The translations under genes and the position numbers were made by a program. Shown one piece after another: positions 1-64,000 of a stretch of DNA of 64,000 nt. Source of the DNA: Phlyctochytrium arcticum (lineage: Eukaryota; Chytridiomycota; Chytridiomycetes; Chytridiales; Chytridiaceae); contig JAHLKI010000013.1 of NCBI GenBank assembly GCA_025602905.1, positions 791,196 to 855,195 on the forward strand, given 5' to 3'. The stretch's first letter is position 1. Each line of letters begins with the position of its first letter. The notes under the pieces are model-generated. The model had not been told where the DNA came from, made no database searches, and worked only from the letters and a program-made list of their open reading frames with translations.

Positions 1-540
1 ATTGAATTGAAGGCCACTTTTGTTCCTTCGTAAAGAACACTCGCATCCATTGGCATTCCGCTACCCTTGGTACGGCGCGATTCCGGCGATTCCCACACTG
101 ACGTATCCAGTTCTCACTTAATAAAATTTGTCAATCCAAGTTTCGAAAGTTCTCGAGCCGGCAGGAGTACCTTAACCTCGATAGAGCATTATAATGTTGG
201 CGAAATGAAAACAACGCCTAACCGAAACAAAATTAAGGATCAACGGTACATTATAATGAAAAAACTTAACTTTAATTACGATTAGCCGTGTTCAGAATAT
301 CAGTTCATTTCGCCAGGTGTATTTCCTTGACCAAAGTCATCTTTGTTATTTCCTTCCAGGACACCTTACTACTTGTGGTCCGTTGAAGTTCTGTATCAAA
401 CAATTGAACACGGGCCCCAATATTTCACACTACGTTCACAATTTTTAGCCATGCATTATTGCGGTCAGGACTCCAGGATTGCTGCTCCCCCATGTGTTTA
501 CATTGATAAACTACATAGTGTCTCTGGATTATTGAAAATC
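1..540. other. Intergenic, no gene seen
   Basis: This stretch precedes the tRNA gene. The short open frames on both strands have no recognisable domain and no convincing splice structure. I see no gene, repeat or clear promoter here. Confidence 0.5.
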
Positions 541-613
541 GGTCCTATGGCCAAATGGATAAGGTGCCTGACTACGAATCAGGAGATTCCAGGTTCGACC
601 CCTGGTAGGATCG
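541..613 (+). tRNA. tRNA-Arg, anticodon ACG
   Basis: The sequence folds as a full cloverleaf without an intron. The acceptor stem pairs GGTCCTA with TAGGATC and the discriminator base is G at 613. The anticodon stem pairs CCTGA with TCAGG around the loop CTACGAA, giving anticodon ACG (read as ICG, decoding CGU/C/A arginine codons). The T arm is CCAGG-TTCGACC-CCTGG, matching the Pol III B box, and the D arm carries the AAATGGATAAGG A-box region. A run of T follows immediately as the Pol III terminator. Confidence 0.96.
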
Positions 614-624
614 TTTTTTTTTTT
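614..624 (+). terminator. Pol III terminator of tRNA-Arg
   Basis: An uninterrupted run of eleven T residues starts directly after the discriminator base, as expected for RNA polymerase III termination. Confidence 0.9.
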
Positions 625-685
625 GTCCCATCGACGCTCGTGTTTGTCGGACCTTTTTTTTTGGAGTTTGTAAAGTAAAGGATGC

Positions 686-2031
686 ATGATCTGCAAAAGC
701 GAAAGACCGACCGTTGATCGTAGAAAATTCAGAAAAAAGGAAAAGGGGAAATTGATCGAACAAATCAAGAAACTGCTGAGTCAGCAGCAAATCTGTAAAG
801 CTCATGACGAACTACTGTATCCAGAAACAGGTCCAAGACGAATGATAGGTCCTACACCACTCCTCTACTCATATCCAATAAGCTTCGATGCTGGGGAACT
901 TGCATTCCCAGCGGCTGGCGTCCTCAATACCTGTGAAAAATTTCCGCTAGACGGCAAAGTTCTGCTTCTCGTTGATGACGGTACATCGTTGAGCAACAAA
1001 GATGTAGCGTCAGCAGTGAGCACGTTGCGCCAGAAGAATGGGAAACAGGTGTTCATCATTATTTGGAGTAAGACCGTCACATATAACGCCAAAGGCAGAA
1101 CGGACGCTCAAGGGTACGTTTACTTCTTCTCATCATGCGCATTGGATATGGGGTACTATGTGCATCGTCCTAATCTTGAGTAGATATGGGGCCAATATGA
1201 TAACGAATCATGTCGAATCTCTCAACAATGCGCTAGGTTTACTTCAGGAGCAGCACACTGCACTGATTGCCACAAACCCAGGCGAATCAAGGGTGACATG
1301 TCCTTTCTGCCAACTGCAGATTCCTCGAAACTTCTTCGGGGTCCATGTACCCTTTTATCACACCCAGGAACCCAATTGTACGGGAGAATGCCCCCTGTGT
1401 CAAGAAACACACTCCTACCTGGCTGTACACATCCATGATCATTTTCGGTCAGCCGAGCACACCTCTGGCCGACTGCCCATTTTTGCGCTGGTGGTGGTTC
1501 GGAATGCAAAGGGAGAATACCTTCTGGTGGATGAATCGGCGTCTCAAGGATATTGGTTGCCTGGAGGCGGAGTGGATCCAGGAGAGGACTTTTCAGCCGC
1601 AGCAGTGCGAGAAGTGAAGGAAGAAACAGGCGTAGACGTGGATCTGAAGGGGGTCTTGCGTGTAGAATTTTCTCCAAATTCAGAACATAAACGATGGCCA
1701 CGCATGCGCGTTATTTTCTACGCAGAGGTGGGCGAAATGATGTTGCGTAGCTGCATGCAGCATTGATACTGACAACAAATCGTTTGCGTCCTTTTCCCCC
1801 TCCAAACACTAGCTGAAAAACACATCTCCTCCTCCCAAAACGCTGCCTGATTTTGAGTCTGCGGGAGCCTGCTTTGCTCCCCACAGCATGTTGAAGTCTC
1901 TGCCTTTGAGATCATCTGAACCATTGATTTGGAGCCAGTATTTGGCAGATGGGGGAGAGATCTACCCCTTAAGTATAGTCGCACGGCCACACGAATGTCC
2001 GGTAGTGATCCACGGCAAATCGCCACCCTAG
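686..2031 (+). CDS. Zinc-finger-like Nudix hydrolase
   Basis: Proposed exons are 686-1067, 1237-1727 and 1813-2031, giving 363 residues. The Nudix box is complete at about residues 238-260: G-x5-E-x7-REVKEETGV, which binds the metal and cleaves nucleoside-diphosphate-linked substrates. The last exon restores the expected Nudix C-terminus (LPDFESAGACF, then LKSLPLR). Just before the Nudix domain, at about 149-197, lie CPFC, then CTGECPLC and several histidines, which look like one or two zinc-binding fingers. The Nudix part is secure. The first exon is uncertain: its join (donor GTAAGA, acceptor CGCTAG) keeps frame, but the protein could instead start at the ATG at 1197. I do not recognise the N-terminal 127 residues. 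Substrate is unknown. Confidence 0.72.
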
Positions 2032-2125
2032 TCTTAGCGCAGATTTTAGTTAGATCATCTTTGTTCCTTGCAAACTCTATTTGGATAGAGTTGTCCTAAA
2101 AAAGGTTATTTTTCTTGGGTCTGGC

Positions 2126-2133
2126 TATAAATA
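2126..2133 (+). promoter_or_regulatory. TATA-like element
   Basis: TATAAATA lies about 118 bp upstream of the ATG at 2251, in a plausible place for a TATA box of the CSPP1-like gene. This is a sequence match only. Confidence 0.4.
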
Positions 2134-2250
2134 GCACTTCGGGGAATTGTCCTTGAAATTCTTTTTCTCCAAGAAACGTCCAGGGTTCCGAAATCCTGCC
2201 GTGCAACAGGATTTAAAATTTAGAAGGGAATTATTGGAATTAGTTTCGAA

Positions 2251-4635
2251 ATGGCAGGCGTTGCGCCAGTGCCCGCCGGTGGAGATGCTAGGACGTTGCA
2301 GCACGGCAGATGGTACCAAGACAACCTTGGTACATCAGTTAATCTAGATGGCAGCCAACAGACCAAGGTGCCTTATCCACGTAAGTGCTACTTCATTCTT
2401 CAGCGCGCAGTATACTGATTCCTCGCAGGGTCTACAATTAATCGCCAGCCCGACAATCCTTCCCTGTTCTTTGGCGGCAGCTCGGTAGCGCAGACCCAAC
2501 ATCTTCCAAATGTCTCACGCGGCCCCGGAATTATGAACACCATCTATAGCGTTCCAGAAGATGCCCAGGAAAGACGCCAAGAGATGCGCAAAGAGTTGGC
2601 ACATTGGGCGGTTATTCAAGGGGAAGAGAAGGAAGCGCGCAAGCGCAAGGAAAAGGAAGATCGCTTGAAGGAAGGGAGCGAAATGTCTTGGCCCTTTGAG
2701 CATCGAAGGGCGCCAGTGGCAGGTCGGAGAGGAGGGTCAGTATCTAATCAGGATAACAAAGGTTAGCGAGATTTTCCCACTCATATTCAGCTATACTAAC
2801 ATACCGTTCAAAGGTCGACGCGTGATGGAAAATGTAAGTGGCAAAGCTTATTTTGGTATGCTGTACCACTGACCAAGTCGCTTGGGATGGCAGGCACCAG
2901 ATCAGGGTCTTTTTGCAGGCCTGGGCGACTCTCATCGCCAGAACCAGCGGCAATCGGCACCACGCGCAGCAAAAGAAGAGCAGCTGTACTCCGCGAATGA
3001 CACATATACCACTACTGCAGACGTGCCACATGCCCAACCTCTGCTAACCCGTGCGGAGCAGATACGGCAAAATCGTAACCAGCATTACGACCCCATATCG
3101 TGGAGAAAGATGGAAGCGCAGCCCGCACCAAGGCCGCCAGCAAAGTATGATATTCAAAAAGGTGAGCACCTGTGATTTGAATCGCGATATCCCAAGCAAG
3201 CGCGTTTGCTCAATTCCCTAGCAGATCCATCCAATATCATGAATACAATACCAAGTCTGTCCCGACGCACGCCCCCAAAACAACAACCCCAATCAGCCTA
3301 CTGTGCTTCCACAAAGCCCTTGAGGCGGATACGAACTGATATAGGTGCGCAGCCACGGCCTGATCATTACGACCACGGCGGAGTAACGGAATACATTCAC
3401 CCTGTGGGCGTCAACGAGAACGCGGTATGTTCTCAAGATAAACTTTGAATTTATACTCACTAATCGATTATGTTTCTGATCCGCAGGCCGATCCCTCATA
3501 CTTTCATTTTGGTCGCCCTGGAGCTGGAGCCCCCCTCCTACATCCCCAGACCCGTGCGATCGATGCACACCGCGCTGGACTAAATCGAGATGAAAAAGTA
3601 AGCAACCAAATCCAGACAGGTTGGAATGCCATACGATTTTTCTACAATCGGGCATGAGGACAGCAATCCCGAACACGTTTTGATGCAGAGTTTGGGGTGG
3701 GAGGGGATACGTAGCAGCTATAGCAATGTTGTATACCTATCCCCTCCCCAATAAAAACCAAAGTTCCTATTTAAGCCTTCTGTTCGACCCAATGGTGCCT
3801 TGCGCAGTACATGTCCAATTTTCTTTTTCTGTCGACCGCCTTGACTAACCGATCCTTTACTTTTATAATGTTTTCTCTTAGGATATGCACAATGCCAATC
3901 AGGTCAACTCTGAGCCCACACCCCCCTCGAGCAATCCTGACTCCAAGATAATGGAAGATGTAGCGAAGCGACAGCGCGAGGTGCTGCGCCAACATGAGAA
4001 CGCATTTGAAGGCAACCCACAGTATCAGACAATCGCGCCTTCCAATTCGGAAGTGTCGGCCAGTTGGTCGCCTCAGTTCCAGCAACCAACACCCCGCTAT
4101 AACATCAATCCCCCTTTGAAGGAGCAAGCACTATACGTATCGCAGGAGAAACCGCGTAACCGAAAACAAGAAGAACCTACCCAGCTCCCCGATCCGTGGA
4201 ATTGGGGATCTGATCGCGTTTACAATCAAAATCGTGGCGGCCACCGCACTTCTGATGTCTTCGCTGGGGTAAGCGTGAACGTTGCTCGCACTGTGTTTCA
4301 AGCAACGATTTAACATGCTTCGTGTTTCCGTGCAGCTACAGCAACGTCCTATCGACCAAAATCGCGCTGAAGCCTATCATGCAGACCTGGATCGGTTAGT
4401 ATCCCAGCGGGCTGAGCAGAAGCAGAGAGCCCGTGAAGAAGATACGCGTTTGGGGCTACAGCATATAAACGTGTCCGGGGGGTCTGGCCTACCTGGTCGG
4501 TACCAAAATGCGCCAACCTACGGGCAGGGAATGCCACCGGCAGACATCATTCGTGAAGCTGTGCTCGGTGAAGGGGAGGGAAGGGCTCATTTCCCTAAGC
4601 CCATGCCATTTAGAGGGGGAAGACGAAGAGAATGA
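2251..4635 (+). CDS. CSPP1-like coiled/disordered protein, eight exons
   Basis: Exons 2251-2380, 2429-2761, 2814-2833, 2894-3161, 3225-3424, 3487-3597, 3882-4268 and 4336-4635 join in frame to 582 residues. All donors and acceptors are GT-AG, and a branch-like CTAAC precedes the third exon, which is only 20 nt. The protein is charged and largely disordered with short helical stretches rich in Arg, Glu and Lys. It contains FGRPGAGAPL followed by TRAIDAHRAG, resembling the WGKGGGGAPLRD block of the ciliary/centrosomal protein CSPP1, and an aromatic motif SWPFEHRRAP. If the resemblance is true homology, it would act at centrioles or the flagellar axoneme of zoospores. The gene model is strong; the CSPP1 link is inference from short motifs. 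Confidence 0.68.
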
Positions 4636-4721
4636 GACTGAATACACTTCAGGTCTCATTAAAATTGATTTTGCATTTACACATAATAAGATATGTTGCC
4701 AGAAGTATAGCTGAGAAACTA

Positions 4722-7700
4722 CTATCCCCGATGTTGGGTAAATTTCGGTGCGTTCGAGCTTCCAAAGCCTCCAGACTGACCAAAGGACGATTGACTTGAT
4801 GCTGCGTTACCAAAGCTGCCGAAACCCGTGCTCGCTGGTGCTCCTCCTCCGAATACACTGGTTGGCGCAGAACCACCGAAAGCATTCGGCGCGGCACCGC
4901 CGCCAAATGCGCTACCATTGTTTGCGTTCGCGGCACCGAAAGCACCAAAGCCAGAACCTGCAGGCTGCTGCTGACTATTGCCCCCAAAGACAGAACTTGC
5001 TGGCTGCTGGGTATTGCTCCCGAAAGAAGCGAAGCCGGTCGGGGCCGACGCTTGGGTGCTCGCACCGAAGACGGACGGTTGATTGGCAAAAGATCCGAAA
5101 CCACTAGGCTGAGCTCCCGTCGAGGTGTTTGCAACCGAGCCAAAGCCGCCAGTGGCAGGCGCAGCCGAACCGAACGAGCTGAAACCCGTAGGCTGTGCAG
5201 CATACGACGAGAATCCACCACTAAGAGCGGCGATTAATTGCACGGTCAAATACATCGCAAGCTGATCCGAACCCACCTTGATTGCTTCGCACTGTTCGCC
5301 ATTGACGCTAATGACCCAAATGATGAACCCATTCTGTAATCAAATTTTAGAAACTCAAAACACCATAATATTTGTTAAAATTTGTGACACTTACGCAGAG
5401 GCCGATCCAAATCCTCCGGGTGCTGATGTCATTGCTGCACCTCCAAAGCCACTTGGGGCCGCAGATGATGCACTACCAAATGGACTGGCCGATCCAAAAG
5501 AGGCGCCAACCACCTGTGCCATTGAACTAAAGCCTCCGCCGAATCCAGTCGCGGGGGCAGCGGTACCAAAGCCTGACTGGCCGAAAGCTGGGGTTGGTGG
5601 AGTTCCGAACGCAGATGCGGCGGTAGGGGCCTGTCCAAAAGCAGGAGCAGCACTTCCGAAAGGCGTGACTGTGCTCAAGGGCTGACCGAATGCAGAGGAA
5701 GCGGGGTTTTGAGCACCAAAGCCGGAAGACTGGCCAAATCCTGCTGTTGTTCCAAATCCACCCGAAGTTGCAGGTTGTCCGAACGTCGATGCTGGAGCTT
5801 GAGACGATCCAAATGTCGACTTTTGCCCAAAGGTGCTTGGGGCTGAACCTAATCCACTCGCTTGTCCAAATGCCGGGGCGGCGGTAGACGCAGCACCTAG
5901 TGTGGTGGCTGCGCTTCCAAATCCACCGAAAGAACCAGATCCACCAGCTGAAGTACCCCCTAAGCTTCCAAAACCAGATCCAAATGCGCTTGTTAAATCT
6001 GAAGCAGGCGTTGCACCAGGTGTAGCGAATTGCGCTTTTTCCTCGTCCATACTATCCATGGCATCGCGACTAGCCGGTGTTTGGAGCTCAGAAGATTGAA
6101 CTTTCAGCGGAGCCGTCTGGCTAGCATTATCGCTAGCTGGGGCTTCGGGCTCAGAGGCTGGAACTTTCAGTGGACCCGTCTGGGTAGGTAATACGTTGTC
6201 AGTAGCCGATGCTTCCGGCTCAGATGCCTGCGCTTTCAGCGGAGCCGTCGGGGTAGGTAATACATCGCTAGCTGGAGCTTCCGGCTCAGATGCTTTGACT
6301 GTCAGGGGGGCCGTCTGGCTTGGCACAGCATCATCACTAGCCGGTGTCTTCGGTTCAGAGGCTTCCGCTTTCGGTGGAGCCGTCTGCGCAGGCTTAACGC
6401 TCAAGGACTTTGTGGGCGAAGCTGGGCGCATTGGCCTAGGGAGCGAGGTGCGCCGCGGCATTTTCTCAGGGACAGGAGATTGCCGCTCGTCTGGCGACTG
6501 CAAGTCAGCCAACTCATCTTTAGCTTGAGACGGTGACGGTGGGCAGGGGGACAATGGGCGCACAGGCCTGGGCAGTGAGCTTCGAGCGCGCAGTTTGTCA
6601 GGTGAAGGAGATCGCCGGTCGTCAACCGACCGTTTTCGCTCGGTAGGGGTGCTCGGTCTTTTATCAGCTTTATCGGGTGAGGACGATCGCCGGTCGTCAA
6701 CCGACCGTTTGCGCTCGGTAGGGGTGCTCGGTCTTTTATCAGCTTTATCGGGTGAGGACGATCGCCGGTCGTCAACTGACCGTTTGCGCTCGGTAGGGGT
6801 GCTCGGTCTTTTAGCAGCTTTATCGGGTGAGGAAGATCGCCGGTCGACAAAAGGCCTTCGCTCAGTAGGGGTGCTCGGTCTTCTATCAGGCTGCGGGGCA
6901 ATGGGAGTTGTTTCACGCGGTTCGTCCTTGACTGGGGGCGGAGGACTTGGTTGGCGAGGAGTTGAGGCCGGCAGAGGGGTAAAGAACATTTCGGGCATCT
7001 CTGTTCTGACAGGGGGAGTTGGTCGCTGAGGAGTCGAAGCGGGCATGGGGAAAGAGAATGCTTCGAGCGAGCCCTTCTTGACGAGGGGCGGAGATATTGG
7101 TCGCACAGGGGTCGGAGACACCTGGGGAACGGGACTTGGTTGGCGCACGGGGGGCGGAGACATTGGTCGCACTGGGGTCGGAGACAGCTGGGGGATGGGA
7201 CTCGGTTGGCGCAACTTCTCTTTCACTGTGGGGAGCAACTCCTCTTTCACTGTGGGCGAAGGAGTTGGTCGAGACGGAGTTGGAGACAACGGGGGGGAAG
7301 GAGTTGCCTCACGCAACTCTTTCCTGACTGGAGGGGTTGTGGCCGTTTCCACTACTGTGGTGGCTGCGCTTCCAAATCTACCGAAAGAACCAGATCCGCC
7401 AGCTGAAGTACTTCCCAAGCTTCCGAAACCAGATCCAAATGCGCTCGTTAAATCTAAAGCAGGCGCTGGTCGGCGGGGGGTTGGAGACGGCGGGGCAACA
7501 GGGGTTGTTTCGCGCGGTTCTTCCTTGACAGGGGGTGCAGGACTTGGTTGGCGGGGACTTGGGGCCGGCAAGGGGGTAACGAACATGTCGGGCATCTCTT
7601 TTCTGACTGGGGGAGTGGGGCGCTGAGGAATTGAAGAGGGCATAGGAAAAGAGAATACTTCGCGCGAGCCCTTCTTGACGCGGGGTGGAGACATTGGTTG

Positions 7701-10700
7701 TACAGGGGTCGGAGCCAGCTGCGGGATGGGACTTGGTTCGCGCAACTCTTCTTTCACTGCAGGTGAAGAAGTGGGTCGGTACGGTGTTGGTGACAACGGG
7801 GGGGAAGGAGTTGCTTCGCGCAACTCTCTTTTAACTCGAGGAGTCGTGAGCGCTTCCACGAGATTCTCGCGACTCAGGACATCTGGCTGTTTCAATAGGT
7901 ATGAACTCAGATGCTGATCGTAGTTCTTGACCAACAGGCGAGCCCGATTCACGGTTGTACTCTGCAAAGCGTTCTTCATGGCACGCCGGATCCGCAAACG
8001 GGTATGGACAACCTGTTGGGTTGCGGGCGCGATGATTTTAATCGCTTCATCCTCTTCTTCGCTGTCTGAATCGAACAGGCCATATCCGGCATGCTTTCGC
8101 ATTCTAGGCGCAGATTGTGCCGACGACGATTCAATCTTGACAGGTGAGTTTTGCAGGGACAGTTTCGCCATCAGACCCTTCAAGTCCGATTCGTAATCTT
8201 GCAAACGGTTTGCATTCTCGATTGTTGACCGTGTTACATGATTTGTGGTACGGCAGATAGCAGCCCAGGTAGGAACCTTTACTCTGAGCTCCTGTAATCG
8301 CTTGTTGTCCTTAAAATCATGATCTTCGCCTGTAAGCAGTCGTTCAGTGAGCTTAACGCGCGCCAAATGATCAGAAAGAGCATCCAAGCTCTGTTCGACG
8401 TCCCGCTTTCGGCTCAATAGTTTCTCTCGTACTTCCGCATCCTCCGGACCCAAAGGTGCCTCCCTGATGTATTCTGCGGTCGAAGGATTTTTAAAGATTT
8501 CCAGGCGTTCCCGACATTCCTCAACTTGAACATCATGATCAGGGAAAATCTTTGTTAATTCTTGGATGTCTTTTCGCAACTGTCCAACGCGATTCCGGTA
8601 CTGAGAAATCTTTTGGCCCACATCTTTTGTACGTTGCATTAATGCCGATGTGTCGGAAAGCGACCATTGACCCGACTTGGAAGTACTCGCCGCGGAAGTA
8701 ACAATATCTTCATTTTCCTGAACTGCAAGTCCCAGGTCCTCAAGTTCTCTGCAGAAGCTCGAATAAAGCTCTCCCATTTTCTCCTGGACGACCTGCGGAT
8801 CTTCTTCAGCTTCGGGCTTAGGTTTGGACGCGGTAGCTTTTGCGGGCGTGGCTTGGGCAGTAGAAGGCGTTGGAGCAGGTGCTGCTTCGGAAGAAGGCGT
8901 TGCGGTACTTCGCGCAAGTGCAGCATGCAGACCGCCCTTTGCCTGGGCCGAATCGGTTGGTGCCGCCGCCGAAGGGGCTGAAACGAGACTTTTGTTTGTA
9001 CTTGGTGCCGGCGTCCCGCCAAAAGTTGAGGATGGGGTAAAGAAAGCGGGTGTCCGTGCGGCAGCAGGAGTTCCAAAGAGACTCTTAGAAGCGGCCGGAG
9101 TGCCAAATAGCCCAGGTTTGTTCCCGGCTGCCGGTGTGCCAAACAACCCCGACTTGAGCGCAGGTACCGTGGCCGGTGCACTTGCGGTCGGTGCGGAGGA
9201 TGATCCTGGGTTTGAAAAGTTAATCCCTGCCTTCGGGACGGGGTCATCCTTCTTAGCGGCACTGGGAGCGAACGAAAAAGTGGTTGCAGCTGGTTTGGAT
9301 TCGATCGCGGGGACAGTCGATGTTCCAAAACCACCAAAATTGCCAAATCCACCGCCACTGAAAGCAGACGCTGCTGGCTTCTGTGACGCAGAAGCAGGGG
9401 TGGGAGCTGTACCCGCAGACGGAGTCCCAAACAAGTTTGTGCTGGTTGATGGCGGGAGAGCAGCTCCAAAACCTCCAAAACCCGCAAATCCTTTTGCCGG
9501 CTGTGAAGCGAAGGAACCGAAAGGATTGGCCGGTGCAGGTGCAGGTGCCGTCGCCGAAGGGGCAGAGGCATTTGCCTTTGGTGCTAGGTCTGCGATTGGG
9601 GCCGCTTTGGGCGCCGAACTTGCACCTGGCATAGCCTCTGGCGCTTTCAGCAATTCGTTCTTGTACTGGGCGGCACCACCCTTGGTATCAAAGCAGTGAT
9701 ATGCAAGCAGCTGTCCGGCGTTGGTGTAGGCATACAAAATAGGTACTGGTGGGTACGCAGGCATATCTGGAGTTGGTGCTGGTAAACTGTCGCTACTAGT
9801 CAAATCCTGAGCCAGCCCAATAAGCCAAGTATTCTGATCGTTGTCATCTAACGGCAATGTGATCCCGTTTCCTTCGTCCAGAAACCAATTGGCCCAATTG
9901 GTCTCGGAATCACACCCAATGAACCCAAATTCAGATGCATTAGCATTGGCGACTGCGAGAACATATTTGATGTTTGGTGCCCTGAGTAAAAGAATCATAA
10001 GAAAAAGTTCAAAGACGGTATACCTTCCAGCAAAACTCACAGTGATCGGAGGGGCTCAAATACATAATGACTAGCTTTGTCAGAATCTGGATATACAGGC
10101 TCATCAAACTTAGTGTAGGTGGTAGTAACCTAGGATCAGACCGCGTTGTTAGCAACCTGGCATATCTATAACGTACCAAAACCAATAATGACGTTCTTAC
10201 CGGCTTTGCTGTTTGTGTAATTGTGTATATCGAGTTGGCATCCGTTTCCACCTGCGTAAAGGACGCAACGAAAACACGGTTCTCCAACCAAAATAGCTGG
10301 GCTACTTTAGAAATATTGTGAGATCAGAGCTTTTGGGAAGGCTAACTATATAATCATTTTACCTGCGACCGGTCCATCTGTGCCACTCGGTGGGGGAACC
10401 CGGTTTTTGATGTCACCTTCAGGCGTGACTTGAATGATTTCACCCGATGACAGACCACAGGCCACTTGTTTGCCCTTTGGACTCCAAGAAACTGTACAAC
10501 CCCATAAATATATGCGTTTCTGCCAGGACACGCGTGTTGACACTTACTAGCTGTTGCGCCATTAACGGGCAATGTTACAGAGGTCCCATCCCCCTTGACA
10601 AGGACCACAGACCCGTCGTCCTTCAAAACAGCAATAGTGTCTGGGATGGCTTCTGGATTGGCTCGCAGTGCTTTAATGGTTCCTCCCACAGATAGTTTCG

Positions 10701-11300
10701 CCATAGGTTCTACAGAGACATCCCCGGCCTATAGGTAGCGGTTAGTTGAGTTGTGAGAGAGACAATAAAGCATAAAAAGCAACATACCCCCGCCTGCACA
10801 ATACTCTGTAACTCCCACAAATAAACCTCTCCTGTAGATGTGGCGACAATGATATGTGTTTCAGGTGCATCCAAAGCAATATGTAAAACATTCTTCAATC
10901 CCGTCGCCTTGACGAATGTAGCCCCTGTCACCTTGGGCACAATTCCCTTTGCGGCATTGGTGGTTTGGCTGCGAACGGATTTTGATGGAATGAATGCAAA
11001 GCCTGTCACCCTTGTTTAGACTCAATTCCACGGAGGCCTGGTGGGGTTGGTTCTTACCATCATTCGTTCCGCAGACTGTATAACCGAATCGATTGGAGGT
11101 TGCTAAAAGAGTAGCGTGCGAAGGGACGTTGAGCGGCACGGCTGATATCTGAAGCTTGACCTCAACTTGCAAGGGACGGAAGTGAAGCGGCTAGATGCAA
11201 ATGATGAGATTCACTGCGTGGCCAGTAATGCGCCGGGTTTGAAGATAGTACCACCTACCTCATAGTCAACGGGGTCCGGGGTCACCACTTGAGTGGTCAT
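4722..11300 (-). CDS. NUP159: NUP159/NUP214-type FG nucleoporin
   Basis: Ten exons (11300-11259, 11190-11058, 11002-10788, 10728-10548, 10491-10363, 10301-10201, 10129-10041, 9981-5395, 5333-5277, 5220-4722) join in frame to 2010 residues. Residues 1 to about 410 have a beta-propeller-like make-up (e.g. SWSPKGKQVACG, VLKDDGSVVLV), split over seven short exons and the start of the eighth. An FG/PA-rich part with LFGTP repeats follows to about 650, then a helical region at about 690-890, then Pro/Ser-rich repeats, and a C-terminal FG domain from about 1690. This matches cytoplasmic-face nucleoporins that dock the mRNA-export helicase Dbp5 and offer FG sites to transport receptors. FG repeats at the very C-terminus are more NUP214-like than yeast-like. 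The long open frames on the opposite strand are by-products of the biased repeats. Confidence 0.88.
6610..6890 (-). repeat. 75-bp tandem repeat inside the nucleoporin gene
   Basis: Units begin near 6610, 6685, 6760 and 6835, an exact 75-bp period. They encode a 25-residue unit containing RPSTPTER and DDRRSSSPDK. The first three units are almost identical and the fourth is diverged. The units are rich in SP/TP sites, so the segment could be heavily phosphorylated. Confidence 0.9.
6905..7850 (-). repeat. Two diverged copies of a Pro-rich block
   Basis: A block of SPPLSPTP, PSPIPQL, FSFPMP and RETTP motifs occurs twice, offset by about 600 bp (compare around 6920-6990 with 7510-7590). A short FG segment (LTSAFGSGFGSLG) between the copies closely matches one at about 5900-6000. 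This points to segmental duplication within the gene. Confidence 0.8.
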
Positions 11301-11943
11301 TTTGACTGGATTTTCAGGTACCAGACGCGGTATAAACTGGCTCGGACGAAGAATGCCCTCCTTGCTTTGCTCTATCGGTCGACGCTACTGTTAAGTATCG
11401 AGATTTCTAGAAGGGTTATTTCGACAGCAATTCTATCCTGATCGCGAAAGGTGTTGAAACTCTCGACCATGAGCAAGTCTCACGAGTCTCACGTACGTTT
11501 GATATTGAGCTGCGCCGCACAGTCACGGCATTTAAACACATTTAAACACTCACCTGTGAAATTATGAATGAGACAGTTTATTCAGATTTGGTGAATCAAA
11601 AGAGTAGTAAAGATTTAAGTTCATTGATGAGAAGAATTTTGTCTAATTCATCAAGAGGCATTCGATTTTACCATCTGTAGATTGTTTAGCTAACCCAAGG
11701 TCCGTAATAGAACGGGATCGTGGGTGCCAGCAGGACACTTCGCGAATGGACAAGCCGTTTCTCCTTTCAGTAGTGGTTACTGATGATGAGAATCGACCCT
11801 TCCGAAAGTCCACAACGACGTAGTCCTTCCCCTTGAGTCCATGGTATATTCCTTTGGGAAAAATCGATCCATGTGATGCCCAATTCTGTCCCCATCTTTT
11901 AGGAGCTCGATCCCCCAGCGGATGTCGCCGTTAAGATAAAACT
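11301..11943. other. Upstream region of the nucleoporin gene
   Basis: The segment is AT-rich around 11540-11680 and holds no open frame I can support on either strand. It should include the promoter of the nucleoporin gene, but I see no clear TATA element. Confidence 0.4.
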
Positions 11944-12653
11944 CTATCTCGCCCGCGATTCGCTCACTTGGCTCCTCGCCAGGTTCAGAAAATACGGTCG
12001 ATAAATCCGGGCAAATCGCGCACGATGGTGGAGTGCAGCAAGGGATTGCATCAAAAGATGTTGGAACGCCAGGAAGTCAGATGCGAACTTCTTGTACAAT
12101 GCCCCTTCGCTTAAAGTTGCTCCGAGGAAGAGAGGTTCCGCATCGCTGCGGTACCACTGTGCCGAGCTTCTCCAGGGATCCACTCTACTGTAGAATTCCT
12201 AATACACTGTTGATTCATCAACTCTGAAGCATCTGCTTCGTGCTTTGACAGTGGCGAGTGAAAACGGACAACTCGTCCGCTGACGTGGCTGTTTCCATTA
12301 AGGCCATGAAGTCGGATGCGAACTTTTTGTATGATGCCCCTTCGAATTGCACCTAGGTAGAGAGGTTCCGCATAGAAGGGCTCACAGGCAAACTCTTCCA
12401 GCAGGCATTGATAGCAATTCTTCGTCCGAAGTTCCATTAATACCTCTTCTTCTTCTCGCATCAGATGGGTTAACGTGATGTAATCTGGCGAAGGCTGAAG
12501 ATGGTCAAAATTGGGCGTCCAAATTTCCCTCAATTTGCGGCCAACTGCAGCCTTCAAATTGATGATTGCACCGTAAATAGCATCCGGGGAGACTGTTATC
12601 CGACCTGAACGTCTATGATCATCGCAACAGGATAGTTCTAGCAAAATAGACAT
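11944..12653 (-). pseudogene. Hypothetical ORF, duplicated and frame-broken
   Basis: An open frame from 12653 (MSILLELSCC) runs to 12111, and a second frame (containing AEPLFLGATLSEG) continues to 11944. The region holds two copies of one segment, at 12309-12375 and 12074-12146. Both encode AEPL(Y/F)LGA, then EGA(S/L)YKKFASDF. In the 12309-12375 copy a 5-nt deletion shifts the frame between the two motifs, so only the other copy reads both in one frame. This suggests a decaying gene or an unseen splice. I do not recognise the protein. Confidence 0.4.
12074..12375 (-). repeat. Imperfect direct duplication, about 234 bp apart
   Basis: The segments 12074-12146 and 12309-12375 share near-identical DNA, including GAACTT then TTGTA and AGAGAGGTTCCGCAT on the plus strand. 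They differ by small indels (net 5 nt), so the copies are out of frame with each other. Confidence 0.8.
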
Positions 12654-13814
12654 TCGACGAGATGAATCAGCGTTGTGTATACCGAACTTAAAAAAAGTAG
12701 CTTATACCTGCAGAGTTTGGCTCAGTACACCACTTTTTCGATTGAGAATTCGACAAATCTGGACTATCACTTGAACGTTTATGTTCCGTTACTGTTTGCA
12801 CTGATGCGGGCAATGTGGTGAATAAATGGCTAGGAAAGATAGAAAACTACGTTGCGCAATTCGTTCGAGAAGAGATAGGGAGGATGTGCTATGTAGGATG
12901 TGCGTGCCGGTACGAATGCAACAGAATTGAACAATAATACGTTCAGAAAAGGCGACGAAAGTTGCGAAGAAAAGCAAAGGAAAAGAAACTGCAAAGAAAC
13001 GGAATTATTTAAGGCCGCAAGGAGACAGCGTAGATGCACGAGACTCCTACAGTACCTATACGACTGTTGCTGGACTGTTGAGGTAGCGATGGACTGATGG
13101 TAAAGAGATGCAGAGCGTCAAATCACAACAGAGCTGCGAAAAACCAAGAGACATTTGTTTGACGAATACTGAAGTACACGTGAGGAAGACACTCCTGCTC
13201 GGTCCTTTGCTCTTCGGGTAGACGTTACAGTGCTGCTAAATACTGGAATCTGTCGTGGAATCGGGTGGATCTTCGAAAGCTCTGTCAGTGCTCTCAAAGC
13301 AGGGAGAGAGGGTCCCCATAAAGAAAAGGCCATCCCGGCAGTCCCGGCCGCAGTGAGATGAAGGTTGAGAAGCCAGATCTCAAAAGCAAGATTCCATTCA
13401 GGGAAGGTGGCTGATCTCTGGGGCCTTGGCCGCCCCCGCCGAAGGAGATTTTGTCGCGTGGGGGAAATGATCCAAAATCCAAAGGGACATTTTGGTCGCG
13501 TTGAGCAACCCCCTGGCCCGCCGAAGGTCTTGAATAAAAAGTGCACCGTCTCCGAAAACTGTCAACTAACCTAAATACTGAGTATAGGAAAAAGAAAGTG
13601 TTCATACGCTCGAGTATATATCCCAGCCTCATATATACCACGATCTTAGAGAGATCCCAGTCTGACGACAGCCGAGCGATAAGAGGCCCGCCACTTGGCC
13701 ACCACCACCACACAGAGGCCTTTGCGCAGGTGTTATATAACGACCCCCCCAACGAATTCACAGAACAGAAATACTTGGAAAGACCATTAATTAGGATACT
13801 ACTGAAGAGAAGCG
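12654..13814. other. Intergenic, 1.16 kb
   Basis: This lies between a degenerate minus-strand ORF and the NTF2-like gene. Open frames near 13120-14016 on the minus strand overlap the next gene's first exon, use an unusual composition and have no domain, so I take them as chance. The region probably carries the promoter of the downstream gene. Confidence 0.4.
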
Positions 13815-16128
13815 ATGCTGTACGGGCATCCCACCGAAGATCCGCTGCACGCCAGCGCGTCGTCGTCGGTCGACCACCGCGATGACATCCATAAATATTA
13901 TGACCATCACCGCAACCAGAGACCCCCGCAACCACATCAAAACAACAGCGAAGGCTCGTTTGATTCTCGCGGTCGTCGCCAAGGCCGGGATCGCATGATA
14001 GCTCGGTCTTCCTCATCCGCCTCGCTGCGGGGAAGCTGGTGGGGGGGTTGGCGCCGCGGAGAGAATAAGGCAGGATCTGTCAAAAGTATGGATGCTACCA
14101 TCAGCGGGCCCAGCTCTGAACCGATACCAAATACAAGTGAATCGACCATTGCGGCGGAGCCGGTCGCAGAAGCGGATTTGCTCATGCAAAATCTGGAGGA
14201 TGCAGCGCGCGAAGCAAGTGATAGATTTCGTTCGGGCAAGGTTACCTTGGAAGACGTTGATTTGAGTCGCATTGAGCTGCTGCAGCAAATTGCTCAACAG
14301 GTAAAGAGTCGGTTTGCGTCACTGTAATGCTCCCCATAACTGACGGGATTTGACAGCTGAGCAATGCAACTGATACATCTCTTGCCCCAACCGATGAAGA
14401 TGATGTACGGTCTATCGACACTGCATTCACTACTACCGGGCGCAATCCCTTTGGTTCTCCCTTTGAAAACAACGCAACCCCTCTACCGGCTCCTTCATAT
14501 GCATATCCACCCCTGGAAACGTCCAGCCGCCAATCTATATGGGAAGATGCTACGAACGCGCGAGAGCAAGAGTTTACGAACCCCCAGGTGGCTTCCGCCG
14601 CTGAAAGTCCGACAAGGCCATACATTTCGCGCTCTCAGCGAGCGACCAATTCCTCCGTCTGTGCATGCCGGCGAGATCGCAGTATGAGCCGCGATCGGGG
14701 GATTCCGCTTCCCGGGACTCAATCACCAAACCCACCCTTGCTATCCACATATGCACTTGCTACTTTGCCCCCGGAGTTGACCCAACGACCAGATTCGCCA
14801 GATTCCGTCATGTCAGCGAGCTCACAAGTCAAAGTTTCCAGAGATCTGATTGTCCCAAAAAGCATCCGGTAAGCCCTGCGCATACCTCAGAATGTATCAC
14901 TCCAGCAGCTAATGTCTTCCTTGACAGTATCAAGGACCGTCTTATACAATATCTGTCCGACTTTTATTCGGCATCATCCCGCCGCCAGTCCGAAGCCATC
15001 AGAAACAACTATCACCCGGACAATGCCTGCTACACAACACCATTTCTTAATGTGGCTGGTGGCCCGGAAGAAATTGAAAAGGTGGCTCAACTCCTCCCTG
15101 CCATCTGCAGAAATGTGGAAGTGGTCATTGGTGAAGTTACTGAGACGCGCGAACGGACACCTGGAAAAGGTCATACCGTGATTGTTGAGGTAAACCAAGA
15201 TCAAGCTGTTTGTTAGATGAATTGGAAGCTGACCCAAATTTAGGCCACCATTACTCTGCACTTCAAGCATCTCCTCATTTGGCGGCTTCTTCAACTTACT
15301 TTTGGTGATACCTACACATTCCGCGCTCACCACTACTTACACGCCGATTCAGACGGCCGTCTTACCAAACACGAGGAAGTCATCTCTTTACGGGACGCGA
15401 TCGCCGCCCTTCCGGTCGTTGGACTCGTCGTCCACTTTTCGCGTCCCTTGTTTGTGCGCTTTGTCGTGGGCGGCTGGGTTTCTCGCAAGTTTGTTCAGTG
15501 GCTGGATGAAGAGGTCAAGAGTCAAACTGGAGGGCCTACAGCTCGGGCCAAGAGTTCCAGAAGTGATACGGTCGATCAGGCCATGCTGCGAGGGCTTATT
15601 GCTGCAGCCGGCAAGGATCGGGGCAGAGAATGGGCCCTGGATGATAACGACATTACTCGGAAGGACAAGGATCAGGATTTGCAAAATTGGATTGCCAAAA
15701 CTGCTCGCACGACTGAAGTGCGAGACGCGCAACCAAAGGCGGCAATGAGATCAGGCACTGCAGCCAAACATTTGCTGGATCACCTTCCTCCGCGACCAAC
15801 TCGTCCGGCGGGTACATCCGCTTCAACATCCTCACCAGAAAAGTCCTCTGCAGTACGCCCGCAGCTCCCTCCCTTAGACCACGCCAGTCATTCCGACATT
15901 CCTCATCGCCCAGCATCCCCCAAACCTTCCATATCCTCCGTCTCCTCCGTCCACAGTTTTGCCACAGCCCGTACATCCCTTCCCAAACAACCTTTAGCTC
16001 TTACCCACCGGGCATCCACCAACTCTATCCCCGTCACCCGCAGTTCGCGCTACATGCCCCCTCCCGTTGAGATTGTCAAAGGACGAGGCGGTTCCGGTTG
16101 GGCATGGGTTTCGGGCTGGTTTTCGTAG
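13815..16128 (+). CDS. Protein with NTF2-like (SnoaL-type) domain
   Basis: Exons 13815-14300, 14357-14868, 14928-15189 and 15244-16128 join in frame to 714 residues. The first half is disordered, rich in Ser, Arg and Pro. The middle, from IKDRLIQYLSDFYSA through TYTFRAHHYLHADSDG, has the alpha-then-curved-beta-sheet pattern of an NTF2-like fold, with the usual early TTPFLNVAGG element. A hydrophobic stretch (AALPVVGLVVHFSRPLF) and an amphipathic tail follow. The C-terminus is again Ser/Pro-rich. Similar NTF2-like proteins are common and uncharacterised in fungi. No catalytic residues can be assigned by eye, and the binding partner is unknown. Confidence 0.75.
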
Positions 16129-16532
16129 TTTCCCCTAATGGTTGCGGGTTTAAACCTCATAATGTGTATACCTCTTTTTTGTTAGATTCTCTTTGTAGTG
16201 ATACCCCTCCCAGAACTGATACAGTTCCATATCATATCTCATATCCGCGTCTGTATATATAAACTGTACGTTTTTCGTTAATTTGGACGCTCTTATACCA
16301 AAAATGTCGTCGTTTGCTTTGGCTTCTTTTACTCCTGTTGGGTGGTGGACCTGCTAAAAAAGTTGCCCGTCAGTATATATACTCGCTTCCTGCCGCTTGT
16401 TTGGCTTTTTGTTCAAAACCTAAAGGCATCTCAAAGTCCGAACGATCGGACCAGCTTCGTGATCACATCACAGTGTTCCGCTCCAGTGTTCCAAATTCTT
16501 GAAGCAGGACCGACATTAGGACAAAACACAAG
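16129..16532. other. Short intergenic region
   Basis: This separates two genes in the same direction. T-rich tracts near 16170-16190 may hold the poly(A) signal of the upstream gene. A short frame starting at 16305 stops quickly and could at most be an upstream ORF or untranslated exon. Confidence 0.4.
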
Positions 16533-18271
16533 ATGTTTCCTCGGACAGCAAGGTTCCCAAATGGAGGTACGTCTCATTCACTTCGTTCAGTATGATGTGC
16601 AATTTTACTCAAAAGATCGATGCTTTTGTCCAGAACCACCACCCCTTGCACCTACGACGACCAATACCCGAACGACACCCCGCAAAGCAAGTAACAGTAG
16701 TATGATACCCAAGGGATTACGAACGACCACTCCAAATGCACGAGAGACTCCTCCGCGTAAAAGTGTGTAATGGGAGATATTCCGCTCAATGACGATGTTT
16801 TTGCTGACTATGGGTTGTCCAAGGCTTGTCAACCATCGATCTCAAAAATGCCAAATCCCTGAATCGACCCCATTCCCACCACTCTTCCCGCACAGCAGAT
16901 TTCTTTGCTGATAGTGAAAATGAGCGGCCACACCCCAAATCCCTCTTTTCTGATCAACATCGGGATGGGTCAGAGCGCAAGGTACATTTGTCGACGCGTC
17001 TCAGATCCAAACCCACGCGTTTTGTTTACTTTTTGGACAGATCCGAATGTTGCAACAACACAAGATAGAAAGTGATCATCAGCTACTACAGAAACAGAAG
17101 CAGTTGGAAGCGGCACAAGTGGAACTTCGACGGAATGAGGTGCGTGGGGGAATCAGATTGCCGGATTTACAATCTTGTGGTTGGACTTATCGCGAATGTG
17201 TGCCATGTAGGAAAAGATCCGTGTGCTCAATATTGAAACCTCGACTTTGCAACAACGCGTCCAGACTCTGGAAGACAAGCTTAAGAATGAGCGAACAAAA
17301 GAGTCGACCGCACTATCTCAAGCTGCGCAAGCGACACAGCGCGTCAAATTTTTGGAGCGAAAGTTGGCCCGTGCTGAAATTGAGGTAATGAATATCCAGT
17401 AATAAATCTGTTCTGGACGAACTGACGTGTAAGCCTCTATCAGCTGGAGAAGCAGGGCGAGCAGAATAAGAAGGAATACGATGCCCATAAACGCGCATCA
17501 CACATCCCCCCTGCCACTCCACCGCGTAAAGCCGATGCGGTCGAGACTGCCAATCTCCGCGACGATATCGCCAAGCTCCAAAAAGAGAATCGACTGTTCA
17601 ACGCAAAACTTCGCGATATTCAAGCCAAACATGCGCTAGAAAAACGCCAATTGCAATCTCAAGTTGCCAGCTTGAGACACATTCCGGCCGGCGAATCACA
17701 GCAGCTCGCTGAAACGTTGCAAGTGGAGCGGAATAAATGGAATGTGGAGATGGATGCTTTGAGGGCTGAGTTGGAGAAGGCTAGGGCGGCTTTAAAGGCT
17801 GATGGAGACGCGGAACAGACAGAGCAGGTCGAGGATGAGGAAGCAAGGCGCTTGCCCCAGATACCCGATAGACGACTGTCAGGGATGTCGGATATGTCAG
17901 AGGCATTCGCTTACCGCGGCGGGGACGATGATGATATCAGTATCGCAGTAAGTGTTTTAATGCCTCAAGCTACGCAGTGGAAAACCCCTGAACGCTCGAC
18001 TTTCTAGACTCTCGAAAACATGTCCATGGAAATCCCATCGTTCTACCGGGCTCTCGAGAGCTATCACCCTACCGATGACCAACCCGGCCATCTCGATATT
18101 TCTTTAGACGACCTTGTACTTATCCGAAAGAAGACCTCTAGTGATACCTGGATTGGCGAACTTAATGGCAATGTGGGTTTGGTACCGGTTTCGGTTGTTG
18201 AGGACGTCAATGGCGGCGAATTTGAATCTCGGGGGTTGGATCATTGTGGGGCGGGAGAATGTGTACATTAG
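16533..18271 (+). CDS. Coiled-coil protein with C-terminal SH3 domain
   Basis: Exons 16533-16566, 16616-16762 (or starting 16634), 16824-16981, 17041-17139, 17211-17384, 17444-17947 and 18008-18271 give about 459 residues. The N-terminus is Thr/Pro/Ser-rich. Exons four to six form a long coiled coil (e.g. IRMLQQHKIESDHQ, LEDKLKNERTKES). The last exon encodes an SH3 fold: YRALESYHPTDD, LDISLDDLVLI, then WIGELNGNVGLVPVSVVED, which has the ALYxY, WxGE and GxxP landmarks. Such proteins usually act as scaffolds for actin or polarity factors, but no partner can be named. The first two splice sites are less certain than the rest. Confidence 0.75.
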
Positions 18272-18587
18272 ATTTTTGTTGCAGCAGACGTTCTCTTCTG
18301 ATGAATATGAAATTTGATTGTAGTTATGGCCTGCAATTAGTGTTCATGACAGATTTTTCCGAAACTTGGATGTCCAAACATTGGTATTAGAGGAGGAAAG
18401 AAAATCAAAACGAAAAACAAAGTGAAAACATTTTCCTTGCGCTAACTCTAGCTAACTTGTAAAGAGATGTAAAAAGTCGTGGTATCCATCACTATGACAA
18501 TAGCTCAAATGCTAAAAGAAAAGAAAAGGGATAGGGGTTCAAAAACACTAGCTATAATCATGCCCAAAAAAATGCAACACTCGGGGG
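18272..18587. other. Convergent 3' region
   Basis: Two genes converge here. The AT-rich sequence should hold both poly(A) sites; no gene is visible. Confidence 0.5.
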
Positions 18588-19883
18588 CTATTTCTGATAC
18601 CGGGATTCAGGAACCGGGGGTAATTTGATCATGCTGGCGCGTTGCTGAACGGACGATGAAGATGACCGCCGTAACGGGGGAGCCGGTGTGAGGAGTGGGG
18701 AGATGGTGGGCAAGATGGACGTTGTGCCACCGACACCGCTCAAGCTTTGTAATGGTGGATGATGGTGGTGGTGTGACTTGTGCGTGTGGGAGTGGTGCTC
18801 GACGGGTGAGGAGGGTTGCTGCGCTAACGCATTTTCCATGACAAATGTGTCGAGGTACGCTGAATAGCGGTTGGAAGACGTGGCCAGACTCGGTAGGTGC
18901 AACAATGTCTGATTGGTCGTGGAAGATTTACGGCGGCCATAAGAAGTGGAAGGAACGGATGGAACAGTAATCGCCGCAGATGTGTAATTGCGATTGTCGA
19001 TGCTGAGTCCACGGGTAGAGGTAGATGGGGGTCGAGATCGGGATTGGCTGGTGGTCAGTGAAACGCGGCCTTGGGATGTCGCTGGGGGTAACAGATGTGA
19101 CTGCTGGGTATGTGGCGAAATTGGACCGTGGGAAGAATGGTGCGGGTAATGCGGGGCCAGGTGTGATGATGTCCCAAAGGTGGATGGATGTTGTGGGGGT
19201 GGGACGGCTGGTGGAAGAGAGATGTATGGCTGTTGTTGATGAAATGATTGTGATGGTGGATGTGGATGTTGAATCTGTGGGGGATTTTGGTGGATTCGCA
19301 GTGAAGTAGGGTGCAAAGGAGGAAGCGCAGCACGCGCCTTTGGACTTGGCGACCTGCGACTTGCAGCTGCATAGTGCTGTTGTTGCTGTTGGTGTACGGG
19401 ATGTCGGTAGGATGAAGAGGGCGGAGATGTTCCACTGCTTTGGATAGTTGATGCCCCTGACGTTGCCCACCGACTCGTTTTTGAGCCCGAAACGTCTGTG
19501 CTTCGCGCGTTGGCGTTCAGTTGTGGGAACTTCACACCGTGGTCTTGCGGGGGGGATTGGGTTTGCGGAAGATGCAGCGCTGCCCGCAGCGTGCGTGAGG
19601 GAAAATGATTTGTTGAAGCTATGGAATACATGCGTGGAATGACTCCTTCGGCATTTGCAGCTCCTCCGGTGTGAGATGCCAATCCCGGCGTTCCAGCCAG
19701 GGAGGATGTCGTTCGTGATGTTCCGGCAGACCGTTTCGAACCGCCGACGTAGTTGGTCCGGGCAGGACTCTGGGTTGATCGTGGTGTGAGGAGGGACGAT
19801 GCATCACTGCCCGTTGTGACGGACGAAGATTGGGCGTGGATGTTGGGGAGGTGGAGGAGTGTTTGAGGGACCGCCGGGACCAT
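18588..19883 (-). CDS. Disordered Pro/Ser/His-rich protein
   Basis: A single open frame of 431 residues from the ATG at 19883; an upstream exon is possible because the frame stays open to 19907. The protein is almost wholly low-complexity, with Gln runs, His runs (HKSHHHHHPP) and many SP/TP sites. A short hydrophobic motif occurs near the N-terminus as QTLLHLPNI and again as QTLLHLPSL, with a weaker LRAALHLPQ between them. The C-terminal third (SSNRYSAYLDTFVMEN and the end IKLPPVPE) looks more ordered. I do not recognise the family; the repeated motif may be a docking site. Coding potential is supported by frame length and codon pattern only. Confidence 0.6.
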   Translation of the reverse strand: MVPAVPQTLLHLPNIHAQSSSVTTGSDASSLLTPRSTQSPARTNYVGGSKRSAGTSRTTSSLAGTPGLASHTGGAANAEGVIPRMYSIASTNHFPSRTLRAALHLPQTQSPPQDHGVKFPQLNANARSTDVSGSKTSRWATSGASTIQSSGTSPPSSSYRHPVHQQQQQHYAAASRRSPSPKARAALPPLHPTSLRIHQNPPQIQHPHPPSQSFHQQQPYISLPPAVPPPQHPSTFGTSSHLAPHYPHHSSHGPISPHTQQSHLLPPATSQGRVSLTTSQSRSRPPSTSTRGLSIDNRNYTSAAITVPSVPSTSYGRRKSSTTNQTLLHLPSLATSSNRYSAYLDTFVMENALAQQPSSPVEHHSHTHKSHHHHHPPLQSLSGVGGTTSILPTISPLLTPAPPLRRSSSSSVQQRASMIKLPPVPESRYQK

Positions 19884-21653
19884 AATTGGACGGGGAAACC
19901 TCCGCAATCCGCGGTCGCAATTGGAAATGAATGGGAGAAGAAAGTGGTGAGTAGATGGGAATCAATTTGATAATCTTGCCCAAGGGAATAGCGAGGGAAA
20001 TAGCAGCGCTCGTTGAAACAATTCTTTGGGATCTGGTGCGTGTTGTTCCGAGGTTTAGATATTTGAATAATAAGCTGGACGGAGGCAATGCCGAGCGAGC
20101 GAATACTGGGTTCAAGATCAGATCCACCAGCAGGATGGCGGAAGTTTCCAACGTTGATGCCTAAAACTGATTCCGGAAAGTACGTAGTATGTTGGAATGA
20201 CCGCAATGCAATTATAGTACGATTTCTTTGAGATTTTCTCATATGCAAAATCAAGAATGTGGCACACATTCCTCAAAGGACCCTTGAGTCGGTGGACGAA
20301 TTTGGCTTCACGGCCCAAAAATATTCCCGGAAAATACATCTGCTTTCGATTAACGTTAACTTTATTCAAATCTCAAGATCGCCGGAGTATTTCGGCAACA
20401 GAATCTATCAGGGTAACTTGAAATAATTAGGATTTAGATCTTTAAAAGATAATTCATCGTCATTCACGTTCACTTTTGCCGAAGGTGATTGAAAATCCAC
20501 AGGAAGAATGTTGGCGTTCTTTTTGACAATTTGAGAAGCTTTCGCTGGATTTCGACAAGAATGACATTGTAGTAGCTTTTTTTTCGGGACAGGTTGGGGA
20601 TTATACATCTTGGCAAAATGACATCGACACCTTCTTCAGATTTTCTTCTCTTCTTTGCTTTTCCGCAAGTGCAAAGTCGGAGTTTTACCCTCACTTTCAC
20701 CGCACTATCCACGGTTACTCCCGAGTAGTCGTTGGAGAATTCTCAAGAAAGGGAACGTCGTGGAGGTTGGGCTGGAGGATGCTGTTTTTGATCCAACTTG
20801 CCTTGCCCACTCGTGAGCAGGCCGTGACAGGCCCACGTTTTGTCGCGTGCATCGTTGGACGCCGAGCCTGAGCCGTCCCTGAGAGATGTTTACGCATGCA
20901 GGAGACAAGCGCTAGGGCCTTCGTGTTATCCCACGTTTAATGTTGGTCAATAATCTAATTAGACAAGGTCGTGGAAACCCCGAAACTTTCAGCATCCCGC
21001 CAGCGGGGGGAAAGTGAAGTGACGGAAGTCGTTGACAAAGCCGTTTGACACAATGGCATCCTCGAGACCTCGAGTAGATCTGACCATGAATTTTCCATGA
21101 GTACACACAGTCGGCACGCGATGATACGTCCCGTCGGAGTTTCAATCTCATCCCTGGTTTGGTCGTTGTCCGGTGGCAGTACCGAGAGTTGTCAATGGTC
21201 GTCGGTGTATGTAGAGAGACTCTCTCTTGGGCAAGGCACGGGTAACATACAAGTGTGCGTTATATATATATAAGGCCTCTTGAACAACTCATCACACGAA
21301 AGAAGAGTGAGATGCATGTGCCTGTGCCTTCTCGGATCCAGCTTTTGTGGCATGTCAAATGTACAACAGCCCTGCATAAAACGCCCGCCATCTTTGACTT
21401 CCAGGGTGACAAAACCTTGATCCCGGAGAAAGTTTGGCCGATCAACTATGACATTATTGGAAAATAACATTTAAACCATTGAGCAAGGCAGAAGGGCCCC
21501 GCTGTACATTCACTGATTCACTGCAGCTGCTCACTGGGACTTTCGTCTTCCTATTCCTCATACCCTCCTCCGCCGATTATAAACAACTAGGGCCCATCTC
21601 CCCTTCCAGCTCCCACTCCCAGTGAAGACTTTTCCACCTACATAGACAACCCC
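19884..21653. other. Intergenic, 1.77 kb
   Basis: This is the promoter side of two divergent genes, the disordered protein and the amylase. It has AT-rich parts (20170-20700) and a short (TA)n tract at about 21261-21271. I see no gene. Carbon-regulator sites may lie here but none can be assigned with confidence. Confidence 0.4.
21576..21583 (+). promoter_or_regulatory. TATA-like element of the amylase gene
   Basis: ATTATAAA lies about 75 bp upstream of the amylase ATG, followed by a CT-rich stretch typical of fungal transcription starts. Confidence 0.5.
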
Positions 21654-23314
21654 ATGAAGATCTCAACCATCCTCGCAGCTGTTGCATCAACGCTAGCCAT
21701 CACCGTGCAGGCACGGTCGGCTCAAGAATGGCGGACTCGCAGTGTTTATCAAATCATGACTGATCGCTTCGCCGTCTCCAACGAAAGTCCCAATCCCGGT
21801 GCCTGTGATGGCGAGCGACGAAATGACTACTGCGGAGGAACCTGGAAAGGCATCCAAGACAAGTTACCTTACATCAAAGACCTCGGTTTTAATGCGATAT
21901 GGATCAGTCCGACCGTAAAGAGTAGGCGTGTGATGAACCTAGATGTATGGCGACCATGCTAACGAACTACATAGATACTCCTGGAGGCTATCACGGATAC
22001 TGGGCATTCGACTTTTACAAATCCAACGAGAAGTTTGGAACGGATCAAGATCTGAAGGATTTGATTGAAGAGGCCCATAAGCAGGACGTGTGGGTCATGG
22101 TCGATGGTGAGTACAAACAAACTCTGCTATTTGACCTGTCATCTCAACCGTACTCTTATAGTTGTCACCAACCACGTTGGAATGAACGATGACTTGATCA
22201 ACTCTCCCCCTCCATTCAACAAATACCCTGAGCACTATCATGTTCCATTTGACCGCATCACGGACCGTGACTACAATACGAATGACGAGTGGGCCATCCA
22301 AAACAAGTGCTTGTATGATACCCGCCTCAACAAGTACTTACCGGATCTCAACACGGAAAATCCCGAAGTGCAGCAGGCCTTCCAGGAATGGATCCGTTGG
22401 TTTATCAAAGAATTCAACGTTGATGGGCTTCGAATTGATACCGTAAAACACGTTAAAAGACCCTTTTGGCAACCATTCGTGCAGGCAGCGGGTGTTTATG
22501 CTGTCGGCGAGGCCTTTATCTTTGACGCTGATGTCTTGGCTGGGTGGAAAGATACCATGGACGGACTCTTCAACTTTCCTCTCTTCAACCTCTGCCAAAA
22601 AGTCTTTGGCCAGAAACAGTCCATGTGGGAAGTCGAGAACTACCTTCGAGAAGTTCGCCAGCTGTTTGGTCAAGACCAACTTCATCTTATGGGCAATTTT
22701 ATCGACAACCACGACTTGCCCCGTTTCCTGTACACCCAACCAGACCGTGCGCAGCTTCGGAATGCTGTAGCGCTGGCGCTCTTCTCCGACGGCATTCCCT
22801 ACATTTACCAAGGCACGGAACAAGAGTATGCCGGCGGCCCTGATCCACAGAACCGTGAGCCACTGTGGTATGTTCCTTACAACGGCAATGGCACTAGCAC
22901 ATCTTCCGTCATGAGTATCTGGAACAAGGCTCGCACGAATGCTGGAACCGACTTTTCCAACACTGTACACTCTCCTGTGTGGACAGAAGACAACTTCCAT
23001 CTCTTTAAGCGAGGACCCTTCCTGGTGGCATTGACCAATGCCGGCTCGCGAGGCCCACAAGTGCAAAAGACTGTACCCGCAAGCTTCCCCGCAGGAACAA
23101 GTAAGTAGCACGCTCAATCACAATCTTTGTTTCTTCTTCTAGTCACTCACAAGTCTTTCACTCTGTAGCGCTTACAAATGTTGCCAAGTCAGACGACCGT
23201 ATCGTCGTGGACTCTGCGGGAAAAGTGACCATTACACTCGATAGCGGAGAACCCAAAGTTTATCGATCCTCAGCGTCCAACACATTGTCTACACGTAACG
23301 CACGCCACTCTTAA
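21654..23314 (+). CDS. Secreted GH13 alpha-amylase
   Basis: Exons 21654-21921, 21975-22106, 22162-23100 and 23169-23314 join to 494 residues. Residues 1-20 form a signal peptide (basic start, hydrophobic core, VQA). All four conserved regions are present: DVVTNH (133-138), GLRIDTVKH (nucleophile Asp226), VGEAF (acid/base Glu250) and FIDNHD (transition-state Asp318). YQIMTDRFA and the CGGTWKGI motif place it with fungal Taka-type amylases, which hydrolyse internal alpha-1,4 bonds of starch outside the cell. A beta-rich C domain follows; there is no starch-binding module. The length is normal. An isolated position in the genome suggests stand-alone secretion for feeding on plant or algal starch. 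Confidence 0.95.
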
Positions 23315-23807
23315 ATACTGCCCCAATCCTCATATATTACACCTTTTTGTACTTAGAAATATCAGGCATATTTCCCACATCAGACAAAAACACATATTGT
23401 AAAACTTACGACGGTCTCTTGTTTTACATCAACTCATGACGTCGGTCAGATGAAGAAACACCACCATCAAGCAGAGCGTGGGAATGGCTGCTCATCTTGC
23501 ACAAGTTGTCGGCACAGCTCGAAGATATTGCCAATGTCTAGAAAAAAGGCGCTTTAATCTTTGTACATAAAACAACGATATACACACGAATGCCATTGCC
23601 ACTACTCAAACGCTTTCGAGAGATCCACCACTGCGTAACTAGCGTTCTAATCTAGATTCTATGTAATAATAAGAAGTTCACCATCCCACTTGGGTTGCAC
23701 GTCGCAAGATCGATCTTATTCTCACGTTGCTGAGACGGTGGGGACACTCCAAAGTTGGCATACTCGGGAAAGAACACAACCCAAACAGGTTTGCCCGAAA
23801 GAAGATG
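23315..23807. other. Convergent 3' region
   Basis: Here the amylase gene and the minus-strand Nudix gene converge. No coding signal is seen; an AT-rich stretch after 23330 probably holds the amylase poly(A) site. Confidence 0.5.
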
Positions 23808-24318
23808 TCACCGGAGGGGATGAAAGTCCTTCCCTCGCTCCTTTATCAGATTTCTCAATGGTAGAAACAGCGATTGTGATGGATCCTCTGATATGGCCAC
23901 CAGCTCTTCCCAACTTATCCAGCGCCAGCCTTTGCACTTGTTGACCTCAAGGTTGATGGGCGTCGGATTTTCATCGACGCACGTTCCCCGCATAAAGATT
24001 GTGACATAGTGCTTGTTCTCAAGTGGCATAGGCGAATTGATCGCCGTCACTTGAGTCATGGATGAAAGTTCTAGGTTCAAAGCAGTCTCTTCGAGCGTCT
24101 CTCGTATCGCACACGTTGAAAAGCTTTCCAGAAATTCAAGGTGTCCTCCTGGAAGGGCCAAGGTACCTGTCCAACGATCTTGCTTTAGCGAACGTAAAGG
24201 TGGTCTGATGATGATGTGACATACCTGCGCCGGTGCTTCCCATACGCTCTCCCACTACAAACTTGCCGTCTGACTTTCGGACGGCAAACACGCCAATTCC
24301 CACTCCAACAGAAGTCAT
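23808..24318 (-). CDS. NUDT15/AtNUDT1-like Nudix hydrolase
   Basis: Exons 24318-24225 and 24166-23808 join to 150 residues. The fold starts VGVGIGVFAV, followed by GERMGSTGAG and LALPGGHLEF, as in NUDT15 and plant NUDT1, which clean up oxidised or unwanted nucleotides. The Nudix box is G-x5-E-x7-RETLEETAL: the usual final Gly is Ala, while all metal-binding Glu residues remain. The reading frame is open upstream to an ATG at 24480, adding 54 residues with many Arg, Lys and Ser and no acidic residue, like a mitochondrial presequence. That form would be 204 residues. Which start is used cannot be told from sequence. Confidence 0.88.
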
Positions 24319-24480
24319 CTTGCCCGATCTTGTGGCGAAACTTGCGCGAATTCCGGGGTTTCTGGGCGAGTTCAAACTTCCTTTCCAGCGGTTGAATAGC
24401 GCTAGTGATCTTTTTACAACCTTGACGGACGAAAGACGTACAACCGACGGGAACGCCAGTATGGAGCTCTTTATCAACAT

Positions 24481-25712
24481 TCAAGCAGGTTCGCAGAACT
24501 CTGACGCCGGTCATCGGAGTCAGCAGCAAACCATCGACTTCGCCACTCGAGAAAGACAACCAAATCATCAAAATCATATCGAGGCCTGTTCGCTGAAAGG
24601 GTCAACCTCGCTATAGCTCGAAGTATATATACCTGATGGCACAAAAAAGCAGAGAAACGTATATGGAAAGGCATGTAGTCATTGATTCTTTTCAAAACGC
24701 TGTGATTGAGGTCGGGCAAAGACATCTGGTGCGGACCGTGTGCAAATCAGTTGAAAATTTTTACAAAAGGATCGTGTAGCTGGCATCAGTGCCATCAAGA
24801 GAAGGAGCATGGGCATTCAAATCATGATGAATCGCAACATCCAGGCCGTCCAACCAACCATATCTTGAGAAATGGGATCCTTTTCTTTCAATTAGATCTT
24901 GAACCGTGAAGCCTGCGGCCGCTAAGTTACTACCTCTGGAACCGCGACGCCCTAAGCACTCTTAACATGATCGAAATTGTCAAGTCCTACATGGAAGGTC
25001 ACGGAAAACCAGCTTTATTTTAGTAGGGGCAATGCTGGGGAGGGCGCAGGGGAGGGCGACAGGGGTTAGGTATAGAGTCCATTTGGGATTTTTCTGGAAG
25101 TTCACGCAACCAGCCGTTCTAAGTCATGTACCACTTTTCTGACTGAATACTACCCGGGGAGCAAAGTACAGTACAGTACAGTAGTTGCAGGAGACTTTGT
25201 TCAGGAAATTGCCCTTGATGAGTGCTTGAGCTGGAAAGGTTGTCCGTGGCTGAAGCTATAGATACTCGTATAGACGGAGGTTGCCTTGTCGAGGTGCCGC
25301 TACACCGATCTCGTACTTGCCGCAGACCCGGCAGACCCCCGTTCAAATAATTCCTGGAATCCTGGCGGAGGCTGGCGCCACGCGCACCACATCGAAATTC
25401 GCAGGCCGGGGTTTTGACGCAGGATTATACCCGACAGAATTCAAAAAACCAAAGATCTCTCTGCTTAAAACATCCAAGTACAAAGGAAAAGGGAGCTGCT
25501 AGCTGCCTGTTGCGCAACCTTGCCCGGCTTTTGTAAGTGCCACCCCTGCTCCCCTGTCTTGAGCTCAACCTAAAAGTTCCTACTGCGCGAATGCCAAGTC
25601 AAACATCCCCCATTCTGAAAACTCTTCTGTAAACTAGCACTTTGGCGTTGACTTTTCAGGAGTCTTCTGGTCTGTAGATTGTTCAGCTTTTTTCGCGCTC
25701 ACTTGCCTGAGG
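24481..25712. other. Intergenic between divergent genes
   Basis: This holds the promoters of the Nudix gene and the exchanger gene. A short tandem AGTAC motif is present at about 25165-25183. The small open frames (e.g. near 25281-25502) have no domain; I see no gene. Confidence 0.4.
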
Positions 25713-28700
25713 ATGCCGAGGCACCCAGGCCATCATGAGGGCTCGTCCCGCCCTTCAACTCCGACGACGGGACGGCCGCTGCCATCCGGGTCAATTTCTC
25801 GCCATGCAACTGCACATGGAACTATGCCACGCTCGTCCCGTCCTCCGTCTGCAGTGCGTGCATATACGTCAGGGCGTAATAGCCCGCGTGTGACTGACGA
25901 CGGCCTGTTTGGAGATATCCCGTCAGAGGATGTAGGACGACAATCTCGCCGGCCATCACGAAGGGAACATGCAAATGATGCGGATGAAGGCTATGAGGAA
26001 GATGATGAGGGGAATCGTGATGTTGATGATGATGACGACGAGAGTGAGCATAATGCCCATGATTCTGGGAATGCCACGGATCCCAATGAAGATGAAAACG
26101 AGGCCCGGCGGCTTCGGGATGTACAAGAGGTATGAGCGGACACAGTCGAGTATTATACATTCTGACTTACAGACTGTACCAGGCTATCAATGTCAGTCAT
26201 CCATTCGGTCTCCGTATTTGGAAGCCTGCTCTCTATCGAAAGTTTCGGAGCATTGATACAAAGACGTATAACGCCCTACATGCAAATCCAGGGGAACATC
26301 CACGCAATGAGCTGTACTTCAAACCGGGCAATATCTTATGGTGTCTCCTGTTTGGATGGTGGTTGGCTCTCATATATTTGCTGATTGCTGTGTTTGTCCT
26401 CGGTCCCATCGCACTGATTGGTTATATTGTCACCTGCCTGATATATTGCGGAAAGCGCCCAAAAAATCCAGTCCCTCTTCAATTTCGGACCTGCATCGAA
26501 TGGGTCTTCCTCGAGTTGCTCTCTGTTTGGCAATACGCAAAGGTCTGTTCAAAGATCTGTTTGACTCCTCGGTTCCCATGTTGACATCCCTCTGATGTTA
26601 GGTTCTAATCAACATTTCTGGATACATGTTTTGGCCATTCGGTAAATTTATTGCCAAGCGGCGCATATACCACATGGTCTTTCGACATGGTGGCCAAGCT
26701 GACGAGAACACCTCGCTTATGGCGGATCAGCCCGAGCGTGAAGCGTTTTGCGATGGTACATATGTTGTTGGAATTAATGAAGACGAGAGCGTACCGCCTA
26801 GTCCGCAACTTTCTGCTAGTGAAGCACCGCGACTAGTTCCACATCGGGATGTCACTCCGTCAGACCCGGACAACCTCAGTGATGTTTCTGAAGAATCCTG
26901 GCGTGATTATACCACCAACGATCGCCACTACAACTATTCTGCACGTCAGCACAAGCGTTGGCCAAAATGGGTGCCTAGGTGGCTTCAACGTATTTACAAT
27001 GCAGGACTCGCCGGCAACATATTCCGCGTACTCTTATTATTGACGATTGCGCCCGTGCAGTTTGCGGTTACCTGCGCTTGCTCTTTTATGGTCTTTTCTC
27101 TACCGATGGCCAAGTTGAATTATGTCCTGCTCAAGCATCTACTGCGACATCCATTACAAATATCCGCGCATACCCCAGTGTTTACCAAGTCTCCCCGATA
27201 CACGCCTTCACGCAGCAAGAGCTATGTTCTATCGATGAAGGACATACTGCGGCGGTCAAGCCGTCTTTTCTGGCGACCGGCTAGCATCTTATCGACATCA
27301 GATGAGCCCTTCTCCATTCCCACAACATTAGGTACCCCAAGAACGATGCCAGTAGGTGCCGTTGCGCAAGGCCCACAAATCGCTCCCGAATTCCAAGTTA
27401 TTCTATGTACATACAACGCCCTAGGATGGGAGTACTACAAGTACACCTACGATGGAATCAACATCTTCATCATCAACATGATAGCAGTGGTTATATTTTC
27501 TCTGGTCGATTTCTATGTGATCGGTCCGAGGAACGGATATACCGGGATTGCCAACTCAAGTGTCATTTTTGCGGCGTCATTGGTCAGTTCTATTCCCTTG
27601 GCGTACTTTATTGGGATGGCCGTGGCATCAATCACTTCCGAGACTGGATCGCTGGCCATCGGTGCAGTTATTAACGCAACATTCGGTTCTATCATTGAAA
27701 TCATTCTTTATGCTCTGGCCTTGGTAGAAGGCAAGACGCGGATCGTAGAAGGCGCGGTAATTGGCTCTCTGCTAGCTGGCTTGCTAGCTTTACCCGGCGT
27801 CTCAATGTTTTTCGGTGGATTAAAGAAGAAGGAGCAGAATTTCAACGCAAAATCAGCAGGAGTGACCTCAACCATGCTCATCATGGCTATTATTGGAATG
27901 TTTACCCCGACTTGGTTCCAGGAAGTTTACGGCACCCAAGAGCTCAAATGTCTCGAATGTCCCGTCATATCCGAGAATATGAATGCCGCGGCCCTCGCTT
28001 TATCATGCAAGCAGTGCCATTTAGTGAATACTCGACCAAGTCACGACCCGATATACCAGTCGTCTACCAAGATCCTATCATGGATATGTGCTGCCGCTTT
28101 ACTTCTTATGTACGGCATTGGACTGTGGTTCACGCTACGCACACATTCCCGGCTCATTTATGACAAGCCGGATGACAAGGAGAAGAAAAGGAAGCGAGTC
28201 AAGCGTCCTTCGCCATCATATACAGATGCAAGCCCGCTTCCCAATGGTCTAGGAATCTCGGATAGTGCTGCCGGCGGACAAAGCGCCTCAGTCACTGGAA
28301 ATTTGACGACAGCCTCAAAGCGCAATGCTCGAACGATTAGTGATGAGATGCCGGGCCTTTTTACGTCGCAAGAACCAAATCCTCCTAGTGAATACCCTTT
28401 CCCCCGACTGGATATAAACACCTCTGGTTTATACGCCCGAGGACGTGTCAGTGCACCCAACAGCGCGCCCATCACGGCCCAAGCTGCCTTGCCTAGCCCG
28501 ATGCTCACTTCACGTGGGATACCATGCACGAATGGCGTTGTTCAAGTCCTTGCGACGGAAGGTACCAACGAACCTATTATGGACGAATGGGACTCTGGTG
28601 CTGGCAGTGATGAAGGTTCTGATGACGATGGAGCAGCTGGACACGGCGGCCATGATCATCCCAATTGGTCCATTACCAAATCTGGAGTTGTTCTTCTTAC

Positions 28701-29334
28701 GTGCACCGTCCTCTACTCTCTCGTAGCCGAAGTCCTCATTTCTTCAGTTGACGAAGTCATTCAAGGATACGGCATCGACGAAAAAGTACTCGGCGCAACT
28801 CTCTTTTCGTTGGTTCCCCTTGTCACGGAATTTTACAATGCGGTGGCTTTTGCATTGAACAACAACATTGCTCTGTCCCTCGAAATCGGTTCTGCCTATG
28901 TCATCCAGGCAGCCATGCTGCAGATTCCCGTCATTGTCGCCTTCTCAGCGTTTTATGTCAGTCATGTGAACCAACAGGCCCTCACAAGTGCTGCTGCTGC
29001 TGTTGCAGCGCCCGTCGCAAGAGGATTGGCCGGTCGATCCGGATCACCTCTCGGCAAGGTATACAACGTTTTGGCTTCATCTTGGGACCACTTGACGACG
29101 ACTACTGCCGCACAACCGGCGCTCGTCGAAGCAACCAAGAAGCATACCATGGAAGGTTTTACCATGATTTTTCCACGCTGGGACCTGTATGCCGTCATCT
29201 TTGGCACCTTCCTACTGAGCTACGTGTACATTGAAGGGAAAGCCAATTACTTCAAAGGAAGCATGCTGCTGATGGCGTACTTTATTTTGCTCGGTGCATA
29301 CGCATTTGAGCCCAATGTGGAAAGCTGGGAGTAA
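25713..29334 (+). CDS. VNX1: Vnx1-type vacuolar cation/H+ exchanger
   Basis: Exons 25713-26129, 26183-26542 and 26602-29334 join to 1169 residues. The cytosolic N-terminus is disordered and then strongly acidic. A conserved block follows (NPGEHPRNELYFKPGN, then a long hydrophobic pair). Two Na+/Ca2+-exchanger domains are clear: the first with AIGAVINATFGSIIEI and ALALVEGK, the second with LVTEFYNAVAFALNNN and EIGSAYVIQAAMLQIP. These carry the acidic and polar residues that bind cations. Yeast Vnx1 exchanges Na+ or K+ for H+ at the vacuole, and relatives carry Ca2+; substrate here is inferred. The two domains are separated by a long loop holding CLECP and CKQCH, possibly a metal or disulfide site, and a disordered stretch. 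Confidence 0.92.
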
Positions 29335-30087
29335 GCCCCTGCTAGTTCTTCCCCAAATTTCTATCGCCATCGTCCACAACCTTCTCTATCCTGTACTTTA
29401 GCCCCTTATTTGTTTTCATATATCTAGCACTTTTCCTAATCCTGTATACATATTTTCTTCAATCGATTTTTTGAATATACACACCTCATATTATTCACGG
29501 GGAGATGCTCAAATATGAGCAATCGAACGCTTTTTCACGTACCGAACGTGGAACTTGATATGGCTGACCAAATTGAGAGTATATGAGTGTGGGGAGAATG
29601 AAGCGGCAATGTATTCTGAGCAAAATCACACACACATACAAAGTACAAGTAAGATAGCAACAAAAGGAGGTAGTAGGGGAAGGGGGTGGGTGCAAAGAAT
29701 GATAGGCGAATGGCTAGGCTAAATGTAAGAAATAATGCAAAGAGAAAAGATGATGAGCGGGGATTGAACCGGGGCTGTCCATCCTTTTATAGTCGAGTGT
29801 TGCGCAGTTCGCAGTCGGCAGCAGCTTCGAGAATTTTCCAGCCTTCATCGCGTTCCATCTATTCAACGGTGTCGAACCAATTTTTAGGTTTTTAACTCAT
29901 AGAATCGAAGGACTGGATTAGTAATAATCGAACAAGGTAAACAAATGACGATGGGCCCTCAACAAAGGCAGCGCGGCAAAAATCAGGTAAAAAATCGTAA
30001 AAGCTTTTCAAAAAGGGTCTGTTTGTCGCGCATATATTAGCTTGAGCAACCTTTTGCGCACAAGAAGTCCAAAACTCGAAAAGGAAG
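29335..30087. other. Intergenic with a tRNA-like fragment
   Basis: No protein gene is seen. On the minus strand around 29757-29880 there is a B-box-like GGTTCAATCC followed by GCTCATCA and a TTTT run, but the T stem does not pair well and no D arm or anticodon stem fits. It may be a tRNA-derived relic. The end of the interval should contain the phospholipase promoter. Confidence 0.35.
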
Positions 30088-32476
30088 ATGTTTTCCCATG
30101 AAGGAAAACCACGCCCGCGACGAGGCAGCCATGTCGAACTGGCTAGTAGCAGTCAGGTTTCATCCAATTTCACGCGTGTGTTGATGGCAGCCGGGATTGT
30201 AGTCGGTATTTTGGGGCTCACCGTTGGCTTTGCTACAGGTAAATCCAAGTCCCAATGCATCTCGGAAATCATCTAAAGCGGTTTTGGTTGATGAAGGAGC
30301 TCCCTCACCGGTTTTAACTCGGCGCCAGTCCCGACATCCCATCATCAACGATCCCACAAAACACGAGCTGCTCCATCGCGTCCATGCTCGCCAGAACAAT
30401 GCCACAACGGTCAACCAGGCGGGCAGCTTACCCATTCCTACCACGTATGCGCCTGCCTATGTCAATTGCCCGGCTACCCCGATCGTACGCGCTGGAGTCG
30501 AAAATGGACCCTCTAATACGCGTGAGACACAGTGGACGGCTAAACGTGATACGGTTGTCAAAAGTGTGTGGGATGGGTTGCCGCATCCAGCGGGGGCAAG
30601 CAATGATACTGCTCTCCCGCGAGTGGCCATTGCAGTGAGTGGAGGAGGGTATCGCGCCATGTTGTACGGAGCGTCTATCCTCGCTCCCATGTCGCTTGCC
30701 ACCCCGCCGCTCAATACATCTACCCCATCCCCCGCGGCAGGAATCTTTGATGTCGCGACATACATTGCCGGTCTATCGGGTGGATCATGGCTGCTGGCTT
30801 CATTGTACACCACCCAGCCCTTCCCATTATTCACTGCGCAAAATTTGACGGCCGTGTGGTCCTTGACGGAAGACTTGGCCAAGCCCGGGGGCCTCATCGA
30901 CTCGGCCAAAGTGTATGCGGATATCATTGGCGATGTAAAGGATAAAAAGGAGGCGGGATTCCCGGTGTCATTGACAGATATTTGGTCGCGACTTGTGGGA
31001 CTACACCTCAACCCTGGGGGCAAAACCGAGATTGAAGATGGGGATGTACGAAGTACTCCTCCTTGGTCAAGTGTAGCTGTCAAGGCCCAGAATGTGGTTG
31101 ACGCTGCAGTTCCGTTTCCCATTGTGGCAGCCGTACAGCGAACCGAGGGAGAGGACCGCGTAACCGTAATGGCTAGAATTGTACGTATTGCCTTTTGCAA
31201 AATTGCTGAGCGGTCGACCTAACGTTTGAACGTTTACAGTGGGAATCCACCCCGTTCGAGACTGGCTCGTTCAACGAAGAGATCGATGCCTTTATTGACA
31301 CCAAGTACTACGGAACGTTTACAGTTAATGGTACGCCACAGCATCAGCAAAATCAAAGTGCAAACAACGTCACGTACGCAAAGCATGGCAAAGACTTATT
31401 CTAGAAACTCAACTGACAAAAAATCTAATAGGTCCAACCCACCCTGCGTAGTCAACTTTGATCAGACTGAATTCATCGTGGGAACCTCTTCCTCCCTGTT
31501 CAACCTGCAAGTGCAGCTCATTGGTGGATCTACTTTACTCGAGCCGCTATCCAGCTATCTCTCTGAAACGGGCCTGGACACGGCTCGCATACCCAACCCG
31601 TTCCACAACCTAACGTCAGTGCAAGACAATGGAACCCGGACAGCCGACATTCTCGAGCTGGTGGACGGCGGCGAAAGTGGCCAAAACATACCCTTATGGC
31701 CACTATTACATCCGAGCCGGGAGGTGGACATTATTTTTGCCATAGATGGATCAAATGATATGAATGGGTATCCGAATGGTACTGCGCTCATCATTACGGG
31801 TCAGTATGTGACGGATTGGATCACGAATCCGAATATCACCAATCATACGGCCGACCCCAATGCGCCGAAAATCCAATTCCCACCGATTCCGGACACCCCA
31901 GAGACCATCGTTTACCAAGGACTGGACAAACGGACGACTGTGTTTGGGTGCGCAGCTTTAGCCAATAATAATGGCGGTGGGGCCGCTGATTATGATGGGC
32001 CAGTCATTGTCTATATTCCGAACCGAGAAGTGGCGTACCCGACGAACACTAGTACATTCCAGTTTGAGTATTCGGATGAAGAGGTGGCAGGATTTTTCAA
32101 GAATGGCGCGGCGATCATGCAGTCCAACCCAGTGAATACCACCGCCAGCCAAAACACCACCGTGCCTGAATGGTCAACCTGTCTCTCTTGCATTTTACGT
32201 ACAACGACGTACCGGGGAGCGCCCACATCAAGCGTCCCGGTCGATTGCCAGTCTTGCTTCAAGGCCCACTGTTGGGACGGATCCAATGTTGGAACGCCGC
32301 CCAATACACCAAAAGGTGTTCCGGCCACGCGAAATTGGACCGGAGTAGGTCCACCTCCAACCATTCCTACGGGCTTTACTAGCGGGGCTAGCTCGGGCGG
32401 GGCTTCAGACGCGCTCGGACGCTTTGTATTGGTTCTACTAGCTGCATTGTACCAAATTCTGGGCACTCACCGCTAG
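30088..32476 (+). CDS. Membrane-anchored phospholipase B (lysophospholipase)
   Basis: Exons 30088-30238, 30279-31180, 31240-31373 and 31432-32476 join to 743 residues. The catalytic core shows SGGGYRAML (171-179, oxyanion hole), GLSGGSW (215-221, nucleophile Ser217) and IDGSNDMNGYPNG (catalytic Asp), with NFDQTEFIVGTSSSLFN as in fungal PLBs. It removes acyl chains from phospholipids and lysophospholipids at the cell surface. Instead of a normal signal peptide there is a basic 29-residue head and a single TM helix (about 30-49), suggesting a type II anchor. The C-terminus ends in small residues then a hydrophobic tail (FVLVLLAALYQIL), like a GPI signal. Many N-glycosylation sites are present. 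The first intron is only 40 nt, so that junction is the weakest. Confidence 0.88.
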
Positions 32477-32643
32477 CAACTTTCATTACAAGCATGTCAT
32501 CTAGCTACTACATATATTTGATGAGTGATCTGCACTGGACATGCTTATCTGGGTTCCAAAAATATATATTTTTGATTCCCGGGGGGTATAAAATCTATTA
32601 TGCTGTACAAATGGAAGGGAAACAAAATGGAAACCTCTACTCT

Positions 32644-34625
32644 TCAGACATGGTCTATAGTTCCGATCACGTAAATACCAATTTTCTTGCAGATAGCGAC
32701 CGAGTAGTCTCCGAGAACAGATTTCCAGGTGGAGCCGGCGATGGTGTCGGAGAGGGCGGTAATCTCGACCATATTCTAAGCGCAGTACTGGGCTGAGTAG
32801 ACCTCAGACAGAACTCGACATGGGTACATGAAGTGGTCCGACACGGGCACCCACCAGCACGCACGAGGGCTAGAATGACGCCCGGAAACTTGCGGGCCAC
32901 CGCAATGCGCAGCAGCAGATGCGACTGACTGGCGGCGTTGGCACCATGCTGTAAAAGTTGGGTGACGGTCGTAGAGCGATTTTTCTCCACGGCAGCAAGA
33001 AGGGCCGCGTCCAGAGTTGATTGCGCGAGCGGGTTGATACGAGCGCTGCGAGAGGCAGCGGATAGGAGAATGCCTATAATGGGATCGGCCCCCGCAGCCG
33101 CAAGTTCGCGAAGAATAACCCCACCAGCAGTGTTAATATCGGCCTTACAAGTTTCGACCAGGTGGCGAAGACACTTTAGGCTTCCTTCGCAAGCGGCAAG
33201 ACGAAAATGCCAATTCGGGTCAGTTCGAGCTTGGGACTTGTCCAGCTGCATGACGAATGCTAGGGCTTTGTCATAATCGCGCGCAATGACGGTCTGGAGA
33301 AGGTCGTAACGTAGAAATGTATCATCTTCTTTCAGAAAGGGAATGCGGGAACACAACTTATTGGCGGGAGTGGCAGAGGATGATTTTTCGGTCGGGGATA
33401 ATGGGTGGCAGGCGCAAGCTGGCGTGTACTTGAAAATCTGAAGCAGCAAGAGAAATGCCGGCTCGCTCAGTGACCTGTATACAATGTTCAGCTGGCGGGG
33501 GTGTAGCAACTGGGTGGTGGAGCCCTGTGGTCGGAGCCTCAGGCATAGGAGGGTAGATACTAGCGACAATGGTTGAGATGTAGAGTTTGAGACGTCGTCT
33601 GCCGTCACCAGGTCGTCCAGCTCGTGATTGACTGTTATAGGACATGCCAAAGCCGCTTGTATGCAGAGATCAAGGGCCTCAGTTTTCCATTCTACGTTGG
33701 GGTGATGCTCCTCAGCAGCCCATACGGTCATCGCTATGTATTTCGCGGCATCCTGTGTTGAAATACACGAGCGTGTAAGGTATACTAGGATGTCTTGTAG
33801 CAGTATGTCTTGCCTAGGAGGTTGCATCCATACGTCGATAGGATCCCAATGTGATGAATGTGATATACCTTGTTCAGCTGTCGCCCAAGGCAGGTCTTTT
33901 CTGCTATAGTATTGAAATAAAGTGCGAAATGTAACAAGCTGATGATTCGTTGCAGCGAATGCCATGGCGAGTTCAACATCTTGAATAGTCAACCAACATT
34001 CTGATTCTGTCATCTCGAAATGCTTGTTTATAATCAATGCGATAGTGCGTGGGAAACCGTAATGAGCAGCGAAACGCAGCATGGTTCGCGCTGAATGATT
34101 ATCCTCGAGTGACATCTGATGATCATCTGCAGACTGGCGTGAGTCGTTCGAGGCGCCGGCTTGATCAAGGTCTGATATCTGCGCCTGTCGCCGTGATGCT
34201 TTCTCTTTCAATAAACTAACCATCATTTCGTCCGTCAATATACGTGCCAATAAAGCCCAATCATTCGTCTTGCTCTGATGGTACGACATGGAGTACCTGT
34301 AGTGGTACGCGGTGGGGTCCTCAAAGTAGCTCATTTCGGTTGGATACGATTCGAGACATGCCAAATGTGGAAAATGCTGCTTGACCCAAGCAAAGCGGGT
34401 ATGGGGTAAACGAGACAGTTCATGTACTTGTTTGCAACTCATGGAAAAAGCCGTGGGGAATGGTAACAGTATCAGTATGGAATGGAGCAGTTCCAGTGGC
34501 AGCGCCGTGAGTGGGGAGCCATGTACAAAGCTTGGCGAGGATGATGACGATGCTGGAGACGAGCTCTCAACAGGACACGGCAGAACCGCTGGACACTGTC
34601 GTTTGCCAGCCATGCTCTTGGTCAA
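32644..34625 (-). CDS. F-box-like protein with ankyrin-like repeats
   Basis: From 34625 the frame encodes a Ser-rich start, then an F-box-like motif at about 37-72 (PLTALPLELLHSILILLP). The C-terminal half has ankyrin-like helix pairs, e.g. RLAACEGSLKCLRHLVE and VTQLLQHGANAASQSHLLL. F-box/repeat proteins recruit substrates to SCF ubiquitin ligases; the target is unknown. Two ends are possible. Unspliced, the frame stops at 32667 (652 residues). Removing a GTGCGT...CTTAG intron (32864-32776) ends at 32644 after 630 residues, with a tail that looks more protein-like (NMVEITALSDTIAG). I favour the spliced form. Confidence 0.65.
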
Positions 34626-36383
34626 GGTTGTGGCAGAGGACTGAAGTCAACGTCAATGGTATAGTCTATCGCTTCTTTTCCCAAGGTCCCAAGGATGCAG
34701 CAAGGTTCAGCTTGGGGGGTTCTCTACCAACACGCCTGCGAAACACAAGCCCTCGAGGATGTATGTCTGTGGGTCTTTACCCGAAGTCTTGATGATACAG
34801 CGGTGTTCAACCTTCTTTTTATATGGGGAAGAGAACAACCCCACAAGTCTCCAGCAGAGCCGCCCGGGTCCCGAGGCCCGACAGACCGGTTCTGCTGTCC
34901 AAACCCATTGGTTCCATAATCCATCGTTCCGTTGCCGACAGCGTCGTTGCACCGCTTGCACCGGCGCATCGGAGGCCAAGGTCGCCGAATGCGATCGCGA
35001 TCGGAGTCGGGCGAATTCACGTGACCTCTGCGCCATTATCGAACCCACGGTTCTGTTGCACAAAGCGGTCATCGTTCGATATTTCCCAAAGCCCTGGATG
35101 CCCGTTTTTTAAGTTTAGAATCGCCCGGAAATGTCTTCTCGCCTTGGAAATTCGGAAACTCGGCAGCCGTGCAGAAACTGTTTTTCCTTGCTCTCGTCGA
35201 TAGGTGCTCGTGTTATGTTACATATGGATTTCATGGCATGATGGATTCCCATAAGTCTACACTCGACGGCTTGCATCTCAAAGAGCCGTGCCGATCTGCC
35301 GATCTCTGGGTTGACGATCCGGCCGATCCACGGATTCTCCGCGCCGAGCCAGCCTGAGACTGGGTCGATTTTGCGAAAGCCCGTAGTAGGAAAGCCCGAC
35401 AGCTCTAAAGTTCAAATAGGAAGTGAGCAACAATTCCCAGTCTGAAACTTGTGGAGGGCATCCAGACCTGCACACAACAAGGACATCCCTAAATGGCCTA
35501 CCACTTGTTGGCAGTGTTTTTCGGATTTCCATTGCTCACTCCTGTGCCAAGGGTATCATGTCAGTGATTGCAAAGGGAGCCGTGAAAATTCTTTAGCAAG
35601 CCTGCATTATCCTCAAGCCCCGCAAATCGATACTCTACATCGCTGGTATAGCTGGTACGGAAGGTCGTGCAATTCCTCATCCTTTCGGCAATATATTACA
35701 GATATAGCATGCGTTATGCTTTCGAGCTAAAGACGACTTTCCAGAATTACTCCAGATGGAGCCTAAAAGTCAACTGAGAGCGTCTTGAAAGGGTTGGTCA
35801 ATGGATTATTTCTGTGTATTCGTATCTTACATTACCTGTTGATACAGCGGTGGGCGGAAACCAGTCTCACAGGAGGAGGATGACAAGACTTTCTTGAGGG
35901 TTCGAACAAGTGGTGGGGTTCGGCTACTCCAAACCATGGATAGTATCTTCAAACGGCGATGAATTATTAAATTGATGGCTCACCCTCAATCGGCAAATCA
36001 TTTGCTGGGAAGTTTTTATGGATGTTCGGTATTAAAGCAGAATGGCTCCCGGTCAAAATCCGCAAAATAATTCCTCAAGGAAGCGTGGGAAAAAACTCCT
36101 CCGATTCAAGTCTCGATCTACAACCACGTGACTCACGCCGGTCTGCGCCACATGAGTAAGCACAGCGTTTTGATAGTCCGACCCCAAAGCCATCATAAAC
36201 CCAACGCTCTCGACGGGTTCGTATAGGCGCTGAGCAAAAATTGCATACTCTTGTACCGTATATACTTAGCTCAGAGACCTGAAAAGCCTTCTTCGATTTG
36301 ACCAGAACAAGGGAGACTTATTACCTGCCGTAAATCCCTCAAATTTGAACTCGATCTTTGTCTGGAATTGAAACAAACCAAAC
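34626..36383. other. Intergenic, 1.76 kb
   Basis: This region separates divergent genes. Several open frames of 60-126 codons occur on both strands near 34700-35360, but none has a domain or a consistent splice structure. I see no repeat or RNA gene. Confidence 0.4.
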
Positions 36384-37932
36384 ATGTTACGATCCATTAC
36401 TCCAACCTTGGAGCAAGGAACTGACGAGTCCGAGTGTTATGTGGTTCCTTCTGTTCAGCTACTTGCTACCAAGTTCGGGGGTGGTGGGATCGGGAGTGCA
36501 CCAACTTCGCCCCAACGGTGTCAACAACCTGGTCAGATCCAGTCACCCATATATTCGGAAAGAAAGAATTTGACACAATCAGCACCAGTCACCCCACTGA
36601 AAACGTTCAAAACACCTTTACACTCCAACGCGCACATCAAGATCCCTGCAAAAGTGCCACAAGCTCCGATGGAAGAAAAACCAATGGCTGGAAAGGGAAT
36701 CGCAGACATGATTGCTCGATGGCATGGTCAGGATGAAGTGATCAAGCTTGAATCGAATATGCCGACTGCGGCTCCTAGTGCAGAACACTTGTCGCGGATC
36801 TCTACAACACCAAGAAAAGTGCAATCGGCACACAAAAAGGTGCCCAAAGGCATGCGAGTCGAGATTCCTTCAGCAAATGTTTTGCCAAAAGCTGCTGACA
36901 AGATTTCTCAACCCGCTACGCCGACAAGAAACGAGAGTATTTCTCCCATCACACCCTCAATCCCATACCGCTCACGTCCAATCTCCGCACAAATTGTTCC
37001 GCCCTCACCTCACACCAAAGTACTGGCACCCACACCAACAGAGGCCGGAAAACGAAATCGAGAAGCCACAGAACAAACTGCTACAGTGTCTGCCTTATTT
37101 GACGAGTTCACGGTTGAGAATCCACCAACGGGGTACCTCCCCGTTCAGCACTTGCGCGAAATTTGGGAAAAATGGGCTCGCGACCAGGGTTGGTCCATGG
37201 AACGCGTGTCGGCTGCTCTACGCAGTGGAGAATTGGGTCCCGGCGGACCTAATGGTAGTATCAGCGGGGGACTCATTCTGCCAGGCAACGTAAAGGGGTT
37301 GGTGCAGCGCGGTGAGGAAAATGGCTGGGTCGGCGTTGTGGGAATGGGATCCGGGCAATTATGTCAGGAAAATGGAGATGCTGCTGTCCGTGACGTCAAA
37401 TCAGTGCCGATCGAGTCTCGCCTTGAACCCGAACAATTCGAGACTGATCAGCAGGTTGTACTCAGTGTAAAGCAAGCTCCCCCCGCCCCTACTCCCTCAA
37501 CAACTACAATCGCCCCCGCCCACACTCTCCCACCACACTTGGCCCACACACATTCCCACGCACCCCAGGACCTTCTCATTTGCGGAGTAAAGACTCTCAC
37601 CATCAACCAAACCAAAGTTCACGAGATTGAGCTCAAATGCCATGGATGTGCCTCAAGTTTTGTATTGCGGGCCGCCCATGATTGTGGAGATGAAGAGGCG
37701 ACACAGGGATGCGGGCAGATTGAGGATCCCGTAAAAAGCGATACACTCATACAGCAGGCTGCGCGTGGTAGGTTTTTTTGGTTCAATTAAACATATTGTT
37801 GGTGGTAGAAGCTAATCGTCAATGGCATCGCTAGACACGGCACCAGACACATCCCGAATCCCTCGCGAACCGGGTCTGGAGTGGCTACGCGATGAGCACG
37901 CTGACTCCGACTACATCAACATCATCTGCTAA
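36384..37932 (+). CDS. Unrecognised, mostly disordered protein
   Basis: Exons 36384-37767 and 37835-37932 join to 493 residues (donor GTAGGT, acceptor CGCTAG). The first 225 residues are disordered with many TP/SP sites. The centre (about 230-310) looks folded: FDEFTVENPPTGYLPVQHL, then IWEKWARDQGW and a Gly-rich stretch. Near the end, ICGVKTLTINQTKVHEIELK is followed by CHGC and HDCGDEEATQGCG, which may bind zinc, and the second exon adds GLEWLRDEHADSDYINIIC. I cannot assign a family or function. The long frame and in-frame splice support a real gene. Confidence 0.6.
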
Positions 37933-38176
37933 AAAGAAAAGCAAGTACGAAGAACAATCTTATAAACCAGTAAATAATAGAAAAATCTAGAAATGTATCT
38001 CCTACACGCAAAATATGTATCCCCCTAGAAAAACGCCTGTATACTTCTAATCCCGTTTGGCAGGCGCCTTTGTATCTCTCACAAGCTTTCCAAAGTAATG
38101 AAAAAAGTGACAGTTAAATCCTTCATTAAAGGAAAGAGGAAGTCGAATGCAGGAAAAGGAAAGACAGAAGAAAAGT

Positions 38177-39459
38177 CTATTGAAACGCGCCCCAATCGTC
38201 GCCTAGAAGGTTGGCCGCCGAGCCCGAACTTGGCTTTGGTGGTGCAGGAGTAGCTGTGGGCGTAGTACCATTGGGAGCACTACCAAAGCTGCCAAACCCA
38301 GCGAAATCTGGGATACCGCCACTGGATGGTTGTTTGGTGGGTTGCGAGACAGGTGCAGCAGCCATGGAGCCGAAGAAATCCATTGAGCCAGACGAAGAGG
38401 GTTGCTGTTGTTGCTGTTGCTGCTGCTGCTGCTGTTGATACGCAGGCTGACCAAATCCGGCTCCAAATGCATTGTTCAGCAAGTTAGCAGGGGAAGTAGA
38501 GTTTGCGGAAACAGGAGACATTGAGGATGTGGTAGAAAAACTGGCAGTGCCAGCAGGTGGGGCAGCTGAGAATGAACCAAAACTACCAAAGCCACCCCCT
38601 TGCGGCATAGCTCCAACAGGGCTGGGACTACCAGGCTGTTGGCCATTTCCGTACAAAGACAAAATAGAGTTTTTCAGCGCACCCTGGGTATTTTGCTGCT
38701 GCTGCTGCGTTGGTGGAGACTGGAACGCGTCAAACAATTGCTGTGAGGCCGAGACCGGCTCCGGGGCTTTTTGTTGCTGCTGTTGCTGTGGTTGCGGCGC
38801 ATTTCCTGCAGATGGTGCTGGGAAGCTTGCGAATTGGGCAACGGGAGCATTCCCTGCGGACGGCTTAACCATATGCGCAGTGGGTGGGCCGGCTTTGAGA
38901 GCCGTCACACCTTCTGGAAGGGGTATTGTCTCTGGGTCAGGCATGGGCCCCTTCATAGCATACTGCTTGCGCTCGTACTTGCTGCGAATGAAGTGATCGA
39001 TGTTGCTCTCAGGAGGCGTAAAGTTGGGTGGAAGATCATGTTCCCAATATTTGCTAGCATCAGCTTTAGTGACCCCATACTAAGCAATCTCGAATATCCG
39101 GTACACACTTTGCCTTTCCGTTTCCCCATTTTGCCATGCTCAAAATCTGTTCCTCCGTCCATGAATCCAAATCTGCACTCTTCACTAAAAATCATCCGGG
39201 TGATATGCGATTAGCGAAGGAAACGAAATTATAAAGCTAATCAGCTCCAACCTTTAGAGATGTGTGTTCCCATTGACCGATGGTGGCCACTGCACCGAAT
39301 GCACATGAAAATCCCAAGATTCCAACTCGCCCACCGAGGGTCCTTCTTGCGGCAATCGACACAGCGCCGGTTGTCCTCTCGAGACATCAGCTCTTTCAAA
39401 ATCTTGGCATTGCGCTCGGTCACAGCCCTGTCGGACATACGTTCGCTACGAGTCGACAT
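38177..39459 (-). CDS. ArfGAP, SMAP/Age2-like
   Basis: Exons 39459-39252, 39184-39109 and 39053-38177 join to 386 residues. The ArfGAP zinc finger is complete: C33-x2-C36-x16-C53-x2-C56, followed by the arginine finger Arg61 in [11 protein letters not shown]. The second exon gives [14 protein letters not shown], and the third gives [11 protein letters not shown] and [13 protein letters not shown], the usual end of the domain. It stimulates GTP hydrolysis by Arf in Golgi and endosomal vesicle traffic. The rest is disordered, rich in Gln, Pro and FG-like motifs, with a polyglutamine run, resembling the clathrin-adaptor tails of SMAP/Age2 proteins. The first donor is GTTGGA, unusual, but the join rebuilds the conserved HISKVKS exactly. 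Confidence 0.92.
38401..38438 (-). repeat. CAG/CAA repeat coding polyglutamine
   Basis: A run of CAG and CAA codons (CTG/TTG on the plus strand) encodes about 13 consecutive Gln in the ArfGAP tail. Mixed codons reduce slippage, but length may vary between strains. Confidence 0.9.
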
Positions 39460-39822
39460 ATCTGGGGTCTGTAGCGGTCTGACTTTGTATTGTTTGGTGT
39501 AGTGGTAAAGACGGTAGTAGAACTACTGCAGATAGAGTTGCCGAAGGATACTGAGAGACTGAAGCTATTAGTGTCCACTACTTACACCACCAATACCAGG
39601 CACACAATCTTTGGGCAAGACGGTTTCTGGATGGCCGTGATTCATTCCCATTCCAAATCGCCGGCCAAATCGTTCTCGGGAGATTCTGGTATCATGTGAT
39701 CTGCTGCGCTTTCCCTGCGCAAATTCAGCACAATGTTGAGGTATTGTTCATGATCAACTCCGCGTAAGATATGGTTGGACGCATAGTCGAAAGTGTCAAA
39801 AGGAATATATAATGTACCTAAA
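39460..39822. other. Short region between ECM29 and the ArfGAP gene
   Basis: It carries the ArfGAP promoter on the minus strand and, past 39822, the 3' end of the upstream ECM29 gene. A tRNA D-arm-like string (TGTAGTGGTAAAG) near 39497 has no matching T arm. Confidence 0.4.
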
Positions 39823-42800
39823 CTACATCTTGTTATCGGCCACGCCCTTAATCTCGTCTTTCAGCTCTTTCAGCCGATGTGTCACCATCGGTTGGCCCTC
39901 TTTCTCAATAGCTCCATCCAACTCCTTCATCAATGCTTCACACTTTTCTTTACTCAATTGCCCCTGTAATTTTTCGAATGCAGTCTTTAGTGCCTTGATA
40001 GATGCTTCTCTGACGGCCGTGTATTTGCGGTCGGAAAGGGTGACGAAAAGATTAGCAAAGACTGCCTCCATGGTGGGCGTATCCAATGTCGAGGCACATG
40101 ATTCCGGAGTCAGCTTTTGGAAATAGAGGTTCACGCCTTCCAAAATGGTTTGGCGCACATTCCAGACATTTCGGTCCAAGTGTGCCGCGAATAATGCTGC
40201 TAGATCTTTTGCGTGTGTGGCTACAATAAAGGCAGTGAGCCAGGTGCAGATGAGAAATCCTTCTAATAGATCACATACCTTGACCTGCGGTAGTTGTCGG
40301 GAAGGATTCTGCCAAAGCCTTGAAAGCATTTGCCTTGATCGCCATAGTAAGTGGCTTCTCGCGTGGGTCATCCACATCCATGTCATCGCTTTCCTCTTCA
40401 CCAGCAGCGATAGGTTGCAAATATTCCCACACCTCGGCAAATCGGTCAATTTCAAGAGCGTTGAAGACCTTGCCCAAGGCCAGAATGCTGTGCCTCTTAT
40501 AGGGCTTGTTGTTCTTCTTTGCTTCACGGACCAAGACCTGTTAAAAGCGAATAGTCAATACAAGTGTAACAGATACTAGTATCTTAGGTCTCACATCTGC
40601 AACAGAGCCCAACGTTTTCGCGTTTGCATTTTCCAGGAACCAGTCCTTGTGGGCAACGGTCACCGTAGCGAGGGCGTTTACCACATCCTCCTTTCCTTCC
40701 CAGGTTCGCCCAGTCAATCCATCAAGTAGCATATCTATCGCCGTTTTTGTCTGATCACCAAACTGCGATGCCTGTGCCATATCCGCCAGAGCAATGGCCA
40801 TTTGTCGCTTTGTGCCCCATGACGGAGAGGTCTTCATCAGGTACTGGATTTTGACAATCATTTCATCTTTCCACAGTCGGATTGTTCCTGAAGAGCCACC
40901 AGTGGCTTCTTCCCAAGTTTCGACCCAAACCTTTTTCAATGGCTCACGCGTATCACGCGCACCCAAGAAAACTAGGGGAAGAATGTCTTTGTTGTGTTCC
41001 TTGAACTGATCGGGAGCGCGACGGGCAATCTCCAGTAAAGTAATGCCGGGAATGGCCATCGCATCTTCATCGTCTCCTTCGAAATACATCTTATCCAGAT
41101 GTTGAATCAAGTTGGTTACCGCTTTCTCGGTGGCAAGTTTGGAGATATGACCAATTGCTGTAGCATATGTCTTTCGAACAACGATTGAACGGTCATTCAT
41201 AGCGCTAGTCAATGCCTTAAGAATACTGGGAAGTGATGGATAAGAGATCGCTTCAATATTGGCAAAAGAAGATATGAACTCACGAGTCTGCATAGGGCTT
41301 CAGATCTGTTGGATGTGCTTGCACCAACGCGTAAACAAATCGCGCACAACCTGCTTTGGTCGGCAGTCCAATGCCTTTGCGAATCAGTGTGTTCAGCCGA
41401 GGCACTAATTGAGCCAGAACTTCCTGGTCAACTTGTTCCACCACGCGCAGCACGCCTTCCATGATGGGAGATGATTTCGTGGCGCTTAGGCGGGTGTTTT
41501 CCAGATCTTCATTGGAAATGTTATATTTATCCGTGTGGAACGTGAGGTAATTCAGAACCTGGGGTTCCAAAACACTGAGCGATTCCAAAAGCGTTGCAAC
41601 AAGATCCGTCAAATGTGGCCGCAGCAATACACCCCCCTTCTTGCAGATTTGCAAAATTGTCTTCAGTGAATGATTGCGAACATCCTCGGCCATAGAACCA
41701 AGCCCTTTAGTCTAAGTAGGAAAACATGAGTTCTTCCGTGCGTTGGACAAAGAAACACCAAGCGAACCCACCATAAAGAAGGGTACCACAATGGAAATCA
41801 ACTTGGATCCCTTCGCAACCGACACAACTTCCGGGTCACAATAACGGACCGTGATATTGGTCAAAGTTTTACACGATTTGAATGCTGCGACACGCACACT
41901 CTCTTTAATATCGTCAAGAGCACGGAACATCATGGTCCACATGTCTTCAATGTAAGGGTGAATTTGCTCCATATCTTTGCCATGCACAAGATCGCCTAGG
42001 GCGGCGGCACTGTGGCTCAAAGTTAGAGCCGTGTCTTTCAAAAGAACGCACAGCGAGGAAAAATTTACCTGGCCTCACGCACACGCCACTGTCGATCCGA
42101 GAGCCCACTTAATGTATCTGCCACAATCAGGCCAAAGTACTCGTCGATGGTTTTACTCGGCTCCTTGATGAGCGTCTTCCAAATGTTCTGCATACTATCG
42201 GCCACCTTTGGGTTTGGATCGAACTGGAAACGATACAGCTTGGGCACCAACTTGGGTAAGTGAGGTTGTAATTCTGCGGACGCCTGCTGTGCAATAACGG
42301 AAAAGCCCAGACTGGCGCCGCGGCGGGAGTTCCACAGAGCATTATGACTGGCAAGAGACATGAATCGGTACACGAGATCCGGTTGATTTAGGTCTGAAGC
42401 AAGCGAAAGGATGGATTGGTATGTTCCACCAACTTCTCCGCCTCCAGGTGCAGCACCTAGAGCGTTTTCATGGAAGAGTTGCGTCTCTCCTGACACACTC
42501 TGGGGTGCGATCTTCTTTCCTTCCATCAAGGTAGACACCAAAGACTCCACCAATTCGGAACGGCCACTCTCATCGCCAATCTCGAACACAAGTGACATTC
42601 CCTTGGAGGCAATCTCTTGCGTGAAATCATCACGGTCATTGAGGAGTCCAGAGAATGCATTTTGGATCCGGATTCCATTCGTCTAGTTCTGCAATCAGCA
42701 AATGCAAGAGATCATAAAATTGTTGAGTACTGTACCTTAATGATCGCATGTGACTTGCCGAACTTGATCAACGAAAGCAACCAAATAGCGGCGTTCTTCC

Positions 42801-45800
42801 TCGCAATTGGTTTGTTGGCGGGTTGAAGCTCCTTGAGGATGTGATTCAGGGAAGCACTCGTGAGCTCATTGGTAGGCCTTGGCAGCTTGTCTGCTTTAAC
42901 GTCCGCAATATCCAAGTACTGTCGCATGTTGGTAGCTTCAAATCCACAAATCACACTGGTAATGGCTTCCCCAACAGTGAAGTGGATCTCAACTTGCTTG
43001 GTAAAGATTGTAGCAAGGGAGTAAAGGAAATCAAGCGTCGGCTGTATGAGGCTTTGCGTGCCAATGGCAATCTGACCCAAATAAATAATAAGCTGTTCTT
43101 GCAACTGTATATCGGATCGTTAGTTTCAAACAAAACTTTGAGAACCGAAACTCGACGACCAACCTTTGCATCTTTGGAGTTTTTGATGTGATGCTTGAGC
43201 TTTTCCATCATAAAATCAATGAACTCCGCATCCGTTTGTAAAGCAGCATATCGACCCATCTCTGCAAGTGCTTGGGCAGCGCCACCAAGCTCCAATCCTG
43301 TATCAGACTCCAGACCGGCCTTGATGCGTGTAAATGTTTCTTTCAAGGTTTCATCAGAGATGTATCCCTTGATAGTATTATAACGCAAGAAGGTGTGTCC
43401 AATCAAATAGCCTAGACCAACGACAGAGCCATGTCGGAAATCTTGTTGTTTCTTGCAACAATATTGGTTTAGTTTATAGCACAACCCTTTTAACCTGATG
43501 GAACAAACCTGTTTATTGACCTCAGTCGCGGGTTTCAAGAGCTCTTTGGCTACACCCTCTAGCCGGTGCTCCGGATCACCCCGCTCCAAAACAGCCGTGG
43601 CCACAATGGCCAGAATATTCGCCATCGAGATACGCGTTTCTGCCTTACTACTCCAAATGAAAGACTAATATAGCAGTAGTTAGGTCTTCGCGTGAACCTG
43701 CGCTTTCTAACTTTGAACGCTACCTTGAGCCAATCAAGCCTGGGCATGTACGATGCGGCCAGAGAGGATGGAGAAAATGAGATGAGCTCCAGAAGGTTAC
43801 CCGCGGCAATTGATTGCAAGAGTGAATCTAGAAGGATCCGACACGCGTTAATACGATTAACATCAGCCATGCGACACATCCTACGCACCATGAGAATCTG
43901 GTTCTTTCAAAGGAATTTTGATGAATGTGAGATAAGGTTTGATGGCCGCCGCTCCCTCTGCCCCGCTGAGATTTTCATGTAAATGCTTCGCCAGCGCTTC
44001 ACAGGTGTGAGCTTCCAGTGAGCCCATGTCCACAACGTTGGAAAGTTCTGGCAGAGCTTCTGGGTCTGCTCGCAAAACCAACAACTTTCGCAAATATCGC
44101 AGCGAGTTATCGTACATATCCGCTGTGTAGCTGCCAACCATGGCTGCTCCTGCAGGCTTTATCATAACAGTATCAGTGACGTTGGAATTTTTTAACAACA
44201 GTTCTGCCATTTCACGGAATGGAGGCAGTTGTTGGCGCCATGCTACAAGGTCTTCCCCATGAGTAGGTGGCAGCGGTAATGACAGGCCGCGTTTGGCTTC
44301 TTCGCGAACTTCAGGTTTTTCATCCACAAAGCCAATCAAGCACAAGTACATGCGTAGAGGGTAGTTGGAGGGGAAGATGGTATTTGCATACTTGAGACTG
44401 GCGTGGCGAGCTTGAGGCTCGTTCTGTTACCGGTATGAGTTACAAATCAGGAGTATTTAATGATTCGATAACTTACTTTGGCAATATTTTCCAAAAGCAG
44501 CTCTTCAAACTTCTGTCGCTCTGGCCCCTTTGCGATATCCTTGTAGGTTGAAGCCATATCGGAGAGTGCCGCCTGAACAGAAATCCGAACGTTTCGCGGC
44601 TCAACTGATAGGGCTTTGAAGAAAGAAAACAAAATGGCGGTATCAAATACTTCTGGTGCCTTCTTTGACAACAGACCAACAGCCTCATAGGCAAATCCTC
44701 GCAAACTGGTCTCGGAGTCTTGCGTGTTTGTAGGCTCTTGCTCACTGATAAAACGAAGAATTCCGGAAAGCAGAACAGGTGCAATCGGCTTTAAACATGC
44801 CGGTTCAGACATTCTCGCAATCCATTGCACAAACGAAATTCCAATGGCGCGAAGCTTGGGTATCGTGTTATCGCCTGTAATTTCCACTTGAGTCATATGC
44901 GTCATCTAAAAAATCTGACTTCTGCCATACCATAAATCGCATCAAAACCGACTTGTAAGATGTTGGGAAATACGTTGGTGGCCCGGACTGAACGCAACAG
45001 GAATGTGATGACTTTGATCTTTAAGCCTGGCGACGCTGGCATCCGGAAGCTTCCACTGTTTATAGCAGTTCCTCCTCCTTGATACAACGCGTACAAAGCA
45101 CGTACAGTCTAAGAAAACCTCATGAGTTTAAATGAAGAAACGGGATGGGAATGGATACGACCTTTTCGTCCTCAAAGTCTGGTTTAACGTGCCTCTTCAT
45201 GCCATCTTCGCCCGCATCAATCATCTCATGGTTGGAGCCACTCGCAAGAACCAGGTATATCTTGAATTTCTCCAGAACCAATAGGGATGCTGGAACTACT
45301 CCTGAGCGACTGAGCAAGTTTACCAGCCCCAGCTTTAGAGCTCGAAGTTGGGGAGGGGATTTTGTCCATGGCGCTTTTCCTGAGTTTGTGATGAAGTCCA
45401 CCGCATTTTTGCTCATGCCCGGTGGTGGGAGCGGTAAGGCTACTTCAGGCTCGTCCTTCCTGAGTGCCATTGTTAGTTTTCATGATGGCGAACGTTTTAC
45501 AGGTCATTGAAAAATACTTTTTGACTGGGGGAGGGTTGTACAAAACAACATCCAGAAACTTATCCAACAGAAATTTCAAGTCATCAGGAGACTGTTCCCA
45601 ACCAAACGGATCTTTGGGTGGTGCCGGTGCCTTGGGGTCCCGAAAATTGGGCTCCTTGTAGTTGGCCAAGACCTGTTCCGCCTGAGATTTTACACCAGAG
45701 TACATCCCGCATTTCCCAACTTACAGGTAAAACAATCTGGAAAATGATGACTTGCTGTGCTGGCACTCGTTTGGCAATGCCCTTTGTCAATAAAGGACAT

Positions 45801-46194
45801 AATTTCATCTTTTCTGCAGCTTCCGCGCGCGCAAATGCCATTTCAATATAGATCAGCGCAAAGCTTTGAACCATTTGGCTAGCCCCATCTGCCGCAAAGA
45901 CCTTGACAAGGGCTTCCGTCGGCATTTTTAGGTTGGGATTTGACTTCAGTCGTTTGCTGACATGGCTGCAAATGCCCATGACTTTGTTGCGGACGACTTC
46001 ATGCTGGCTGTTGAGCTTATTGATGACCGGAACAAGGAAAGTCTCCAAGGTAGTTTCGAAGCGAGCATCGTTGTCTGCGACGGCGAACCGAAGCTCGACG
46101 TTCTCGAGTAACGCTGCGAACCAAAGGACCCATCAGTGACGGAACATAGGACCCGCCGCGCAGGAGCCCTGTTACCTAGCTCTTTATCGGCCAT
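39823..46194 (-). CDS. ECM29: Proteasome adaptor and scaffold ECM29
   Basis: Seventeen exons join in frame to 1822 residues, close to human and yeast ECM29: 46194-46176, 46113-45725, 45681-45518, 45459-45159, 45108-44931, 44874-44477, 44423-43889, 43827-43724, 43664-43509, 43451-43164, 43104-42736, 42682-42069, 42009-41772, 41711-41284, 41225-40595, 40537-40279, 40220-39823. It is a chain of HEAT repeats. Family landmarks include HEVVRNKVM near the start, FDAIYGDNT, DIKESVRVAAFKS, LLESLSVLEPQVLNYL, RLSATKSSPIME, LVPRLNTLIRKGIGLPTK and ILPLVFLGARDTRE. ECM29 ties the 26S proteasome core to its cap, checks assembly and links proteasomes to vesicles and motors. One intron (43508-43452, 57 nt) is stop-free and in frame, so that exon boundary is the least certain. 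Confidence 0.95.
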
Positions 46195-47248
46195 CGCACT
46201 ACTATGATTTGGGTGTTCGATGCAGCCTGGAAGTTATGATTCAGTACTTATGCGTCGCGTGCAGGTGTATTTCTTCCTTTACTTAAGTGCCAGATGAGAT
46301 CTGCAGGGGTGTTCCAAAAATTGGGCCGGCCAAAAGTAGGGCTGACCACACTTTGTATATTTACGATGGGCGTCGGCTCGCTTATCTCAGTCAAGACTTC
46401 ACAGATCAAGCGAATCCACCTGGACAGAGACTAGGGAAAAACACCTTTGGCAGCGCTGCGCGTTCGTTACGTGGCCGGGCAGGTGATATTTTGGGAATAA
46501 CGGGTGATACTCGGATGGAATATGGCCTGCACATCCGCGATTTCGAGCTGGGGATTCAATCGTAGTACTCTGAGTACGCACGTTCGTCCTTGTCGCAAAA
46601 CAAGGAGAAGCTCAAAGGAAAATGATTTCGAGAAAAAAAAATTGCAGGCATGATTTTGTTTTCAAGACGGATTTATATATGAAATCCTGCGACAATCATT
46701 TTCAAAAAGTTTGGAAACTGAATTGAAGCGCGGCTCTGCAGCCAGCAGCGAACTTAAAAAGTTTCTGCGACCGACTTTGCAGAGGTCTCCTGAACCTCGG
46801 CCTGGACGCTATACAGTCTCTATTACCAGCCTGCTCTACCCGCCAGCCGTGTTCCGGGTAACTTTTTGCAACTCTTGCCAAGGGACCTCCGGAGCTGCTC
46901 CGAGGCTGATATAGGCGGGAGCTCGTCGAAACCCAGGGTCGAACGCAATCTTCCATACTGGCAACTCTGGAAAAAAAAACTTGGAAAAACTATCGAGGGT
47001 ACTAGCAGCGTCACAAGGACGATCCTCTCCTTCCGACGCGGATAAATAAGGTAGGCAAATACCCTTTCATGTTGTTTTTTGGGGTCCCCGTCGGATTTTC
47101 AGTCAAACCCCCTTCCTCGAGGGAAGCCGTTTGATTTTCGCAGCTTTCCATTAACAAGTAATTTTTTACTTCTCTTAAAAACAGAATTGGAGCAAGTGCA
47201 GTCGAATCAGAGATCATCTTTGCATGATATAACAAGAAAACTATTCAG
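46195..47248. other. Divergent promoter region of ECM29 and the hybrid kinase
   Basis: About 1.05 kb separates the two start codons. A TTTATATAT element lies near 46671 and a CT/GA-rich stretch near 46700-46900. No gene is seen. Confidence 0.4.
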
Positions 47249-49647
47249 ATGCGTCCCACACAGCGGAGGCGACAAGGTTTATGGGATGGCCAACGACGAT
47301 TGCGGTCTAGAGCTGGGTCCAGTCCACTCAACTGGAAATCTGCCTGGAACCCAAGGTTTCTTCCCGCTATTTATGTCTTTCTGATGTGCTGCTGCCTGGT
47401 GTCCGGACTGGCTTCTGCAATACCGCTCACGGCAAATAGAGTGCCAGACTATTCACCATCCGCTGTTACCATCAGTGCTCCTCCTCCATCACCCCCGCCA
47501 CCATCCTCACCATCTACAACCCCTTCATCCAATTCATCATCTACGACCAACGTCTCACTTCCTGATGATGCTATACCAGTATCGAGCGACACCGACAGCA
47601 GCGCTGCCTGCGCGTGTCCCCTATCGCCCTTACAATCACCTTCGCCTCCGTTGGCGGTCATTAACCAAACCCCACCTGGCACTATACCCCGTATCACCGC
47701 CCCGTGGGCCGATTTGGTCATTGGGTTTTCGTATTTCGCCATTCCGATCGAACTCGCGTTCTTTGTCTACCGCCTTCCGTCAACGACAATTTACCAACGT
47801 TGCGTCGGCGGTCTCTTTGTTTGTTTCATCTTGCTTTGTGGGTTGGGCCACTTTCTCGATGCTGCACACGCCGCGCCCGAATGGGTTCTCGCGGACCGCT
47901 ACGCGACAGCCTTCATATCCGCCGTCACAGCCATTGCCAGTCCGATCGTATTAAGCTACAGTGTTGATGCCGTCAAGCGCTTTTCGGAAGAAAGCAAATT
48001 GGTGGAAAAACAGCGCGACATGTTGGCTGATGCACAGGCCATGACCCATCTAGGCAATTGGGAACTTCAAGCTGATAAGGAAACCGGCCTGCAATGGTGG
48101 CGGGCATCAGATGAACTCTTTCGGATTCTGGGCATGCCATATGGAAGCTACGAAAACAACACGATCCCATTTTCCCGCTACATTGTCTGTGTTGCGGAAG
48201 AGGATCGCGCGGCCTTTATCGAGGCGAATGATGATGCTCTGACCAATGGAGAACAATACAACATCATCCAACGGATATATCGCGAATCGGATCGTCGGGA
48301 AGTGTATATCCGGATTTTCGGAAAGCCAGTCATTGAGGACGGACGAATTACCGGCTTACGCGGAACGGCTCAAGACATTTCGATGCAGATTTCTGGCGAG
48401 CGGGAACTGACACGGGCAAAGGAGGCCGCACTGATAGAATCAAAACATAAGGATATATTCCTTGCCACCATGAGGTATGTGAACATCTTAGGAGTTGAAC
48501 CAGCCTTGCATTGAACACTTGGATAGTCATGAACTACGGACCCCATTGACAAGTATTGCCGGTCACGTCGAACTCATGGAGGAAACCAATCTGGATGTGA
48601 TCCAGCGAGAGTACATGTCAAACGCCAAAAGGTCCACCGCCACGTTACTCTCTCAGATCAACGACATTCTGGATTACAGCAAGCTGATTGCTGGAATGGT
48701 CGAATTGGATCTGCATGTGGCCAACATTTCGGAAATTTTGAGCGATGTGCATGTCATTTCCAATAATCTTAGCAAAGATGTCACGTTGCAGATAGATCCC
48801 TATTCCGGGCCGAACGTTATTGCGGATTCCGTCAGATTAAAGCAAGTGTTGCTTAATCTCGTGAGGTAGGGTTTTGAGGACGCGCATTGAGCAATGCAGC
48901 AATGCTAAACTTTTCGATAGTAATGCGGTCAAATTCACACTGGCGGGGGGATTCGTTCACGTCACCAACTCTTGGACGCTGGATAGCGCGGATAACGTCA
49001 ATCTGACGGTGGCCGTAAAAGATTCTGGCATCGGCATTGCCCCCGATGTCATCCAGCGTCTATTTACACCCTTCACGCAAGCCGACGCTGCGACAAATCG
49101 TCGGTTCGGCGGCACCGGTCTCGGTCTCTCTATTGTCAAAAAGCTTGTCACCGCCATGGCTGGATCCATCCAGGTTGACAGCGTAGAAAATGTGGGATCA
49201 ACTTTCAAAGTCAAATTCCGGATGCCCCGGGCCCACGTCCAAGTCGAAGTTATCCCACCACCTGTGGTCGCCGACAGTTTGATTCGAGTTCTCGTGGCCG
49301 AGGATAACTCTATTACCCAAGAATTGATTCGGCGCATGTTGAAGGGCTACGAGGTGGATGTGGCAGAAAACGGACAAATTGCCGTTGACAAGATTCAAGC
49401 CAACGATGCCTACAATATCCTGTTCTGCGACTTGAACATGCCCGTGATGGATGGGTTAATGGCCGTCAAGCAGATCCGGACCTTACCAAAAGGCCAAAGT
49501 ATCTATATCGTGGGACTGACTGCCAACGCCTTCAAATCCGACCGCGAGAATTGCATTAAAGCCGGCATGGACGATTATTTATCAAAACCGTTTACGAAAA
49601 AGGCACTGCTGGAAATGATTGGCAAAATTCAGAAAAAAAAGAGCTGA
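47249..49647 (+). CDS. Ethylene-receptor-like hybrid histidine kinase
   Basis: Exons 47249-48474, 48527-48865 and 48921-49647 join to 763 residues. A hydrophobic segment (37-59) and a Ser/Pro-rich linker precede three TM helices at about 153-243 that match the plant ethylene-binding domain: Asp155, Tyr162, Ile165, Pro166, Glu168, then LLCGLGH with Cys197 and His201 in the C-x3-H spacing that binds copper(I) in ETR1. A PAS domain follows (259-379), then HisKA with SHELRTPL (His410), HATPase with SNAVKF, DSGIGI and GGTGLGLSI, and a receiver with Asp692 (FCDLNMPVMDG), Thr722 and Lys744. All catalytic residues are intact, so it should autophosphorylate and relay to an HPt protein. Ligand is inferred. 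Unlike ETR1 it has PAS rather than GAF after the membrane domain. Confidence 0.93.
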
Positions 49648-50101
49648 CGTGAGGGCTCGTCGTGTACCTTGCTAATGATGCCGGAGGCAGTGGTGCCTTC
49701 CGTTATTGCAGACATTGACCTGGAACACGCTATAGCCTAAAAAATATCCCCAAACTCTCTTCTTTTACTTTCCCTGACAATCTCCCAATTTTCCCCTCCT
49801 CCTCTCACTCCCGCTACCATTGTCTCTGAACCTTTTGGACCGCGCAAGATGCTTAAGCGTACTATTCCAACGTTGTTTTTTAGAGATCTTGTACACACTT
49901 GCTTTTAGCTTTTGTCCCTCACGCTTCTTCTTCTCTAAATGAATGATTTTGTTTTGTATCTTCCTTCTGACAATCTCACAGATGTAACTTGTAAAAGGAT
50001 AGTGGAAAAGAAGTGGATGTGTGTCAATGTACAAAACAAAATATACAAATTTCAAATGGATTACGAAAGGGATGTCAAATACAAATCTTCTCGTCCAATG
50101 T
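49648..50101. other. Convergent 3' region
   Basis: T- and C-rich sequence lies between two converging genes, likely holding both poly(A) sites. No gene is seen. Confidence 0.5.
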
Positions 50102-51487
50102 CTATGCTCCAGCGCTAGGCAGGTACTTTTGCACCCGACCCATGACTACACCTTGTACATGATCTACCGCTCGCGACTCTAATTCCCGGTGACCTTCCAT
50201 GACCAATCCACGGGCTTTCTGTTGAATGCCCTCAAAGAGACCTCGGACCACCGATGCCAACTTGTCTTCAATTTTATCCATTAGCCCGCGCTCATTTGAT
50301 GACTGGAATGGGTTTCCACCAAAGACGAGCTCCAATGGACCCCGAATGTGGTTTGGCAGGTCCGAAAAGAGTGATGATTCAATTCCCATTAAGTCACGGT
50401 GCATGGTTGCCGACATGTGCTTTCGAATCACGGCAAGACCTTCCTGCAGCTTCTTGGATACGAGGGCCGTGATGCCGCCCAGAGCTGGGATAGCACGGTC
50501 TCCATCCGATCCGTCCATACTGCGGCTGTTTTCATTGCGGTTGCCGCCAAAGAGACCAGAGACCATGCCGACAGCATCCTCCATAGCGCCTCCACCTAGT
50601 TCTCGGGCAGAGATGCTACCACAGAGGAAAATCTTGATTTGCTTGATGGCTTCATCCGTGAATCGCTCAGCCAGATTTTGGTGCTTGTCTCGCATGAGCA
50701 TCGACACCTTTTCGCGCAGAGGAGGCATAAGTTCGCGGGCCTTTTCCTCGGGATCAAAGATGGCTTTTGCACCAGTGGAAACAAAAGACTGGGCACTGTG
50801 GAATGCGTCTTGGATGATACCTCGATCGATGGGGGTGGCGATCTGTGCATTGGTATCCTGTACGGAATCGATTCCACGAGATGCGGGTGCATCCAGGGTA
50901 TATCCACCATTGTTGACGGGCTGCTGGTTTCCGTAGCCGCCGCCGCCTCCGTACCCACCACCACCGCTGCCGTACCCACCCGCACCTTGTGTAGCGGCCA
51001 TCAATGCGGCACCATAGTTTTCGGTTGGCGCAAACGACTGTCCACTTGCTGCGGCCGCCTCAAGCTGGGAATCACCTTGCCCACTGCTGCTACTGAAAGC
51101 CGAGAAATCACCACTGGCGATTTGGCGGATGATTTCTATTACTCGGGATTCCAGTGACTGCATGGTGCGGTCCTGAAACTGCGAGATTTCGCGCGTCACC
51201 AGTGGAGCAAGCTCTGGCCTCATTGCTGGAATCCTTGCATCAGTCACAAGTCGTTTGGCGAAACGGTATTCAGTTGTGACTTACTCTCGAGATATTGATC
51301 AATGGCTTTGACAGCAAAAGCAGGTAACTGGAACGGCAGAGCCCGGTTTTCTTGCTCGGTGTTTGCATTATTGTCCTTTGGACCATTTCCGTCCGCGAAT
51401 GCCGAGAGGCCTGTTTGCATCAGCGGTTGTTAAACTAATGTTATGGTATATCAACAGCGTAAACAAACCTTGCTTTAGGAAATCCAT
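50102..51487 (-). CDS. Unrecognised protein with Gly/Tyr-rich segment
   Basis: Exons 51487-51469, 51410-51285 and 51225-50102 join to 422 residues, starting MDFLKQG. The first part is helical (LPAFAVKAIDQYLE, then MRPELAPLVTREISQFQD). A Gly/Tyr-rich stretch (YGSGGGGYGGGGGYG) follows, then a long helical C-terminal half with MRDKHQNLAERFTDEAIK, ELVFGGNPF and HRELESRAVDHVQG. There is no signal peptide or TM helix. The regular helices and clean splicing indicate a real, probably conserved cytosolic protein, but I cannot name the family. A TATA-like element lies about 127 bp upstream. Confidence 0.75.
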
Positions 51488-51991
51488 TTTTGTTTGTGGA
51501 AAGTTGGCTTTGACGGTTGACTCAAGTTGAAAGTCGTACTGTAAGATAAATCCGTAGGTCAAAGTAGATGGATTGTGGGTAATGGAAGTGGGGAGGAGAA
51601 GATGGCCGTGCAGCTTTTATAGTATTTCGACCGGCCCAGCCTCACTTGTTTCATGATGACGACAGGCTTGGGTGACCACCGCGCTTTTTAGCAGAGATCA
51701 TCTTGCAAGATGAAGATGAGGAGGAGGATTCCGGGGACGGCGATGGCGAGCATCCCTTGCGGGATATACACCACTAGGCCGACAAGTAGGGTCGTTTATA
51801 TCTCCAGAGAGGTGATCTAGATTTCGCGCGAGATCTCATCCACCCATCTAGGACCTCGACGCGTTATAATGTAAGAAGAGCTGGCTACACTGGGGGTATA
51901 TAATGAAACCTTACACACAACCCACACGACTAAATAAGAAATGCCGGACTTGCTAGATCGAATGATCGAATGCATCTACCTAAAACTCTGT
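51488..51991. other. Intergenic between two minus-strand genes
   Basis: This holds the promoter of the Gly/Tyr-rich protein gene, including the TATA-like element at 51614-51621, and the 3' end of the sensor gene. No further gene is seen. Confidence 0.45.
51614..51621 (-). promoter_or_regulatory. TATA-like element
   Basis: TATAAAAG on the minus strand, about 127 bp before the ATG at 51487. Confidence 0.5.
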
Positions 51992-54207
51992 CTATGGACT
52001 CAGCAAGACGGCATTGGATGAGGCATTGTTTGCCGTGTTTGTTGGGTGTCCCGCCAAAATCGGAGGGAGAGACTCATTTGCCGCCATGTTGAGGTTGCTC
52101 ATTGACGTGGCGAATCCCCTTGCATGCACGTTGGAGCCCGGTTTGCGTTCTGACATCTTTTTGTTTTGGTAGACGGCCTCGGCAAAAGTGATGACCATCT
52201 TGTGGAAAGCACGCTGAATGAGCCATCTGGTGAAAGAAAAATGAGTTACTCTCGGAAGCAGATGACAGTTGGTGATACATAAAGCCACTTACAGCTCGGC
52301 GATACGTGAGTAACTCGGCCGTTGTAACCCAGTTTCTTTACTGATATCCTGCTGCAAGACATCCTGGAACTTGAAATTGGCCAACAATGATAAATCTCGC
52401 GTGATGCGATGCAAGGCCTTGCTCAGCATCCATGCAAACAACAGGGAAAACAAAAACGAAGTAAAGACGATAGCCAAAACAATTCCCAGTGTTCGTCTCG
52501 TGGAAGTGTCAAATGGCTGCATGACTTTATCCCGGTTGACCAGCGTCAATAATGTCCAGTCCAAATTGTCCCGAGTGATTTTGGTAAACATCATTTGAAA
52601 TTGACCGGTGGGAAGTTTCAATGTGATTGAGGGCATTTCGTGATGACTGTGCAGCTGACTATTCGAATGCCCGTGGGAATCTTCATCGCCCTCTTCCGTA
52701 TGAGTTTCCTCAGCGTGGTGCGCATCCTCGTCCTCCTCGTCATGGACATCTTCCGCTTCATGCAGCTGCCCATGTCGGTTAGCCAAAAACCACTCATAAA
52801 TAGGTTTGACATGCTCGTCGCGTTGCGCAAACGACTCAAACGTCTCTGTGCCAATAATATTGGAAAACGCATCCCGAAAATAAATGTCCGTGTCCGAATC
52901 CGACGTGGCAATAATCCGTGACACGTTGCCCACCGACTCAAACACATAGTTCAAGGTGGGGTATGGGACGTGATCGGCAATTTCGTCGAGTTGGAAGGAT
53001 AGGAAATCCAGACTGATGCTGGTCGAAAATGCACCAATGACATTATTAGTTGGATCGGCAACGACCCGCGAGTGGGTTTTCCAGGCTCGATTGTCCGAGT
53101 ATTCGACCGGATTCCAATTGTACGAGGACGGGTTTGTCATGTTGAGTTCCTGGTAAGGTCATACTTTAGGACCCTGAAGAAGCAAAAAAATGACACCCCA
53201 ATAATTTACCTCCAACCACCAAGCTGAAGCAGCAGTCGAATAGTTTGCACCGGGATAAGTGGTCGTCACAGACACATTATGTCCCTCGCGGTCTACCAAA
53301 ACCTCGTACCCGTTCGAGGCATCATGCATCCATTTACTGAATTTATTGGTCCCATTCTCTTCATCGACAATAACGCCCCATCGTTCGCCTTCCGGGACCG
53401 TCGTGAACCATTGCGCAGTATACAGGGCTTTGTACGCGTAAATGGCATCAAACTGGTGGCCAAAACACATTTAACTTGAATCACAGGAAAGTAGTATGCA
53501 CCGAAAAGAAAGAATCATACCATGGATTGTGTCGTATCAATCTTTTTTTGAAGGGTTGCACTACTGTAGAGTCCGTCCGTAAAGAACCGGTCACCAGCTT
53601 GCGTGGCCGCTTCCACTGTATCCAATTTCATAACAATCAAATCATACTGTGAGAATAGAAAATAGGTAGGTGGTCAGGTCTAGGTCAAACCCCGTCTGCT
53701 ACTGATTGTCATCACATACCACCGCTCGGATAATTTCCACTTGGAGTGCTTTCGACATGTCACTGACAGAATTCTAACATAAAAGAGAATAAGCCCAACA
53801 GTCCACGCATCAAATAGATAAGATGAATTAAATACCGTGGCCGAAATGTTGGTCAACCCCCAACTAAGAAACCCCGTCAGCGCCGTCAGAGACGAAATCA
53901 CAATCACCAAAATCATGACAATCGGCATCCGCCCCCGTCTCAAAAACCGCCAAAACCGCGACAAACTCCATACTCTTCTAGAGGGTTTCGACGAGCCCGT
54001 GCCTTCACTATGGGCCGACAGAGACTGATCCGTTGACGGGGGATTGGTAGAATTGGCCCCGAGATCAGTTTTGGTCCCCTGGCCTCCAGTAGAGACTTCG
54101 AATGCGTTACGGAGGTTGGCCGAGAACCGGGCGACTTCAGAGACGGCATTGGTCCGGAAATTTATTGAGGGGGATTTTTCCACATCGCCTACTTTATTAT
54201 GGGGCAT
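51992..54207 (-). CDS. Two-TM sensor with HAMP-like stalk and no output domain
   Basis: Exons 54207-53836, 53773-53720, 53646-53521, 53452-53210, 53149-52293 and 52226-51992 join to 628 residues. A cytosolic disordered head leads to TM1 (MPIVMILVIVISSLTALTG). A large extracytosolic region follows with features of a double-Cache sensor, such as DNRAWKTHSRVVADPTNNVI and LDWTLLTLVNRD; it also has an acidic, His-rich insert (EDEDAHHAEETH). TM2 is IVLAIVFTSFLFSLLFAWML, followed by a HAMP-like stalk (LSKALHRITRDLSLLANF) and an AFHKMVITFAEAVYQNKKM helix. In related receptors this helix leads into a cyclase or kinase, but here the protein ends about 50 disordered residues later. It may signal through a partner. 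The domain call is by pattern, not search. Confidence 0.8.
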
Positions 54208-55249
54208 GGTATCTGATGAGGTCCTCCTTTGAGGTGTAGGTATATATCCTATGCAAGAAAAATCGGTATGAAGAGGCAGATGCTTGCTGGGATGGATATA
54301 GAAGAGGAAATGCAACAACTCTTCTCCAAGCAAAAATACAAAACAAAATGTAATGCTTTATTCAACAGAAAAAATAGGTGCAGCACAGCAGACTATATAC
54401 CCCAAGTTTTTCTTATTGTAATCTTGGGATTTTTGTATGTCCTATCCCATAATAAGCGCTCCCACCATCCTGCCCGATGGTATTTTTATCTAGACTCAAT
54501 GTTAAACTCCGCCCCGCTGTCCCACACTAAACGACTTTTTTCATTGAAACCCACAAACGATTGCCCACAGTTCTGTTTTCGTGTTTGGCTTTTAACTATT
54601 GAAGGGCAAATTGTTTTGTGGGGCATCGACCGCCCCAGCGGTGTTTTTGGTTGCTGCGCCAAGGTCCGATTTTGCATGAGAGACCCTTACCTTACTTAGC
54701 CAAGGGGGTCGACCTTCGCACCCACATTTACGATACATAGTGGAATGCCCGGCCATATGGTTTTTGAGGATGAGATTACAAACATTCAGACAAACAATGC
54801 GAATATTCGAGGGGTCGTAGTTCTATTTCGGAATCCACCCCAGCTACATAAATGCACCAAGTAAGTGGGAGCCGGGCTGACCCGACACTGTGCAAAGATA
54901 AATATCGGACCATTATACAGTACGTTCAACGCCATGGATTTTTCTAAAGCTTCCAAGTACATATAAAAAAAAAACACCGCCGATTCTCACTGCCCGCCAA
55001 TACATACATCTTTGCCATACCCGGTGCCCGGAACTAACAAAAGTCCAATTTGTCCTTTGCTTGTGCATGCAGTGTCCGCAAAGTATTCTCCATCCGAAAT
55101 GTTTTATTGAACAAAAGAAGAGAATCCAAAACGTTGTATAAGTTACATTAGTTGCATCAAAACCATCTATATCACAAAAATTAAAATACAAAAAGTTTTG
55201 TTCCAAAAAAAGAATCCAAAAAAGATTTAGACCAGCGGTATGTTCGGTA
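54208..55249. other. Intergenic, 1.04 kb
   Basis: AT-rich sequence separating two minus-strand genes. It includes the 3' end of the coiled-coil gene near 55150-55249 and the promoter of the sensor gene. The frame at 54913-55344 overlaps the next gene and has no domain. Nothing else is seen. Confidence 0.4.
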
Positions 55250-57037
55250 TTATGTATCAGATTCACTCCGTAAATTTGTCCATGTTCCAGGGACATGCAC
55301 AGTCGACGATGAGCTCGCTGGTTTCCGCATAAACCACGTCGCAATGGTCTTCGCTGAGGGTAGCATGGCCGTCACAGGCATAGACGATGATCTGTTCAGA
55401 GTTGGAATTGCATTTGGGGGTGGTCGGGGAGGTGAAGGAGGTTGTGGCGGACTGGGTGGTGGCTCAGGCGTTTCCGACATTTTCTCGAAAAGTTTGACAA
55501 TGTACTCGTTAAGCGTCAGTCTCAGATCGCAGTTATCGAGTAACAGATCTTGAACGAGCGTGACCAGGGGTACCAAAAACAAGTTGTAGAAATCGCGCAT
55601 GAGGGTATTGGTCGAGAACCGGGCGGGGAAGCCCTTGGCGTCCATTCGGACATTTTCAATCAACGTATGGGAGATTTTGGAGAGGTCGCTGAGGTCAAAG
55701 GACCGCCGGATTTTGCGGTTGACGCAGTGAACGTCAGATTCTTTGAGGCGTTTGTGGAGGCCGGTGCCGATGCGGGAGACTTGTTGGAGTTGAGAGTAGA
55801 AGATGGATAGGGGGGTGGTGGCTGGACCCGGGCCATCACGGGATACGGTATTGTCTGGGGTGGATGTATTATCAGCAGGGTCTAAATTGGAGAGCGTGGC
55901 CATGTGAGCCCGCCGCACAACCTCTTCCAGCTCTAGTAAGACGGATGGTTGAGGAAAAGCGGGTGAATCAGTCCCCGAGTGATCCTCCATGCGCGTCCGC
56001 AATGTTTCCTGATCCGTCTGCGAGTCCTGAAGCAATCGATTGGCTTCCGACAAATTCCCGGAAAGAATTGTAATCTGCTGTTCGGCCACTTCCAAGTCAT
56101 TCCGTAATTGCATGTTGGCCACCTGCAAGTCCCGGGCCAGAAGCATCCATACTTCTGAATCGGCCTCAGTTGCCGCGTCGCTGAGTCTGTCAGGTTCGGT
56201 ACCAGCATCACTAGGGGGTGACCCTTGATGATGAGCAATTTCTAACTGAGTTTGTAGGTAGCTCAACTCGGTCGCCAATTTATTCCGCTCCATCGCCGCC
56301 CGATCCCCATACTCTTTGACCCGTATGACTTCCAACAGGGCAGTCTCTAGTTTATCTTGCATTTCCGCCGTTTTGGCGGTTTCGCGGTGGAGTGAGCGCT
56401 CTAAATGCTGGATCCGAGTATGGCTTGCCTCGAGGTCTTCGCGCATTTTGGTAAACTCTTCTTCCAAACTTTGGTAGTCTCGATCTGCCTGATGTGATTG
56501 CCCGACCCGTGCATGCTGCAGAGCTTGGTTCTATATATCATAGAGAGTAAAATTGAGCTTGCTGCCCTGAGAAAGAAATATGATACATCATACTAACCGC
56601 GGCCACCAAATCTTCCTTTTCATGCTCGAGGTCTTTGACTTGGTCCAGCAACTTTAACCCCAGTTCTGAATTACACTTTGTCAGCTTCAACTCAACTAAT
56701 ACCAAATGTCGAATCATAACACCTACCAGCAGCCAACCCCAATTTCTCCTCCTTTTCCTGCAACGTCAGCGTCAACTGCTCTATCCGCCACACATCCTCA
56801 TCATCCACATGGAAAGGTTCTTCCTCGGCAGCAACAGTCACCGTCCCTCCACTTTGACCCAGCGGTGACCTTGTCGTCGTCGGAGTCGGAGTATCACCAT
56901 GTTCTGCTAAAGTAATAGTCAGTCACATGCGCCAAATGGTAAAGAAAAGACACGGCATTTTTACACACACCACTGCCTATTACCTGCGCAGGAGAGCGGT
57001 AGTTTAAGAGCTGATTGCGGACGGTATTGTAGGACAT
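55250..57037 (-). CDS. BICD-like coiled-coil protein with CC1 box
   Basis: Exons 57037-56971, 56903-56727, 56665-56598 and 56530-55250 join to 530 residues. Residues 80-88 read AAELGLKLL, an exact match to AAxxGxxLL, the CC1 box by which BICD, Spindly and related activating adaptors bind dynein light intermediate chain. The box is formed across an exon junction. A continuous coiled coil follows to about 290 (e.g. LDQVKDLEHEKEDLVA, RIQHLERSLHRETAKTAEMQ). A helical C-terminal part (IFYSQLQQVSRIGTGL, FYNLFLVPLVTLVQDLLL) then a Pro-rich stretch may bind cargo. It would link dynein-dynactin to cargo on microtubules. The CC1 box is seen directly; adaptor function is inferred, as short motifs can arise by chance. 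Confidence 0.75.
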
Positions 57038-57381
57038 GCCAAGTGGGGTTTTCTATGTGAATTTCACACAAAATAATTTCCAAAACTTTGGGCCAGCGTC
57101 GCGAATTTGATTTAGGGTTGTTACGTCAGGCGGCATTTGAACCAATGGATTCACCAGCCACCCATGGAATTTGTGATGACTTTGTGACAATTCAAAAACT
57201 TGTTCCAACTTCCAATCCTTCCCAAATCCTACGCTAATATACAAAACATGAAGGCAGACCCACTCCCCATCTTTCCCAAAACACCCGGTAAAAGACTCCA
57301 CTCCCACCAACCTGAATCTCAACTCAAACCTTCCACCAAGCCGACCGCGAATTGTGTCGACGCAATGTCAAAACCGGTCGA
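57038..57381. other. Divergent promoter region
   Basis: Only 344 bp separates the start codons of the coiled-coil gene and the alkyltransferase gene. A short frame with ATG at 57249 is out of phase with the alkyltransferase and may be an upstream ORF. Confidence 0.45.
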
Positions 57382-58144
57382 ATGATCACACCCTTCCAAT
57401 ACCGTGGTATATATGTCCTTTTCTTTTTGTTTGAGTTTCGGATTCTGTAACTCAACTCTGAATGATATGATCAAAGTCTACGAGTTGTGTTCTCAGGTAA
57501 TATGTCTCGCAAAGTATTCCAAGTTACAACTCGACTCATCTATCAAAATGATCCCCCGTATAGATCCCATCAGGTATACAGACGGAAATGAAGAGCAAGA
57601 ATTCAGGCTAATCACGGCAGAAGGCTCCTACACGACGTATAAGGAGATGTCGGATTTTTTGAAAAGTTCACCCCGGGCAGGTTCGTTTTTGTTTCAGTGG
57701 TTGAAAGTGGGGAAGAGACTTATACTGATGATGATGATAGTCGGACAAGCGTTACGGAATAACCCCTTTGCACCCGTAAGGATTATCCTTTAATGGGTAT
57801 GGCATTTCTTTTCTGATGTTTTTTTTTGGTTTAGACTGTACCATGCCATCGCGTGCTGGCCTCCAATCATTTTGTAGGCGGATTTGACGGGTATGTCTAA
57901 GCCCATACTTATGAAGGACTCACCGGGCTTACTAAAATGTGCAGTCAATGGGGTGAGGGTGTCAAGGTGGATAAGAAGATGCTGTTGTTGACGGATGAGG
58001 TAAAGTATTTGATTTCGAATGGTAGAATAGGAATGGTGGACTGACTGGGATTGTGTGAAGGGATTGGTTTTTGCAAATGATGGACGTTTGGATACCTCCA
58101 TGCGACGACTGCGACTCTTTAGGGATTTCACACCTGTGATTTAG
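57382..58144 (+). CDS. MGT1: O6-alkylguanine-DNA alkyltransferase, eight tiny exons
   Basis: Exons 57382-57406, 57477-57496, 57564-57573, 57621-57680, 57741-57775, 57835-57890, 57945-57999 and 58061-58144 join in frame to 114 residues. The third exon is only 10 nt, and with the 5' base of the next exon it rebuilds the conserved QIPSEGSYTTY. The active-site motif is TVPCHRV with Cys54 as methyl acceptor; RAVGQALRNNPF gives the DNA-binding recognition helix, Tyr25 and a downstream DEG match other conserved positions. The protein repairs O6-alkylguanine by suicide transfer. It lacks the N-terminal domain of longer MGMTs, like short fungal and bacterial forms, but the PCHR cysteine separates it from inactive alkyltransferase-like proteins, which have Trp there. 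Confidence 0.93.
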
Positions 58145-58407
58145 TTATACATTACCTTTCTCCTGTACATAGGTAAATAAATGCCTGATTTTTGGTATTT
58201 GTTCACTTTTAGTTGATGGACGCGTGAAAAGATCATTGAAATGGTTGAAATGGTCAAATTCTCAAATGCAAGCGAAGAAATTTATCAGTTGTTGAATTGA
58301 TCAAGTACAAAAAAAAGCGTGTATGGAGTATTTATCGACAAAATGTACAAAGTGGGGAATTTACAAGAAGTGGAGGTGAAGTGGTATGAGAGTGGAAAAG
58401 GGTATAT

Positions 58408-59550
58408 CTAGTTGGCGTAAGTGAGGACACGGTATGAGCGCTCGTTCTCTTCGTCACCGTCGAAGGCAACATAGGCACCACGCAAGTGCTTGCCACATTT
58501 GCCGGGGACGACGCTGCTCTTGAGGTGGGCTTGGGCAATGTAGATGGGACGGTTGTCCTCTTCACGACCACCCTCAACCAGGCGGAGACCATCGTCACGG
58601 AGTTCGCCGGAACAGTCGACCCATCGGACGGCATTCTCGTATCCGAGGAGAATCTCGTACTTGTTGACTACGCGCTCCTTGCCGTCGACGGCGATACGGC
58701 ACCCGTCAGACATGTTCTTGGAGATTTTGCCAACGTGGACGGCCTTGTCGTAGTATGCACGGGCAATGTAGAGAGGAGTACCGTCGCGATCTTGGCCGCC
58801 AGAGATGGCACCTTGTGGGATGTTGGCTCCATCGGTGAGAACCCATTGGACGGGGGGTAATGACTTGTTGGCCTTGATGGCCTCGAGGTACTCGCCCTGT
58901 CGACGACGGGCATCCGTCTCCCAGTTGGTGGCACCCCAGGCAATTTCCTCCTTTTCTTCCTTGGAGTCCTTGTACTTGTCAAAGGCAAAAGCGCCAATAC
59001 CGATGGCAGCGGCGGTTCCTAGGATACCACCACCAATCTTGAGGGCGTTCTGGTCGACGGCGAAACCGGCAATGTTGAATTCCTTCTTTTGTTGCTTGCG
59101 GGGATCTTCAGAGTTTTCGGGGACGACTTGAGGAGGGTTCTGGGTGATGGATCCGTAGCCGCCAGAGTTGTTCTGACCGCCGTAGCCTTGTTGCTGTTGG
59201 TTGTTGTTGTTGGGAGGTTGCTGCTGGTATGCGGGTTGTTGCTGTTGCTGCTGGTTGTTGTTTTGCTGTTGACCATAACCACCACATTGTTGCTGCTGCT
59301 TTTGCTGCTTGTGCTGGTCGCGGTACTTGTGCTCATCACATTCTGGGATCTTGCCCCACAAAGCAGGAGTACGGTCGGGAGTCCAGTCACCCTGAGAAGT
59401 ATGAGCCTATAATTTTGCACAAAAGTTAGCGACGCGTCTGTAGATCTGTGACAAACGTAAACAAACCTGGATGATGCGGTAAAAGTTGTCGCAGTATTCA
59501 ACAACGTCGCCGTTGGTGTAAGCACAGCCTGGTTCCCATCCTTTGGTCAT
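58408..59550 (-). CDS. CBM5/12, TM segment and DM9 repeats
   Basis: Exons 59550-59467 and 59406-58408 join to 360 residues. Residues 1-50 are a chitin-binding type 5/12 module: WEPGCAYTNGDVVEY, then AHTSQGDWTPD and TPALWGK, with the exposed aromatic residues. A long Gln/Asn/Tyr-rich linker follows. A Gly-rich hydrophobic stretch (LKIGGGILGTAAAIGIGAFAF, about 175-195) could be a TM helix. The C-terminal half holds two DM9 repeats, e.g. WVLTDGANIPQGAISGG with PLYIARAYYDKAVHVGKI, and PIYIAQAHLKSSVVPGK. DM9 proteins bind mannose in some animals. No signal peptide is seen, which is puzzling for a chitin-binding protein. A TATA box lies 97 bp upstream. Confidence 0.85.
59180..59310 (-). repeat. Gln/Asn codon repeat in the CBM/DM9 gene
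   Basis: Runs of CAG, CAA and AAC codons encode the Gln/Asn-rich linker between the chitin-binding module and the membrane segment. The region is low-complexity on both strands. Confidence 0.85.
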
Positions 59551-60922
59551 GATTGAAGTGTGTGGTTTGTTGGTTTATGTGGTTGTAGAAATGTGTTGCG
59601 TCGGTTTGATTTGCTAGACGGGAGGGAAGCAGCTGCTTGGCCGCTGCTTTTATACCCGTGGCCGTTTCCTGGCTGAGCGTCTTTCCGAGTGGAAGTCATC
59701 CAAGAAGATTCCTTGTTTGCGAAACCGTTTCCCGCGGAAATCACGTCACACTGACTCCTGCACTGCTACAACGATGATGTCCGACCAGGAAAAAAAAGGA
59801 GCGGGAATTACTGAGTACACTCAAGTTATGCGGCGGCGGTGCTTGCGGTAATGCGTCTGCTGCTGCTGCTGAGCGAGCGAGACTCGGATCTCGGTGCTCG
59901 GAAAAAAGTCCCTGAGAGGAAAAAGCCCAATGTCATGATCTGCCGCCGCCGTCCATTGGATGACCGCCGGCGCCACGCCCCAGCTCAGCGGTATAATGGC
60001 CGCATACGCAGAAACGTGCGTTGTGGTGTACAGTATCATAAATGGTGGCGGCGGTGGAACTTCAGTGGAACTTGGAAGTCGACGGCACAAAGATCGGCGC
60101 GATGATGACAGCCAAGAGATCCATGACCTTTTTGAACGCGCGTAATAACGCGTTGACGACGACTTGACGCGTTGGCCAAAAAGCTGCTGGATCTGCTATG
60201 ATGGTGGATCTGGCCCCCTTGATGATGATGTCGAGTATTATTCGTACTCGCGTACGTGAGAGGAACTCGTATCATGGAAAGTTGAATGTCCGGGCGGGTT
60301 TTTTTGTGGACTCTGTGCGGTCTGTGCGGCGGGAAACACACATGAGATCATTGTGTGAAGGCAGGGCTTGGAATCTTGGAGGGACATATGTCCTCCGGTC
60401 GACGCAAAAAAAGTCATCGCCACGACATGTCGCCCGACATTTGCTCCGAGATCTCGTCGGCATCGCCCCAAGATTGCTTCCAAGATCTCGCCGAGATGGT
60501 CTGATGCGGAGGCCAGCTGTCAAAACTTTTACGCGTAATTGACTTTTGGCTGATCATCATGTTTCTTGGGCGGGTTCTGTTACTCGAGTATAGCAAAAGG
60601 AAATGATTACCGTTTGCCGATACTTGCTGCTTCCTGTCTCTATCTGAAATGTTACCGGCAAATGGATATACATAGATCATCATGAATATTAAAGTCGAAG
60701 GTCCCAAAGACGACTTTCGCCAATCAACAGTCGCACTGCCCGCTCAGCACTGCTCACATTCAATCTACAAGATGTAATGTGGAAAAAAAAACACCATGTA
60801 TATACAAAAGTTCAATAGACATTCTTTCAGTTGCATTATCATGAGGTCTTCTGCAAAAGTGTCCACCAGAGTTGTAGTAAAGGGGCTGTTTGCTGCATCC
60901 TTCAAACTTCAATCTTCTTGAC
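59551..60922. other. Intergenic, 1.4 kb
   Basis: The CBM/DM9 promoter lies at the left end. The remainder has short frames only and a cluster of CpG-containing motifs near 59880-60180. No gene or RNA is recognised. Confidence 0.4.
59647..59654 (-). promoter_or_regulatory. TATA box of the CBM/DM9 gene
   Basis: TATAAAAG on the minus strand, about 97 bp upstream of the ATG at 59550, in a GC-rich surround. Confidence 0.55.
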
Positions 60923-61456
60923 TCAAGGTGAAGGCTTCGTTTCAAAGTTGTAATTGATTCGCACAGTATGGTCTTGATTTTGAGAAACAGTTCCAACAAC
61001 AAGTATCCGATGGTATGGCAATCTGCCGGCGGAAGTCAGATTTCTCTGTATATGCATGCGTAGGTCATTACTTGGTGTCATCCCATGACTTTTATATGCG
61101 GCAACAATACCTCCCAAACTTTCTATATCGTTCTGCCTGTTCTGAATTCGGTCCATGAGATGGTCCCATTCGAGAGCAAGGACCTGACCCCAGCAGTCCA
61201 AAAAAGTGCCCAGCGGCCAGCCTCACAGGAACTCCCGAAGAATCCGTTTACGCTCCCCAGCTGCCAAACTACCACTGTCAAAGATCGACTCGGGTACCGT
61301 CGTCGAATCCACTGAAGTCTCTGCTACCTCGCCAGTCAACGCGACGCCGGACACGGGACCGACAGGTTGTGCATCTCCCCAGCACACAACTGCCTTTTTC
61401 ACTGAAATGGATTGCACAGCCACCTGACCTACCGGATCTTTTCCCTGGACGTTTTT
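60923..61456 (-). pseudogene. Possible terminal exons or gene remnant
   Basis: On the minus strand an exon-like frame starts after a CCTTCAG acceptor at 61456 (KNVQGKDPVGQVAVQSISV) and stops at 61223 (ERKRILREFL). Directly after, in another frame, comes a helical-looking stretch (VLALEWDHLMDRIQNRQ) to about 60923. Both look coding in composition, but I found no splice joining them to each other or to the gene upstream. They may be the end of the neighbouring gene broken by a frameshift, or missed exons. No domain is recognised. Confidence 0.3.
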
Positions 61457-61816
61457 CTGAAGGCAAGTCCATTATTAGAAACCTCCCAGACAAGCAGCCA
61501 AATATGACTGGTATCCTTCTATATTGATTAAAGTTTATGTTGTAGCAGCCAGGGACCCAAAACAATACCAAAAGTGTAGAGTTTTGAGGCATTTTGGGAT
61601 AGCAAATAGGAGGCCCCCAGCCTATGAACGGTTGTAGAAAAAATGTGTCCCGGTGGAATTGGCTGAAAATGATGTATATTGTTCTCTTATATGTGTTATA
61701 GGATATTTGATGAGCTCAAGGCTGTGAGTGGGGTGGATATGGTGCTTGACAGTGATATCGTTCTGGGCTTATATCAGTGACATGAAAATGTGCTGAAGAG
61801 TACAATGAACACTAAC

Positions 61817-63785
61817 CATAATTCTTCAGTAATCTCCACATCTTCTTCTTCTTCTCTAACGAAATCTTTTTCGTCGAGCGGAATTGTCAGGTTGTGCATC
61901 CACCATATAAACTTTTGCTCCACGATATGTTGTTGGAGATGAGAACAAATGCCCCCATCCAGAACGGAACATTTGGCATGCGGGTGTGCCGAGCCGACCA
62001 TTGGGTTCTCGAACACTGACTCTTTTGTAAAAAAATCATTCTTCTTCTTATTTGCGGTCTTGCCGTTGTTGGTGATATCTTCTAATGGGACCCGCTTCTC
62101 TTCAATGGCAGAAAAGCTGCTGATATCGGTGTCAAGGTTGAGGGAAACCTTTTTATCACCCCACAATGCAAGTGGGAGAAGTCTTTCGCAAAAAGTGACA
62201 ATGATGGTAGGTGCTGGATTCATGAATGTGGCAATCTTGGTGTTAGCCCTCTTCCGCTTTTTTCCCACAGACGCGGACTCTGAATCACTTTGCTCAGGGG
62301 CGACCTTGTACCGGACCTGATATCCGCGGACCTTTTTCTTGGAAGCGGAATGGGAGAATATCATCTCGCCATGGATATATATATTGTCGGAGTTAACCAC
62401 CAGCTTTTGGAACATGCTGAGGAGAGCAGCGGACATGATTGTGAGATGGCGGTCGTAATACAAGTCTCGAGGAGTCAGCACTCGCCGGGACGAGTGGATA
62501 CTGAATCTGCCTTGTAGATGGGCGCCAGGTGTCCGCCGCTTCCTGTCTTCTCGCTTCTGCTTGGCAACTTGAGCCAAAAAGGACCTGGCGCTAAGGTTTC
62601 GGTTGGCGGAGAGAAAGAGGGTTTTAAGGGTTGCAGCCGATTCAGAGTCGTGGGGTCTGATGGAAGCTCGGAGCAATGAGTGAAACACTTCCAAGTCTTC
62701 CGAACTTGCCAACGGAAGCTTGCTTTGGAACGCCCTCAACAAGTCCGGATCGCCACGAGACTCGATGTCTTGGATTACCGAGAGTATGTGAACTACAATT
62801 GTGACGTAGTTCTTTTTCCGGTATCGAATGAATACGGGCAACAGGCGCTGCATGACTTCTTTGTAGAGAGAGACATTGCCAGCGGCCATGGCTGTTGCCG
62901 CATCCAAAACTAGCGGCAACTCTTCATCAAACAGCCGAACAAGCGACTGGGTGGCAACCTGTTGAAAGGGGGGTAATTCCTTTTGGCTGTTCTTCACTAG
63001 CGCTATGATTGCCACTCTGTTCTTCTTCCAGGCCAAGAAAGCCATCGTCAGCAGCATCATTCGCCGCACGGGCCGGAGCTTGACCAATTGAACGGCAAAC
63101 CCTGGAAAAGCTGCAGACCAGATGGGCATAAAAATAGCAAAGTTATGTTCGATTAATGCTGTGAAACAAAACAGGTCAGTTAATAACGTTCATGTCAGAG
63201 CAAAACACAAACTCACTCACCCTGCTGCGCATTGAGAGCGATATGCATTCCATCCGGCCAAGGAAAGAGCAGATCCTTCAGCCATTTGTGGTCTTGGGTC
63301 ATTGGTGTACGACTTTGGGCCCACAAGAATTTCATGACATTTCGCCAAACATAAAAGTCTCCAACTATCCAGACAACTCCGTCCTTGTAATGCTTTACAA
63401 ACTTGCTGACGTCAACCATTAGAACTTTGAGGTCTTCAGCAGATTTCATCCGGTTCGGAACTGCGCCAAAAATGTGGAATCGTTTGAGTTCGGCGGCGGT
63501 AGTCGACATGTCAAATCTATATAATGATCGAAACTTTGGATTGCTGACAAGTCGATCTCCGTACGAAGTGGACGCGATGGTAGCATTGTGACAGTGCGTA
63601 ATCGGGTCAACATTCACAAACCGAATCATCTCGCTCCACAATTCATCGACTGAAGCCGCTGCCTTCGGCACTACGGGAATTCCAATTCCAATCACAAAAA
63701 CATAAAACAATCCGTTCGGATTACCCGACCTTACTCCCATCTGGAGATCATCAAGAGGATCAAGATCATCAGTCACAAATTGTTT
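61817..63785 (-). CDS. Large unknown protein, possibly DUF6589-like
   Basis: Exons 63785-63221 and 63158-61817 join in frame (donor GTGAGT, acceptor TTTCACAG) to at least 635 residues. Both ends are incomplete: the N-terminus probably lies beyond the right edge, and the C-terminal exon after 61817 is not settled. Around the junction the protein reads VVWIVGDFYVWRN, LLFPWPDGMHIALNAQQA. This order, a GD motif, then a W/P-rich segment ending in a His and Asn-Gln, recalls the DUF6589 proteins that are expanded in many fungi and may derive from transposons. A basic stretch (VGKKRKRANTK) looks like a nuclear signal. The family call is tentative; the two-exon model is good. Confidence 0.5.
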
Positions 63786-63962
63786 CTAGGTTTTTATGGA
63801 CTTTGCAGAAATTCCCTAAATTGTAGCATCTTCAGCCCATCTATCAAGACCAAGATCATCAGGAGTATCAAGATCTGCAGGATCATCAGTTTTTCCCCCT
63901 CCTTCAAAACTCACAAATTTTTCTAGATTTTATGGACTTGGCCAAAATTGCCCAAATTTCAC
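63740..63962 (-). repeat. Two tandem copies at the right edge
   Basis: The stretches at about 63740-63826 and 63857-63962 are imperfect copies on the same strand. Both contain GATCATCA(A/G)GAG, GATCATCAGT, a CTAG acceptor-like site and TTTATGGACTT. The left copy forms the start of the exon with TDDLDPLDDL; the right copy encodes DDPADLDTPDDLG. This looks like a duplicated 5' exon. Confidence 0.7.
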
Positions 63963-64000
63963 TGAAGTTTGGATATAGTACCAAACTTCCCACATTTCCT

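What the first reader, a model, noticed from the sequence alone, without database searches (positions are those of the whole stretch)
47700..47980. Plant-type ethylene-binding domain in a fungal hybrid kinase
The sequence shows Asp155, Tyr162, Ile165-Pro166, Glu168, and Cys197/His201 in LLCGLGH. In plant ETR1 the equivalent residues are Asp25, Tyr32, Ile35-Pro36, Glu38, Cys65 and His69, with Cys and His holding the copper(I) that binds ethylene. All are kept, in the right order, within three TM helices. Ethylene-receptor-like kinases have been reported from early-diverging fungi, so the class is known, but this copy looks fully functional. Ligand sensing, perhaps of plant or algal hosts, is inference.
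Basis: partly seen in the sequence, partly recalled or inferred. Interest (0 to 1): 0.85.

Follow-up and report, generated by a model that had tools for sequence, protein, structure and literature searches.

The report
Ethylene-receptor-like kinase in a chytrid
This fungal gene encodes an intact membrane sensor kinase carrying the same copper-site residues that plant ethylene receptors use, and it is closest to a protein already described in a related soil chytrid, so it is a real but largely expected finding.

Summary
A three-exon gene (47249-49647, +) encodes a 763-residue hybrid histidine kinase. Residues 154-231 match Pfam ETR1_N well above the curated cut-off (52.3 bits, E 7e-14); a search of the 31.5 Mb genome found no second match. 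The predicted model has three helices, with Cys and His one turn apart on helix 2. Kinase and receiver motifs are intact. "Plant-type" is only partly right. The middle domain is PAS-like, not GAF, and the amino-terminal C-x-x-W motif of the bacterial relatives is missing. The fungal domains form their own group (100/100), though a joint plant-fungal group is not rejected (p-AU 0.29). The class is published: the closest named relative, Spizellomyces SPPG_07928 (76% identity in the domain), was listed as an ethylene receptor homologue in 2017 (PMC5285503). I saw no binding test of a chytrid protein. Verdict: new member of a known kind, low to moderate interest.

The parts
47249..48474 (+). exon 1: signal-like hydrophobic segment, Ser/Thr/Pro-rich stretch, ethylene-binding-type domain, PAS-like domain, start of HisKA
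   Evidence: open frame; Pfam
48475..48526 (+). intron 1, 52 bases, GT...AG; splicing restores MSHELRTPLT around the phospho-acceptor His410
   Evidence: inferred, no transcript data
48527..48865 (+). exon 2: HisKA with His410 and start of the ATPase domain
48866..48920 (+). intron 2, 55 bases, GT...AG; splicing restores NLVSNAVKF (N box)
   Evidence: inferred, no transcript data
48921..49647 (+). exon 3: HATPase_c and receiver domain with Asp692; stop at 49645-49647
47360..47419 (+). hydrophobic helix, residues 38-57, read as signal peptide or extra transmembrane helix
   Evidence: hydropathy 2.27 over residues 40-58; helix in model at low to middling confidence
47702..47773 (+). helix 1 of the sensor domain (residues 152-175) with D155, Y162, I165, P166, E168
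47789..47863 (+). helix 2 (residues 181-205) with I194, C197, H201; C197 and H201 are the proposed Cu(I) ligands
47876..48046 (+). helix 3 (residues 210-266) with R217 at the place of ETR1 K91, running on without break past the membrane
48104..48370 (+). PAS-like domain, residues 286-374
   Evidence: PAS_3 E 1.8e-4, 22.1 bits, under its cut-off of 25.6; the listed Foldseek matches are mostly PAS/LOV structures
49429..49431 (+). Asp692, expected phospho-acceptor of the receiver domain
   Evidence: Response_reg E 5.6e-25; position

Best explanation
A chytrid membrane-bound hybrid histidine kinase that senses ethylene. Shown from sequence: domain order, intact catalytic motifs, complete set of copper and ethylene site residues. 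Inferred: the three helices dimerise and hold one Cu(I) per chain by Cys197 and His201; ethylene binds to that copper; the change passes along helix 3, which continues as one helix into the cytoplasm, through the PAS-like domain to the kinase core; phosphate goes from His410 to Asp692, then to a phosphotransfer protein and on to fungal response regulators. The sign of the response and the source of the ethylene (decaying plants, algae, soil microbes) are unknown.
For: ETR1_N E 7.1e-14, with HisKA, HATPase_c and Response_reg all over their cut-offs; seven binding residues kept; three-helix model with a continuous third helix; nearest named relative is SPPG_07928, listed as an ethylene receptor homologue (PMC5285503); one Hpt match elsewhere in the genome; an Azospirillum receptor with the seven residues bound ethylene when its first 130 residues were made in Pichia (PMC11819568 passages).
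Against: No binding data for any chytrid protein were seen. The C-x-x-W motif at the amino-terminal side, in 20 of 20 bacterial rows, has no counterpart here; 6 of 10 fungal relatives have no Cys at all before the sensor Asp, one of these starting only 10 residues before it, so the dimer contact probably differs. PAS_3 is below its cut-off in this copy. No solved structure of the domain was found for an overlay.
Confidence: 0.75

Rival explanations
1. The domain binds copper and reports copper, oxygen or redox state, or another small ligand, and not ethylene.
For: The same Cys-His copper pair would serve a copper or redox sensor; the fungal group sits on a long branch of its own (1.77 changes per column); PAS domains often sense other cues (recalled).
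Against: The non-ligand residues I take as needed for ethylene binding in ETR1 (D25, Y32, I35, P36, I62) are kept too in 11 of 11 rows, more than a bare copper site needs.
Confidence: 0.2
2. The gene came from plants or algae by recent transfer (a question of origin; it can hold together with the best explanation).
For: Glu168 (= ETR1 Glu38) is in 10 of 11 fungal rows and ETR1, in 0 of 20 bacterial rows; a joint ETR1 plus fungal group is not rejected, p-AU 0.286.
Against: Inferred short introns, similar proteins in Spizellomyces and Fimicolochytrium, PAS-like and not GAF, fungal rows one group at 100/100 with ETR1 outside, among cyanobacterial rows.
Confidence: 0.08
3. Pseudogene or contaminant.
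For: No transcript evidence was available.
Against: No frame break in the spliced model, catalytic motifs intact; GT-AG introns; the window is a stretch of a contig at least 855 kb long.
Confidence: 0.02

Closest known systems
SPPG_07928, Spizellomyces punctatus (ethylene receptor homologue, Herivaux et al. 2017, PMC5285503)
   Same: Same five Pfam domains in the same order (PAS_3 passes its cut-off there, not here); 76% identity over the sensor region; 65% to the exon 1 product; all seven binding residues.
   Different: This copy has a much longer amino-terminal Ser/Thr/Pro-rich stretch with a Cys-Ala-Cys; SPPG_07928 has no Cys before its sensor Asp.
Fimicolochytrium jonesii EV422DRAFT_548620 (P0007)
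   Same: Same set of Pfam domains, 70% identity over 87% of the sensor region.
   Different: Longer carboxy-terminal tail.
Arabidopsis ETR1
   Same: Three-helix sensor with the seven binding residues, hybrid kinase with receiver (PMC9603746 passages).
   Different: GAF domain (PMC9603746) where this has a PAS-like one; Cys4/Cys6 disulfides (PMC6586836) without a shared counterpart here; Lys91 replaced by Arg217.
Bacterial and cyanobacterial receptors (Azospirillum AzoEtr1, PMC11819568; the rows)
   Same: Sensor domain and most copper-site residues: Cys65 in 20 of 20 rows, His69 in 19, Asp25 in 16.
   Different: Amino-terminal C-x-x-W in 20 of 20 rows, Glu38 in 0 of 20.
AbETR1/AbETR2 of Agaricus bisporus (PMC9603746)
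   Same: Fungal hybrid kinases reported to bind ethylene in yeast (passages).
   Different: That paper places its Cys in transmembrane helix 3; not compared by sequence here.

Membership tests
Ethylene-binding domain (Pfam ETR1_N, PF25487) | profile match over the curated cut-off | tested here: met
   52.3 bits, cut-off 27
Ethylene-binding domain (Pfam ETR1_N, PF25487) | seven residues needed for binding in AtETR1 (D25, Y32, I35, P36, I62, C65, H69) | tested here: met
   7 of 7 aligned. I35, P36, I62, C65, H69 seen named in PMC6586836 and D25, C65 in PMC11819568; Y32 as one of the seven, and the ETR1 letters, are recalled
Ethylene-binding domain (Pfam ETR1_N, PF25487) | three transmembrane helices | tested here: met
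   helices 152-175, 181-205, 210-266; hydropathy peaks in each
Ethylene receptor (functional) | saturable, copper-dependent ethylene binding | not testable with these tools
   bench assay needed
Plant ethylene receptor, subfamily 1 or 2 | GAF domain after the sensor | tested here: not met
   no GAF match at E <= 0.001; PAS_3 below cut-off; mostly PAS/LOV structures in the 50 listed Foldseek rows
Plant ethylene receptor, subfamily 1 or 2 | amino-terminal Cys pair of the disulfide-linked dimer | tested here: inconclusive
   Cys121/Cys123 lie 34 and 32 residues before D155, against 21 and 19 in ETR1; 6 of 10 relatives have no Cys before the Asp, but P0007 has Cys 22 and 18 before it. No shared motif, yet a disulfide in single members is not excluded. 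In one search the fungal rows were cropped near the domain, so that call cannot decide this
Fungal hybrid histidine kinase | HisKA, HATPase_c and receiver in one chain | tested here: met

The most novel reading that the evidence does not exclude
The chytrid proteins are a distinct, old branch of ethylene sensors, apart from the cyanobacteria-to-plant line: same copper core, but without the amino-terminal C-x-x-W motif, many with a signal-like amino terminus, and with a PAS relay, so the dimer and signal path are built differently. Functional proof would give an independent eukaryotic ethylene-sensing system.
Probability: 0.3. Interest if true: 0.45.

Novelty: new member of a known kind. Interest (0 to 1): 0.25.

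Why it matters
If it binds ethylene, a zoosporic fungus can sense a gas given off by plants and soil microbes, and the domain's use in eukaryotes is wider than plants. It adds one clean chytrid case, with no second copy found in its genome, for binding assays. It does not open a new question: the 2017 paper posed it.

Tried and rejected
Viral origin: one viral-contig scan gave one locus (L017; 32 stretches matched a pattern). I dropped it because, read by eye, the frame around the match shows no helix 1 motif and no hydrophobic helices. Solved structure of the sensor domain: none by sequence (best E 0.37, a potassium channel) and none titled so among the 50 rows listed by Foldseek. EIN3 (plant pathway) in the genome: no match, but no control genome rang either, so uninformative. 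Literature on Glu38 substitution: a search for E38A with 'ethylene receptor' and ETR1 gave no paper. The Cys-Ala-Cys at 121/123 as a counterpart of ETR1 Cys4/Cys6: not accepted, since the spacing differs and SPPG_07928 has no Cys there.

Bias and faults to note: the 14 bacterial loci were found with patterns that contain Y32, I35-P36, I62 and C65, so conservation of those residues among them is partly by construction; D25, E38, H69, K91 and the amino-terminal Cys were not in the patterns. From (949 of 1233 candidates at E <= 0.001, 120 listed) I used 6 in the tree. In one search the fungal rows were cropped a few residues before the domain, so the lack of an aligned Cys in that call is by construction; the test on uncropped proteins is, made when I checked the report. 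In one search the Cys listing for P0009 is wrong (the search began past its domain) and is replaced. In one search the pairing of W153 with ETR1 W11 looks like a gap artefact and is not used. The script printed first a wrong splice variant; the one used is 48475-48526 and 48866-48920. The script stopped on an error after its sequence output; the rest was repeated.

Full report
What is there. The window lies on contig C13 of a 31.5 Mb genome in 91 contigs. The gene of the finding runs from an ATG at 47249 to a stop at 49645-49647 on the + strand, with two short introns (52 and 55 bases, GT...AG) placed where splicing restores the MSHELRTPLT and NLVSNAVKF motifs of a histidine kinase. The product has 763 residues. 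Pfam finds, in order, ETR1_N (154-231, 52.3 bits, E 7.1e-14, cut-off 27), a weak PAS_3 (286-374, 22.1 bits, below its cut-off of 25.6), HisKA (402-464), HATPase_c (509-624) and Response_reg (645-755). His410, Asn523, the DSGIGI and GGTGLGL boxes, and the receiver's Asp692, Thr722 and Lys744 are present (roles of these motifs recalled).

D155, Y162, I165, P166, E168, C197 and H201 are all at the stated numbers. In passages of PMC6586836 I35, P36 and I62 are named among residues essential for binding, and C65 and H69 as linked with copper; passages of PMC11819568 speak of seven residues required for binding and say that mutation of D25 or C65 eliminates it. Y32 as one of the seven is recalled. 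So the set is complete. Glu38 is not among the seven as I count them, but its distribution is curious: 10 of 11 fungal rows, ETR1, and 0 of 20 bacterial rows.

Structure. AlphaFold2 on exon 1's product with 11 aligned sequences gives helices 152-175, 181-205 and 210-266, at block-mean pLDDT 79-93 over residues 151-240; the overall mean is 74.6 and pTM 0.43, and most of the first 150 residues are of low confidence. Cys197 and His201 sit one turn apart on helix 2. Helix 3 continues without break towards the PAS-like domain. The 50 Foldseek rows listed from the PDB are mostly PAS/LOV-type proteins, which supports the PAS reading that the profile alone left below its cut-off. No solved structure of an ethylene-binding domain turned up by sequence.

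Relatives. Two protein searches with the sensor region gave 4 of 185 candidates (E <= 0.001) and 10 of 350 (E <= 10, the weakest at 2.4e-31); the four are among the ten. 10 of 10 carry ETR1_N; 9 of 10 carry HisKA, HATPase_c and receiver, and the tenth (P0005, 426 aa) carries HisKA without the other two; 8 of 10 carry PAS_3. I call the group chytrid after those two names and because the window's own protein is closest to SPPG_07928; no call named the organism of the window. A scan of one genome per prokaryote species gave 14 bacterial loci out of 74 stretches matching a pattern, and a search from a cyanobacterial one gave 949 proteins at E <= 0.001 (120 listed), so the domain is common in bacteria.

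Ancestry. In a tree of 32 sensor domains the 11 fungal rows form one side of a branch at 100/100, the window pairs with SPPG_07928 at 98/93, and ETR1 falls among cyanobacteria, on a long branch. The data do not reject a group of ETR1 with the fungi (p-AU 0.286). So a plant origin is unsupported but one shared eukaryotic origin stays open. Bacterial rows share a C-x-x-W motif before helix 1 (20 of 20). The fungal proteins share no such Cys: read uncropped, 6 of 10 relatives have no Cys before the sensor Asp (one of them, P0009, starts only 10 residues before it), 4 of 10 have some at varying places, and the window has five, the nearest 32 residues away. One relative, P0007, has Cys 22 and 18 residues before the Asp, near the 21 and 19 of ETR1, so a disulfide in single members cannot be ruled out. 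The 11 fungal rows have Arg where ETR1 has Lys91; bacteria have Lys in 9, Arg in 9, other in 2. A hydrophobic amino-terminal segment ahead of the domain passes a hydropathy of 1.5 in the window and in 6 of 10 relatives (P0002, P0005, P0007, P0008, P0010, P0011), not in P0003, P0004, P0006 or the short P0009.

The pathway. The genome search found 20 HisKA matches (exon-level, some within one frame), one CHASE match (the cytokinin-receptor sensor) and one Hpt match. That fits a standard fungal phosphorelay (recalled). EIN3 gave nothing, but the test had no working positive control.

Known or new. Herivaux et al. 2017 (PMC5285503, parts 1-3 of 4 read) described ethylene receptor homologues with the crucial residues in early-diverging fungi, named SPPG_07928 among them, stated that both plant subfamilies, with and without an extra amino-terminal helix, are represented, and proposed plant sensing. 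A search for 'ethylene receptor' with 'chytrid' gave 3 papers, of which that is the relevant one by listing; 'Spizellomyces' with 'ethylene' gave 6, again with only that one relevant by listing. Ethylene binding is reported for Agaricus bisporus proteins (PMC9603746, passages) and for an Azospirillum receptor (PMC11819568, passages). I saw no binding test of a chytrid protein in the listings or in what I read, but a 2023 study of mycorrhizal fungi cited in PMC11819568 was not held, and most subscription papers are outside the library.

Verdict. It is an intact additional member, closest to a published protein. The value lies in testing function, not in the discovery.

Noticed in passing
G000:C1:119571-119858 (locus L002): A single CHASE-domain match (E 1.1e-5) in the same genome: a possible cytokinin-receptor-like kinase, as PMC5285503 reports for Spizellomyces and Gonapodya.
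   Followed up: no
52289-54357, strand -: Two reading frames, each with one membrane-like hydrophobic run read by eye, around a stretch holding a His/Glu/Asp-rich run; no Pfam match for either. Perhaps one split receptor-like gene.
   Followed up: partly
47420-47680, strand +: Ser/Thr/Pro-rich stretch (56% of residues 58-144) between the signal-like helix and the sensor domain, longer than in the ten relatives, with a Cys-Ala-Cys (121, 123).
   Followed up: partly
58408-59406, strand -: DM9-repeat protein (E 3.6e-28) with a Gln/Asn-rich leading part.
   Followed up: no
alignment, column of ETR1 E38: Glu at this place in 10 of 11 fungal rows and ETR1 and in none of 20 bacterial rows; possibly a eukaryote marker, or convergence.
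   Followed up: partly
541-613, strand +: A tRNA gene, the only Rfam match in the window at the gathering scores.
   Followed up: no
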